Assembly (NCBI GenBank): GCA_902776455.1
Contig: CACYQI010000068.1
Span: 1 to 40,402 of the forward strand
Direction of reading: 5' to 3'
Length of the DNA stretch: 40,402 nucleotides
Origin: an uncultured Bacteroidales bacterium
Lineage (GTDB): Bacteria; Bacteroidota; Bacteroidia; Bacteroidales; Bacteroidaceae
A model generated the notes under the pieces. It was not told the DNA's origin. It ran no database searches and saw only the letters and a list, made by a program, of their open reading frames with translations. Shown piece by piece: positions 1-40,402 of this stretch (position 1 is its first letter; each line of letters opens with the position of its first letter). The translations under genes and the position numbers were made by a program.

Positions 1-138
1 GATGTCGAGAGCCAAATTGAAGAAGCCGTCGCCGTAGCTTGTACTGAACTCCGTAGTGGGCTGCTCCCACACGATTTGCTTTCCCTGTGCCGCCCCTGCT
101 GCTATGAACAGAAGGCACGCGATGAGTGTCTGTTTCAT
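1..138 (-). CDS. Secreted protein, N-terminal fragment (runs off the window)
   Basis: Only the first 46 codons are in the window; the reading frame continues past base 1. It starts at the ATG complementary to 136-138. The first 19 or so residues (MKQTLIACLLFIAAGAAQG) form a typical signal peptide, so the product is exported to the periplasm or beyond. The visible mature part (KQIVWEQPTTEFSTSYGD, then GFFNLALDI) has the look of a beta-sandwich start, which I cannot assign to a family with confidence. It lies on the same strand as the ABC transporter genes but is separated from them by about 330 bases of G-rich repeats, so co-transcription is uncertain. Confidence 0.6.
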   Translation of the reverse strand, partial: MKQTLIACLLFIAAGAAQGKQIVWEQPTTEFSTSYGDGFFNLALDI

Positions 139-159
139 TGTAATTCATTTATCAGACCC

Positions 160-465
160 TCTCTAACTCCCCCTTAAAGGGGGAGAAAGACTCACCCAAC
201 CCTCCCTTAAAGGAAGGGAGAAAGTCTCCCCTTTAAGGGGAGATATAGAGGGGTCTTTTATTATATATAACGTATTACGCATACGAAATGTTACACATTA
301 GGGCAAAGAGTTAAGGATTATTAAGGAAAAGCCCCCTCCCCGCTCCCCCTGGACCCTCTCCCCTCCTCTCCCTTGCAGGGAGAGGAGTATATAGTGGTCT
401 TCCTAAAGTATCTTCTCCCCTCCCTACGAGGGAGGGGCTGGGGGAGGGTCTGGCTGTGGAGCTTT
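160..465. repeat. Cluster of G-rich/C-rich palindromic repeats
   Basis: This gene-free stretch holds several copies of a dispersed palindromic family with complementary arms such as CTCCCCCTTAAAGGGGGAG and CTCCCCTTTAAGGGGAG, followed by CTCTCCCTTGCAGGGAGAGG and CCCTCCCTACGAGGGAGGG. The same family recurs in most intergenic spaces of the window (for example 3660-3690, 14067-14320, 18440-18570, 30205-30305, 35790-35930) and inside genes. Each arm pair can form a stable hairpin, so these may act as transcription terminators or mRNA ends. Confidence 0.75.
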
Positions 466-471
466 GCTTTT

Positions 472-1206
472 TTACAGCTCTGCGTGCTGGACAATCTGTC
501 CGTCGTAAAGCTCCACGATGCGGTCGGCAAAGCTGGCATCGTGCTGCGAGTGCGTCACCATGACGATGGTCGTGCCTTGTTCGTGCATCTGGCAGAGCAG
601 GTCCATCACCTCCTTGCTGTTCGTGGAGTCGAGGTTTCCCGTCGGTTCGTCGGCAAGGATGAGCTTGGGGTTCGAGACGACAGCCCTCGCGATGGCAACG
701 CGCTGCTGCTGTCCGCCGGAGAGCTGGGCGGGGAAGTGCTTGCGGCGGTGCGACATGGCCAGGCGGTCGAGCACCTGCATCACGCGCTCCTTCCTTTCCC
801 GTGCCGGCAGCCCCATGTAGAGAAGCGGCAGCTCGACGTTCTCATAGACGCTGAGCTCGTCGATGAGGTTGAAGCTCTGGAAGACGAAGCCGATGGTGCC
901 TCGGCGCAGCTTGGTGCGCTCCGTGTCGCTGAGCTGGCTCACGTCCCGTCCGCCGAGCATATAGGTTCCGCCTGTCGGCACGTCAAGCAGCCCCATTATA
1001 TTTAATAATGTACTCTTGCCGCAGCCCGAAGGCCCCATAATGGCGACGAACTCTCCTTCCTTCACTTCCAGGCTCACTTCGCGCAAAGCCCAGGTGTCAA
1101 TCTCTTTCGTGCGGAAGACTTTCTTGAGGGTTTGTAAAGAGATAAGAGACCCCCCACCCCCCTTTAGGGGGAGAGAGGATGTTGTTGTGGATGTTTGTTT
1201 TTCCAT
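472..1206 (-). CDS. ABC transporter ATP-binding protein, MacB/LolD type
   Basis: This 244-residue protein is the nucleotide-binding subunit of an ABC exporter of the MacB/LolD/FtsE group and would power the permease encoded just upstream. Visible motifs are Walker [10 protein letters not shown] (58-66), the Q-loop VFQ (108-110), signature LSGGQQQR (162-169), Walker [10 protein letters not shown] (182-190) and the switch histidine in VTHS (217-220). Homologues normally start at about residue 22 here ([10 protein letters not shown]). There is no ATG at that place: the start codon and residues 1-21 are encoded by a repeat cassette that is also found at the start of the permease gene. It is transcribed leftwards after the permease with a 65-base gap. 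Function is firm at the family level; the substrate is unknown. Confidence 0.93.
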
Positions 1207-1262
1207 GTTCCTTAATTATGTATGAGTATTACTTTCTTAATTCCCCCTAAAGGGAGTTAGGG
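1141..1262 (-). repeat. Repeat cassette supplying the start of the ABC ATPase gene (copy 1)
   Basis: About 120 bases that are nearly identical to 3563-3690. On the minus strand it reads: a C-rich/G-rich palindrome, a spacer ending in ATACATAATTAA, an ATG, codons for [19 protein letters not shown], and a second G-rich palindrome arm. Both copies end exactly where the family-conserved part of an ABC transporter gene begins. Confidence 0.8.
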
Positions 1263-1271
1263 GGTCTTGGA

Positions 1272-3557
1272 TTAGGGGGCCTTTGTTCCTCCCCCTTTGG
1301 GGGAGGTCAGGAGAGGGGCTCTTACGGCAAGCAATGTGACGAGGACCACGATGATGACGCTGACGACATACGGGACGTACAGCCCCCAGCCATTTGGCCC
1401 AACGACTTTCTCCGAAACGGTGATGTAGACGACGAGCCAGTAGATGGGCAGCGTGATGAGGATGCTGACGAGGAGCATCAGCAGGTACCATCTGCCGAAG
1501 AGCCACACTATCTGCCATCGGCTGGCACCACAGGCTCGGCGTATCGACACTTCACGCCAGCGGAGGCGCGTGTCGAGCGAGGCAGACGAGAAGGTGGTGA
1601 GCACGATGCTGAGCAGGGTGACGAAGGTCAGCGTCAGCACTATCATCTGTATCAGTTCCATCCAGAGTGCCTTGCGGAACATGAGGTCGAAGTAGTTCTG
1701 CATCGGTGCCTTCACCTGCCAGTAGTGTCCTCCGTTGTATCCTCCCTCCTCAAGAAAGAGTGCCTCGACTTCCTTCCAGACCTTGTCATATTTATGCGGC
1801 TTCGCCTTCACGATGACGTAGTCATTGTATACCCATCTGTCGCCAATCATGCAGTCTCTCTCGCTCACGTACAGCTTCAATATCTTCTGTCCGTAATTGT
1901 TGTCCTCGGGAAAAAGGTCTGCCTGCACATAGCCAAGCAGCAACGAATCTTCCGCCTCACGGCTGGTATAGACGGGAAGAAGCCCCCTCCCCGCTCCCCC
2001 TTGGGGGGCTGGGGCTGGAGTGATGCCAAGCATGGGCAGGAAGTGTGTGTCCACCTGCATGGTCCTCTGGGAGCTGTAGTAGGCTGTCAGCGCGACGTCC
2101 TCCACATCGTCCAGCGCCTTCAGCTTCTCCACAAAGGAGGGCCACACCATCTTATGGTCCACAGCTATGCAGTCGCGGAAGGCATCGGCATTCTTGGGCA
2201 TGTTGTAGATGCTGTTCCTCTCCGTGAATTCAGCAGTGACGGCCAATATGCTGAGGCTGATGCAAACGAAGATCTGGCTGAGCGCCATCTGCAAGACGAT
2301 GAGCAGGCTGCGGCCTCGGGTGGAGACCTTGTGGCTCTTGCCTACTATCGTGCTCAGGTCTGCCTTGACTACCCTTCGAGCCGACAGGACGGCGAGCGCT
2401 GCCGTCAGCAGGAACACCAGCAGACAGATGCACAGCTCTATGCTGAAAGCCCGGGGCATGTCCATCGAGAAGACTTTGTAGAACTGCCGGATGAGGGGGA
2501 TGCCATAGTCGGCCAGGAGGGAAGTGAACAGGAGCGTCAGGGCTGTGACGAAGATGAAGACGATGCCCACCTCGCACACCAAGAGCCAAAGCAGCTGACT
2601 GCCCGTCGCTCCCATGCAACGGCGAAGGCCCATCTCCCTCTGCCGCAGGCGGAAGAGCTGTGTCTGCATCTTCAGGAAACCGAGCAACCCAACCAATAGC
2701 ACCAAGCTGCCAACGACGAAGAGGACCACAGACATTATCATCGCGATGGTGCGGTGGCCTTTCTTGTTCCCATGGACTTCAACACGGTACTGCGGAAAGA
2801 GTTCCTTCATCTCCCTGTCCAAGTCGTGATACGTCTTTCCCTCTGCAAGAATGATCCTCAAGTTGTATGGCAGGAGATAGCCCGAACTGCCGTTGTAGTT
2901 CGTCTCCTGCAGCAGGTTGGTCACGACGTACAACTTGTCCTCCGAGAGGAAGAGGTCGCCCGTATCGACCACATCGACAATCTTGTTGAAGCCCTTGCCC
3001 GGCGTCTTGAGAAGGTAGTCGAAGGACGTTGTCGTGAAGCCTCGCGGGTCAACATCCCTGCCGAAGATGCGTTCCCACATGAGCCTTGTCATGAGGATGT
3101 CGCCGGGCTTCAGCACAGGAATCGGCTTGCCCGTTATGGCCGACCTAAGCCCTTGATAGTTGAGCCACTCGGGGCTGACCCAATCGTTCACCGACCAGAC
3201 GGCATTCTCCTTCCCTTTCTTGTCCTTGATGACCGTATGTCCGGTGTAGATGCTCTGGTTGGGTTCGATGAAGCGGATGCTCGAGAGATGGCTGTCGCTG
3301 ACTTGCTTCAGCATTTCGGGAGTGAAATAGACGAAGCCGTTCACCGTGGAGTCCTCCTTCTCATGAAGGGTCATCCAGGCAAGCGACGCTTCGCCTCCCG
3401 TGAACCACCGCGTCCCGACTCTCCAGGCGGAGTGCAGGAAGAGGAGCATCACGCAGAAGCACACCATGCCTACGGCAAGGCAGAAGACGGAGATGAGGTT
3501 CTGCACCTTGTACTTCATCAGGTCGCGCCACGCAATCCTGACTGTTGGAAGAATCAT
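1272..3557 (-). CDS. ABC transporter permease, FtsX/MacB type
   Basis: A large integral membrane permease (761 residues from this start) with two FtsX-like halves. It has an N-terminal membrane helix (about 18-40, LISVFCLAVGMVCFCVMLLF), a periplasmic domain, and groups of helices at roughly 285-410 and 630-745. Each half carries the conserved cytoplasmic R[QR]RE(M/V)(G/S)(L/I)RR(C/A)(M/C)GA motif (LRQREMGLRRCMGA and LRWREVSIRRACGA), typical of two-component efflux or peptide exporters working with the adjacent ATPase. I chose MILPTVRIAWRDL as the start because it fits the family. A longer frame begins at 3629 or 3623, reads in frame through the repeat cassette ([19 protein letters not shown]) and may be the one used, by analogy with the ATPase gene. 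Residues about 510-527 (PAPAPQGGAGRGLLPVY) are encoded by a G-rich repeat inserted in frame in the second periplasmic part. Confidence 0.9.
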   Translation of the reverse strand: MILPTVRIAWRDLMKYKVQNLISVFCLAVGMVCFCVMLLFLHSAWRVGTRWFTGGEASLAWMTLHEKEDSTVNGFVYFTPEMLKQVSDSHLSSIRFIEPNQSIYTGHTVIKDKKGKENAVWSVNDWVSPEWLNYQGLRSAITGKPIPVLKPGDILMTRLMWERIFGRDVDPRGFTTTSFDYLLKTPGKGFNKIVDVVDTGDLFLSEDKLYVVTNLLQETNYNGSSGYLLPYNLRIILAEGKTYHDLDREMKELFPQYRVEVHGNKKGHRTIAMIMSVVLFVVGSLVLLVGLLGFLKMQTQLFRLRQREMGLRRCMGATGSQLLWLLVCEVGIVFIFVTALTLLFTSLLADYGIPLIRQFYKVFSMDMPRAFSIELCICLLVFLLTAALAVLSARRVVKADLSTIVGKSHKVSTRGRSLLIVLQMALSQIFVCISLSILAVTAEFTERNSIYNMPKNADAFRDCIAVDHKMVWPSFVEKLKALDDVEDVALTAYYSSQRTMQVDTHFLPMLGITPAPAPQGGAGRGLLPVYTSREAEDSLLLGYVQADLFPEDNNYGQKILKLYVSERDCMIGDRWVYNDYVIVKAKPHKYDKVWKEVEALFLEEGGYNGGHYWQVKAPMQNYFDLMFRKALWMELIQMIVLTLTFVTLLSIVLTTFSSASLDTRLRWREVSIRRACGASRWQIVWLFGRWYLLMLLVSILITLPIYWLVVYITVSEKVVGPNGWGLYVPYVVSVIIVVLVTLLAVRAPLLTSPKGGGTKAP

Positions 3558-3562
3558 TCTAA

Positions 3563-3690
3563 GAGACCCCCCACCCCCCTTTAGGGGGAGAGAGGATGTT
3601 GTCGTGGATGCTTGTTTTTCCATATTCATATAATTAATTATGTATTAGTATTACATTCTTTATTCCCCCTAAAGGGGGTTAGGGGGTCCA
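3563..3690 (-). repeat. Repeat cassette upstream of the ABC permease (copy 2)
   Basis: Second copy of the cassette at 1141-1262, including the ATG, the codons for [19 protein letters not shown] and the flanking G-rich palindromes. The native-looking start codon of the permease follows immediately after it. Differences between the copies are scattered single bases and short indels. Confidence 0.8.
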
Positions 3691-3850
3691 TTCCCTTTTT
3701 CTGCTGCAAAGGTACGACAATCCGTTGTCTGTTGTCTGTTGTCCATAGTCCTTAGTTGCCGGATGTCCAAACTTTAGGCACACTTGTGTCCAATTCTTAG
3801 ACACTTCGGGCAAAAACATCAGCCGAAAGGAAATAATTATGAATTATGAA

Positions 3851-3882
3851 TTGCGAATTATGAATTAAAAGAACTATCTTTG
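3851..3882 (+). promoter_or_regulatory. Bacteroidetes-type promoter of the two-component genes
   Basis: The -7 box TATCTTTG lies at 3875-3882 with a weak -33 element (TTG at 3851-3853, 21-base spacing). The start codon of the response regulator begins only five bases after the -7 box, so a transcript initiated at the usual distance would have almost no 5' leader. Confidence 0.5.
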
Positions 3883-3886
3883 CACC

Positions 3887-4408
3887 ATGAACTACGGAAC
3901 GCTACTCGTCATTGACGACAACCCTGCCATCCTGACGGCAGTGAAGATATGCCTTGGCGGCACCTTCGAGCGAGTTCTCACCTTGAACTCTCCCGACAAG
4001 GCGCTGGCCACTATTGCTCAGGAGCATCCGTCGGTCGTCTTGCTCGACATGAACTTCAGCCTCGGCGTGAACTCGGGACAGGAAGGCATGATGTGGCTCA
4101 CGGCCATACATCGACGCTTCCCCGACATCCCTATCGTCCTCATCACAGCCTACGCCGACGTCAAGCTTGCTGTGCGTGCCTTGAAGAACGGCGCCGCGGA
4201 CTTTGTGACGAAGCCGTGGGACAACGACGAACTCATCCGCGTCCTGAAGGATGCTATCGACAAGGCTGGCGAGGTGATTCCGCTGGAGCAACTGGAGAGC
4301 GAGCACGTCCGCAAGGTATTGAACAAATGCGACGGCAACATGAAGCGCGCCGCCGACCTCCTCGGCATCAGCCGACAGACATTATATAATAAACTAAAGA
4401 CCCCCTAA
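3887..4408 (+). CDS. Response regulator with receiver and Fis-type HTH domain, no AAA+ domain
   Basis: A 173-residue cytoplasmic response regulator. Residues 1-125 form the receiver: acidic pair D10/D11, phospho-acceptor D54 in VVLLDMN, switch T87 and K109 in VTKPW. A short linker leads to a C-terminal Fis-like helix-turn-helix (about 136-172, VRKVLNKCDGNMKRAADLLG then ISRQTLYNKL). The sequence resembles NtrC-family regulators but the sigma-54-interacting AAA+ module is absent, giving an ActR/RegA-like layout. The last codons and stop (KTP*) lie inside a G-rich repeat that also fills the 27-base gap to the kinase gene. Its position divergent from the ABC exporter genes suggests it regulates them; that is inference. 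Confidence 0.88.
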   Translation: MNYGTLLVIDDNPAILTAVKICLGGTFERVLTLNSPDKALATIAQEHPSVVLLDMNFSLGVNSGQEGMMWLTAIHRRFPDIPIVLITAYADVKLAVRALKNGAADFVTKPWDNDELIRVLKDAIDKAGEVIPLEQLESEHVRKVLNKCDGNMKRAADLLGISRQTLYNKLKTP

Positions 4409-4435
4409 CCCCCTTTAGGGGGAATAATCAGTGCA

Positions 4436-5305
4436 ATGATTCACGTCCTCATCATCGTTGTTGTCCTTGCCTGCTTGGCATTAGTTTACTTCTATCGACA
4501 CCAACGTCTGCTCAGGGAGCGGGCACAGATCATGCGTGATGCCATCCGTCACCGCGACTTCTCGTTCCGGTTGCCGACGCGTGGATTGTTCTTTGGCGAG
4601 AAGGCTTTGCAGGAGGCACTCAACGACATGGGGCAGGAGATACAGAAGCTTGTGGCGAAGGGCGAGGTGGAGTCGTGGCAGAAGCTGACGCGAGTGCTGA
4701 CGCACGAAATCATGAACGCCACGGCACCCATACAGAGCATCAGCCAAGCCTACCTGAACTTACCCGACATCAAAGGCTCGCCCTTCGAGGAAGGCATTCG
4801 TGCCATCAACGACACGAGCACAGGGCTGCTGGCCTTCGTAGAGAGCTACCGCAAGCTGACGCAACTGCAAGAGCCGGTGATGACTGAGGTGAACATGCTG
4901 ACGTTTGCCCAAAGCATCGCCGCCCTCTATCCCGACCTTCATTGGAACATCGACATCCCCGACGACATGACGCTCCAAGCCGACGAGAACCTCTTGCGGC
5001 AAGTCTTCATCAACTTGGTGAAGAACGCCATCGAGGCAGAGGCGAAGACAATCAGCCTCTCCCAAACCCTCTCCCGTGGGAGAGGGGTCGGGGGTGAGGC
5101 TGTCTTCTTCTCCAACGACGGCCACGTCATCCCGCTCGACGTCCAGCAGGAAATCTTCATCCCCTTCTTCACGACAAAGAAGAAGGGCACGGGCATCGGC
5201 CTCTCCCTCTCGCGCCAGATTCTGATGAAGCAGGGCATGACGCTCAGCCTCGCAGACAGTCCCCAGCGCGGCTACAACGTCACCTTCATTATCGAAAAAG
5301 GTTAA
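4436..5305 (+). CDS. Sensor histidine kinase
   Basis: A 289-residue membrane-anchored kinase, probable partner of the preceding regulator. One N-terminal membrane helix (3-20) is followed by a short cytoplasmic linker with no recognisable sensor domain. The H-box has H90 in LTHEIMNATAPIQ, the N-box is NLVKNAIEA (N197), followed by G1-like FSNDGHVIP (225-233), the F-box IFIPFFTTK and the G2-box KGTGIGLSLSRQI (250-262). Residues about 209-221 (SQTLSRGRGVGGE) are encoded by an in-frame G-rich repeat just before the G1 region, inside the ATP-binding domain. Whether the enzyme tolerates this loop is unknown, but all catalytic boxes are intact. Confidence 0.9.
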   Translation: MIHVLIIVVVLACLALVYFYRHQRLLRERAQIMRDAIRHRDFSFRLPTRGLFFGEKALQEALNDMGQEIQKLVAKGEVESWQKLTRVLTHEIMNATAPIQSISQAYLNLPDIKGSPFEEGIRAINDTSTGLLAFVESYRKLTQLQEPVMTEVNMLTFAQSIAALYPDLHWNIDIPDDMTLQADENLLRQVFINLVKNAIEAEAKTISLSQTLSRGRGVGGEAVFFSNDGHVIPLDVQQEIFIPFFTTKKKGTGIGLSLSRQILMKQGMTLSLADSPQRGYNVTFIIEKG

Positions 5306-5553
5306 GTAGCAGGCTTTCTTCTGCTATACCTTGTTATTATATATATACGCATTATCCCCCGATTTTTTAACCCCTAAGGCAAGAAAAAGTGCTTCCCTCG
5401 TGGAAAAGGGGAGAAACGAATAATTTTAAGAGTGTTAATGGTCAATTACATGGCAATTATATGTTAAAGATATAAACACTTTAATTTTGTCATGTGAATT
5501 GTAAGTTTTGGGTTAATCCGCTGGTCAGGACGTAACACAAAACTACAAAAAAG
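5306..5553. other. Intergenic region, nothing recognised
   Basis: AT-rich spacer after the histidine kinase. I see no open frame of note, no promoter of the TAnnTTTG form and no strong hairpin before the terminator at 5554. Confidence 0.4.
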
Positions 5554-5580
5554 CCCCTGAATAGCAATCGCATTCAGGGG
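5554..5580. terminator. Probable bidirectional terminator
   Basis: Nine-base-pair stem CCCCTGAAT / ATTCAGGGG with a 9-base loop. It is preceded by a run of A (5547-5552) and followed by a T-rich stretch, between the convergent histidine kinase and DUF3089 genes. Confidence 0.65.
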
Positions 5581-5734
5581 TCAATTTTATTTTGCCGCAG
5601 AGGGGCATTCATATTTTGCCCGTGAGGGTCAACATCGCTTGCCCTCGGGGGTCAAACACGCTCGGCTTTTCCAGGTGTGTCGCAATGGGCACACCCTCAA
5701 CTGGTGCAGGAAATAGGTTCTTTCTCAATCAACG

Positions 5735-6775
5735 CTATTGGTTGGCTTTATAAGTTGCAATACGCTTAGCCACATTCTCCTTGATGTTGTTATAGAAGAT
5801 AGAGTAGTCGTCCTGATGGTAGCACTGAGGTCCGGCGAGGTCTGTCATTGCATTGGGTACGGCTTTGGCGTTCGTCACGACAGTGCCACGAGCCAGACAC
5901 ACCTGAGCGTCACCATCGATGTCGCGAATCTCAGTCGCACCAGTCTTCTCGTCCATCACTATTGAACCCTTGTTCATGCTGGCGGGAGCGTAGGTCTCGT
6001 CCCGCTTCCAGTTCAACGGGTTGATGCTGATGCCATTCTTCCCTATAATGAGGTTCGGAAGCGGGAGGTTCGCCTCCACGTTCTTAGGACCCTCTGCATG
6101 CCAGCTGATGATGACGCCCGTGTCGGTCTCGCCAGTAGCAAACTTCATGTGTGGGTTAGTCTCGAGGTCTTCCTTCGTAATGGAGTAGCCGATGGCGTAG
6201 GCGGCCACCATGCGCTCGTAGCGGTCGGGATGCTCCTTGAAGTATTTCTTCAGTATGAGGCGGAGAATGGCTGCACCCTGGCTGTGGCCTGCGATGACAA
6301 ACGGACGTCCCTGGTTGTAGTGCTCGAAGTAGTAGTCGAGTGCCGAGGTAATGTCTCCGTAAGGTCTGCCGATGAGTGCCGCGTCGATGTGCCCGTCCTT
6401 CTCAAAGGCTACCGCAGCATGTTTCAAGCTGGACTGGCGGTATAACGGAATAAACAGGTTCGTGGATTCCTGGAACACGCTCGACTTGATGGCGTGCTCG
6501 ACTTTTATACCATCCAACATCTCGGCGTTGTCCAACGTTGCGTAGTCTGGATCGCCTTCGTTCGCACCCATAAACACTGTCGAATAGATGTAGAACGTGT
6601 CGAACTCCTTTGTGATAGTCGGAAGCTTGTACCAATTGGCCTTTTGGGAATAGTCGATTGCCTTCTCCGTCTCAGGTTCCACTGGGTTGTCCTCTTTGTC
6701 ACTGCATGAAGTGAGCACCATTGTTGTGCCGCAGACGAGTGTGGCGGCAAGCATACATTTTTTCATTTTTCTCAT
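5735..6775 (-). CDS. DUF3089 lipoprotein with alpha/beta-hydrolase fold
   Basis: A 346-residue lipoprotein: a signal sequence ends in the lipobox VLTSC with C24 as the lipidated residue, so it is anchored in a membrane. The body matches the DUF3089 family, which has an alpha/beta-hydrolase fold. The nucleophile elbow is GHSQGAAILRL (serine at about 168), preceded by VIA and surrounded by DYYFEHYNQGRPF. Other family landmarks are FYIYSTVF near the N-terminus and GVIISWHAEGP. The substrate of this family is not established; an esterase or lipase activity is plausible. It stands alone on the minus strand between two convergent or divergent neighbours, with no clear TAnnTTTG box upstream. Confidence 0.88.
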   Translation of the reverse strand: MRKMKKCMLAATLVCGTTMVLTSCSDKEDNPVEPETEKAIDYSQKANWYKLPTITKEFDTFYIYSTVFMGANEGDPDYATLDNAEMLDGIKVEHAIKSSVFQESTNLFIPLYRQSSLKHAAVAFEKDGHIDAALIGRPYGDITSALDYYFEHYNQGRPFVIAGHSQGAAILRLILKKYFKEHPDRYERMVAAYAIGYSITKEDLETNPHMKFATGETDTGVIISWHAEGPKNVEANLPLPNLIIGKNGISINPLNWKRDETYAPASMNKGSIVMDEKTGATEIRDIDGDAQVCLARGTVVTNAKAVPNAMTDLAGPQCYHQDDYSIFYNNIKENVAKRIATYKANQ

Positions 6776-6822
6776 TACAACCTAAATTCCGCAGCACTTT
6801 AGTTTAACTATATTTATAAGTC

Positions 6823-6847
6823 CCTGGGCAATAAAAAATTGCCCAGG
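6823..6847. terminator. Perfect 10-bp hairpin upstream of the transposase remnant
   Basis: CCTGGGCAAT (6823-6832) and ATTGCCCAGG (6838-6847) around a loop of five A. It sits between two divergent genes, so it does not end either of them. It may instead be the left end of the insertion element or a barrier against transcription entering the element. No matching end was found downstream of 7336. Confidence 0.4.
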
Positions 6848-6849
6848 AT

Positions 6850-6924
6850 TTTGCCATGTCATATTTTTCACTTACCTTAGTGCTGCAATTCAAGACAAGC
6901 AAAAATCTTCAATGACATGGCAAA
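6850..6924 (+). promoter_or_regulatory. 12-bp inverted repeat enclosing the transposase start codon
   Basis: TTTGCCATGTCA (6850-6861) is complementary to TGACATGGCAAA (6913-6924). The second arm contains the ATG at 6917-6919. A transcript starting upstream of 6850 would fold this arm into a stem and hide the start codon. Confidence 0.5.
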
Positions 6925-7336
6925 GGTACAAATAAAATCTGAGAAAATCACTCCTTTTGGAGGAATTTATTATGTAAGAGAGCTTTTTTCGCGTTACATC
7001 GGCCCCCGGATCTTTGACGACATGAACAATGGCTTCGGATGGGCAAGGCTACCCAAGTCCTTTATGGCAGAGAACACCGTGTTCCTGCTGCTGACAGCAA
7101 TCATACACAACTTCTACAAGTTCCTCATGGGCAGGCTTGACACGAAAGCCTTCGGACTGAAAAAGTGCAGCAGGATCAAGGCCTTCGTTTTCAAGTTCAT
7201 CAGCGTGCCTGCCAAATGGATAAGGACGGCCAGACACTATGAACTGAACATCTATACTCACAACCACTCATATCAGAAACCTTTTGCTTCGAGGGTTATC
7301 GACAGCATAAAGCCCCTGCAATGCTTATTGGGGTAA
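6917..7336 (+). pseudogene. IS1380-type transposase, internally deleted
   Basis: The 139-residue frame joins the N-terminal end of an IS1380-family transposase (MAKVQIKSEKITPFGGIYYV, residues 1-35) directly to the C-terminal end (FGWARLPKSFMAENTVFLLL, then the basic RIKAFVFKFISVPAKWIRTA segment). A full-length member has roughly 400-450 residues, so about 280 including the whole DDE catalytic core are missing without a frame break. It cannot be an active transposase; it is either a decaying remnant or a small non-autonomous derivative. Family assignment rests on the characteristic end segments. I found no convincing matching terminal repeat on the right-hand side. Confidence 0.75.
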
Positions 7337-7540
7337 GGGGAAATTGGTCACAAACATCACAAATCATCACCGCTAATGGCAAAATAATCGCTAAATGGAG
7401 GGGCTGATAGAAAAATTTAGCATCCAAAACTATTAGTTGCGGATTTTAGGATGTAAACAAATAAGTTGTACACCAAGTGGTAAACATTAACATTAATTAA
7501 CCAACCTATTGAACATGAGCACACAAAGCGATGCCTATTG
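7337..7540. other. Intergenic region with one copy of an ACACCAAGTGG motif
   Basis: No gene is apparent. GTACACCAAGTGGT occurs at about 7469-7482 and again in the palindrome at 7541-7577. Confidence 0.35.
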
Positions 7541-7577
7541 ATGTACACCAAGTGGTGTTACACCGAGTGGTGTACAT
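7541..7577. terminator. Palindromic repeat after the GH5-GH43 gene
   Basis: Outer arms ATGTACACCA (7541-7550) and TGGTGTACAT (7568-7577). Inside, two short palindromes ACACCAAGTGGTGT and ACACCGAGTGGTGT lie side by side. The position just beyond the stop codon of the minus-strand gene suggests a terminator or an mRNA 3' end, but there is no long T run. Confidence 0.4.
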
Positions 7578-7602
7578 CTCATGGTCAGTCGCTTCCTGAA
7601 GG

Positions 7603-10506
7603 CTAAGGCTCCGTCGAAATCCAGTCGAAGTCGGCATAGCCGCCGAGGTGCTTGGTGGCGTAGCAGAAGATGCCGAAGCGGGAGCCGACGAAGACAGAGA
7701 GGTTGAAGGACTGCTGGGTCTCGCTGCCGAAGGGTTCCCAGGTCGTGCCGTCGAGGGAATAGAAGAAATACGCTTTATTTTCGCCATACTTAATAGCAGC
7801 ACGAAGATATACGATGCCCTCTTTTGGCTCGATGGGTTGCGTCTTCTCGGCTGCCTGGAAGTCTCGGCCGGCATTGCGCACCTTGTCCTGTCGCCAGACA
7901 AGCCGATAGGGAGACCCTGTCTCCCTTCCTTCAAGGGAGGGTTGGGGAGAGTCTTTCTCCACGCAAATCATGGCGTAGGGGTCCTGGAAGATGCAGATGC
8001 CGGCGCGGTCGCCTTCCTGGAGATGGCTGACGTCGAGGCGAATGGTGGCTGTAGAAGCACGGTCTGGGTCGGCAAAGATGCGTTGGGTGAGCATGCCACG
8101 GGCCTGATGAAGGTTCTCTGTGATGCCTGTCGTCCTGAGCCGCAGCCAGCCGGGACGCTCCGTGAGGCTCCAGGCACCTTCGGCGGGATAGTGGTTCCAT
8201 TGCCACTGCATGCCCAAGGTCGGCTGGCTGAAGTCGTCAGAACCATTGAGACATTTACCATTTATCCATTTACCATTTGACAGCTTTGCCGGACAAGGTA
8301 TGCAATCCTGGAAGGAGGCGTAGGGCCTCGCCCCCTGCTCCTTGCCCCTTGCTCCCACTATCGGCCAGCCGTCCTGCCACGTGACGGGCAGCAGGTTGGG
8401 GAAGCGACCTAAGGCGCCGAGGTCTTCCTGCATCACGGTCCACCACTGGCCGGAGGTGTCATCGACGAGTGCGCCCTGATGGATGGTGTTGGGCTTCTGG
8501 TCGTACCACTTCTCCACGAGCACCCGCTCCTCGTATGGGCCGAAGATGTCCTTCGAGCGGAACACGGTCTGACCGCTCGGCCAACCGCCGTAGGTGGCAT
8601 AAATATAGTAGTAGTCGCCTATCCTGTAGAGGTGGCAGCCCTCGAGGCCACTGCCTTCGCGCACCACAACCTCTTGCTCGCGGAGGAGGTTGAAGTTCTC
8701 GTCCAACTCGCACATCTGCAAGTGGTTGATGCCGCAGACGATATAGACGCGGTTGCCGTAGAAGAGGAGGCCCGGGTCGTAGTAGTTGCGCGAGAGGCGA
8801 CGCACCGTCCACTCCCCTTCGGGGTCGGTGGTTGTGAGGAGCCAAGCCCTGTGGTCGTTGCCGTTGATGAGGAGGTAGAACCGTCCGTTGTGCCACTTGA
8901 TGGACGATGCCCACATGCCTCTGGCGTAGGCATTCTTGCCGTCGCGAAGGTAGTACTGGTCCTCGTCGGTCAACTGCGTGAGCGGCTGCGCACAGTACTC
9001 CCAATGGACGAGGTCCGGGGACTTCAGTATGGTGGCTCCGGGGAAGTGGTACATCGTTGTGCTGACCATGTAGTACGTGCTGCCGACGCGTATCACGTCG
9101 GGGTCCGGGAAGTCAGCCCGCACAATCGGATTCGTGAACGTCCCCTCTTCTTTTTCACCATTTAACCTTTTTACCTTTTCACTTTTTAAACTTTTCACCT
9201 TTTCCCCTTTTAACCCTTTCACCTTTTCAATTTTTAACCTTTTCACCTTTTCACCTTTCCACGTTTCGTACCATTTCCAGCAGGCTCCGGAGCAGGCTTC
9301 GGGGTTGCCGTCGAAGGCCGGAACGGGGTGCAGAGGGTCCTTGACCATCTTGTCGAGGTCGAGGTAGTCGTGCGGGTGGGTCAGGGTCATCGAGATGTTG
9401 CCGAAGTGGTCGAGCACAGCCTTGTAGCAGACGCCCCACTTCGAGGTGCTGGCCGTCGCCCAGGTGCCCAGGTTCCTATAGATAGAGTCACCCCATTCGT
9501 TGACCTTATCAAACTCGCGAGGCTCCTTGACGGGACTCCAATCGACCTCGGAGACGAAGATGGGATTGGTCTCGACGACAGGCACTTGCTTCTTGAACTG
9601 GGCGATGAACTCACGCTTGCTCTTCTCGATGTCGGCATCGCGGTCCACCTTGCGGTCGTCGCAGCCGTACCAGCCGGGATAGACGTGCACGGCATAGCCG
9701 ATGTTGTCGCCCTCGATGGGATGGACGGCGTAGTCGGCATAGCTCGACTGGAAGCCCGTACCCGGCACCCAGATGATGCCCTTGAAGCCGTTCTTGCGGA
9801 TAAGGTCAACGATTGGCTGGAAGTAGTCGTGCAAGGCACTGTTCTCCTCCCCTTTAAGGGGAGGTTGGGAGGGGTCTTTGCCCCTTATGTTTATCGGCTC
9901 GTTGGCAAGTTCGATGCTCACCAGCCCGGGATTCGAGCGGACGAATTCGTTGCGGGAGACGATGTCCCAGACTTCCATGAGGTACTTCTGGTAGTAGTCG
10001 CCCACCTTGAGGAAAGGCGGACAGACGCCCGGCGGCCGCACGACGACGTACTGCCCGTGGGCGAGGGCTTTTTTGGCAATCGGAACATAGAGCCGCTGCA
10101 TGTAGAGCCTGAGGCGGTCGGGGTTGAAGTGGCTGATGTCGGCCTCGCCTCTTGCACCTTGCCCCTCGCCCCTTGCTCCCGGATAAAAGAAGTCCTTGTC
10201 GTTGGTCCAAGCCGGGTCGAGGTGCAGGCGGAAGATGTCGCAGTTGGCTATCTCGAGGCTTGTCAGCATCTTCTCGAAGTAATCGAGGCAGCGAGTGAGA
10301 CCTTCGTCGTCGTAGCTCCAGCCCCACCTGCCGCCGTTGAACCAGGCATTGGGCGTATCCATCACGCCATGCAGCACGACGCGATTGCCGCTGTCGTCCA
10401 CCAGCCATCGCCCCTCGACATGAATCGGCGGCAACGGCTTCTCAGCCTGTGCCAGAGCCATCATCGCGCTCAGGCACACAATAAGGATAGTTGTCAGTCT
10501 CTTCAT
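7603..10506 (-). CDS. Secreted bifunctional glycoside hydrolase, GH5-GH43
   Basis: A 967-residue exported enzyme starting at MKRLTTILIVCLSAMMALAQ (signal peptide 1-20). A longer frame exists upstream but this start lies 24 bases after a good -7 box. Residues about 28-415 are a GH5-like barrel with acid/base E203 in IELANEP and nucleophile E320 in IFVSEVDW. Residues about 457-735 are a GH43 five-bladed propeller with base D468 in FPDPDV, D577 in YYDPGL and acid E622 in GSGLEGCHLY. A C-terminal beta-sandwich (about 755-967) resembles the domain that often follows GH43. The likely target is a plant hemicellulose such as arabinoxylan, with backbone and side-chain cleavage in one protein; this is inferred from the families. 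At least six repeat-derived segments lie in frame: about 109-121, 209-222, 417-455 (LKxEKVKx linker), 717-727, 742-755 and 851-865. Confidence 0.9.
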   Translation of the reverse strand: MKRLTTILIVCLSAMMALAQAEKPLPPIHVEGRWLVDDSGNRVVLHGVMDTPNAWFNGGRWGWSYDDEGLTRCLDYFEKMLTSLEIANCDIFRLHLDPAWTNDKDFFYPGARGEGQGARGEADISHFNPDRLRLYMQRLYVPIAKKALAHGQYVVVRPPGVCPPFLKVGDYYQKYLMEVWDIVSRNEFVRSNPGLVSIELANEPINIRGKDPSQPPLKGEENSALHDYFQPIVDLIRKNGFKGIIWVPGTGFQSSYADYAVHPIEGDNIGYAVHVYPGWYGCDDRKVDRDADIEKSKREFIAQFKKQVPVVETNPIFVSEVDWSPVKEPREFDKVNEWGDSIYRNLGTWATASTSKWGVCYKAVLDHFGNISMTLTHPHDYLDLDKMVKDPLHPVPAFDGNPEACSGACWKWYETWKGEKVKRLKIEKVKGLKGEKVKSLKSEKVKRLNGEKEEGTFTNPIVRADFPDPDVIRVGSTYYMVSTTMYHFPGATILKSPDLVHWEYCAQPLTQLTDEDQYYLRDGKNAYARGMWASSIKWHNGRFYLLINGNDHRAWLLTTTDPEGEWTVRRLSRNYYDPGLLFYGNRVYIVCGINHLQMCELDENFNLLREQEVVVREGSGLEGCHLYRIGDYYYIYATYGGWPSGQTVFRSKDIFGPYEERVLVEKWYDQKPNTIHQGALVDDTSGQWWTVMQEDLGALGRFPNLLPVTWQDGWPIVGARGKEQGARPYASFQDCIPCPAKLSNGKWINGKCLNGSDDFSQPTLGMQWQWNHYPAEGAWSLTERPGWLRLRTTGITENLHQARGMLTQRIFADPDRASTATIRLDVSHLQEGDRAGICIFQDPYAMICVEKDSPQPSLEGRETGSPYRLVWRQDKVRNAGRDFQAAEKTQPIEPKEGIVYLRAAIKYGENKAYFFYSLDGTTWEPFGSETQQSFNLSVFVGSRFGIFCYATKHLGGYADFDWISTEP

Positions 10507-10529
10507 AGCACAAAGTATCTTTCTGCATG

Positions 10530-10560
10530 CAAAGATACGAAAATAATTCAAAACCACAAG
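10530..10560 (-). promoter_or_regulatory. Promoter of the GH5-GH43 gene
   Basis: On the minus strand TATCTTTG (complement of 10530-10537) is preceded after 19 bases by CTTG (complement of 10557-10560). The gene starts 24 bases downstream of the -7 box, giving a short leader. Confidence 0.6.
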
Positions 10561-10604
10561 CATTAGCAAGGGAAAAAGCAACTTCCTCTGAGTGAAGCCT
10601 TCAG

Positions 10605-11095
10605 CGGCCTTTCCCCTCCCCTCGAAGGGGAGGGGTCAAGGGGTGGGGTCCTCTATTGGGTGGAGTATCTCACACGGAAACCACGGAAAGCACAGAAAAA
10701 TCAATCCGTTTAATCCGTTCAATCCGTGGTTAAATATCTCACACAGAAAGCGGAAAGCACAGAAAAACCAATCCGTTCAATCCGTTCAATCCGTGGTTAA
10801 ATATCTCACACAGAAACCACGGAAAGCACAGAAAAATCAATCCGTTTAATCCGCTTTTTTTAATTCATAATTCATAATCCTCGGGGCGGCAGTATCTATC
10901 CGAATTTATCTCACCGAAAAGCACGGAAAGCACAGAAATAAAATCCGTCTAATCCGTTGTTTAAATATCTCGCACGGAAAGCACAGAAATCAGAAACCAA
11001 TCCGTTCAATCCGCTTAATCCGTGGTTTAAATATCTATCCGTTGTTTAATAGTTCAATCCGTTGTTTAATAGTTCAATCCGTTGTTAGTACTTCT
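10605..11095. repeat. Repeat field: G-rich palindrome plus tandem AATCCGTTCAATCCGTGG units
   Basis: A G-rich palindrome (10610-10655) is followed by about six imperfect units of roughly 60 bases containing TATCTCACACGGAAACCACG, AAGCACAGAAA and AATCCGTTCAATCCGTGGTT. Similar units occur at 11670-11700 and 11980-12030. No convincing gene is present; a short open frame here (85 codons) is repeat translation. Confidence 0.7.
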
Positions 11096-11132
11096 TCGTT
11101 CAATCGTATAGTTAAATGTTAGTTTTGTGTCG

Positions 11133-11163
11133 CAAAGTTACGAAGTTTTTTTGAAACTGCAAG
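11133..11163 (-). promoter_or_regulatory. Promoter-like element overlapping the end of the fRMsr gene
   Basis: TAACTTTG (complement of 11133-11140) with CTTG 19 bases upstream (complement of 11160-11163). It points left into the repeat field at 10605-11095, with no gene for about 600 bases. It could drive the GH5-GH43 gene from far upstream or make a non-coding RNA. Confidence 0.4.
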
Positions 11164-11635
11164 CGTTTGCAAGGATAAAAGTGATCTGTTCGAGGTAGTG
11201 GCGGTCGGTCTCGTCGAAGGTCGAAAGGCGGTCGCTGTCGATGTCGAGGACGGCGATAACCTGACCCTCACGGAAGACGGGGACGACTATTTCGCTCCGC
11301 GAGGCCGACGAGCAGGCGATGTGTCCGGGGAACAGCTCGACGTCGGGCACGACCTGCGTCGCTGCCTCTGCCCAAGCCGTACCGCACACTCCCCTACCCT
11401 TCCGAATGCGGGTGCAAGCCATAGGCCCTTGGAACGGACCGAGCACCAGCTCGTCGCCATCGACGCGATAGAAGCCCGTCCACCAGAAACCGAACGTCTC
11501 GTGCAACATCGCCGCCACGTTCGCCATGTTGGCTATGAGGTCCTTTTCGTCCTCCACTACACTCTCTATCTGCGGCAGCAGGGCCTCGTAACGCTCCTGC
11601 TTCGTACCGCCACCAATGATTAACTGTTCTGCCAT
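11138..11635 (-). CDS. msrC: Free methionine-(R)-sulfoxide reductase, GAF-domain type (fRMsr)
   Basis: A 165-residue cytosolic GAF-domain enzyme that reduces free L-methionine-(R)-sulfoxide, using thioredoxin as electron donor. The three family cysteines are present at C74 (GPMACTRIRKG), C84 (GRGVCGTAW) and C108 (GHIACSSASRSE), with the same spacing as in E. coli MsrC (YebR). WTGFYRV (52-58) and PVFREGQVIAVLDIDS complete the fold. It is a single gene flanked by repeat fields on both sides and has no clear TAnnTTTG promoter directly upstream. Confidence 0.92.
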   Translation of the reverse strand: MAEQLIIGGGTKQERYEALLPQIESVVEDEKDLIANMANVAAMLHETFGFWWTGFYRVDGDELVLGPFQGPMACTRIRKGRGVCGTAWAEAATQVVPDVELFPGHIACSSASRSEIVVPVFREGQVIAVLDIDSDRLSTFDETDRHYLEQITFILANACSFKKTS

Positions 11636-11659
11636 ACCATTATATTTATATTATACTGC

Positions 11660-12118
11660 GAATTATTCTAAACAACGGATTGAACGGATTGAACGGATTG
11701 AATATGTAGTTTAAGGTCGCCTTCGGCGAAGTGAAGAGTGAAGAGTGAAGAGTGAAAAATCAAAGTTACTATGCTCTGCCGCGGTTCCCCTCCCCTCGAA
11801 GGGGAGGGGTTAGGGGTGGGGTTTTCTATTGGGTGGAGTATTTCACACGGAAAGGTCGCCTTCGGCGAAGTGAAGAGTGAAGAGTGAAAAATCAAAGTTA
11901 CTGTGCTCTGCCGCGGTTCCCCTCCCCTCGCAGGGGAGGGGTTAGGGGTGGGGTTTTCTATTGGGTGGAGTATTTCAAACGGAAATCACAGAAAAACAAT
12001 CCGTCTAATCCGTTCAATCCGTTGTTTAATTATTTATTATTTATATTCTTTCGTGTCTCAGGGCGTAGCCTTAATTATGAATTGTGAATTACGAATTATG
12101 AATTATGAATTATGAATT
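11660..12118. repeat. Repeat field with a duplicated ~145-bp unit
   Basis: The segments around 11713-11850 and 11853-11990 are close duplicates: AAGGTCGCCTTCGGCGAAG, AAGAGTGAAGAGTGAAAAAT, CCGCGGTTCCCCTCCCCTCG and a G-rich palindrome. Units of AATCCGTTCAATCCGTTG flank them, and a run of short repeats (ATGAATTATGAATTATGAAT) ends next to the repB stop codon. No gene is seen. Confidence 0.7.
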
Positions 12119-12122
12119 AAAT

Positions 12123-13619
12123 TCAGCTTTCCTGGAAGATATACGTCAGCCGTTTGTCGGCACCGAAGGCGCTGTAGAAGTAGCTGATGATCTCGCTCAG
12201 ATGTTCCTCCCACTGCTCGGAGACGAACTTGTTCGGTACCTCCACGAACACCACCTTGTCGCGGACGGCCCAGAGGCTGGCGCACGTCATGTACTGAGCA
12301 AAGAACTGTTCGCCCAGACGCTCCTTCGCCTTCTCCATCCACATGTTCCACTTCTCCACATACACCGGCTGCACATAGGGACGTTCCGGCTCCTCCTCCT
12401 TCACCTCGACGGCCTCCACAAACTCCGGCTGCTTGGACTTCTGCTGCTCCAGGAGCCAACGGTAGAGCACCTCGGTGACGTAGGCATGAACGTTGTCGGG
12501 CTGCTTCTCCTCCACGAGCTTGTCGATGCGAGCCAACTGAGGCTTCAGGTCGAGACCGTCGTAGATGAGATCCTCCAGCTTCGCCCACTCCATCGGCTGA
12601 AGATGGTAGCGCGTGATGAGCGTGGCACGCATCTTCCCCAGATAGCTCTCGTGAAGCTGAGCCTGACCCATCTTGCCCTCGATGAGCGTGAAGCGGATGC
12701 TGTCCGGGTCGCCACGGCTCACACCATGAGGATAGACCGGCTCGTACTCGAAGCAGAACTCCACCTTGCCCTCGTCCGAGAGCTTCTTCATCTCCTTCAG
12801 CACAGGGTCGAGCACGTCGCGATGGAAAGCACCGTACTTCACGTAGCGGTTCTCCGTGATGCGCTTGCGGTCCTTGCTGAAAGTGAGCACGCCGAAGAAC
12901 TCCTTCAGGTCGATGTAGTTCACCGTGCAGCTCCCTATCTTGCGCCAGGCACTCAGGTAGATGTACAGACGCGGCGTGCGCGGACTGCGGCACAGCTGCG
13001 TGATGCCTTTCAGGTGGCGCGTGTAGCCCTTGCGAAGGTTCAGAATCTCGCGCGCACTCTCGTCCACCATGTCTATCTTGATGACACCCTTCCTGCGCTG
13101 ACCGCTCTTGTAGGCCACACGCTCGCCCTCGGCATTCAGTTCAGCCGTCGGGAACTCTATCTTGTGGAAAATGTTCTGCTTCACGTCGTACCACTGGCGC
13201 TCGTACTCATCGTAGCGCTTGTACGACATATCGACATGGAGCAAAGCCTCGCAGGCCGCCTCCAGCTCGCCGTACTTCTTCGGACTGATGCCAAGCTCCT
13301 TCAGCGGTATCTCGAAGTGGAGCAAGTTGCCCGAGAGGTCCTCCGGCTTGAACAGGAAAGTGCCCTCGCCCATGCTCAGCTGCTCGCGGATGCGGTCCTG
13401 CAACTGCGCTATGATTGCAATCATCAGGTTCGTCTGCACCAACGAGAAGTTGCCGCGAATCTGCGTATAGCTCACCGGGTTCAGGATAAAATCCAAATCG
13501 CGGCTGCCCGAGAACTGTTGCACCAGCTCATTCGTCCTGCTGACAATAGCCGGTCCTTTTTTCTTCGCCATTTCGTCTTCGTCTAAGAATTCGTCTGCAA
13601 AATTAGGCCATTCCATCAT
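12123..13619 (-). CDS. Plasmid-type replication initiator (Rep_3/RepB) with DnaA domain I-like C-terminus
   Basis: A 498-residue initiator that would bind origin repeats and open the DNA. The start is the first of two adjacent ATG codons (MMEWPNF); a further upstream frame begins only with TTG. Residues about 20-330 match the Rep_3 superfamily with its two winged-helix domains (FILNPVSYTQIRGNFSLVQT, LKELGISPKKYGELEAACEA, NYIDLKEFFGVLTF). The C-terminal 75 residues (424-498; WNMWMEKAKERLGEQFFAQY, then VPNKFVSEQW and AFGADKRLTYIF) closely resemble the DnaA N-terminal domain I, which recruits the replicative helicase and regulators. A low-complexity acidic stretch (EVKEEEPE) joins the two parts. 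It is transcribed away from the tandem repeats and the divergent par genes, the usual layout of an iteron replicon. Confidence 0.87.
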   Translation of the reverse strand: MMEWPNFADEFLDEDEMAKKKGPAIVSRTNELVQQFSGSRDLDFILNPVSYTQIRGNFSLVQTNLMIAIIAQLQDRIREQLSMGEGTFLFKPEDLSGNLLHFEIPLKELGISPKKYGELEAACEALLHVDMSYKRYDEYERQWYDVKQNIFHKIEFPTAELNAEGERVAYKSGQRRKGVIKIDMVDESAREILNLRKGYTRHLKGITQLCRSPRTPRLYIYLSAWRKIGSCTVNYIDLKEFFGVLTFSKDRKRITENRYVKYGAFHRDVLDPVLKEMKKLSDEGKVEFCFEYEPVYPHGVSRGDPDSIRFTLIEGKMGQAQLHESYLGKMRATLITRYHLQPMEWAKLEDLIYDGLDLKPQLARIDKLVEEKQPDNVHAYVTEVLYRWLLEQQKSKQPEFVEAVEVKEEEPERPYVQPVYVEKWNMWMEKAKERLGEQFFAQYMTCASLWAVRDKVVFVEVPNKFVSEQWEEHLSEIISYFYSAFGADKRLTYIFQES

Positions 13620-13740
13620 AAAAAACAAATTTTTGTTGAATAAAATGTTCCAAAGTATCGCACTTTGTTGTTATCTCCACTTCGCACATTATTATATTAA
13701 GCACTTCGCACCGCCATTTTCCCCAACCTGCTCACAAAAT

Positions 13741-13909
13741 TGCTCCAGCAAGTTTACCTAAATGCTCCAGCAAGCCTACCTAAATGCTCCAGCAAGCCTA
13801 CCTAAATGCTCCAGCAAGCCTACCTAAATGCTCCAGCAAGCTTACCTGAATGCTCCAGCAAGCTTACCTGAATGCTCCAGCAAGCTTACCTAAATGCTCC
13901 AGCAAGCTT
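13741..13909. repeat. Seven and a half tandem 22-bp repeats (candidate iterons)
   Basis: Exact 22-base period starting at 13741, 13763, 13785, 13807, 13829, 13851, 13873 and a partial unit at 13895. Each unit carries TGCTCCAGCAAG followed by a variable (C/T)(C/T)TACCT(A/G)AA part. They begin about 120 bases upstream of the repB start. Length, spacing (two helical turns) and position fit iterons bound by a Rep_3 protein. The core GCTCCAGCAAG also appears in other 22-bp arrays of the window, which weakens the specific assignment. Confidence 0.7.
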
Positions 13910-14058
13910 GCACCTCGCTCAGTCAACTCTCTGGCACCTTAGTCACCCCACAACCTTGCACCTCGCTCAGTCACCTCACTGGCACCTTAGTCACCCCACA
14001 ACCTTGCACCAAGCTCAGTCACCTCTCTGGCACCTCAGTCACCCCACAACCTTGCACC
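13908..14058. repeat. Three tandem 48-bp repeats
   Basis: Units start at 13908, 13956 and 14004, with a partial one at 14052. Each has TTGCACCTCGCTCAGTCACC in the first half and TGGCACCTTAGTCACCCCAC in the second, so the unit itself looks like two diverged 24-bp repeats sharing GCACCT...AGTCACC. They directly follow the 22-bp array and may be a second set of initiator or accessory sites. Confidence 0.7.
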
Positions 14059-14063
14059 AGCAT

Positions 14064-14320
14064 CCTTTCCCCTCCCCTTCGAGGGGAGGGGTTAGGGGTG
14101 GGGTCATTTTCCTGCTGCCACAAGCTTCTCCTCCAAAGGGGGAGGATGGAAGGGGCTGGACTTAGGGATGGTTTCTATTACCTGCTGCTACAAGCCCCTC
14201 CTCCAAAGGGGGAGGATGGGAGGGGGCCGGACTTTTAGGTGGTTTCTATTTCCCGCTGCTACAAGCTCCTCCTCCAAAAGGTGAGGATGGGAGGGGGCTT
14301 TTTCCATCGCAGCGGACGAT
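14064..14320. repeat. G-rich palindromes between the tandem arrays and the AT-rich segment
   Basis: One CCCTCCCCTTCGAGGGGAGG palindrome and three related units of roughly 75 bases containing GCTGCTACAAGC and CTCCTCCAAAGGGGGAGGAT. The open frames here are made only of these repeats. Confidence 0.6.
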
Positions 14321-14391
14321 GCGAGGGTACTCTACTTATATATACGACGACCCCCGCCATTTTTTAACCCCCAGTCACAAAAAAATCGAGT

Positions 14392-14735
14392 ATCTTCCCG
14401 AAATCCGCACCAAATGTCCCTCTTTACCACATCTTATCATCCCCTTCGCCACACCAAATCTTCCGTAAGTTCGCACCTTTTCTACCCTACCCCACTGATT
14501 TTTAACTACTTCCTCCACTCCATAAATAATATATTCCGATAAAGTCATAAACGATATTCAAGAGAAAAAAATCTATTTTATAATAATTGAATATCTATTA
14601 TTATATATACTGTCTCCTAATTCTCTGATTATCACCCTATCTTCCTTCCTAATGTGCGAAGATGCGGAACACTTGGTGCGAATCTTTGGAACATAAGGTG
14701 TGGACTTCCACCCCTTTGGTGCGAACTTCACGAAC
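14392..14735. repeat. Cluster of ATCTTCCCGAAGTCCGCACC-like motifs, left group
   Basis: Copies on the plus strand at 14392-14411 and 14458-14477, and on the minus strand at 14675-14692, 14697-14710 (short) and 14718-14735. Sequences vary (for example ATCTTCCGTAAGTTCGCACC) but keep CTTCC...AAG.TCGCACC. They lie in the repB-parA interval; the right-hand group follows the par genes. Confidence 0.6.
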
Positions 14736-15109
14736 ACACGTTTGTCTCTCTCTTCTCTCCTATTTCGCTATTTCCATACCCACATATCTGTATATTCAGA
14801 TACTGTTATTCCTGTACATCCCACTACCCGTATATCCAAATACCTCCATATCTGCATACCTACACATTAGTGTATTCGCGTATTAGCATATTCAAATAGT
14901 AATATATTCTGCTATGTATGTAGTCATGTATTCCCCTATGTGTGTAGTTATATATTTCGACGTATATAGATGCCTACATATTTGCAGATATTTAGGTATC
15001 TGTAGCTATCTTCCCTATTTTCAAGCGATGAAATGGACTTTTTAGCTACATATTTGAATACTTCCAAACATAAAAATACGCGAATATCTCAAAATATCTA
15101 AGTATTTGC
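14510..15109. other. AT-rich segment, candidate DNA-unwinding region or centromere
   Basis: Strikingly AT-rich compared with the surrounding DNA and free of genes. It contains many degenerate short repeats of the type CATATCTGTATATTC, TATTTGCAGATATTTAGG and CGAATATCTCAAAATATCTA. Related elements recur between parA and parB (16062-16125). Position next to the initiator and its arrays suggests the melting region of an origin, a par operator, or both. Confidence 0.5.
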
Positions 15110-15140
15110 TTTGCGGTTCCAAACTTTCTTCATACCTTTG
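15110..15140 (+). promoter_or_regulatory. Promoter of the parA-parB operon
   Basis: TTTG at 15110-15113, 19 bases, then TACCTTTG at 15133-15140: a full match to the Bacteroidetes consensus. It lies inside the longest possible parA frame (which begins at 15111) and therefore supports the start at 15174. Confidence 0.75.
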
Positions 15141-15173
15141 CAGCAGATTTCAGAACGTAACATCACAAAGATT

Positions 15174-16061
15174 ATGTCACAAGTTATTTCTCTTCTCCAC
15201 GACAAGGGTGGTTGCGCAAAGACCACAACGTGCGTCAATTTGGGCTTTGCTCTCTGGCTCCTCGGCAAGAAGGTGCTGCTCATCGACACCGATCCGCAGT
15301 GTAACCTGACAGACACGGTTGACAAGACCGTCCATCTGGAGGCCGAATGTACCATCTACGAATGGCTGCACGACGTCAAGCCCGACCAGGAACTCTCCTT
15401 GCCCATCTACACACGTTACGACGGCCTGGACTATGTGCCGGGCAGTCACAGCATGAGCAACATCAATGCGGAACTGCAACTGATGTACAACCGTGAACGC
15501 CGACTGGCTGATTTCCTGGAACTTACCGACCCAGACAGCGGCCTCCGCATCCGCGACATGTACGATTACATCTTCATCGACTGTGCTCCGGGCGGCGAGA
15601 CGCTGATGAACACCAACGCACTGGTAGCCAGTGATTTCGTTATCGTTCCCACCGAAGCCGGCATTTACAGTCTGCAAGGTCTGCCGCGCCTCCTGGACTA
15701 TATAGATAAGGTACGCACGCAACTCCGCTGTCCTGTCAGCATCATGGGCTACCTGCTTGTTCGCTGGACGAAAAACCGCAGCATCAGCCGCGAAGTGAAG
15801 GAGTACTACAGCAACCGCGATGAAGTGAAGGCACCGCTGTTCCCAGTCAGCATACGCGAAAGCGTAAGATGCACGGAATCCGTTGCTTACGAGATGTCGC
15901 TCTTTGAGTATGCAAGCAACAGCCCCGTGGCTGACGACCACATGCGCGTGGCCGAGTTCATGATTGGTCGCAAGACTCGTCCCAAGAGCTGGACGCCAGC
16001 CCGCTGGGGACAGATAGCGAATGCCGCCTACCAACGCTTCATTCGCGAACGGAGTATGTAA
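15174..16061 (+). CDS. parA: ParA-family partition ATPase
   Basis: A 295-residue Walker-type ATPase that segregates replicon copies with a DNA-bound partner. It has a deviant Walker A motif KGGCAKTTT close to the N-terminus (MSQVISLLHDKGGCAKTT), Walker A' VLLIDTDPQCNLT, and Walker B YDYIFIDCAPGG followed by the switch region VPTEAG. Length and lack of an N-terminal helix-turn-helix put it in the short, type Ib/Soj-like group. The C-terminal part (ESVRCTESVAYEMSLFEYAS) fits the family. The ATG at 15174 is preferred because the promoter -7 box ends at 15140. It is followed by the small partner gene after 100 bases of AT-rich repeats and is divergent from the replication initiator. Confidence 0.9.
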   Translation: MSQVISLLHDKGGCAKTTTCVNLGFALWLLGKKVLLIDTDPQCNLTDTVDKTVHLEAECTIYEWLHDVKPDQELSLPIYTRYDGLDYVPGSHSMSNINAELQLMYNRERRLADFLELTDPDSGLRIRDMYDYIFIDCAPGGETLMNTNALVASDFVIVPTEAGIYSLQGLPRLLDYIDKVRTQLRCPVSIMGYLLVRWTKNRSISREVKEYYSNRDEVKAPLFPVSIRESVRCTESVAYEMSLFEYASNSPVADDHMRVAEFMIGRKTRPKSWTPARWGQIANAAYQRFIRERSM

Positions 16062-16140
16062 ATATCTGAATACCTAAATACTGAAACATTCAGATATTGA
16101 AACAGCTGAATATCCAAACACTTCACCTTTTCAACCATTC
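16062..16140. repeat. AT-rich repeats between parA and the partner gene
   Basis: AATATCTGAATACCTAAATA, then ATTCAGATATTGAAACAGCT and GAATATCCAAACAC. These resemble the short repeats upstream of the par promoter (15048-15105) and could be binding sites for the partition partner. Confidence 0.45.
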
Positions 16141-16161
16141 AACAACACATCTTTTCATACT

Positions 16162-16533
16162 ATGGCAATCAAGAAGAAATCCCTGAATATCAGCCGTGTG
16201 GCCGAGGATGCCACGCGGAACTATGTAGCTCCCAAGCCCCTTGCCACCAACGAGGCTGTGCGCACGCAGATTGTGCAGGAGACGCCTGCGCCGAAGCCCT
16301 TGCGCCGCGTCTGCACCATACAGAAGGTGGGCGGCTTCACCTTCTTCACGACGGAGGATGACCGCAACGCCCTCGACTACATCGCCTTCCGCCAGAAGCT
16401 GGAGAAGCAGAACGTTGTTCGTGCTGCGCTCCATCAGTTCCTGCGCCAGCACTACAAGGAGGGGCAGGGCCTCGATGCCGAGTCCATGCACATCATCGAG
16501 CAGTACGAGGACAGCGTCTATCAGTGGGTCTGA
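16162..16533 (+). CDS. Small basic partner protein of ParA (ParB-like)
   Basis: A 123-residue protein, second gene of the par operon. Residues 1-50 are basic and probably unstructured (MAIKKKSLNISRVAEDATRN), followed by TIQKVGGFTFFTTEDDRNAL and a helical C-terminal part (FRQKLEKQNVVRAALHQFLR). This is the layout of small ribbon-helix-helix-like partners such as those seen with type Ib ParA proteins, although I cannot recognise a named family. Gene order and size point to the centromere-binding role. Candidate targets are the AT-rich repeats on either side of parA or the 20-bp motifs at 14392-14735 and 17178-18085. Confidence 0.65.
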   Translation: MAIKKKSLNISRVAEDATRNYVAPKPLATNEAVRTQIVQETPAPKPLRRVCTIQKVGGFTFFTTEDDRNALDYIAFRQKLEKQNVVRAALHQFLRQHYKEGQGLDAESMHIIEQYEDSVYQWV

Positions 16534-16605
16534 CCGGCTCCAAGCAGCTGAGGTCATGCCGACAGCGCGATTCTGGCCGAGACGTCCGTTTGGCTGAGGA
16601 TCCTT

Positions 16606-16645
16606 TCCCCTCCCTTTTAAGGGGAGGGGGTAGGGGTGGGGTGAA
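16606..16645. repeat. G-rich palindromic repeat
   Basis: CCCCTCCCTTTTAAGGGGAG followed by GGGTAGGGGTGGGG, a single copy of the common family, after the par operon; it could act as its terminator. Confidence 0.5.
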
Positions 16646-16808
16646 TTGACTGACGACTTTCTTTAGTTCTCAGTCTCCACCCAGCCTCGCCACCTACGAC
16701 TGGATTTGGAAGCAACCTCAGGTGCGCGGACGAGTCTGCAACGGTCGTGCTATAGGCGATCCGCTCGCATTCCAAATTCCCCCGAAATGGTAGGGAAAAA
16801 GGGGAAAA

Positions 16809-16880
16809 ATGGGCAAGTTATTCAAACAACTAAAAAATCTTGTCAAAATTTTTCGGAACAATTTACTTCCCTTTCTGTAG
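16809..16880 (+). CDS. Possible 23-residue amphipathic cationic peptide
   Basis: A short frame with an ATG preceded by a purine-rich stretch (AGGGAAAAAGGGGAAAA). The predicted peptide begins MGKLFKQLKNLVKIFR and ends in a hydrophobic NNLLPFL. Lysines and arginine at 3, 6, 9, 13 and 16 alternate with L/F/V/I at 4, 5, 8, 11, 12, 14 and 15, which would make one charged and one hydrophobic helix face. Such peptides occur as membrane-active toxins in plasmid maintenance loci, and it sits just after the par operon. No promoter of the TAnnTTTG form is seen and a chance frame is quite possible. Confidence 0.25.
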   Translation: MGKLFKQLKNLVKIFRNNLLPFL

Positions 16881-16935
16881 CATTTCAGCACCCCGACCAG
16901 AGTCTCAGCCGACACTTGCTGTTGTGTAAGCTCAC

Positions 16936-16979
16936 ACAACGTGGAGCATCGCCCGAAACAACGTGGAGAAAAGGCCGAC
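16936..16979. repeat. Short 22-bp-period array
   Basis: Two units of ACAACGTGGAG plus variable bases (GCATCGCCCGA and AAAAGGCCGAC). They are the inverted form of the GCTCCACGTTG family found at 21400-21510 and elsewhere. The surrounding 16650-17170 holds no gene that I can support apart from the short frame at 16809. Confidence 0.55.
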
Positions 16980-17177
16980 ACTGCACTAAGAGTTGGCTCA
17001 TTCTCCAGTAAGTATCGCATTGGTTGATTATCAGTACATTGCAGAATACCCCGTTGAGTAACGCATTTTTCTGCTCGAAATGTCAACATTTTTTGTGATT
17101 AAGGCAATTTGTAAACATTCACCCCTGCCTTTTCTACCACAATTTTCAATTTAGAAAGCCTCGTTTTACGCGAAAAA

Positions 17178-18085
17178 GTTCCTGAAGTTCGCACCAACAG
17201 CCCCGTGAAGACAGAACAAGGTGCGGACTTTGAGAACTTTTAATCGCGTGAAATGATTCCTTGAGAGCACTCTTCCCGAAGTCCGCACCACAAGGGTAGG
17301 GTAGGGCTTGGACAGGAAAGAATTTTCCGCGGAGCAAAGGAGCCGAAGGAGATTGGGCAGGGGTGGAGACTATTGTCCGCTGCAACAAGCTCCTCCCCCA
17401 CAGGGGGAGGATGGGCGGGGGCTTGTTCCCTTCGAGGCGGAAAGGAAAGGAAGTCCCTCCTCCCAAAGGGGAAGAATGGGCGGGGGCTTGTTCCCTTCGA
17501 GGGGGAGAGGTAAGGGAGATGAAGTCTCAGTCTGCGGTAAATCTTCCCGAAGTCCGCACTTATTGAAGGATAGTTCCCGAAGTCCGCACCTAAAGATGAA
17601 TGGCAAGAGCCGCTTTATTGCTGGGAATAGGTCGAAGTGCGGACTTTGGGAAGATTTCTTGCGCCACTCAGTATCGAACCCGACGAGCAACTGCAGCGGA
17701 AATCTTCCCGAAGTCCGCACGAAGGGTCAACTTGGGCTATACATATTTACTGAAGTTTCGGAAGTTAAAATGGAAGTTAAAATGGAAGTAAACTCGCTCC
17801 GCTCGTGGGAGTTAAAATGGACAATACCATGTAGGCTGTCAGCATCCAAAGCTATCGTCCAGCACGCAGTGCTTAACTTCCAGCCTGCAAAGCAGGCTTA
17901 ACTCCCTATTTAACTTCATCTTATAACTCCCGAAGAGCGATAACTGTTCCGGGATTGCAAATCCCTATACTCTCTGCGGGCTGATTACAAATCCGCCCGA
18001 ACTGGAGGGCAGGTGCTATGCGAGAAGAAGCATGGCGAGGTGCGGACTTCGGGAAGATGCCATGAGGTGCGGACTTTTGGAACAT
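17178..18085. repeat. Cluster of ATCTTCCCGAAGTCCGCACC motifs, right group
   Basis: Plus-strand copies at 17178-17195, 17271-17289, 17541-17559, 17572-17590 and 17702-17720; minus-strand copies at 17220-17237, 17638-17656, 18039-18058 and 18066-18085. Four copies share the core TTCCCGAAGTCCGCAC exactly. Each has a small dyad CTTC-CC-GAAG followed by TCCGCACC. The interval otherwise holds G-rich palindromes (17380-17515) and one leader-type element (17753-17935); no gene is supported. Confidence 0.75.
17753..17935 (+). repeat. Leader-type repeat element, copy A
   Basis: Begins GTTTCGGAAGTTAAAATGGA and ends with ATAACTCCCGAAG. The inner part includes GGACAATACCAT, AGCACGCAGTGCT and a GCCTGC/GCAGGC hairpin. 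The two ends are imperfect inverted repeats. Copies B, C and D lie in gene leaders. This one is followed by a degraded GATTTGCAATC-type repeat (17945-18010), not by a gene. Confidence 0.65.
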
Positions 18086-18141
18086 ACGGGGAGTGAAGGA
18101 CAGCGAAACGTTTGGTGCGGGAAGAAATATGGGGTGATAAA

Positions 18142-18172
18142 TTTGTATATCTCGCAGAGAATTTGTAACTTT
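18142..18172 (+). promoter_or_regulatory. Consensus promoter without an adjacent gene
   Basis: TTTG (18142-18145), 19 bases, TAACTTTG (18165-18172). The first substantial gene downstream is the GH27 gene at 18672, nearly 500 bases away through G-rich palindromes. A 39-codon frame starts at 18187 but has no other support. Confidence 0.55.
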
Positions 18173-18299
18173 GCAAGGCAATAAGCATGGAAATCACGTG
18201 GAGGAGGATTTGCCGGAGGGCGAAGGCGAAGCAAACGACATGCTTGCGGCATCGGAGGAACTGGAAGGCGGACGTTTCGTTCCGAGGGGCTTGGAGGGG

Positions 18300-18570
18300 C
18301 AGGAAATAGTCCCCACCCCTAACCCCACAGCCCCTTCCCATCGTCCCCCATGGGGGAGGGGCTTGTAGCGGCAGGAGATAGACTCCACCCCCCTCCTATC
18401 GTCCTCCTTTGGGGGAAGGGAACAGTAGAAGTTAGGGAGGTTCTCTGCGGCCATTCCCCTCCCTTCGAAGGGGAGGGGTTAGGGGTGGGGTAATATACAG
18501 TCTGGGAACTATCATCTTTGAAAGAATGAGTCCCCACCCCTAACCCCTCCCCTTCGAGGGGAGGGGAAAG
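18300..18570. repeat. Four G-rich palindromic repeats upstream of the GH27 gene
   Basis: Units at about 18305-18365, 18380-18425, 18455-18495 and 18530-18572, in both orientations, containing CCCTCCCTTCGAAGGGGAGG and CCCCACCCCTAACCCCTCCC. If the promoter at 18142 drives the GH27 gene, these form most of its leader. Confidence 0.7.
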
Positions 18571-18671
18571 GAAGCGAAGTAACCCAGCCGACGTGCGGAA
18601 GCAACTCAGCCAACGAGCTGCTTTCTGCCTTCCTTCACGCGAAAGATAATTGAAATTAACACGATACGACA

Positions 18672-21359
18672 ATGAAAAGCAAACTTTTTGTAGCGGGCCT
18701 GCTGGCGGGCTATTGGCTCGGGGCAAAGGCTCAGGTGGAGACTCCCACGATGGGGTGGAGCTCCTGGAACACGTTCTCGGTGAACATCTCGGAGGACATC
18801 ATCAAGGGCCAAGCGGATGCGATGGTGGAGCAGGGGCTGAAGGACGTCGGCTACCTGTACATCAACATCGACGACGGCTTCCAGTACGGACGCCTCGCGA
18901 ACGGCAAGGTGCGCATCCACCCGCAGCGCTTCCCGCACGGGCTGAAGGTGGTGAGCGATTACATCCACTCCAAGGGCTTGAAGGCGGGCATCTACAGCGA
19001 CGCGGGCGACTGCACTTGCGGCAGCATCAGCAACGGCGACACGCGCAACACCAATGTGGGCTTCTACGGCTACGAACAGCTGGATGCCGACTACTACTTC
19101 AAGGAGTTGGAGTTCGACTTCATCAAGGTCGATTACTGCGGCGGCAACCATGCCGGACTGAACGAGCGGGAGCAGTACACGGCCATACACGATGCCATCG
19201 TGGCCACCGGCAAGGACGTGCGCTACAACCTGTGTCGATGGGCCTATCCGGGCACCTGGTGCCACGACATCTCCACGTCCTGGCGCACCACAGGCGACAT
19301 CTACGACGGCTGGGCTTCCGTGAAGGGCATCATCGCCGAAAACCTGTATCTCTCGGCCTACTGCTATGGGGGCTGCTACAACGACATGGACATGCTCGAA
19401 GTGGGCCGCTCGATGACGGAGGAGGAGGACAAAACGCACTTCGGCATGTGGTGCATCATGTCGAGTCCCTTGCTCATCGGGTGCAACATGGCCACCATCA
19501 AGGAGCGTCCGCTGGCCTTGCTGAAGAACACCGAACTTATTGCCTTGAACCAGGACCCGCTGGGACTGCAGGCCTATGTCGTACAGCATATCGGCGACAC
19601 CTACGTGCTGGCGAAAGACATCCTCTCGCTCCACGGCTCGACGCGGGCTGTAGCGCTCTACAATCCGAGCGACCGTGAGGAGCTGATGTGCCTGAGCTTC
19701 AGCGAAGTCGATCTGGGCGGACGGGTGAAGGTGCGCGACCTCTTCGAGCACAAGGACTTGGGGGAGATGGAGGGGAGCCTCTCCGTAGCCGTTCCTGCCC
19801 ACGGCACTCGCATCTACCGCCTCGAGGCCGAGCGGCGGCTGGAGCGATACATCTACGAGGCCGAGACAGCCTTTCTGCATGATTATCAAGAGATTTACAA
19901 CAATCAGTCCGTCGGGAGCGCCATCTACGAGACGCCCTCTTCGGCCAGCGGCGGCGCGTCTGTCGGCTGGCTGGGGGGCAAGCGGAGCAACTCCATCGAG
20001 TGGAGGGACGTCTGGGTCAGCCAGGAGGCCGACTACATCGTCCGCTTCAGCGCCGCTTCGGGCGAGAGCCGTCCGTTCTCCATCGTGCTGAACGGGGAGG
20101 AAAAGGGGAACATTGCCGTGATGACCAACGGCTGGGCTACGTTCAAGGACTACGAAGTGACGCTCCATCTGCCTGCCGGCTCCAGCACCATCGAGCTGTA
20201 CAACGCCGACGGATGGATGCCGAACATCGACTGCATGACCATCGAGAGGGTAGGGGAGAACACCATACTCAGCCGTCAGCTCGAAGAGACGGTGAGCCAT
20301 CTGCAGGTGATGAAGGAGAATCCTCTCCTCACCGACCGCCTCCGGCAGAGCATAGAGAACCTGCTCGAAAAGGCAGCCAGGGAAGACCTCACCGACAGCT
20401 ACATCAAGTCGCTCCTCGCCGAGGCCAAGAACATCCAAAACGCTGTCACTCAAGTCATTCCCGTCTGCGAGGACTACCGCTTCTGGCGCGACTACGCCCA
20501 GCGGAACGTCGATGCCAGTCTGGAATCCACCGCCCTCACCTCCTTCCTCAGCAAGATAGCGAGGGCCGACCTCTCTCTTGCCAAAGCCAACACACAGTCC
20601 CTGGCCAACACCGCCCTGAGCAGCCTACAGACAGCCATCACGGCCTACCTGAAGTCCGCCACAGCCATGCCCAGGGAAGGCCAGTACCTCGACATGACGC
20701 TCTTCGTTGCCAACCACGACTTCTCCGCGAAGGACGGCTGGCAGGGCGAACCCACCTACCGCGACGGCTGCGGCGAAGAGTACAACAAGGCCTTCGACAT
20801 GTATCAGACCCTCACCGGCATGCGGCCCGGCGTCTATACCGTCCGATGCAACGCCCTCTTCCGCACAGGCGGCAACGACGGCGGAGCAGCCTACCGCTCT
20901 GGTACTGAGGACATTCAGGCCTACCTCTACGTCAACGACCAGACCGCGAAGGTGAAGTCCCTCTACTCCGAGCCGTGGCCCGAAGCCTCGCAGTACGGCT
21001 CCGTCGATAACCGCAACGGCTACCCCCACAGCATGCGTGCCGCCGGCATCCGCTTTGCCGAAGGATGCTATCCCAACGAGCTGGCCTGCACCCTCCCCGA
21101 AAGGGGAAACATCCGCTTCGGCCTCAAGTGCGACATCTACCGAGGCGACTGCTGGTGCTGCTTCGACAACTTCGAGCTGCTCTATCAAGGCCTCCCCGAC
21201 TTCTACGACAGCCTCCCCGAACTCAAAGCATCTGAAGTACAGAACGATACATCATCCCCCGACGCCCACAGCTACGACCTGAGCGGCCGCGAGACCAGCA
21301 TCGAATCCTCGCAGCCGGGCCTCTACATCGTCGGCGGCAAAAAGGTGCTGAAGAAGTAG
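18672..21359 (+). CDS. Secreted GH27 alpha-galactosidase with CBM-like domains
   Basis: An 895-residue exported enzyme releasing terminal alpha-galactose. Signal peptide 1-20 is followed by the GH27 barrel (about 23-385). It starts with TPTMGWSSWNTF and has the paired-aspartate loop INIDDGFQ, nucleophile D154 in FIKVDYCGG and acid/base D209 in WRTTGDI. Residues about 390-525 form a CBM6/35-like beta-sandwich (YEAETAF...SGGASVGWLGG...NGWATFKDYEVTLHLPAG). Next come an all-helical segment (about 535-655), a further beta-rich domain (about 660-830) and a short C-terminal YDLSGRETSIESSQPGLYIV tail of the type common on secreted Prevotella proteins. Enzyme class is clear; the natural substrate (galactomannan, raffinose-type sugars or host glycans) cannot be told from sequence. 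Confidence 0.93.
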   Translation: MKSKLFVAGLLAGYWLGAKAQVETPTMGWSSWNTFSVNISEDIIKGQADAMVEQGLKDVGYLYINIDDGFQYGRLANGKVRIHPQRFPHGLKVVSDYIHSKGLKAGIYSDAGDCTCGSISNGDTRNTNVGFYGYEQLDADYYFKELEFDFIKVDYCGGNHAGLNEREQYTAIHDAIVATGKDVRYNLCRWAYPGTWCHDISTSWRTTGDIYDGWASVKGIIAENLYLSAYCYGGCYNDMDMLEVGRSMTEEEDKTHFGMWCIMSSPLLIGCNMATIKERPLALLKNTELIALNQDPLGLQAYVVQHIGDTYVLAKDILSLHGSTRAVALYNPSDREELMCLSFSEVDLGGRVKVRDLFEHKDLGEMEGSLSVAVPAHGTRIYRLEAERRLERYIYEAETAFLHDYQEIYNNQSVGSAIYETPSSASGGASVGWLGGKRSNSIEWRDVWVSQEADYIVRFSAASGESRPFSIVLNGEEKGNIAVMTNGWATFKDYEVTLHLPAGSSTIELYNADGWMPNIDCMTIERVGENTILSRQLEETVSHLQVMKENPLLTDRLRQSIENLLEKAAREDLTDSYIKSLLAEAKNIQNAVTQVIPVCEDYRFWRDYAQRNVDASLESTALTSFLSKIARADLSLAKANTQSLANTALSSLQTAITAYLKSATAMPREGQYLDMTLFVANHDFSAKDGWQGEPTYRDGCGEEYNKAFDMYQTLTGMRPGVYTVRCNALFRTGGNDGGAAYRSGTEDIQAYLYVNDQTAKVKSLYSEPWPEASQYGSVDNRNGYPHSMRAAGIRFAEGCYPNELACTLPERGNIRFGLKCDIYRGDCWCCFDNFELLYQGLPDFYDSLPELKASEVQNDTSSPDAHSYDLSGRETSIESSQPGLYIVGGKKVLKK

Positions 21360-21399
21360 CGCCGCAGGGAGAAAAAGCTCCCTCCGCGAAGGGTGGTTT

Positions 21400-21655
21400 C
21401 ACGCTCCTCGGAGCATCGGCCTACGCTCCACGTTGTGTAGGCTCACGCTCCACGTTGCATCGGGCTACGCTCCAGCAAGCGTTGGCCCAAGCCCCACGTT
21501 GTGTTGTCTTCATGTGCTCCATGTCCTCCGTAGAATAACAATCTCTAAGGAGTCAAGGAGCCAAAGGAGAAAGCCTCCATCAGCGGCAGTCCGAGCGGAT
21601 TTGCAATCCGCTCGCATCGAATATAGGGATTTGCAATCCCGCCATTCTTGAATCG
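21400..21655. repeat. 22-bp-period array and GATTTGCAATC hairpin repeats
   Basis: 21400-21510 has about five units of 22 bases with GCTCCACGTTG or GCTCCAGCAAG cores. 21525-21575 has CCGTAGAATAACAATCTC and AAGGAGCCAAAGGAG. 21596-21652 has hairpins GAGCGGATTTGCAATCCGCT and GGGATTTGCAATCCC. From there to the RNA promoter at 21858 nothing else was recognised. Confidence 0.65.
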
Positions 21656-21857
21656 CATTTCTCCTTCCCTGCGAGAAAGGGATGTTTAGCAAGTGAACTT
21701 TCTGCATCCTTTTCACTCCCCTTTGAGTAGAAGACTCAGGGGGTGTGGCGAAGAAGAAAGCATGAGGTTGTCTTATATGGTACACTGCGTTTTTGTTATC
21801 TATTGGTTCAAAATTGAATCTAAAATTGTTATTGTGAATGGATTTTCTCCCTTTTTT

Positions 21858-21889
21858 CTTGCAGGAATGCGTAAATAGTCCTACCTTTG
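21858..21889 (+). promoter_or_regulatory. Promoter of the structured RNA
   Basis: CTTG (21858-21861), 20 bases, TACCTTTG (21882-21889). Transcription would begin at about 21896, directly before the first pairing segment of the RNA. Confidence 0.65.
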
Positions 21890-21895
21890 CACCGT

Positions 21896-22217
21896 CCATC
21901 GGTCTTACATAGGCGCTGAAAGCCCTTGGGCTTAGGCAGGGTGGACATATATAAAAAGGCGTATCTGTACGCTTTGGAGTGACGCTATAAGAACTTCGCA
22001 ACCTCTGAACGCTTGTCATCACCAAAGCAGCAAGGAACGTCCTGTGTGGTGTTAGAGAATAACATCAGGGCTGTGGCTTTTATATTCAAGCACCAGTCCT
22101 GCATGATATTTATATAACATCGGCGTGGGGCTTTCGGCGTTGCTCGGTTTAGACAAGCAGGGCAATGCGAAGGCCTTTATAGCGTGGACCGGGCAGCAGA
22201 CTGACTCCACGTTTTTT
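21896..22217 (+). ncRNA. Structured RNA of unknown family, about 320 nt
   Basis: The stretch has its own promoter and ends in a hairpin with a T6 tract, and no protein frame fills it. Pairings visible by eye: GTCCA near the 5' end with TGGAC near the 3' end (22185-22189) or at about 21945; GCGTA/TACGC around 21960-21975; GGTGTTA/TAACATC around 22048-22070; and a long hairpin at about 22130-22178, where GGGCTTTCG and GCGTTGCTC face GGGCAATGC and GAAGGCC. It is not tmRNA (no tag frame, no tRNA-like ends) and lacks the conserved RNase P core. A 6S-like RNA or a long regulatory leader for the lipoprotein gene at 22287 are the options I consider. Confidence 0.55.
22183..22217 (+). terminator. Intrinsic terminator of the structured RNA
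   Basis: CGTGGA (22183-22188) pairs with TCCACG (22206-22211), with an inner CAG/CTG pairing, followed by TTTTTT at 22212-22217. Confidence 0.65.
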
Positions 22218-22286
22218 GTATATCCCTAATGAAAACAAGAATCGGTTGCCATGGAGTCTGGCAACGGCATTAAATTCATTACTACG

Positions 22287-23234
22287 ATGAACAGAAAAAA
22301 ACAAATTCTGAACTTCGCCGCGCTTGCCGTGGCAGCAATCCTGGGCGGAAACCTCTCCTCGTGCAGCGACGACAACGGCGAGTCCTACATCCCATCCCCG
22401 ACCATTACCGACAAGGGAGGCAACAAGGTGCTCGTGACAGGCGTCGGTAGCCAGCGCTTCACCTACGACGAGAACGGCAAACTCGCCAGCATGAGCTATC
22501 GCGGCGAGACCATTACCCTGCAGGGCGACAAGTTCTCCTTCGGGAAGAAAGACGGCAGTGCGCGTGTCGATGTGTACTTAGGCTCGGACGGACTTATCAC
22601 GAAGATACAGTTCGTGGAAAGCGACACATACGAGACCGACGAGGGTAGCATTGAGTACAGCTACAGCTCCGACCGCAGACTGAAGTCCATCAACTATTCT
22701 GTCAAAGGCACTGACAAATACGGCGGTTCATACGGCGAGTCGGCTAAGGCAGCCTATACATGGAAGGACGGCAACCTGATGCAGGCAGTGATAGAAGGCA
22801 ATGAGTCGGGCCAGGAAGACGGTGAGAGCTTCAGCGAAAGCTATACTCAGAACTTCACTTTCTCTTATGGCAACGTGCCCAATGTCAGCAAGCAACTCCC
22901 CTACTACATGGCCGACGACATCACCGTCATCGAAAACATAGGGTTCTGCGCCGTAGGTCTCCTCGGGTATGGCCCGGACTATCTGCCCACAGGCTATACG
23001 GAAATCGAATCATCTACAGAAGACGGGAAGCCGGGCAAGCAGCGTACACACACCTACACGCTCACCTTCACGCAGAACAGCAACGGCACTCTCAAATCCG
23101 AAGCCCGCAATGGCAGCAGCATCAGCTACACCTATGCAGACGCCCTCACACGCGCAGATGCCGTCGAAGCGCAGAGCAAGGAAGGGTTCGCCCTGAGCAT
23201 GCGCCCCAGCTTCTTCAGGCACAGAAGGAAGTGA
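22287..23234 (+). CDS. DUF4595-type lipoprotein
   Basis: A 315-residue lipoprotein starting at MNRKKQILNFAALAVAAILG with lipobox LSSC (C26). The frame is open for 12 codons further upstream, but this start gives a normal signal peptide. The mature part is made of YDENGKLASM-, YLGSDGLITKIQF- and YSSDRRLKSINYS-like beta repeats. It is followed by a conserved segment with GLLGYGPDYLPTG, as in Bacteroidetes DUF4595 proteins. Function of the family is unknown; it is expected at the cell surface or in the periplasm. It begins 70 bases after the RNA terminator. Confidence 0.8.
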   Translation: MNRKKQILNFAALAVAAILGGNLSSCSDDNGESYIPSPTITDKGGNKVLVTGVGSQRFTYDENGKLASMSYRGETITLQGDKFSFGKKDGSARVDVYLGSDGLITKIQFVESDTYETDEGSIEYSYSSDRRLKSINYSVKGTDKYGGSYGESAKAAYTWKDGNLMQAVIEGNESGQEDGESFSESYTQNFTFSYGNVPNVSKQLPYYMADDITVIENIGFCAVGLLGYGPDYLPTGYTEIESSTEDGKPGKQRTHTYTLTFTQNSNGTLKSEARNGSSISYTYADALTRADAVEAQSKEGFALSMRPSFFRHRRK

Positions 23235-23304
23235 ATGCTACGATTATCGGACCAGCGGCCAACGTGCCTGTCTCAGTTTGTAACCAAATAATACTCATTG
23301 AAGA

Positions 23305-23622
23305 ATGATAGCCGAAAACAGAACTCCCAGGCGTATCATCGGCACATGGATGTACACCTATGGTGGAGAGGACTATGTCCAGCTCACTTTCTCCGGTGAT
23401 TCTGCAAAGGGAACCGCCGTGTGCGAAGACTATGACGACGGGGATGGGCAAAGCCTGGCCTCGGACTTCACCTTTCAGGGGAGCATCCTGAAAATGCCAA
23501 AACTGCGGGGAGGCAGAGGCATAAAGGTGGTCAGCCTGTCTGAGGACTTGCTCGTCCTTAGGGGCTGGCCGCATGGAGGCGACTGCACTTTCCACAGGCA
23601 AACAGACGACAAAACCGAATGA
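23305..23622 (+). CDS. Small protein with a GTW...LRGWP..G.C.F domain
   Basis: A 105-residue protein without a signal peptide, 70 bases after the lipoprotein gene. It begins IIGTWMYTYGGEDYVQLTFS and ends LLVLRGWPHGGDCTFHR, a small beta-barrel or lipocalin-like pattern. The same pattern forms the last 80 residues of the membrane protein at 25498-27309 (GEWETYLEDGSLCVLSFS ... LTLRGWPQKGVCKFSRR). I do not recognise a named family. It may be a free-standing copy of that domain or the remnant of a longer gene. Confidence 0.6.
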   Translation: MIAENRTPRRIIGTWMYTYGGEDYVQLTFSGDSAKGTAVCEDYDDGDGQSLASDFTFQGSILKMPKLRGGRGIKVVSLSEDLLVLRGWPHGGDCTFHRQTDDKTE

Positions 23623-23701
23623 AACAACGTAACGAATCAATTCAAACGAACCATTTATTTATAGAAAAGTCTTAGGACATCATTACCTTATAATATATTT
23701 A

Positions 23702-23782
23702 ACCACTAATTACACAAATTGCACGAATAGGCTATGCTCTCGATGCTGGCAGGAAATTCGCGTAATTCGTGCAATTCGTGGT
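23702..23782. repeat. Inverted repeat ACCACTAATTACACAAATTG / TTCGTGCAATTCGTGGT
   Basis: Two imperfect arms of about 27 bases (23702-23728 and 23755-23782) separated by about 26 bases. It is a dispersed-looking hairpin in the leader of the outer-membrane protein gene. Confidence 0.6.
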
Positions 23783-23818
23783 AAGAAATAAAACATCAAC
23801 TAATTAAAGTAGATACTT

Positions 23819-24406
23819 ATGAGAACTCTTAAAACTCTATTCCTTGCAGTGGCAGCGACCGTTGCAATGAGCGCAAATGCGCAGTCTGCCTCCGATGGCA
23901 GCAGTACATCCACCTACAGACCCAAGAACAAATTCATCATCGATGCCAGGGTCGGCTCCGTGGCCGACGGTGAAAAGGGTGGCTTCGGCCTTGGCTTGGG
24001 ATACCAGATTGGCTGCGTCGGCGGCAGTTGGGGAGCCTTGTCGGCGGACATCAATTTCTTGGAGTTTGCCGCTCCGTTCAGTTCGCCCACGAATCTGGAC
24101 TACGTCAGTGCGAAGGCAGGTCCCCGCTACTTCACGCCCTTCTTCGCCAAGGGCAAGCTGCGCTGTTACACCAATCTCGCCCTGGGCTACACCTGCGTAA
24201 TCCTTCCCGGCCTGGACGATGACGATGAGTATTCGCGTGCAGGGAAGCATGATGAGGACGAGGAGAACATTGCCAACCACGCCTTCGGCCTCACATGGGG
24301 CATCGGCATACAGGCATTCAAGTGGCTTTCCATCGGCTACTCCCTGCAGTACGAGACTGCATTCAAGACCAAGAACCATTTCGCCACTATCAGCTTTGCA
24401 CTCTGA
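23819..24406 (+). CDS. Probable outer-membrane beta-barrel protein
   Basis: A 195-residue exported protein: signal peptide 1-22 (MRTLKTLFLAVAATVAMSAN ending AQ). It is followed by alternating strands typical of small barrels (KGGFGLGLGYQIGC, LSADINFLEFAAP, KLRCYTNLALGYTC, GLTWGIGIQAFKW, LSIGYSLQYETAF) and a terminal strand HFATISFAL. An acidic loop DDDDEYSRAGKHDEDEE lies between strands. No specific family is recognised; membrane location is inferred from the pattern. Confidence 0.75.
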   Translation: MRTLKTLFLAVAATVAMSANAQSASDGSSTSTYRPKNKFIIDARVGSVADGEKGGFGLGLGYQIGCVGGSWGALSADINFLEFAAPFSSPTNLDYVSAKAGPRYFTPFFAKGKLRCYTNLALGYTCVILPGLDDDDEYSRAGKHDEDEENIANHAFGLTWGIGIQAFKWLSIGYSLQYETAFKTKNHFATISFAL

Positions 24407-24410
24407 CATC

Positions 24411-24467
24411 CACTGCCTCGTCGGCCGACAACTACTGCCTTGTCGGCCGACATCTATTGCCTCGTGA
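24411..24467. repeat. Short 22-bp-period array with GTCGGCCGACA palindromes
   Basis: About two and a half units: CGTCGGCCGACA at 24419-24430 and TGTCGGCCGACA at 24441-24452, each preceded by CTGCCT, 22 bases apart. It has the same period as the other arrays in the window but a different core. Confidence 0.6.
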
Positions 24468-24572
24468 ACCTGAAGGGCATGCTGTGTCTTTCGGGGCACG
24501 AGTAAGGGGACGGCGATGTGCCTGCCCTGACATACCGATGAAGACTGTTACAACTACATAGAAACCTGCAAT

Positions 24573-25511
24573 ATGGACAAAGACAAGCCTATTCTGGCAA
24601 TCGTCGTGCCTTGCTACAACGAGGCGGAAGTGCTACGGCAGACGACGGAGCGGCTGCTTGCCGTGCTCGGGGATATGGAAGATGTCGAAGGCCGCATCCT
24701 CTATGTCAACGACGGAAGCGAGGATGCTACTTGGGATTTGATTGGACGGCTGCACGCCGAGGACAAGCGCATCCTGGGTATTAGCCTTGCCGCAAACAGC
24801 GGACATCAGAGCGCGCTCATGGCAGGCCTCGCGACTGCTATGCCCTTTTCCGACTTCATCGTAACCATAGATGCTGACTTGCAAGACGATGAAACCGTGA
24901 TTAAGGACATGATGCAGCTCGCTATGAAAGGCAACGACATTGTGTATGGCGTGCGTAGCTCCCGTGCTTCCGACACTTGGTTCAAGCGCACTACGGCCCA
25001 GATGTTCTATCGGCTCATGGCGTGGATGGGAGTGAAGACTGTCTATAACCACGCCGACTTCCGCCTCATGTCACGTCGTGCCGTCCAGGCATTGCTTTGC
25101 TACGAGGAAAGGAACCTCTTCCTTCGTGGCATAGTCCCCATGCTCGGATACCGTTCATCCCAAGTGGAGTATGCCAGAAAAAAGCGTCGGGCGGGCGAAA
25201 GCAAGTACCCGCTCGGAAAGATGGTAGGTTTTGCCTTCGACGGCATCACCAGCTTTTCTATGAAACTCGTACACATGGTGCTGTGGATGGGCATTGTCTT
25301 TCTGCTGACAGCCCTCGGCATCGCACTTTGGGTATTCGTATGCATCGCGCAACAGAAAACGATTACAGGCTGGGCTTCGCTCATGCTGTCCGTCTGGCTT
25401 TGCAGCGGCTGCGTGCTCATCGGCATTGGCATTGTGGGCGAATACGTGGGAAAAATATACATGGAGGTTAAACATCGTCCGCGTTACAATATAAAAGATG
25501 AAAGACTATAG
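24573..25511 (+). CDS. GT2 glycosyltransferase, GtrB/DPM1-like
   Basis: A 312-residue membrane-bound transferase that most likely moves a sugar from a nucleotide donor onto a polyprenyl phosphate. The GT-A domain starts ILAIVVPCYNEAEVLRQTTE and has YVNDGSEDATWDLI, GHQSALMAGLATA and the metal-binding DADLQDD (about 109-115). NHADFRLMSRRAVQALL and RRAGESKYPLGKM follow. Two membrane helices at the C-terminus (about 235-258 and 270-292) are typical of the GtrB/ArnC/DPM1-like subgroup. The stop codon overlaps the start of the next gene by 14 bases. This suggests coupled translation and that the product lipid-linked sugar feeds the GT-C-like protein. Confidence 0.92.
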   Translation: MDKDKPILAIVVPCYNEAEVLRQTTERLLAVLGDMEDVEGRILYVNDGSEDATWDLIGRLHAEDKRILGISLAANSGHQSALMAGLATAMPFSDFIVTIDADLQDDETVIKDMMQLAMKGNDIVYGVRSSRASDTWFKRTTAQMFYRLMAWMGVKTVYNHADFRLMSRRAVQALLCYEERNLFLRGIVPMLGYRSSQVEYARKKRRAGESKYPLGKMVGFAFDGITSFSMKLVHMVLWMGIVFLLTALGIALWVFVCIAQQKTITGWASLMLSVWLCSGCVLIGIGIVGEYVGKIYMEVKHRPRYNIKDERL

Positions 25512-27309
25512 AACTTTCCTGTTGCTGCTACTGCTGGCCGCGGCACTGATAACCCTGTTTAGCTGCTGCTCGTGGATCTATCCGCTTCAGCCCGTGGACG
25601 ATGCCAATTGGTACATGTCGATAGGGAAGAGTATGCTCCAGGGCAAGCTGCTCTACACCGACCTGCACGACCAGAAGGGGCCACTGCTCTTCTTCCTGCA
25701 CGAGTGGGCTGCTGTGCTGTCGGCGAAATCATTCTTCGGCATCTACCTACTCGAAGTGCTTTGCTGCTTTGGCTTCCTTTCAATTTCATACCAGACGATG
25801 CGGATGTTCGCAGGGAAAGGCATCAGCCTGCTTACGACCAGCCTTGTGGGAGTGCTGACATACTCGTCGGACTTCATGTGGTATGGCGATACGGTGGAGG
25901 AACTGTCGCTGCCCATTCTGCTTTATGTCCTCAGCAGAACCTTGCGCTATGCCAAGCTGGGAGAACTGCCGAGGCTTTGGGAGTCAGTGCTCATCGGTGT
26001 GGGCTTGGCTGCCGTATTCTGGATGAAATTCACGGTGCTTGCCATGTGCGTGGGCGTGCTGGCTGCTCTCTTTATCCTTGCATGGCAGCGTAGGCAAGTG
26101 ATGCTCCTGCTGCAAAGTCTGACATGGGTAGTGGCCGGTGCGGCAGGACTAACGTCCCTGATACTCCTCTACTTCGTGCTGCACGGCAACGAGACCGACC
26201 TCTACCATTCCTACTTTTGGTTCAACCTCAGTCTCTATACCGAGGCAGGCAAGGCAGATGCATCGGCTGCTTGGTGGCCCGCAAAGTTGGCAGGCTGGCT
26301 GATGATGGTGGGATTCGTCGTGACCCGACGCATCTCGCGCGACTTGAAACTGGCTGTTGCCCTGCCGCTGGCTACGGAGTTGCTGACATTCGTATTGCTC
26401 AAAGTCTATCTCTATTATTTCCTCACTATCTTTGTCTTTGCCCCACTCGCAATATACTACTTCCGAGGCATCCGTTGCCGGGCAGTCTTGTACGCAGGAA
26501 CCTTAGTGGTCTCTGCATTTGCTGCCTGCACCAATTTCAATCTCATGACACTCCTCACCGGTAACTTCCCTACGGCTGTCCTCCCCTTGGCAGAGACAGT
26601 GAATGCCGACACCGACCCGGAGAAGCAGGTACTCACCGTAAAGTCCTACGACACAGGCATCTATACCCTCACCGACTGTCTGCCGCCCATCAAGTTCTTC
26701 TCCACACCTAATGCATACGTGGAAGAACTCGTCCGCGAGCAGACCGCTTTTCTTGAGTCTCGGAAGGCAAAGTATCTCATCATGAAGACAGACGGTTTTG
26801 AGCACTACTATGGCTCGTTCCGTCCCGACCTTCAGCGCGACTATACGCTGATTCAGGAAACTAAGGCTACCTACCGCACGGAGTTACTCCTGCATCCGCT
26901 GGAGTTCCTGTGGTCGCTGGGCTACATGAACGGGTTCATCGGAAGTCTTTACATACCAGAACACCGCCATGTCGTTTACCGTCTCTACCGCCTCAAGGGT
27001 GCGAAAGCCGAGAAGATTGAGCCGCAGGGACTCGTCGGAGAATGGGAGACGTACCTCGAAGATGGTTCTCTCTGCGTGCTTTCATTCTCAAAATACCAGC
27101 TTGTCAGATGCCAAATATACCAGCGGAAAGAGCCGAAAGCCGACAAGACGTACAGTTATACTTGTACTGAAGACGAATTGAAGCTTGGCTATATGTTCAC
27201 CGGTGAGGAGTATGAAACGGTGAAAATCAAAGGGATGTCTGCCACGCGCCTCACCTTGCGCGGATGGCCTCAGAAAGGGGTATGCAAGTTCAGCAGACGT
27301 GGTCTGTAA
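25498..27309 (+). CDS. Polytopic GT-C-like glycosyltransferase with C-terminal soluble domain
   Basis: A 603-residue membrane protein with roughly eight to ten hydrophobic segments in residues 5-345. Its first periplasmic loop has the GT39/GT-C-type pattern DDANWYMSIGKSMLQGKLLY followed by TDLHDQKGPLLFFLH, where paired acidic residues bind the sugar-lipid. The gene overlaps the preceding GT2 gene by 14 bases, fitting a pair in which GT2 makes a polyprenyl-linked sugar and this protein transfers it outside the cytoplasmic membrane. The last 80 residues (about 522-603) are a soluble domain, GEWETYLEDGSLCVLSFS to LTLRGWPQKGVCKFSRRGL, shared with the small protein at 23305-23622. That fusion is unusual for the family. 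The acceptor is unknown. Confidence 0.8.
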   Translation: MKDYRTFLLLLLLAAALITLFSCCSWIYPLQPVDDANWYMSIGKSMLQGKLLYTDLHDQKGPLLFFLHEWAAVLSAKSFFGIYLLEVLCCFGFLSISYQTMRMFAGKGISLLTTSLVGVLTYSSDFMWYGDTVEELSLPILLYVLSRTLRYAKLGELPRLWESVLIGVGLAAVFWMKFTVLAMCVGVLAALFILAWQRRQVMLLLQSLTWVVAGAAGLTSLILLYFVLHGNETDLYHSYFWFNLSLYTEAGKADASAAWWPAKLAGWLMMVGFVVTRRISRDLKLAVALPLATELLTFVLLKVYLYYFLTIFVFAPLAIYYFRGIRCRAVLYAGTLVVSAFAACTNFNLMTLLTGNFPTAVLPLAETVNADTDPEKQVLTVKSYDTGIYTLTDCLPPIKFFSTPNAYVEELVREQTAFLESRKAKYLIMKTDGFEHYYGSFRPDLQRDYTLIQETKATYRTELLLHPLEFLWSLGYMNGFIGSLYIPEHRHVVYRLYRLKGAKAEKIEPQGLVGEWETYLEDGSLCVLSFSKYQLVRCQIYQRKEPKADKTYSYTCTEDELKLGYMFTGEEYETVKIKGMSATRLTLRGWPQKGVCKFSRRGL

Positions 27310-27334
27310 GTCCTCCCCATGCCGCATAGTTTTA

Positions 27335-27950
27335 CACAGCACGTTGCATAGGCTCACGCTCCACGTTGTGTAGGCTCACACTCCACGTTGCATTGGCCTA
27401 TGCTCCAGCAAGCGTTGGCCCATGCCCCACGTTGTGTTGGCCTACGCTCCCTTCCATCCTCCCTTTTGGGGGGATGGGAACAGTAGGAGTTAGGGAGGTT
27501 CTCAGCGGCTTTTCCCCTCCCCTCGAAGGGGAGGGGTAAGGGGGTGGGGTATCTCCATGTACTCCATAAACTCCTTAGAATAAAAAGTCTACGGAGCCAA
27601 GGAGCCTATGGAGAAGGCTTCTGTCCGCGGCCGTTCGAGCGGATTTACAATCCGCTCGCATCGGATAAAGGGATTTGCAATCCCGCCATTCTTATATCGC
27701 ATTGCAAATGCTAATACTCTGTCCTGTCGGATTACAAATCCGCCAGAACGGGATGCTCAGGCGGCAAGAGGCTCCATGTGCTCCAAATACTCCGTAGAAT
27801 AAAAATCTCTACGGAGCCAAGGAGCCTATGGAGAAGGCTTCTGTCCGCGGCCGTTCGAGCGGATTTTAATCCGCTCGCATCGGATAAAGGGATTTGCAAT
27901 CCCACCATTCTTATATCGCATTACAAATGTTTATACTCGTATCTGGCGAC
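27335..27950. repeat. Repeat field: 22-bp array, G-rich palindrome, two GATTTGCAATC units
   Basis: 27335-27450 is a 22-bp-period array with GCTCCACGTTG and GCTCCAGCAAG cores. 27465-27550 holds G-rich palindromes. 27555-27770 and 27775-27945 are two near-identical units with CCGTAGAATAAAAATCTC-like starts, ACGGAGCCAAGGAGCCTATG, then the hairpins GAGCGGATTT.AATCCGCTC and GGGATTTGCAATCCC; the first also has GGCGGATTTGTAATCCGAC-like arms. No gene is supported. Confidence 0.75.
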
Positions 27951-27954
27951 TTGC

Positions 27955-28190
27955 CATAAGTCTCGAAGAGACGAAAGGCCCCAGATGGGGGCGTTAACAC
28001 CCAGTAGGATTGCGACAACAAAAGAAACCCCGAGGGAGCGACAGAGACAGATGCAAGTTGTTATCGAACAAGTTACATGTTCTGTCGCCCTTTCGGGGTT
28101 TACTATTGTCCTGCGGCCCTGCCCCGGGGGCTTACACCCCCGTCTGTGCTCTGTCGCACCTTTGGTGCTTATTCAGCGGACAGCAATGAT
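27955..28190. repeat. Palindrome-rich element ending in GTCGCACCTTTGGTGC (copy 1)
   Basis: About 230 bases with nested complementary pairs: TCTCGAAGAGA, AACCCCGAGGGAGCGACAG with CTGTCGCCCTTTCGGGGTTT, and GGGGCTTACACCCCC. A relative in the opposite orientation lies at 36050-36265. One end adjoins the phosphatase gene. Confidence 0.6.
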
Positions 28191-28210
28191 TAAGTCTGAT
28201 GGGTTCCTTC

Positions 28211-28930
28211 TTATTTCCCCTGTTCCTTCAGGCTTTTGAACTCGGCCTTTGCGCGGGCGAGTTGCGCCAGGAAGTCGTCGTTGTTCAGCAGGGCGGGCAG
28301 CACGAGCGCTCCCACCATCTGGCCGGCCTTGACGTCGCTGTAGTGATGGAAACCCACTATCCATCGGCTCTCGCCGAAGTCCAGTCCGCGCTTGTACAGC
28401 TCGTTCTGCCGCTCGGGGTTGATGCAGGCGAGCACCATCGCGACGGCTACCCCCGTTGCACTATGGCCGGAGACGTAGCTGCCGTTGTGGCGCAGGTGCT
28501 CTTCGGCTTCGGGCACAGGCGTCGGCTCGTTGTAGAGCGCGTAGGGACGGGTGCGCTTGTAGAGGTTCTTCGTGCAGCGAGTGGCATAGCTCCCCGCGTC
28601 CTCCTTCATCGTAGCGATGAGCTTGTAGATTTCCGGCGTGTCCTCCTTCGAGAGCTTCATGCCGAAGGCCTCCGAGAAGACCTCCAGGATGTTGTCCGTC
28701 GAAGTGTTGGCATCCTTCACGGCCTGCTTGCCGCGAGGCGTGTCGCGGAGCGTCTTGCCGTACTGGTACATGTGGAAATCCTGTTCGAAGAGCAGTGAGC
28801 CGAAAGCCGGTGGAGGGCCGATGAACGTCGTGTCGAGCGGGGCCTGTTCCTTCGTCAGATAGTGGTTGGACTGTCCGTAGCACGCGATAGCAGCGAACAG
28901 AAGTGCAATGATAGCTGTGTTCCGTTTCAT
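28211..28930 (-). CDS. PAP2-family acid phosphatase (class A type)
   Basis: A 239-residue secreted phosphatase with signal peptide 1-19 (MKRNTAIIALLFAAIACYG). The three PAP2 motifs are present: KNLYKRTRP (KxxxxxxRP), GSYVSGHSATG (usually PSGH; the Pro is replaced by Val here) and SRWIVGFHHYSDV (SRxxxxxHxxxD). Overall length and the upstream part (FGSLLFEQDFHMYQYGK) match bacterial class A non-specific acid phosphatases of the PhoN type, which act in the periplasm on phosphomonoesters. Its promoter lies at 29205-29236, so the 5' leader is about 265 bases long and consists largely of repeat copy B. Confidence 0.92.
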   Translation of the reverse strand: MKRNTAIIALLFAAIACYGQSNHYLTKEQAPLDTTFIGPPPAFGSLLFEQDFHMYQYGKTLRDTPRGKQAVKDANTSTDNILEVFSEAFGMKLSKEDTPEIYKLIATMKEDAGSYATRCTKNLYKRTRPYALYNEPTPVPEAEEHLRHNGSYVSGHSATGVAVAMVLACINPERQNELYKRGLDFGESRWIVGFHHYSDVKAGQMVGALVLPALLNNDDFLAQLARAKAEFKSLKEQGK

Positions 28931-28951
28931 AGTTGTCAGTAGTTAGTAATT

Positions 28952-29184
28952 TAAGTTACGGGAGTTATAGCATGAAGTTAAATAGGGAGTTATGCGCTTC
29001 GCGCAGGAATTTAAGCCAGCAAGCTGGCTGGACGTTAGCTTTGTATGCTGTCTGCCTATATGGTATTGTCCTTTCATAACTTCCACGAACCGTTAGGTCA
29101 ACGAAGTCAACCGCTAGGTCGACGAAGTTAACGTAGCGAGTTTACTTCCACTTTAACTTCCATTTTAAACTTCCGAAAGTTCAG
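28952..29184 (-). repeat. Leader-type repeat element, copy B (5' leader of the PAP2 gene)
   Basis: In the direction of the phosphatase gene it starts AACTTTCGGAAGTTTAAAAT about 15 bases after the expected transcription start and ends ATAACTCCCGTAACTTAA 21 bases before the start codon. It contains the GCGC-TTCG-GCGC-type hairpin and an extra insert of about 50 bases with two imperfect copies of ACCGTTAGGTCAACGAAGT. Confidence 0.75.
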
Positions 29185-29204
29185 TAAAGAGTTGTTTCTG
29201 CTTG

Positions 29205-29236
29205 CAAAGTTACACAAGAAAGCGCAATCTACCAAA
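29205..29236 (-). promoter_or_regulatory. Promoter of the PAP2 gene
   Basis: On the minus strand TTTG (complement of 29233-29236), 20 bases, TAACTTTG (complement of 29205-29212). Confidence 0.65.
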
Positions 29237-29306
29237 TGTTTCTGCGGTTTTCGTAGGAGTTTTTAGGTCTTTCTCCACTTTTGCAAGCAAAAAAGTTGCA
29301 GAAAAG

Positions 29307-29337
29307 TTTGAACGTAAGGGAAAAAGGCGTAACTTTG
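29307..29337 (+). promoter_or_regulatory. Promoter of the DUF4332 gene
   Basis: TTTG (29307-29310), 19 bases, TAACTTTG (29330-29337), divergent from the PAP2 promoter about 70 bases away. Confidence 0.7.
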
Positions 29338-29360
29338 TAGGCGTAACGATATATTATTAA

Positions 29361-29516
29361 CTGAACTTTCGGAAGTTAAAATGGAAGTTAAAGTGGAAGT
29401 AAACTCGCTGCGCTCGTGGAAGTTATAAAAGGACAATACCATATAGACAGACAGCATCCAAAACTATCGTCCAGCACGCAGTGCTTAAACTTCATCTTAT
29501 AACTCCCGAAACTTAA
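29361..29516 (+). repeat. Leader-type repeat element, copy C (5' leader of the DUF4332 gene)
   Basis: Starts about 18 bases after the expected transcription start with ACTTTCGGAAGTTAAAATGG and ends ATAACTCCCGAAACTTAA 26 bases before the start codon. Its ends can pair over about 30 bases. An inner hairpin AGCAC-GCA-GTGCT is present. It is the shortest complete copy (about 155 bases). Confidence 0.75.
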
Positions 29517-29542
29517 ATTATTAACCTATAAACAAACAGACT

Positions 29543-29950
29543 ATGGCTTACAAGATTATCGACATTGAGGGCGTGGGCGAGGCTTATGCTCCGAAACTTA
29601 TTGCAGCAGGCATCAGCAAGGTAGAGCAGTTGCTCGAAAAGGGCGCAACGCCGAAGGGACGTGCCGCCCTGGCCGAAGCTACAGGCATCAGCGAGAAACT
29701 CATCCTGAAGTGGACCAACCATGCCGACCTCTTCCGCATCAAAGGCGTAGGTCCGCAGTTTGCCGAACTGCTGGAGGCAGCCGGTGTGGACACCGTCAAG
29801 GAGTTCCGCCACCGCGTAGCAGAGAACCTCGTCGGGAAGATGCAGGAGACCAACGACGCCAAGCATCTCGTTCGCCGCGTGCCTTCTGTGAAGGAACTGG
29901 TGAAGATGATTGAGCAGGCAAAGGCGCTCAAGCCCGTGATGACCTATTGA
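29543..29950 (+). CDS. DUF4332 helix-hairpin-helix protein
   Basis: A 135-residue cytosolic protein with two helix-hairpin-helix units: IDIEGVGEAYAPKLIAAGIS (7-26) and FRIKGVGPQFAELLEAAGVD (about 63-82). Each is followed by a helix beginning KVEQLL or TVKEF. This is the DUF4332 family, whose HhH pairs resemble the non-specific DNA-binding modules of polymerases and ligases, although DNA binding has not been shown for the family as far as I know. It is a single gene with its own strong promoter. Confidence 0.85.
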   Translation: MAYKIIDIEGVGEAYAPKLIAAGISKVEQLLEKGATPKGRAALAEATGISEKLILKWTNHADLFRIKGVGPQFAELLEAAGVDTVKEFRHRVAENLVGKMQETNDAKHLVRRVPSVKELVKMIEQAKALKPVMTY

Positions 29951-30112
29951 GGTTGAGTCCCCTTAGCGAACCCCTCAGGACGTATGGCCGGATGTCTTCG
30001 GATGTCCGGCCTCGTCGTGTTATGTCCTTATGTCTGAGCCGTTTCCGTGCAGAAAACCAGCCGTCGCTCTTTCTCCCCCATGACGTCGATGAAAATGCCG
30101 CGTGCTGTGTAG
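29951..30112. other. Intergenic region with GGATGTCCGG-like repeats
   Basis: CGTATGGCCGGATGTCTTCG and GATGTCCGGCCTCGTCGTGT overlap in an imperfect palindrome that may end the DUF4332 transcript. No gene seen. Confidence 0.35.
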
Positions 30113-30545
30113 GCCGACGCCGCGTGGAGCAAAGCCCTACGCTCCACGTTGCATCGGCTTATGCTCCAGCAAGCGTTGGCTCATGCTCCACGTTGTGTTG
30201 GCAGGAAACAGTCCCCACCCCTAACCCCTCCCCTTCGAGGGGAGGGGAGCCGCGGCGGACTTCCTTTCCCCTCCCCTCGAAGGGGAGGGGTTAGGGGTGG
30301 GGACTCATACCGATGGAACCGAAGGAGAAAACTCCCGTCCGCGGCAGTTCGGGCGGATTTGCAATCCGCTCGCATGAAATAAAGGGATTTGCAATCCCGC
30401 CATTCTTATATTGCATTGCAAATGCTAATACTCAATCCTGGCGGATTATAAATCCGCCAGAACGGGAGGAAGTTCGCTGCAACAGGCTCCTCCTCCTCGG
30501 GGGGGATGGGAGGGGGCTTTTCCCCTTCGAGGGGAGGGGAATGGC
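30113..30545. repeat. Repeat field between convergent genes
   Basis: 30113-30200: 22-bp-period array (GCTCCACGTTG, GCTCCAGCAAG). 30205-30305: two facing G-rich palindromes. 30305-30470: a GATTTGCAATC unit with hairpins GCGGATTTGCAATCCGC, GGGATTTGCAATCCC and GGCGGATTATAAATCCGCC. 30485-30542: a further G-rich palindrome reaching the dipeptidase stop codon. Confidence 0.75.
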
Positions 30546-30546
30546 C

Positions 30547-32124
30547 TCAGAAGCCCGACCAGAACTGGCGCCAGTACTTGCGTGCAAGGTCGTCCCAGCG
30601 GCCGATGGTGGCGTGGAAGAAGTCGGCGGTGTAGGCGTTGAGGAAGTCGGTGCGGTCGCTTTCGTCGATGCTCCACCAGGTCTGCTCGACGAAGGGCTGT
30701 TCGCGCTGTCCTTTGTCGAGGAAGTACTGCTGTGCGGCCTGTAGGGAAGTGCGCGTTTGTCCCCATTTCATCGAGGAAATCCGGTTTGCTTCGCGGTAGT
30801 GCCAGAGTGCTGCGTCGTCGCGTTTACGGTGCTGTCCGCAGACGCCGAGCATGGTGGGCAGCTCTGTGCAGCCGGCGAAGATGGGGAAGCGCGGCGACTG
30901 TCCGGGGTTGTCGAGCGCTATCCAGCAGACGCCGCCTATGGCGTCGGGCATCCACGACCGCAGCTGTATGACCGTGCTGTAGGCGCACCAGGAGACGCTG
31001 ACGGTGCGGATGTTGGCCATCGTCGAGTCGTTGAGCAGTCCGGCATAGCGGCGTATCTCGTCGGGACGCATCCAGGGGTTGCTCACCGAGGGCTTGCCTC
31101 CTTTGATTTTCACTTCGCCGTTGCCTTTGGCGAGGGAGTCGATGCGGCACGACAGGCTCTGCTCCGTGCCTTCGTAGTAGGAGCCGAGGAGCTTCGAGAC
31201 GGCCTGGACGGAGAGCTTCTCTTTTGGCTTGACGGAGAGCGGCAATTCGCCCATTTCATCGGTGAAATTGGCATCGGGCGCCACTTGCTGCATGATGAAA
31301 AGTTCGCGCACGCTGTAGTTCTTCGGTTCGCCTGCGTAGTTGCCGCCGGAGTAGGCTTTCCAGAAGGAGAATGGTTCCTTGCCGTCCCAGAGTCCGAGCT
31401 TACGTGCTACGCTGAAGACATTGTCGGAGGCCATGAAGTGGTCTGTGTCGTCGAGGTCGATGCGGCCTATGCGCGAGATGTTTGCGCTGACGGCTATCTC
31501 GTCGTCCGGTATGCGTTGTGCAGCCCAGACGCCGCCTATCTTGTCGGGTCCTTCGCCGAAGACTTCGAATATCCAGACTTCCCTTTGGTCGGCTATGGTG
31601 AGGCATTCGCCGCTGTCGCCGTAGCCGTACTGCCGGATGAGGCTGCCCATGAGCCGTATGGCCTGCCGTGCTGTGGTGCAACGCTCGAGGGCGATGCGTT
31701 GGAGTTCCTCTATGACGAAGAGTCCCTTCTCGTTCTGCAGGGTGTCGCGCCCGCTGATGGTGGTTTCGCCCATGGCCAGCTGTTTCTCGTTGAGACAGGG
31801 GTAGGCGGTGTTGAGGAAGCTGTAGGTGTGGCTGGCCTGGGGTATGGTGCCGCGTTCCTTCACGCCCGTCATGTCGCCCTGGTGTTCGGTGTGCATCAGT
31901 CCTCCGCGTATGCTTGTCACGGTGTCGCGCGGGTAGTCGTGGGCCGGCTCGATGCTCATCCAGGTGCGGTACCATGAGTCGCAGGTGTGGCTGGTGAGGA
32001 CGGAGCCGTCGGTGGATGCTTCGCGTCCCACCATGATGCTGGTGCAGGCGTCCTTCGGAGTCTGTGCCATCGTGCCTGTGCCTGCCATGCAGAGCGCGAT
32101 GATGCTGAGTGAAAAGTATCTCAT
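30547..32124 (-). CDS. Secreted peptidase family C69 dipeptidase
   Basis: A 525-residue exported N-terminal-nucleophile hydrolase of the C69 (PepD) family, cleaving dipeptides. I start it at MRYFSLSIIALCMAGTGTMA, which gives a clean signal peptide; a frame 14 codons longer is repeat-derived. The expected catalytic cysteine is C27 in KDACTSIMVGREAS, followed by the conserved TCDSWYRTW and RGGLMHTEHQGD. GDSGECLTIADQREVWIFEV and the PWMRPDEIRRY/TVSVSWCAYSTVIQLRSWMPD segments match the family. It is followed by G-rich repeats. It may belong to the same minus-strand group as the GH127 gene, separated by a 145-base repeat array. Confidence 0.92.
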   Translation of the reverse strand: MRYFSLSIIALCMAGTGTMAQTPKDACTSIMVGREASTDGSVLTSHTCDSWYRTWMSIEPAHDYPRDTVTSIRGGLMHTEHQGDMTGVKERGTIPQASHTYSFLNTAYPCLNEKQLAMGETTISGRDTLQNEKGLFVIEELQRIALERCTTARQAIRLMGSLIRQYGYGDSGECLTIADQREVWIFEVFGEGPDKIGGVWAAQRIPDDEIAVSANISRIGRIDLDDTDHFMASDNVFSVARKLGLWDGKEPFSFWKAYSGGNYAGEPKNYSVRELFIMQQVAPDANFTDEMGELPLSVKPKEKLSVQAVSKLLGSYYEGTEQSLSCRIDSLAKGNGEVKIKGGKPSVSNPWMRPDEIRRYAGLLNDSTMANIRTVSVSWCAYSTVIQLRSWMPDAIGGVCWIALDNPGQSPRFPIFAGCTELPTMLGVCGQHRKRDDAALWHYREANRISSMKWGQTRTSLQAAQQYFLDKGQREQPFVEQTWWSIDESDRTDFLNAYTADFFHATIGRWDDLARKYWRQFWSGF

Positions 32125-32159
32125 AGTGTGCTGTTGTTTTTCTTGCTGCAAGGGGGGTG

Positions 32160-32250
32160 GTTTCACGCTCCGTGGAGCATCGGCTTACGCTCCACGTTGC
32201 ATCGGGCTACGCTCCGTGGAGCATCGGCCTACGCTCCACGGAGTGTAGAA
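32160..32250. repeat. 22-bp-period array, four units
   Basis: Units of 22 bases starting near 32166 with alternating cores ACGCTCCGTGGAGCATCGG and ACGCTCCACGTTGCATCGG. It lies between the GH127 stop codon and the dipeptidase start and forms the dipeptidase leader if the genes are co-transcribed. Confidence 0.7.
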
Positions 32251-32268
32251 CGGGGGTCTGTGGGGCTG

Positions 32269-34314
32269 CTATTCTTTCTCCCTGGGGAAGGCTGAGATGC
32301 GGAGCCTTGCGGCACCCATCGGGACGAGCGTGATGGGTGTTGTCTCGGCGGCGCGGGGGGCGTACTTGGTGGGGAGGAAGTCGGTCATGCCCGTGGCGTC
32401 GAAGCCCCAAGAGGGTATCTGTCGGCCGACGGCGGTGAACTCCAGGGGGTTGCCCTCCAGCGTGAAGGGCTGGTCGTTGGCAGGCCAGGCCTTGCGGCAG
32501 ACGTTGAAGCCGACGGGAAGGTTCTCTTCATCGACCACGAGTCCGTAGTTCCAGTCGCTCTTTGCCCGCAGTACGTAGCAGGGCCAGAGCGAGGCATCGA
32601 CGCCTTGCTGCCAGTGGGAGTCGTCCTGCACGAACTCCGGGTCGCGGCTGTCGTGCTGCTCGTATTCCTCGTCGATCTTGAGCGAGAGGGTGAGCGGTCC
32701 GTAGCTGACGCTGACGCTCGACTTGTTCTGCTGCCAGACAGTTGAGCGCACCTTCATGGGCAGGGTGAGCAGTACGGTGTCGCCCTCCTTCCATTGCCGG
32801 CTGATGCAGACGTAGCGGCTGCCCGCGTTCTTGAAGGTGCGCGTCGTTCCCTCCACATCGACCGTGGCGTTCTCGGCCCAGGCGGGGATGCGCAGGTAGA
32901 GGGGGAACGTCACCTCCTGCTCGGGATGGAGGGTGAGGCGGATGGTCTCGTCGAAGGGATAGTCGGTGGTTTCGTCCATCCTGATGCCGACGCCGTCGCC
33001 CACGAGGGCTGTCGTCTCGTTGGCCGCATAGAGCATAGTGGCCAGTCCGCCGTCGGGGGTGGCCATGACGAGGTGTTCGGCAAAGTAGGGCCATCCCATG
33101 CCGTGGTTGTGCTGGCAGCAGCGGGAGCTGAAGGGACTCATGCTGAGCATGCCTCGCAGACTGTTGTCGATGCTGGGCGCATGGTTCTTCTCGTCGCTGA
33201 TGGCCATGTTGGCCGAAGTGATGTAGCGCAGGGAGCGCATGTCGGGCATGAGTGCAGCGGGGAGCGAATTGAAGGCCACATTCTCGCAATGGTCAGCCCA
33301 GAAGATGTCGCCCGTGATGCCCATGAGAATCTCGTCGCTTGCCATCTGTTCGACGATGGCACAGGTCTCGGCCCCGTTCCGCGGGTCGTAGTAGCCGTTG
33401 CGGGCGTTCTCGTCGGCAGCATACATGCCGCCCGGCATCTGTCCGAAGCGGCGGCGCATCTCGTCGAAGGCACGGTAGGTGGCCTGGAGCATGTCCTCCT
33501 CGCCCGTATATATATAATATGTAGCAGGCTCGCGGAAGCCTTGAGCCACGTTCACCCCGTGGTAGTTGGGCAGGTTGCCCTGCATGGTCCAGTCGGATGT
33601 GGCACGGTGGAGCTTGTCGATGAGCGGCAGGATGGTCTTGTCGCCGTTGCGGTTGTAGAGCCAGATGACGCTCCAGAGGTTGTCTCCGCCGCGCTTGTCC
33701 TGCCATGCACCCTTCAGGAAGATGTCGTCCTTGATGCCCAGCTCCCACTTGAAGTGGCGGCTGAGGGCGTTCAGGACGCGTGCCGAACCGGTGGCTTCGT
33801 AGTAGGTCTGTAGTGCCCAGAGCATAGGCATCTTGGCCCAGAGGTCAGGGCTGGAGCCGTCGTATCCGTCGGGGCCGAGCCGTCCGTTCGAGGCCTGATT
33901 GTTGAGCACCGCTTTTATCCAAGTGTCCACCTCGCGCTTCATGTCGGCATCGTCCAGGATGAAAGCCAGACTGCTGTAGCCTCTTATCCAGTAGGGCACT
34001 TCCTCCCATCCGTGGTCGCCCTGCCCGGAAAGCCACTGATTGCCAGTCTTGTCGAGCCAAGCGCTGACCGTTCCGAGCTGTCCGTTCAGGCCGTCGCGTT
34101 GCAGTTCGAGGTATTTGCGGAGCCATCCCTTGGGTTGCACCTTGCCGACAGGCAGCTTCAGGAGCGGCACTTGCTGCAGAGGTTCGCGGAAAGTGGTGTA
34201 GTTGGCGTGCGTCGCCTCGCTGCCGGGGCGTTCCACGATGCTGAAAGAAGTCTGTGCCTGACTGCACAAACTGAGGAGAAAGACTCCTACGAAGCAGGAA
34301 AACAATCTGTTCAT
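32269..34314 (-). CDS. Secreted GH127 (DUF1680) glycosidase, probable beta-L-arabinofuranosidase
   Basis: A 681-residue exported enzyme starting MNRLFSCFVGVFLLSLCSQA (signal peptide about 1-21). The start is set by the signal peptide; the open frame upstream is repeat element D. The (alpha/alpha)6 barrel shows GHGWEEVPYWIRGYSSLAF-like family segments. The zinc-cysteine centre known from GH127 is present as E316 and C318 in GAETCAIVEQM and C399/C400 in SSRCCQHNHGMGW. E302 in AADENARNG is a candidate acid/base. GH127 enzymes use a zinc-bound cysteine as nucleophile on beta-L-arabinofuranosides; GH146 is a close relative and cannot be excluded. A beta-sandwich C-terminal part follows (about 470-681). 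Confidence 0.9.
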   Translation of the reverse strand: MNRLFSCFVGVFLLSLCSQAQTSFSIVERPGSEATHANYTTFREPLQQVPLLKLPVGKVQPKGWLRKYLELQRDGLNGQLGTVSAWLDKTGNQWLSGQGDHGWEEVPYWIRGYSSLAFILDDADMKREVDTWIKAVLNNQASNGRLGPDGYDGSSPDLWAKMPMLWALQTYYEATGSARVLNALSRHFKWELGIKDDIFLKGAWQDKRGGDNLWSVIWLYNRNGDKTILPLIDKLHRATSDWTMQGNLPNYHGVNVAQGFREPATYYIYTGEEDMLQATYRAFDEMRRRFGQMPGGMYAADENARNGYYDPRNGAETCAIVEQMASDEILMGITGDIFWADHCENVAFNSLPAALMPDMRSLRYITSANMAISDEKNHAPSIDNSLRGMLSMSPFSSRCCQHNHGMGWPYFAEHLVMATPDGGLATMLYAANETTALVGDGVGIRMDETTDYPFDETIRLTLHPEQEVTFPLYLRIPAWAENATVDVEGTTRTFKNAGSRYVCISRQWKEGDTVLLTLPMKVRSTVWQQNKSSVSVSYGPLTLSLKIDEEYEQHDSRDPEFVQDDSHWQQGVDASLWPCYVLRAKSDWNYGLVVDEENLPVGFNVCRKAWPANDQPFTLEGNPLEFTAVGRQIPSWGFDATGMTDFLPTKYAPRAAETTPITLVPMGAARLRISAFPREKE

Positions 34315-34331
34315 GTTGTTTAGGATTTTAC

Positions 34332-34521
34332 TTAAGTTTCGGGAGTTATAAGATGAAGTTAAATAGGGAGTTATGCGCTTCGCGCAGGAAGTAAAGCCAT
34401 CGAGCCAAGGCTGGACGATAGCTCTGGATGCTGTCTGCCTGTATGGTATTGTCCATTTTAACTCCCACGAGCAAAGCGAGTTTACTTCCATTTTACTTCC
34501 ATTTTACTTCCGAAACTTCAG
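34332..34521 (-). repeat. Leader-type repeat element, copy D (before the GH127 gene)
   Basis: In the direction of the GH127 gene it runs from CTGAAGTTTCGGAAGTAAAA to ATAACTCCCGAAACTTAAG, ending 17 bases before the start codon. It includes a TGCGC-TTCG-GCGCA-type hairpin. It fills nearly the whole gap between the GH127 gene and the upstream co-directional gene. Confidence 0.75.
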
Positions 34522-34525
34522 GAGT

Positions 34526-35233
34526 TTATTTTAGAAGAATCTTTTTGCCATTGGTGATGACGATGCCCTTATGGCTGTCGTGGTTGGAGAGACGCTGTCC
34601 CAGCAGGTTATAGACCGTGTTGTCGGCCGGGTCGGAGGCAGCGGAGGAGTTCAGGTCGGTGTGGAGCGGGTCGTAGGTCACGCTGAGTCCGAAGTCGATG
34701 TGTCCGCCTCCGGCACCTTGCTGCAAAGAGACACAGAGCACATTGTCGCCTTCGGCAAGGAGCTTCTTGCGTACGTTGGGCAGGCGGAAAGTGGCGTAGT
34801 TTTCGTCGTTCCAGCCTTTGGCGGAGACGAGGCGTGTGCCGTTGAGCCAGAAGACCGGGTTCTCGTCGTAGCTGTACGTCAGGTTGACCGTGCCGACTTC
34901 TATCTTCAGCAAGTCGTCCGGCGTGAGCGTGAAGTGTCGGCGGATAAGGATGGGGTGGACCGTGCTCTGCCATTGGGTGACGAGGAACTTGTTGGCGTCG
35001 ATGCTGAACGGCCCTCTTCCCTCGCGCCAATAGCTCTCGTCCTCGTCGAGGGAATACCACTTGGCCTTGTCGGCCAGCGCGATGTCGGCGTTGTAATTCA
35101 GTTCGTAGAAGAGGCATGGCCAACTGCCTTCGCCGCTGTCCACCGTGTCGAGGATGTACTCAGTCACCGTTTCGGCAGCCATCATCGTCGTAGCAGAAAG
35201 CAGGAGAAATGGTAGGAAAATACGCTTAAACAT
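34526..35233 (-). CDS. Secreted jelly-roll (galactose-binding-like) domain protein
   Basis: A 235-residue exported protein starting MFKRIFLPFLLLSATTMMAA (signal peptide about 1-19). The mature part reads as a single beta-sandwich of the kind usually found at the end of large Bacteroidetes glycan-active proteins: SYWREGRGPFSIDANKFLVT, STVHPILIRRHFTL, NPVFWLNGTRL, GDNVLCVSLQ and GGGHIDFGLSV. A short C-terminal tail YNLLGQRLSNHDSHKGIVIT followed by NGKKILLK resembles the tails of other secreted Prevotella proteins. As a stand-alone unit it could be a glycan-binding protein; no catalytic site is visible. A good promoter lies 25 bases upstream, so it probably leads the GH127-dipeptidase group. Confidence 0.75.
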   Translation of the reverse strand: MFKRIFLPFLLLSATTMMAAETVTEYILDTVDSGEGSWPCLFYELNYNADIALADKAKWYSLDEDESYWREGRGPFSIDANKFLVTQWQSTVHPILIRRHFTLTPDDLLKIEVGTVNLTYSYDENPVFWLNGTRLVSAKGWNDENYATFRLPNVRKKLLAEGDNVLCVSLQQGAGGGHIDFGLSVTYDPLHTDLNSSAASDPADNTVYNLLGQRLSNHDSHKGIVITNGKKILLK

Positions 35234-35257
35234 AGCTTTTTCGTTGGTTATTGCGTG

Positions 35258-35288
35258 CAAAGTTAAGAAAAATAATTGAGATAAGAAA
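35258..35288 (-). promoter_or_regulatory. Promoter of the jelly-roll protein gene
   Basis: On the minus strand TTTC (complement of 35285-35288), 19 bases, TAACTTTG (complement of 35258-35265), 25 bases before the start codon. Confidence 0.65.
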
Positions 35289-35317
35289 CCTTTGCCCCAG
35301 CTTTTGTGCAAAAACGC

Positions 35318-36030
35318 CCCGTGGAGGGTCGGGCGATACTCCGTGGAGTGTGAGCCGATTCTCCGTGGAGAGTAAGCCGATTCTCCGTGGAGTGTAAGCC
35401 GATGCTCCGTGGAGTGTTGGACGATTCTCCGTGGAGTGAAAAATTCTACGGAGCCAAGGAGCCAAAGGAGAAGGCTTCCGTCCGTGGCCGTGCGAGCGGA
35501 TTTGCAATCCGCTCGCATCGGATAGAGGGATTTGCAATCCCACCATTCTTATATCGCATTGCAAATGCTAATACTCCTTCCTGTCGGATTACAAATCCGC
35601 CAGAACGGGATGCTCAGGCGGCAAGAGGCTCCATGTACTCCATATCCTCCGTAGAATAAAAATCTCTACGGAGCCAAGGAGCCTATGGAGAAGGGCAAAG
35701 GGTTTTACCCCACCCCTAACTCCTCCAAAGCCTCTCCTAAATCCTCCCCTAAAGGGAAGGACTTCTTGCGGCAAGTGCAACGCAAGTAACACAGTCCCCA
35801 CCCCTAACCCCTCCCCTTCGAGGGGAGGGGAACCGCGGCCAAGCTTCCTTCCCCCTCCCCTTAGATGGGAGGGGAACCGCGGCCAAGCTTCCTTTCCCCT
35901 CCCCTTGAAGGGGAGGGGTTGGGGGTGGGGTCTCGGTCTGAGGAGCCTATGGAGAAGGCTTCTGTCCGCGGCCGTTCGAGCGGATTTGCAATCCGCTCGC
36001 ATCGGATAGAGGGATTTGCAATCCCGCAAG
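35318..36030. repeat. Large repeat field between the GH127 group and rpmB
   Basis: 35318-35440: 22-bp-period array with CTCCGTGGAG palindromes. 35440-35612: CTACGGAGCCAAGGAGCC followed by hairpins GAGCGGATTTGCAATCCGCT, GGGATTTGCAATCCC and GGCGGATTTGTAATCCGAC. 35625-35700: a second partial unit. 35705-35930: four or five G-rich palindromes. 35940-36028: a third GATTTGCAATC unit. Long open frames here are repeat translations and not genes. Confidence 0.8.
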
Positions 36031-36049
36031 GAGTTCATCGTATTTATTG

Positions 36050-36265
36050 CAGTTCCGAGGTGAAGCACCGAAGGTGCGAAAGACCACAGACGGGGGTGGA
36101 ACCCCCGGGACTGGGACATCAACAAAACAAAACCCTGAAAGGGTGACAGAAAAAGCCTATGCCTCTGTCGCTCCGTCGGTGCTTCTTTCGTTGTCGCATC
36201 ATAACCGGAGGCTTGTGCTCCCGTCTGTGGTCTGTCGTCTCTTCGAGACTCAAGGAAGCCTCCGA
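36050..36265. repeat. Palindrome-rich element with GCACCGAAGGTGC (copy 2)
   Basis: Related to 27955-28190 in the opposite orientation: GAAGCACCGAAGGTGCG at one end, ACGGGGGTGGAACCCCCG, CCCTGAAAGGGTGACAGA, and CTCTTCGAGACTC at the other end. Confidence 0.6.
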
Positions 36266-36332
36266 TATGCCGCACTTTTCGACCCCTAAGTGCAAAAAAC
36301 ACATAAATTTATAAGAAAAAAGGCGAAAAATG

Positions 36333-36363
36333 CTTGGAGGAATGAAAAAATGTCGTACCTTTG
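36333..36363 (+). promoter_or_regulatory. Promoter of the rpmB-rpmG cluster
   Basis: TACCTTTG at 36356-36363 with a weaker -33 element CTTG at 36333-36336 (19-base spacing), about 55 bases before rpmB. Confidence 0.65.
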
Positions 36364-36418
36364 CAGCCGGTTTGGAAAGAGTCGTCTATTGAAATAGACT
36401 AAAAAGGAAAGATTAGAA

Positions 36419-36679
36419 ATGTCTAAGATTTGTCAAATTACCGGTAAGAAGGCCATGATTGGCAACAACGTGTCGCACTCCAAGCGTCGCACGAAGAGGA
36501 GTTTTGACGTGAACCTGTTCACCAAGAAGTTCTACTATGTAGAAGAGGACTGCTGGATCAGTCTGAGCATCAGCGCTTCCGGTTTGCGCTACATCAACAA
36601 GGTTGGCCTCGACGCCGCACTCAAGAACGCTGTGGCAAAGGGGTATTGTGATTGGAAGAACATTCGTGTAATAGGCTAA
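36419..36679 (+). CDS. rpmB: 50S ribosomal protein L28
   Basis: An 86-residue large-subunit protein. It starts [20 protein letters not shown] and has [20 protein letters not shown] and a C-terminal [17 protein letters not shown], as in bacteroidete L28. It is the first gene of a cluster with rpmG and a DUF4295 gene, transcribed from the promoter at 36333. Length is normal for the phylum. Confidence 0.97.
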
Positions 36680-36786
36680 ACAATTAAAGATTTAAGGATT
36701 TGAGGATTTGAGGATTTGAGGATTTGCACCTCGCGTCTCCCCTATAATCATTAAATCAAAAATCATTAAATCAAAAAATCTAAGTT
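36680..36786. repeat. Duplicated spacer with AGGATTTG tandem repeats (first copy)
   Basis: The gap between rpmB and rpmG holds four AGGATTTG-type repeats, then CTCGCGTCTCCCCTATAATC and AATCATTAAATC elements. The gap at 36976-37075 is a close duplicate, including AAATCTAAGTTATGGCAAAG across the next start codon. Confidence 0.7.
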
Positions 36787-36975
36787 ATGGCAAAGAAAGT
36801 TAAAGGCAACAGAATCCAGGTGATTCTGGAGTGCACAGAGATGAAGCAGAGCGGTCTGCCCGGCACATCCCGCTACATCACCACGAAGAACAGGAAGAAC
36901 ACTCCCGAGCGTCTCGAGCTTAAGAAGTACAACCCCATTCTGAAGAGAATGACTGTTCACAAGGAAATCAAGTAA
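36787..36975 (+). CDS. rpmG: 50S ribosomal protein L33
   Basis: A 62-residue ribosomal protein, starting [20 protein letters not shown] with the family pattern [23 protein letters not shown]. Only one cysteine is present (C16), so it is the zinc-independent (C-minus) form. It is the second gene of the rpmB cluster. Confidence 0.96.
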
Positions 36976-37075
36976 TTGAACGATTTGAGGATTTGAGGAT
37001 TTTGAGGATTCGCATCTCTCGCGTCTTCCCTATAATCATTAAAATCAAAAATCATTAAATCATAAAATCTAAGTT
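36976..37075. repeat. Duplicated spacer with AGGATTTG tandem repeats (second copy)
   Basis: Same order of elements as 36680-36786 with three AGGATTTG-type repeats, preceding the DUF4295 gene. Confidence 0.7.
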
Positions 37076-37234
37076 ATGGCAAAGAAAACAGTCGCAACCC
37101 TCCAGACGGGTAAAACCGATGGCCGCTCTTACACCAAGGTCATCAAAATGGTAAAGAACCCTCAGACCGGTTCCTACTCTTTCGATGAGCAAATGGTTCC
37201 CAACGAGGCCGTTAAGGATTTCTTCAAGAACTAA
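37076..37234 (+). CDS. DUF4295 small basic protein
   Basis: A 52-residue basic protein, MAKKTVATLQTGKTDGRSYT followed by KVIKMVKNPQTGSYSFDEQM and VPNEAVKDFFKN. This matches the DUF4295 family that follows rpmG in most Bacteroidetes and is thought to be ribosome-associated because of this constant context. In many relatives ftsY comes next; here a terminator and an M16 peptidase gene follow instead. Confidence 0.92.
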   Translation: MAKKTVATLQTGKTDGRSYTKVIKMVKNPQTGSYSFDEQMVPNEAVKDFFKN

Positions 37235-37260
37235 AATAAAGTTAATACTATGTTTGTGAG

Positions 37261-37299
37261 AGGCGGGAGGCTCGTAAAAAGGCATCCCGCCTCTTTTTG
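37261..37299 (+). terminator. Terminator of the rpmB cluster
   Basis: AGGCGGGA (37261-37268) pairs with TCCCGCCT (37285-37292), followed by CTTTTTGT. Confidence 0.8.
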
Positions 37300-37304
37300 T
37301 ACAA

Positions 37305-38561
37305 ATGATGAAGGCTGCTCCCCCGTCTTTCTCCACCCACACGCTGCCCCAGGGACTGCGCATCGTCTGCGCTCCGGGGCGGACGGACGTCGTCTATCTC
37401 GGCATCGCCGTTGATGCCGGCACGCGCCACGAAATGCCGTCGGAGAGCGGGATGGCGCACTTCACCGAGCACATGTCGTTCAAGGGGACGCGTCGGCGCA
37501 CGGCGCGGCAGGTCATCACTTGCATGGAAAGCGTCGGGGGAGACCTCAACGCCTTCACCGGCAAAGAGGAGACCATCTACTACTGCACTTGCCTCCAGCA
37601 GCACGTCCCGCGCGCCATCGACCTCCTCCTCGACATAGCCCTCGCCAGCACCTATCCCGACGAAGAGATGCACCGCGAGGCCGAAGTGGTCATCGACGAG
37701 ATAGAGAGCTACCTCGACCAGCCTTCGGAACTCATCTACGACGAGTTCGAGAGCCTGATGTTCCCGGAGCATCCCCTGGGGCGCAACATCCTGGGCGACG
37801 CCGACACGCTCCGCACGTTCCGTTCCGCCGACATGCAACGCTTCGCGCAGCGGCTCTACCACCCCGAGCGTATGGTGCTCTACGTGCTTGGCAACGTGGA
37901 CCCCGAGAAGGTGCTCCGCGAGGTGGAGAAAAACGCTCCGTGGAGCATCGGCCGATGCAACGTGGAGGAAAGGCCGATGCAACGTGGAGGAAAAGCCGAT
38001 GCTCCACGGAGCGTAGGAACCATCACCCGCAAGAGGGACACTCACCAGGCGCACGTCATCATCGGGGCACAAGCCTTCGGGGGCAACGACCCGCGCCATC
38101 TGCACATGCATTTCCTCAGCAACCTGCTGGGCGGACCTGCCATGAGCAGCCGCCTGAACCTCGCCCTTCGAGAGCGCAACGGACTGGTTTATAGCGTGGA
38201 AAGCAACAATGTGGCCTACACCGATGCAGGACTGTGGACGGTCTATTACGGCTGCGACGCCGCCGACCGCTCGCGCTGCCATCGCCTTGTCCTTCGCGAA
38301 CTGGCCCGCCTCACCGACAGCCCGATGCCACAGCGCACGCTCGATGCCGCCCGCCGGCAGCTCAAAGGGCAGATAGGCATCAGCTACGACAACTTCGAGA
38401 ACGTGGCCATCGGCATGGCCAAACGCTTCCTTCACTACGGCCAGACGCTCTCCCGCCAGCAATTCTTCGAGCGCCTCGATGCCATCACCCCCGACGACCT
38501 CCTCGCTACAGCCAGGGCCGTCTTCTCTCCCGACCGTCTTCTCACCCTCGAATACGTTTGA
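37305..38561 (+). CDS. M16-family zinc peptidase
   Basis: A 418-residue processing-peptidase-like protein. The inverted zinc motif HFTEH is at about 49-53 (GMAHFTEHMSFKGT), with the distal glutamate in EAEVVIDEIESY and the conserved GGDLNAFTGKEETIYY between them. The second, inactive half contains HLHMHFLSNLLGGPAMSSRL and LRERNGLVYSVES. Such proteins act as single-chain or paired peptidases in the cytosol or periplasm; no signal peptide is seen. Residues about 210-239 (NAPWSIGRCNVEERPMQRGG and KADAPRSVGT) are encoded by four units of the 22-bp repeat array and interrupt the link between the two halves without breaking the frame. It starts just after the rpmB-cluster terminator. Confidence 0.9.
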   Translation: MMKAAPPSFSTHTLPQGLRIVCAPGRTDVVYLGIAVDAGTRHEMPSESGMAHFTEHMSFKGTRRRTARQVITCMESVGGDLNAFTGKEETIYYCTCLQQHVPRAIDLLLDIALASTYPDEEMHREAEVVIDEIESYLDQPSELIYDEFESLMFPEHPLGRNILGDADTLRTFRSADMQRFAQRLYHPERMVLYVLGNVDPEKVLREVEKNAPWSIGRCNVEERPMQRGGKADAPRSVGTITRKRDTHQAHVIIGAQAFGGNDPRHLHMHFLSNLLGGPAMSSRLNLALRERNGLVYSVESNNVAYTDAGLWTVYYGCDAADRSRCHRLVLRELARLTDSPMPQRTLDAARRQLKGQIGISYDNFENVAIGMAKRFLHYGQTLSRQQFFERLDAITPDDLLATARAVFSPDRLLTLEYV

Positions 38562-38776
38562 GCCGAAGCCCGCTTTTCACCCTTTTTTTCGTTTTTCCCT
38601 ATTTTTCCCCCACCATTTTGCCATGTGGGCGAAAAAAGTTTTCAACGCACCTTTTTGATATGTTATAATGCGCTGAAAGCCCTGTTATTGCGTGTTTTTG
38701 CACGAGCAACTCACGAGGTGAACCGGAGTTGTTAACAACAAAGAAATGCGCTTAACGAAAAAAAAACGTGAGAATG

Positions 38777-38808
38777 TGTGGGGAATTGTGGGGAAATGTG
38801 TAACTTTG
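38777..38808 (+). promoter_or_regulatory. mraZ promoter with MraZ-type operator repeats
   Basis: The -7 box TAACTTTG is at 38801-38808. Immediately upstream are TGTGGGGAAT (38777-38786) and TGTGGGGAAA (38787-38796), then TGTG: direct repeats with a 10-bp period containing TGGGG. MraZ binds TGGG-type repeats of this spacing in other bacteria, so autoregulation is expected. Confidence 0.65.
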
Positions 38809-38829
38809 CACCGAAAATCATAAAAAGCG

Positions 38830-39276
38830 ATGAGATTTACAGGCAGCATAGACGCCAAGACCGACGAGAAGGGACGTGTTTTCGTGCCCAGCGTCTTCCG
38901 CAAAATCCTGCAGAAGGAGGGCGAGGAAGGCTTTGTGCTCCGTCGCGACCTCTTCGAGCCTTGCCTTGTGCTCTATCCCCGCAGCGTGTGGGACGCACGC
39001 GTCGATGCCATCCGTGCCCGCACCAACCCCTTCGACCGTCAGCAGCAGCGAGGCCTGCGCCTCTTTACTGCCGACGCCGAGAACATCACCCTGGACAGCA
39101 GCGGACGCATGCTCATTCCGCGACGCTTCTTGGAGCACGCCGGAATAAAGAGCGATGTGCGCTTCAACGGCATGGACGACGTCATCGAGATCTGGAGCAA
39201 GCAGGCAGCAGAAGGGCTGCTGGACAACCCCGAAGAGGTGGCAAGCGTCATCGAGGAAATGATGAAGAACCAATGA
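38830..39276 (+). CDS. mraZ: MraZ transcriptional regulator of the division/cell-wall cluster
   Basis: A 148-residue protein with two SpoVT/AbrB-like halves: MRFTGSIDAKTDEKGRVFVP (1-20) and TLDSSGRMLIPRRFLEHAGI (about 95-114), each ending in the DxxGR..(V/I)P loop that contacts DNA. It forms ring-shaped oligomers and controls the division cluster that it leads. The promoter and operator repeats are directly upstream and rsmH follows after 48 bases containing short ATGAGGCCCATAA repeats. Confidence 0.95.
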   Translation: MRFTGSIDAKTDEKGRVFVPSVFRKILQKEGEEGFVLRRDLFEPCLVLYPRSVWDARVDAIRARTNPFDRQQQRGLRLFTADAENITLDSSGRMLIPRRFLEHAGIKSDVRFNGMDDVIEIWSKQAAEGLLDNPEEVASVIEEMMKNQ

Positions 39277-39324
39277 GGCCCATAAGCCCAATAAGCCCCA
39301 TGAGGCCCATAAAATATAATAATA

Positions 39325-40278
39325 ATGAACGCGAAGAGTGAGGAATACCACGTGCCGGTACTGCTGAAGGAGACCGTCGATGGGCTGGACATCAAGCCCG
39401 GAGGCATCTATGTGGACCTCACTTTCGGCGGTGGTGGACACAGCCGCGAGATACTGCGTCGGCTCGAAGGCACAGGACATCTCTACAGCTTCGACCAGGA
39501 CGAGGACGCCCTCCCCAAGGCGCGAGAGCTGGAGGCGGCAGGGAACTTCACCTTCGTCCGCAGCAACTTCCGCTTCCTCCGCAACTGGATGCTCTACTAC
39601 GGGCACGAGCAAGTGGACGGCATACTGGCAGACCTGGGCGTAAGCAGCCATCACCTCGACGACGAGAGGCGTGGCTTCAGCTTCCGCTTCGACGCTCCCC
39701 TCGACATGCGCATGAACCAGCAGGCCAGCCTCACGGCAAAGCGTATCGTCCAGGAATACAGCGAAGAACAGCTCTCCGACGTGCTCTACCTCTACGGCGA
39801 ACTCAAGAACAGCCGCCGCATAGCCAAGGCCATCGTCGCAGCCCGACAGCAGAAACCCGTCGAGACCACAGGCGAACTGGTGGAAGTGCTGAAGCCTTTG
39901 ATGGCTCGCGACAGCAAGTCGTCAAAAGGCGACCGCGAGAAGAAGGACCTGGCCCGTGTCTTTCAGGCACTTCGCATCGAGGTCAACGGCGAGATGCTCG
40001 CCTTGCGCGAGATGCTTCGGGCAGCCATCGGACTGCTCCGACCAGGCGGAAGGCTCAGCATCCTCACCTATCATTCCCTCGAGGACCGCATGGTGAAGAA
40101 CATCGTCAAGGCAGGCAACGTGGAGGGAAAGACAGAGACCGACCTCTTCGGCCGCAGTCATGCGCCGCTCGAAGCCGTCAACCGGAGCGTCATCACCCCA
40201 AGCCTGGCTGAGCAGGAAAGCAATCCTCGAAGCCGCTCGGCTAAGCTTCGCGTGGCAGAGAAAAGCGTTTCCCTTTAG
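39325..40278 (+). CDS. rsmH: 16S rRNA m4C1402 methyltransferase RsmH
   Basis: A 317-residue S-adenosylmethionine-dependent enzyme that N4-methylates C1402 of 16S rRNA. Motifs include HVPVLLKETVDGL, the SAM site VDLTFGGGGHSREIL, FDQDEDA, ILADLGVSSHHLDDERRGFS, PLDMRM, and the C-terminal LTYHSLEDRMVKN and SRSAKLRVAEK. It is the second gene of the division cluster after mraZ; its stop codon abuts the next ATG at 40279. Confidence 0.97.
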   Translation: MNAKSEEYHVPVLLKETVDGLDIKPGGIYVDLTFGGGGHSREILRRLEGTGHLYSFDQDEDALPKARELEAAGNFTFVRSNFRFLRNWMLYYGHEQVDGILADLGVSSHHLDDERRGFSFRFDAPLDMRMNQQASLTAKRIVQEYSEEQLSDVLYLYGELKNSRRIAKAIVAARQQKPVETTGELVEVLKPLMARDSKSSKGDREKKDLARVFQALRIEVNGEMLALREMLRAAIGLLRPGGRLSILTYHSLEDRMVKNIVKAGNVEGKTETDLFGRSHAPLEAVNRSVITPSLAEQESNPRSRSAKLRVAEKSVSL

Positions 40279-40402
40279 ATGGAACAGACAGTAAAAAGAA
40301 TAGATAATTTAAGTTTCGGGAGTTATAAGATGAAGTTAAAAAGGGAGTTAAGCCTGCTTCGCAGGCAGGAAGTTAAGCACTGCGTGCTGGACGATAGTTT
40401 TG
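40279..40402 (+). CDS. Start of an ftsL-position gene that reads into a repeat (partial)
   Basis: An ATG directly follows the rsmH stop codon. The frame is open to the window end and begins MEQTVKRIDN; from residue 10 on it translates leftmost bases of repeat copy E (LSFGSYKMKLKRELSLLRRQ). In Bacteroidetes the gene after rsmH is normally ftsL or a similar small membrane protein, so the first ten codons may be its start, with the element inserted in frame. The continuation lies outside the window, and the frame could also be closed soon after. Confidence 0.35.
   Translation, partial: MEQTVKRIDNLSFGSYKMKLKRELSLLRRQEVKHCVLDDSF
40308..40402 (-). repeat. Leader-type repeat element, copy E (partial, opposite orientation)
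   Basis: TTTAAGTTTCGGGAGTTATA followed by AGATGAAGTTAAA, a GCCTGC-TTCG-GCAGGC-type hairpin and GAAGTTAAGCACTGCGTGCT; cut by the window end. Relative to the rsmH direction it is inverted compared with copies B, C and D relative to their genes. Confidence 0.7.

Follow-up and report, generated by a model that had tools for sequence, protein, structure and literature searches.

An iteron-type candidate origin with a chimeric initiator and its own partition genes on core-gene DNA of a rumen Bacteroidales clade

The locus and its genes

The window, the whole stretch of 40,402 nucleotides analyzed here, is a 40-kb piece of a metagenome-assembled genome in 94 contigs. Within it, an initiator gene, repeats, an AT-rich segment, and partition genes lie next to each other, in the following order.

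12123-13628, minus strand: rep, encoding a RepE/pi-type dual winged helix (residues ~44-322) and a C-terminal DnaA domain I (~419-499)
12123-12380, minus strand: portion of rep that encodes DnaA domain I, from identity to the genome's own DnaA and from DnaA_N in relatives
13741-13909: 22-bp tandem array (TRF, 7.7 copies, 96%), unconserved in relatives
13903-14058: 48-bp tandem array (TRF, 3.2 copies, 93%), unconserved in relatives
14392-14482, plus strand: forward arm, with sites ending at 14411, ~14455 (degenerate), and 14477, spaced 44 and 22 bp
14515-14615: candidate AT-rich unwinding element, ATAAACGAT and a TTGAATATCT-like run, from a 15-locus alignment
14653-14740, minus strand: reverse arm, with GTG(CG) words starting at 14654, 14676, 14698, and 14719
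15174-16061, plus strand: parA, a short ParA of 295 aa without an N-terminal HTH, type Ib-like partition ATPase
16162-16533, plus strand: gene for a 123-aa protein downstream of parA, probably the centromere-binding partner
17178-18083: second site cluster on the far side of the par genes (9 copies, up to 2 mismatches), a candidate region for copy control or a centromere

The original prediction of a Rep_3-type initiator gene was borne out by a Pfam match of the rep product to Rep3_N (E 9.8e-7), and the two tandem winged-helix domains that characterize Rep_3 proteins of the RepE/pi type are present in Rep. Its start is possibly a later ATG, and the matches to two relatives (L006 and L014) begin at MAKKKG. 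The C-terminal part is 34% identical to the N terminus of the genome's own DnaA over 74 aligned positions, DnaA domain I (PF11638) is matched by both profile and fold, and DnaA_N is above the Pfam cutoff in the Reps of three relatives (L080, L086, and L180). Only domain I was matched in the profile search, with no match in Rep to the AAA+ domain III or the box-binding domain IV. The profiles and the two-domain fold of the structure model support the reading of Rep as a chimera of a putatively iteron-binding RepE/pi-type part and a DnaA domain I. The Rep alignments comprised 18 and 31 sequences picked among the available loci. The first description of this gene did not mention the DnaA domain I end.

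The parA product matches AAA_31 from residue 3 onward (E 2.3e-39) and a ParA-like PHROG (3e-52), and its short form lacking the N-terminal HTH is that of type Ib partition ATPases. ParA is 80 to 94% identical in 8 of the 14 aligned relatives and 29 to 48% identical in the other 6. For the predicted divergent parA-parB operon, the parA assignment was thus confirmed, while the proposed parB, the 123-aa gene, gave no convincing family match in Pfam and none in NCBIfam or PHROGs. The 123-aa protein is 62 to 96% identical across a 13-row alignment with one row at 30%, and its AF2 model is poor (pLDDT 53.5) and the structure unusable. Its position and sequence pattern suggest that it is probably the centromere-binding partner. 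The consensus promoter proposed for parA can be read by eye as TTTG-19-TACCTTTG at ~15107-15137, against what we take to be the Bacteroidetes consensus, but it did not stand out in a sigma-70 scan, which gave an unremarkable 5 sites compared to 3.2 expected.

Repeats and the conserved core between rep and parA

Allowing up to 2 mismatches, GAAGTCCGCACC has 20 matches in the window compared to 3.9 expected, and none of 100 shuffles reached 20. Thirteen of the 20 matches fall within 14400-18077 and flank the par genes, just as had been noticed from the sequence. The conserved origin sites are this same 20-bp motif, phased at 22 bp, and each of the 14 close relatives examined likewise has sites beyond its par genes.

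The window and all 14 of these relatives share a core of opposed, 22-bp-phased site arrays flanking an AT-rich stretch, the phased direct repeats and AT-rich element beside rep that are typical of Rep_3 (RepE/pi-type) origins. In the alignment of the 15 loci, 69 of 358 columns are invariant, ATAAACGAT is exact in 11 loci, and every locus has at least one site pair at an exact multiple of 22 bp. This alignment covers 15 of the 19 genomes with a Rep at least 84% identical (window included); L006, L010, and L020, which end before the region, and G039, which has 1.5-kb flanks, were left out, as were L013 and L014, in which Rep is 74% identical. L013 has six YCGCACC copies, some of them 22-phased, and G033, of the same group as L013 and L014, matches the two-site pattern. 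A search of 139 genus genomes gave this pattern in 15, every one of them with Rep, and there were no control hits; the site was not found in the loci of the ~35% identical and short Rep types. The predicted AT-rich segment appears as a lower-GC segment at ~14.5-15.5 kb (GC, 0.41) as well as in the 15-locus core. The spacer is strongly C-rich.

The 22-bp and 48-bp tandem arrays exist as predicted, but they are not conserved in relatives. They are weak iteron candidates because of this and because other arrays of 22-bp period with different sequences occur elsewhere in the window (at 21401, 24405, 27340, 30141, 32165, 35319, and 37939). We rejected the tandem 22-bp array as the iterons because it is not conserved in relatives, and its role is doubtful. 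With regard to presence alone, the profiles, TRF, and the motif count recovered the Rep_3-type gene, arrays, AT-rich segment, parA, and repeated motif that were first reported.

This anatomy suggests a mechanism in which Rep would bind the opposed 22-bp-phased arrays that flank the AT-rich element between rep and parA and then open this element. The fused C-terminal DnaA domain I could recruit the replicative helicase without DnaA boxes, and ParA and the 123-aa protein would segregate the origin.

Strand skew and DnaA boxes

The cumulative GC-skew minimum expected near 13.7-15.1 kb is not seen in the 40-kb window, which has none at the locus, but in four of five contigs from relatives the minimum lies within the locus or at most 1 kb away. 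The fifth contig (G036:C66) has no skew switch. The difference in skew between left and right persists in four of the five contigs when the locus is masked, and only 77 of 576 control windows have a minimum in the matching interval. The unmasked G032 contig splits best at 125 kb, with the rep region second, and masking shifts the minimum to 23,150, ~9 kb from rep. Among 10 loci, the window being one of them, with a Rep at least 84% identical and flanks of 5 kb or more on either side, skew is negative upstream and positive downstream at 6, two of these with a downstream value below 0.005; L003, L009, L012, and the window lack this pattern. For the short-type Rep loci, a negative-to-positive switch is present at L084, L085, and L090 and absent at L086, L087, L088, L091, L093, and L095, and L089 and L092 have no upstream flank to judge. 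Leading-strand coding shares to the left and right are mixed (0.67/0.62 in G024, 0.72/0.31 in G050, 0.15/0.76 in G032, and 0.66/0.51 in G051). A strand-biased octamer tried as a skew proxy in G050 was uninformative; the bias of its training sequence failed elsewhere (some positions only).

A repeat-rich intergenic composition could mimic a skew minimum, with the motif being one of many genomic 22-bp repeats, and the many 22-bp arrays in the window, the C-rich spacer, and the missing skew switch in one contig and in the window would fit such a coincidence. The difference that survives masking, the few matching control windows, and the restriction of the two-site pattern to Rep-bearing genomes speak against it, and we regard this already disfavored explanation as very improbable.

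There is no exact DnaA box in the window and no DnaA-box cluster at the locus or on the examined parts of the five relatives' contigs, whereas the same scan found 11 boxes per 500 bp in a positive control, a likely Prevotella oriC (L121). The skew minimum at the locus is therefore not accompanied by the box cluster that marks a DnaA-oriC origin. DnaA boxes are common, though not universal, at Rep_3-type iteron origins. The dnaA gene is present in 136 of 139 genus genomes. That dnaA lies away from a skew switch carries little weight, since Bacteroidetes oriC is often far from dnaA, according to part of one report (PMC4755523). A pair of DnaA-box-like TGTKGATAA sequences, present in 55 of 139 genomes, was rejected as an oriC marker because a second, soj-like parA directly follows it in all but two (G074 and G101) of the 19 genomes for which both coordinates were available.

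Another explanation is that a plasmid or phage-plasmid replicon became integrated, is silent or seldom fires, and lies by chance near an unrecognized native oriC. Two IMG/VR contigs carry a Rep homologue with DnaA_N below the cutoff (the only two with DnaA_N among 10 IMG/VR Reps scanned) beside ParA and a 629-aa gene that looks terminase-like by eye, and one of two origins on a single chromosome can be silenced, as the part consulted of a study of Vibrio cholerae NSCV2 describes (PMC6284228). We consider this relic improbable given that the core is conserved over 15 genomes, that loci with very different Reps likewise sit at skew switches, and that the examined parts of the five contigs gave no DnaA-box cluster. 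The window has no match in the phage collection and, within it, no tRNA and no Rfam family. Matching plasmid records number 39, all below 60% identity and none covering 80% of the protein, and among the best 20 of the 39 the matches are confined to its N-terminal two thirds. A phage or plasmid island in the window was rejected on the lack of a phage match and the weak plasmid matches.

The conserved iteron and AT-rich core, the RepE-like fold of the initiator, and the skew minimum in four of five relatives' contigs support the proposal of an origin and partition locus, and the most fitting reading is a functional origin of replication accompanied by partition genes of its own.

The replicon that carries the origin

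Of the core genes that had been listed for the window, rpmB and rsmH are above the profile cutoffs, while mraZ is a strong match to MraZ models (E 1.7e-53) that is nevertheless below their cutoffs. The original prediction allowed either a second chromosome or a chromosome with a captured plasmid replicon. The latter fits better because the 205-kb contig G050:C3 carries the locus together with rplK-A-J-L-rpoB-rpoC, gyrB, mur genes, and dcw genes including ftsZ. The gene content of this one contig points to a primary chromosome; the linkage of rep to rpoB rests on it, and the two genes are on different contigs in G024, G091, G015, G051, G055, and G000.

If the locus were the origin of a chromid, it would drive a large replicon of its own, with another replicon depending on dnaA and a DnaA-box oriC; such a reading shares the working origin with the one we prefer, and their odds overlap. 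The part consulted of PMC4755523 describes two chromosomes in named Prevotella and, on the second chromosome of Prevotella intermedia, a Rep_3 protein and the genes for L28 (rpmB, also in the window) and L33. dnaA and rep are on different contigs wherever both could be placed, which fragmented assemblies would also produce, and among the 19 g13 genomes examined, 10 have dnaA and rsmH on separate contigs. However, a second chromosome is disfavored by the content of G050:C3 and by the two-contig genome G310, in which rpoB and rsmH share a contig with a DnaA-box cluster. Moreover, the g13 Rep_3 lacks DnaA_N in all three proteins scanned, unlike the Rep described here, and in G310 it lies near the skew maximum. 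We therefore hold a chromid to be unlikely, if less so than a silent relic.

We think it probable that this is an iteron (plasmid)-type origin that was captured long ago and now sits on a core-gene chromosome in a rumen Bacteroidales clade, with Rep and the par genes in the roles proposed above, and we infer that it may be the chromosome's main origin today. The stronger proposal, that initiation on the primary chromosome of the clade depends wholly or for the most part on an initiator that was captured from a plasmid or phage-plasmid and gained the helicase-recruiting domain of DnaA, and that DnaA and oriC have ceased to be the start system, is put forward only tentatively. A Rep at least 84% identical is present in 19 of the 28 genomes with a DnaA at least 79% identical, and any Rep match, counting weak and DnaA-only matches, in 49 of 139 genus genomes. 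The locus is not universal, since G099, listed as 100% complete, has no Rep.

Plasmids and secondary chromosomes are known to carry iteron origins, and DnaA acting at oriC is believed to start replication of nearly every bacterial chromosome. Compared to the F and R6K plasmids, whose RepE- and pi-type initiators are also Rep_3 proteins, the initiator here has a DnaA domain I, no DnaA boxes were seen, the AT-rich element is flanked by opposed arrays, and the origin lies on core-gene DNA. The difference from the Vibrio secondary chromosomes with ori2 and RctB is one of gene content, with rpoBC, gyrB, and the dcw cluster present here on the contig of a relative. V. cholerae with a fused single chromosome likewise combines an origin of plasmid type with genes of the primary chromosome, which in the part consulted of PMC6284228 concerns chromosome fusions in two strains, whereas the locus here occurs in many species of a clade. 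Departure from DnaA-oriC replication is shared with cyanobacteria, among which replication in Synechococcus elongatus shifts to an integrated plasmid origin, but the cases in the part consulted of PMC7198777 are dnaA deletion mutants or irregular skews and not a conserved origin whose initiator is a chimera. What the second chromosome of P. intermedia shares with the locus is a Rep_3-type protein, but the portion of PMC4755523 consulted reports neither plasmid maintenance genes nor iteron-like repeats in the vicinity of that protein, nor a clear transition in skew. Neither a fusion of Rep_3 with DnaA domain I nor such an origin is described in open-licence PMC titles and abstract beginnings, among the matches listed. 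The chimera and the gene content of the origin-bearing DNA are unusual.

If our reading is true, a plasmid-type origin in many species on DNA with rpoBC, gyrB, and ftsZ would mean that the start system of a chromosome can be replaced in nature. The fusion to DnaA domain I suggests a route for such a replacement, in which the helicase-recruiting step was carried along, and the remaining role of DnaA in these cells would become a directly testable question.

The locus and its core

The locus is best read as an iteron origin with a chimeric initiator that includes DnaA domain I, on DNA carrying primary-chromosome genes. The original prediction's call of an origin here is upheld, and the features it named, rpmG aside, are present in the sequence, the parA promoter being a by-eye reading:

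within 12.1-18.1 kb, minus strand: rep, a Rep_3-type gene
1.5 kb: spacer between rep and parA
plus strand: parA and a gene for a 123-aa protein, then a second repeat cluster beyond both

The window makes up one entire contig (C68) of a MAG that comprises 3.39 Mb in 94 contigs and is 87% complete. The window also has 22-bp-period tandem arrays of differing sequences, unrelated to the origin (21401, 24405, 27340, 30141, 32165, 35319 and 37939), dispersed palindromic G/C-rich elements (CCCCTCCCCTTCGAGGGGAGGGGTTAGGGGTGGGG; 14064-14107, 16602-16645 and 18440-18575) and, at 7603-10581, a single 992-aa protein fusing GH5-like cellulase and GH43 xylosidase domains.

We compared the core across 15 of the 19 genomes whose Rep is at least 84% identical, namely the window and 14 relatives. 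Opposed arms carry YCGCACC copies in one direction and GGTGCGR in the other, and exact 22-bp multiples separate 47 of 75 same-strand site pairs lying within 150 bp of each other. The arms are separated by 180-183 or 202-204 bp in 14 of the 15 loci and by 247 bp in L012. This gap contains an AT-rich stretch bearing ATAAACGAT, which 11 of the 15 loci match exactly, together with a run resembling TTGAATATCT. The alignment has 358 columns, of which 69 are identical in all loci. A fixed pattern of two reverse sites matched 15 of the 139 genus genomes, every one with Rep, and gave 0 matches in controls.

With up to two mismatches, GAAGTCCGCACC has a density of about 1-2 copies per kb up to 6 kb from rep in these 15 loci, against 0-0.63 per kb in the rest of them. 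There are 0-3 copies per locus in the groups with 74% and ~35% identical Rep, the former retaining a related CGCACC word (L013, G033). ParA is 80-83% identical in L014, L078, L080 and L081 despite their divergent neighbouring Rep, and 31-32% identical in L082 and L083. Because GAAGTCCGCACC is scarce where Rep differs though ParA remains 80-83% identical, it appears to track Rep more than ParA, as a Rep site would, but this is only suggestive since the 123-aa protein also diverges (62-72%).

GC skew

A GC-skew minimum at the locus had been predicted; in the window itself the minimum lies 13.8 kb from rep. Of five relative contigs, four have cumulative minima inside the rep-parA-123 locus or at most 1 kb away (G024:C1, 109,836; G050:C3, 185,917; G032:C20, 37,341; G051:C47, 57,404), and the scan gave no minimum on G036:C66. 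In G032 the strongest skew split is at 125 kb, the rep region ranking second. With the locus masked, the left/right difference persists on the same four contigs (p 5e-5, 0.024, 0.006 and 1.5e-4), the G032 minimum then lying ~9 kb from rep, and is absent in G036 (p 0.22).

Skew turns from negative to positive across rep in all seven 20-kb loci with 34-37% identical Rep (L077-L083). The same holds for six of the ten loci with Rep at least 84% identical and 5 kb either side of rep, window included (L005, L007, L008, L015, L017 and L018, three of them contigs already in the five-contig analysis); L003, L009, L012 and the window show no such switch. Short-type Rep loci behave in a mixed manner.

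DnaA boxes and initiation

No DnaA-box cluster was found at the locus by a scan that, on G310:C1, gives 11 boxes (at most one mismatch) in a 500-bp stretch (tile L121, 16573-17072). The L121 cluster, flanked by what we take to be nrdB and a DUF3108-like gene, follows nrdB where the sampled skew of G310:C1 becomes positive, ~830 kb from the Rep_3 gene of G310, and is likely the oriC of this two-contig Prevotella-type genome. Separately, a pair of TGTTGATAA sites, each resembling a DnaA box and mostly spaced by 20 bp (e.g., G000:C5:74722-74750), has matches in 55 of 139 genus genomes. Where this pair and a second, soj-like parA were both placed, the pair lies directly upstream of that gene in 17 of 19 genomes; it may tie DnaA to chromosome partition.

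Proteins of the RepE type bind phased repeats and unwind AT-rich DNA. Helicase loading involves DnaA domain I (PMC4980987). The simplest reading is that bound Rep would open the AT-rich core and recruit DnaB through its own domain I, which would make DnaA boxes unnecessary.

Replicon and source of the initiator

Between the two options in the original prediction, a second chromosome ranks as less likely than a chromosome with a captured plasmid replicon. The gene set on the rep contig of G050 is that of a primary chromosome: it includes rpoB, rpoC, L1, L7/L12, L10 and L11, and further gyrB, ftsZ, ftsA, murC, murD, murE, murG and mraY. The 130 kb of this contig on the rep side align colinearly with G024:C1. 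The rsmH gene shares a contig with rep in the window, G024, G050 and G032, and lies on a separate one in G051, G036, G123, G120 and G045. dnaA is off the rep contig in every genome with both listed, and rpoB is on a separate contig from rep in six more (G000, G024, G091, G015, G051 and G055), with no rpoB match in G032, G036 or G120; such separation is what MAG fragmentation would give. dnaA and rsmH are also on separate contigs in 10 of the 19 genomes of comparison group g13 (G280, G295, G296, G310-G314, G327 and G335).

Rep at least 84% identical occurs in 19 of 28 genomes whose DnaA is at least 79% identical to that of the window's genome, and 73-79% identical Rep in 8 of 15 with 63-68% identical DnaA. 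At 59-62% DnaA identity all eight genomes have a Rep, which is split in one of them and a short fragment in another, and below 59% it is sporadic. Counting weak and DnaA-only matches, 49 of 139 genus genomes have any Rep match; G099, 100% complete, has none. Beside the ~35% identical Rep of L078-L081, ParA is 80-81% and the 123-aa protein 62-69% identical, so the initiator seems to have been swapped and the partition genes retained. In two IMG/VR contigs (L201, 881-7559; L202, 743-7597) a related Rep, with a C-terminal DnaA_N match below cutoff, adjoins parA and a 629-aa gene that is possibly a terminase, and both contigs may be phage-plasmids that share this type of initiator. This pairing suggests that the initiator came from a phage-plasmid.
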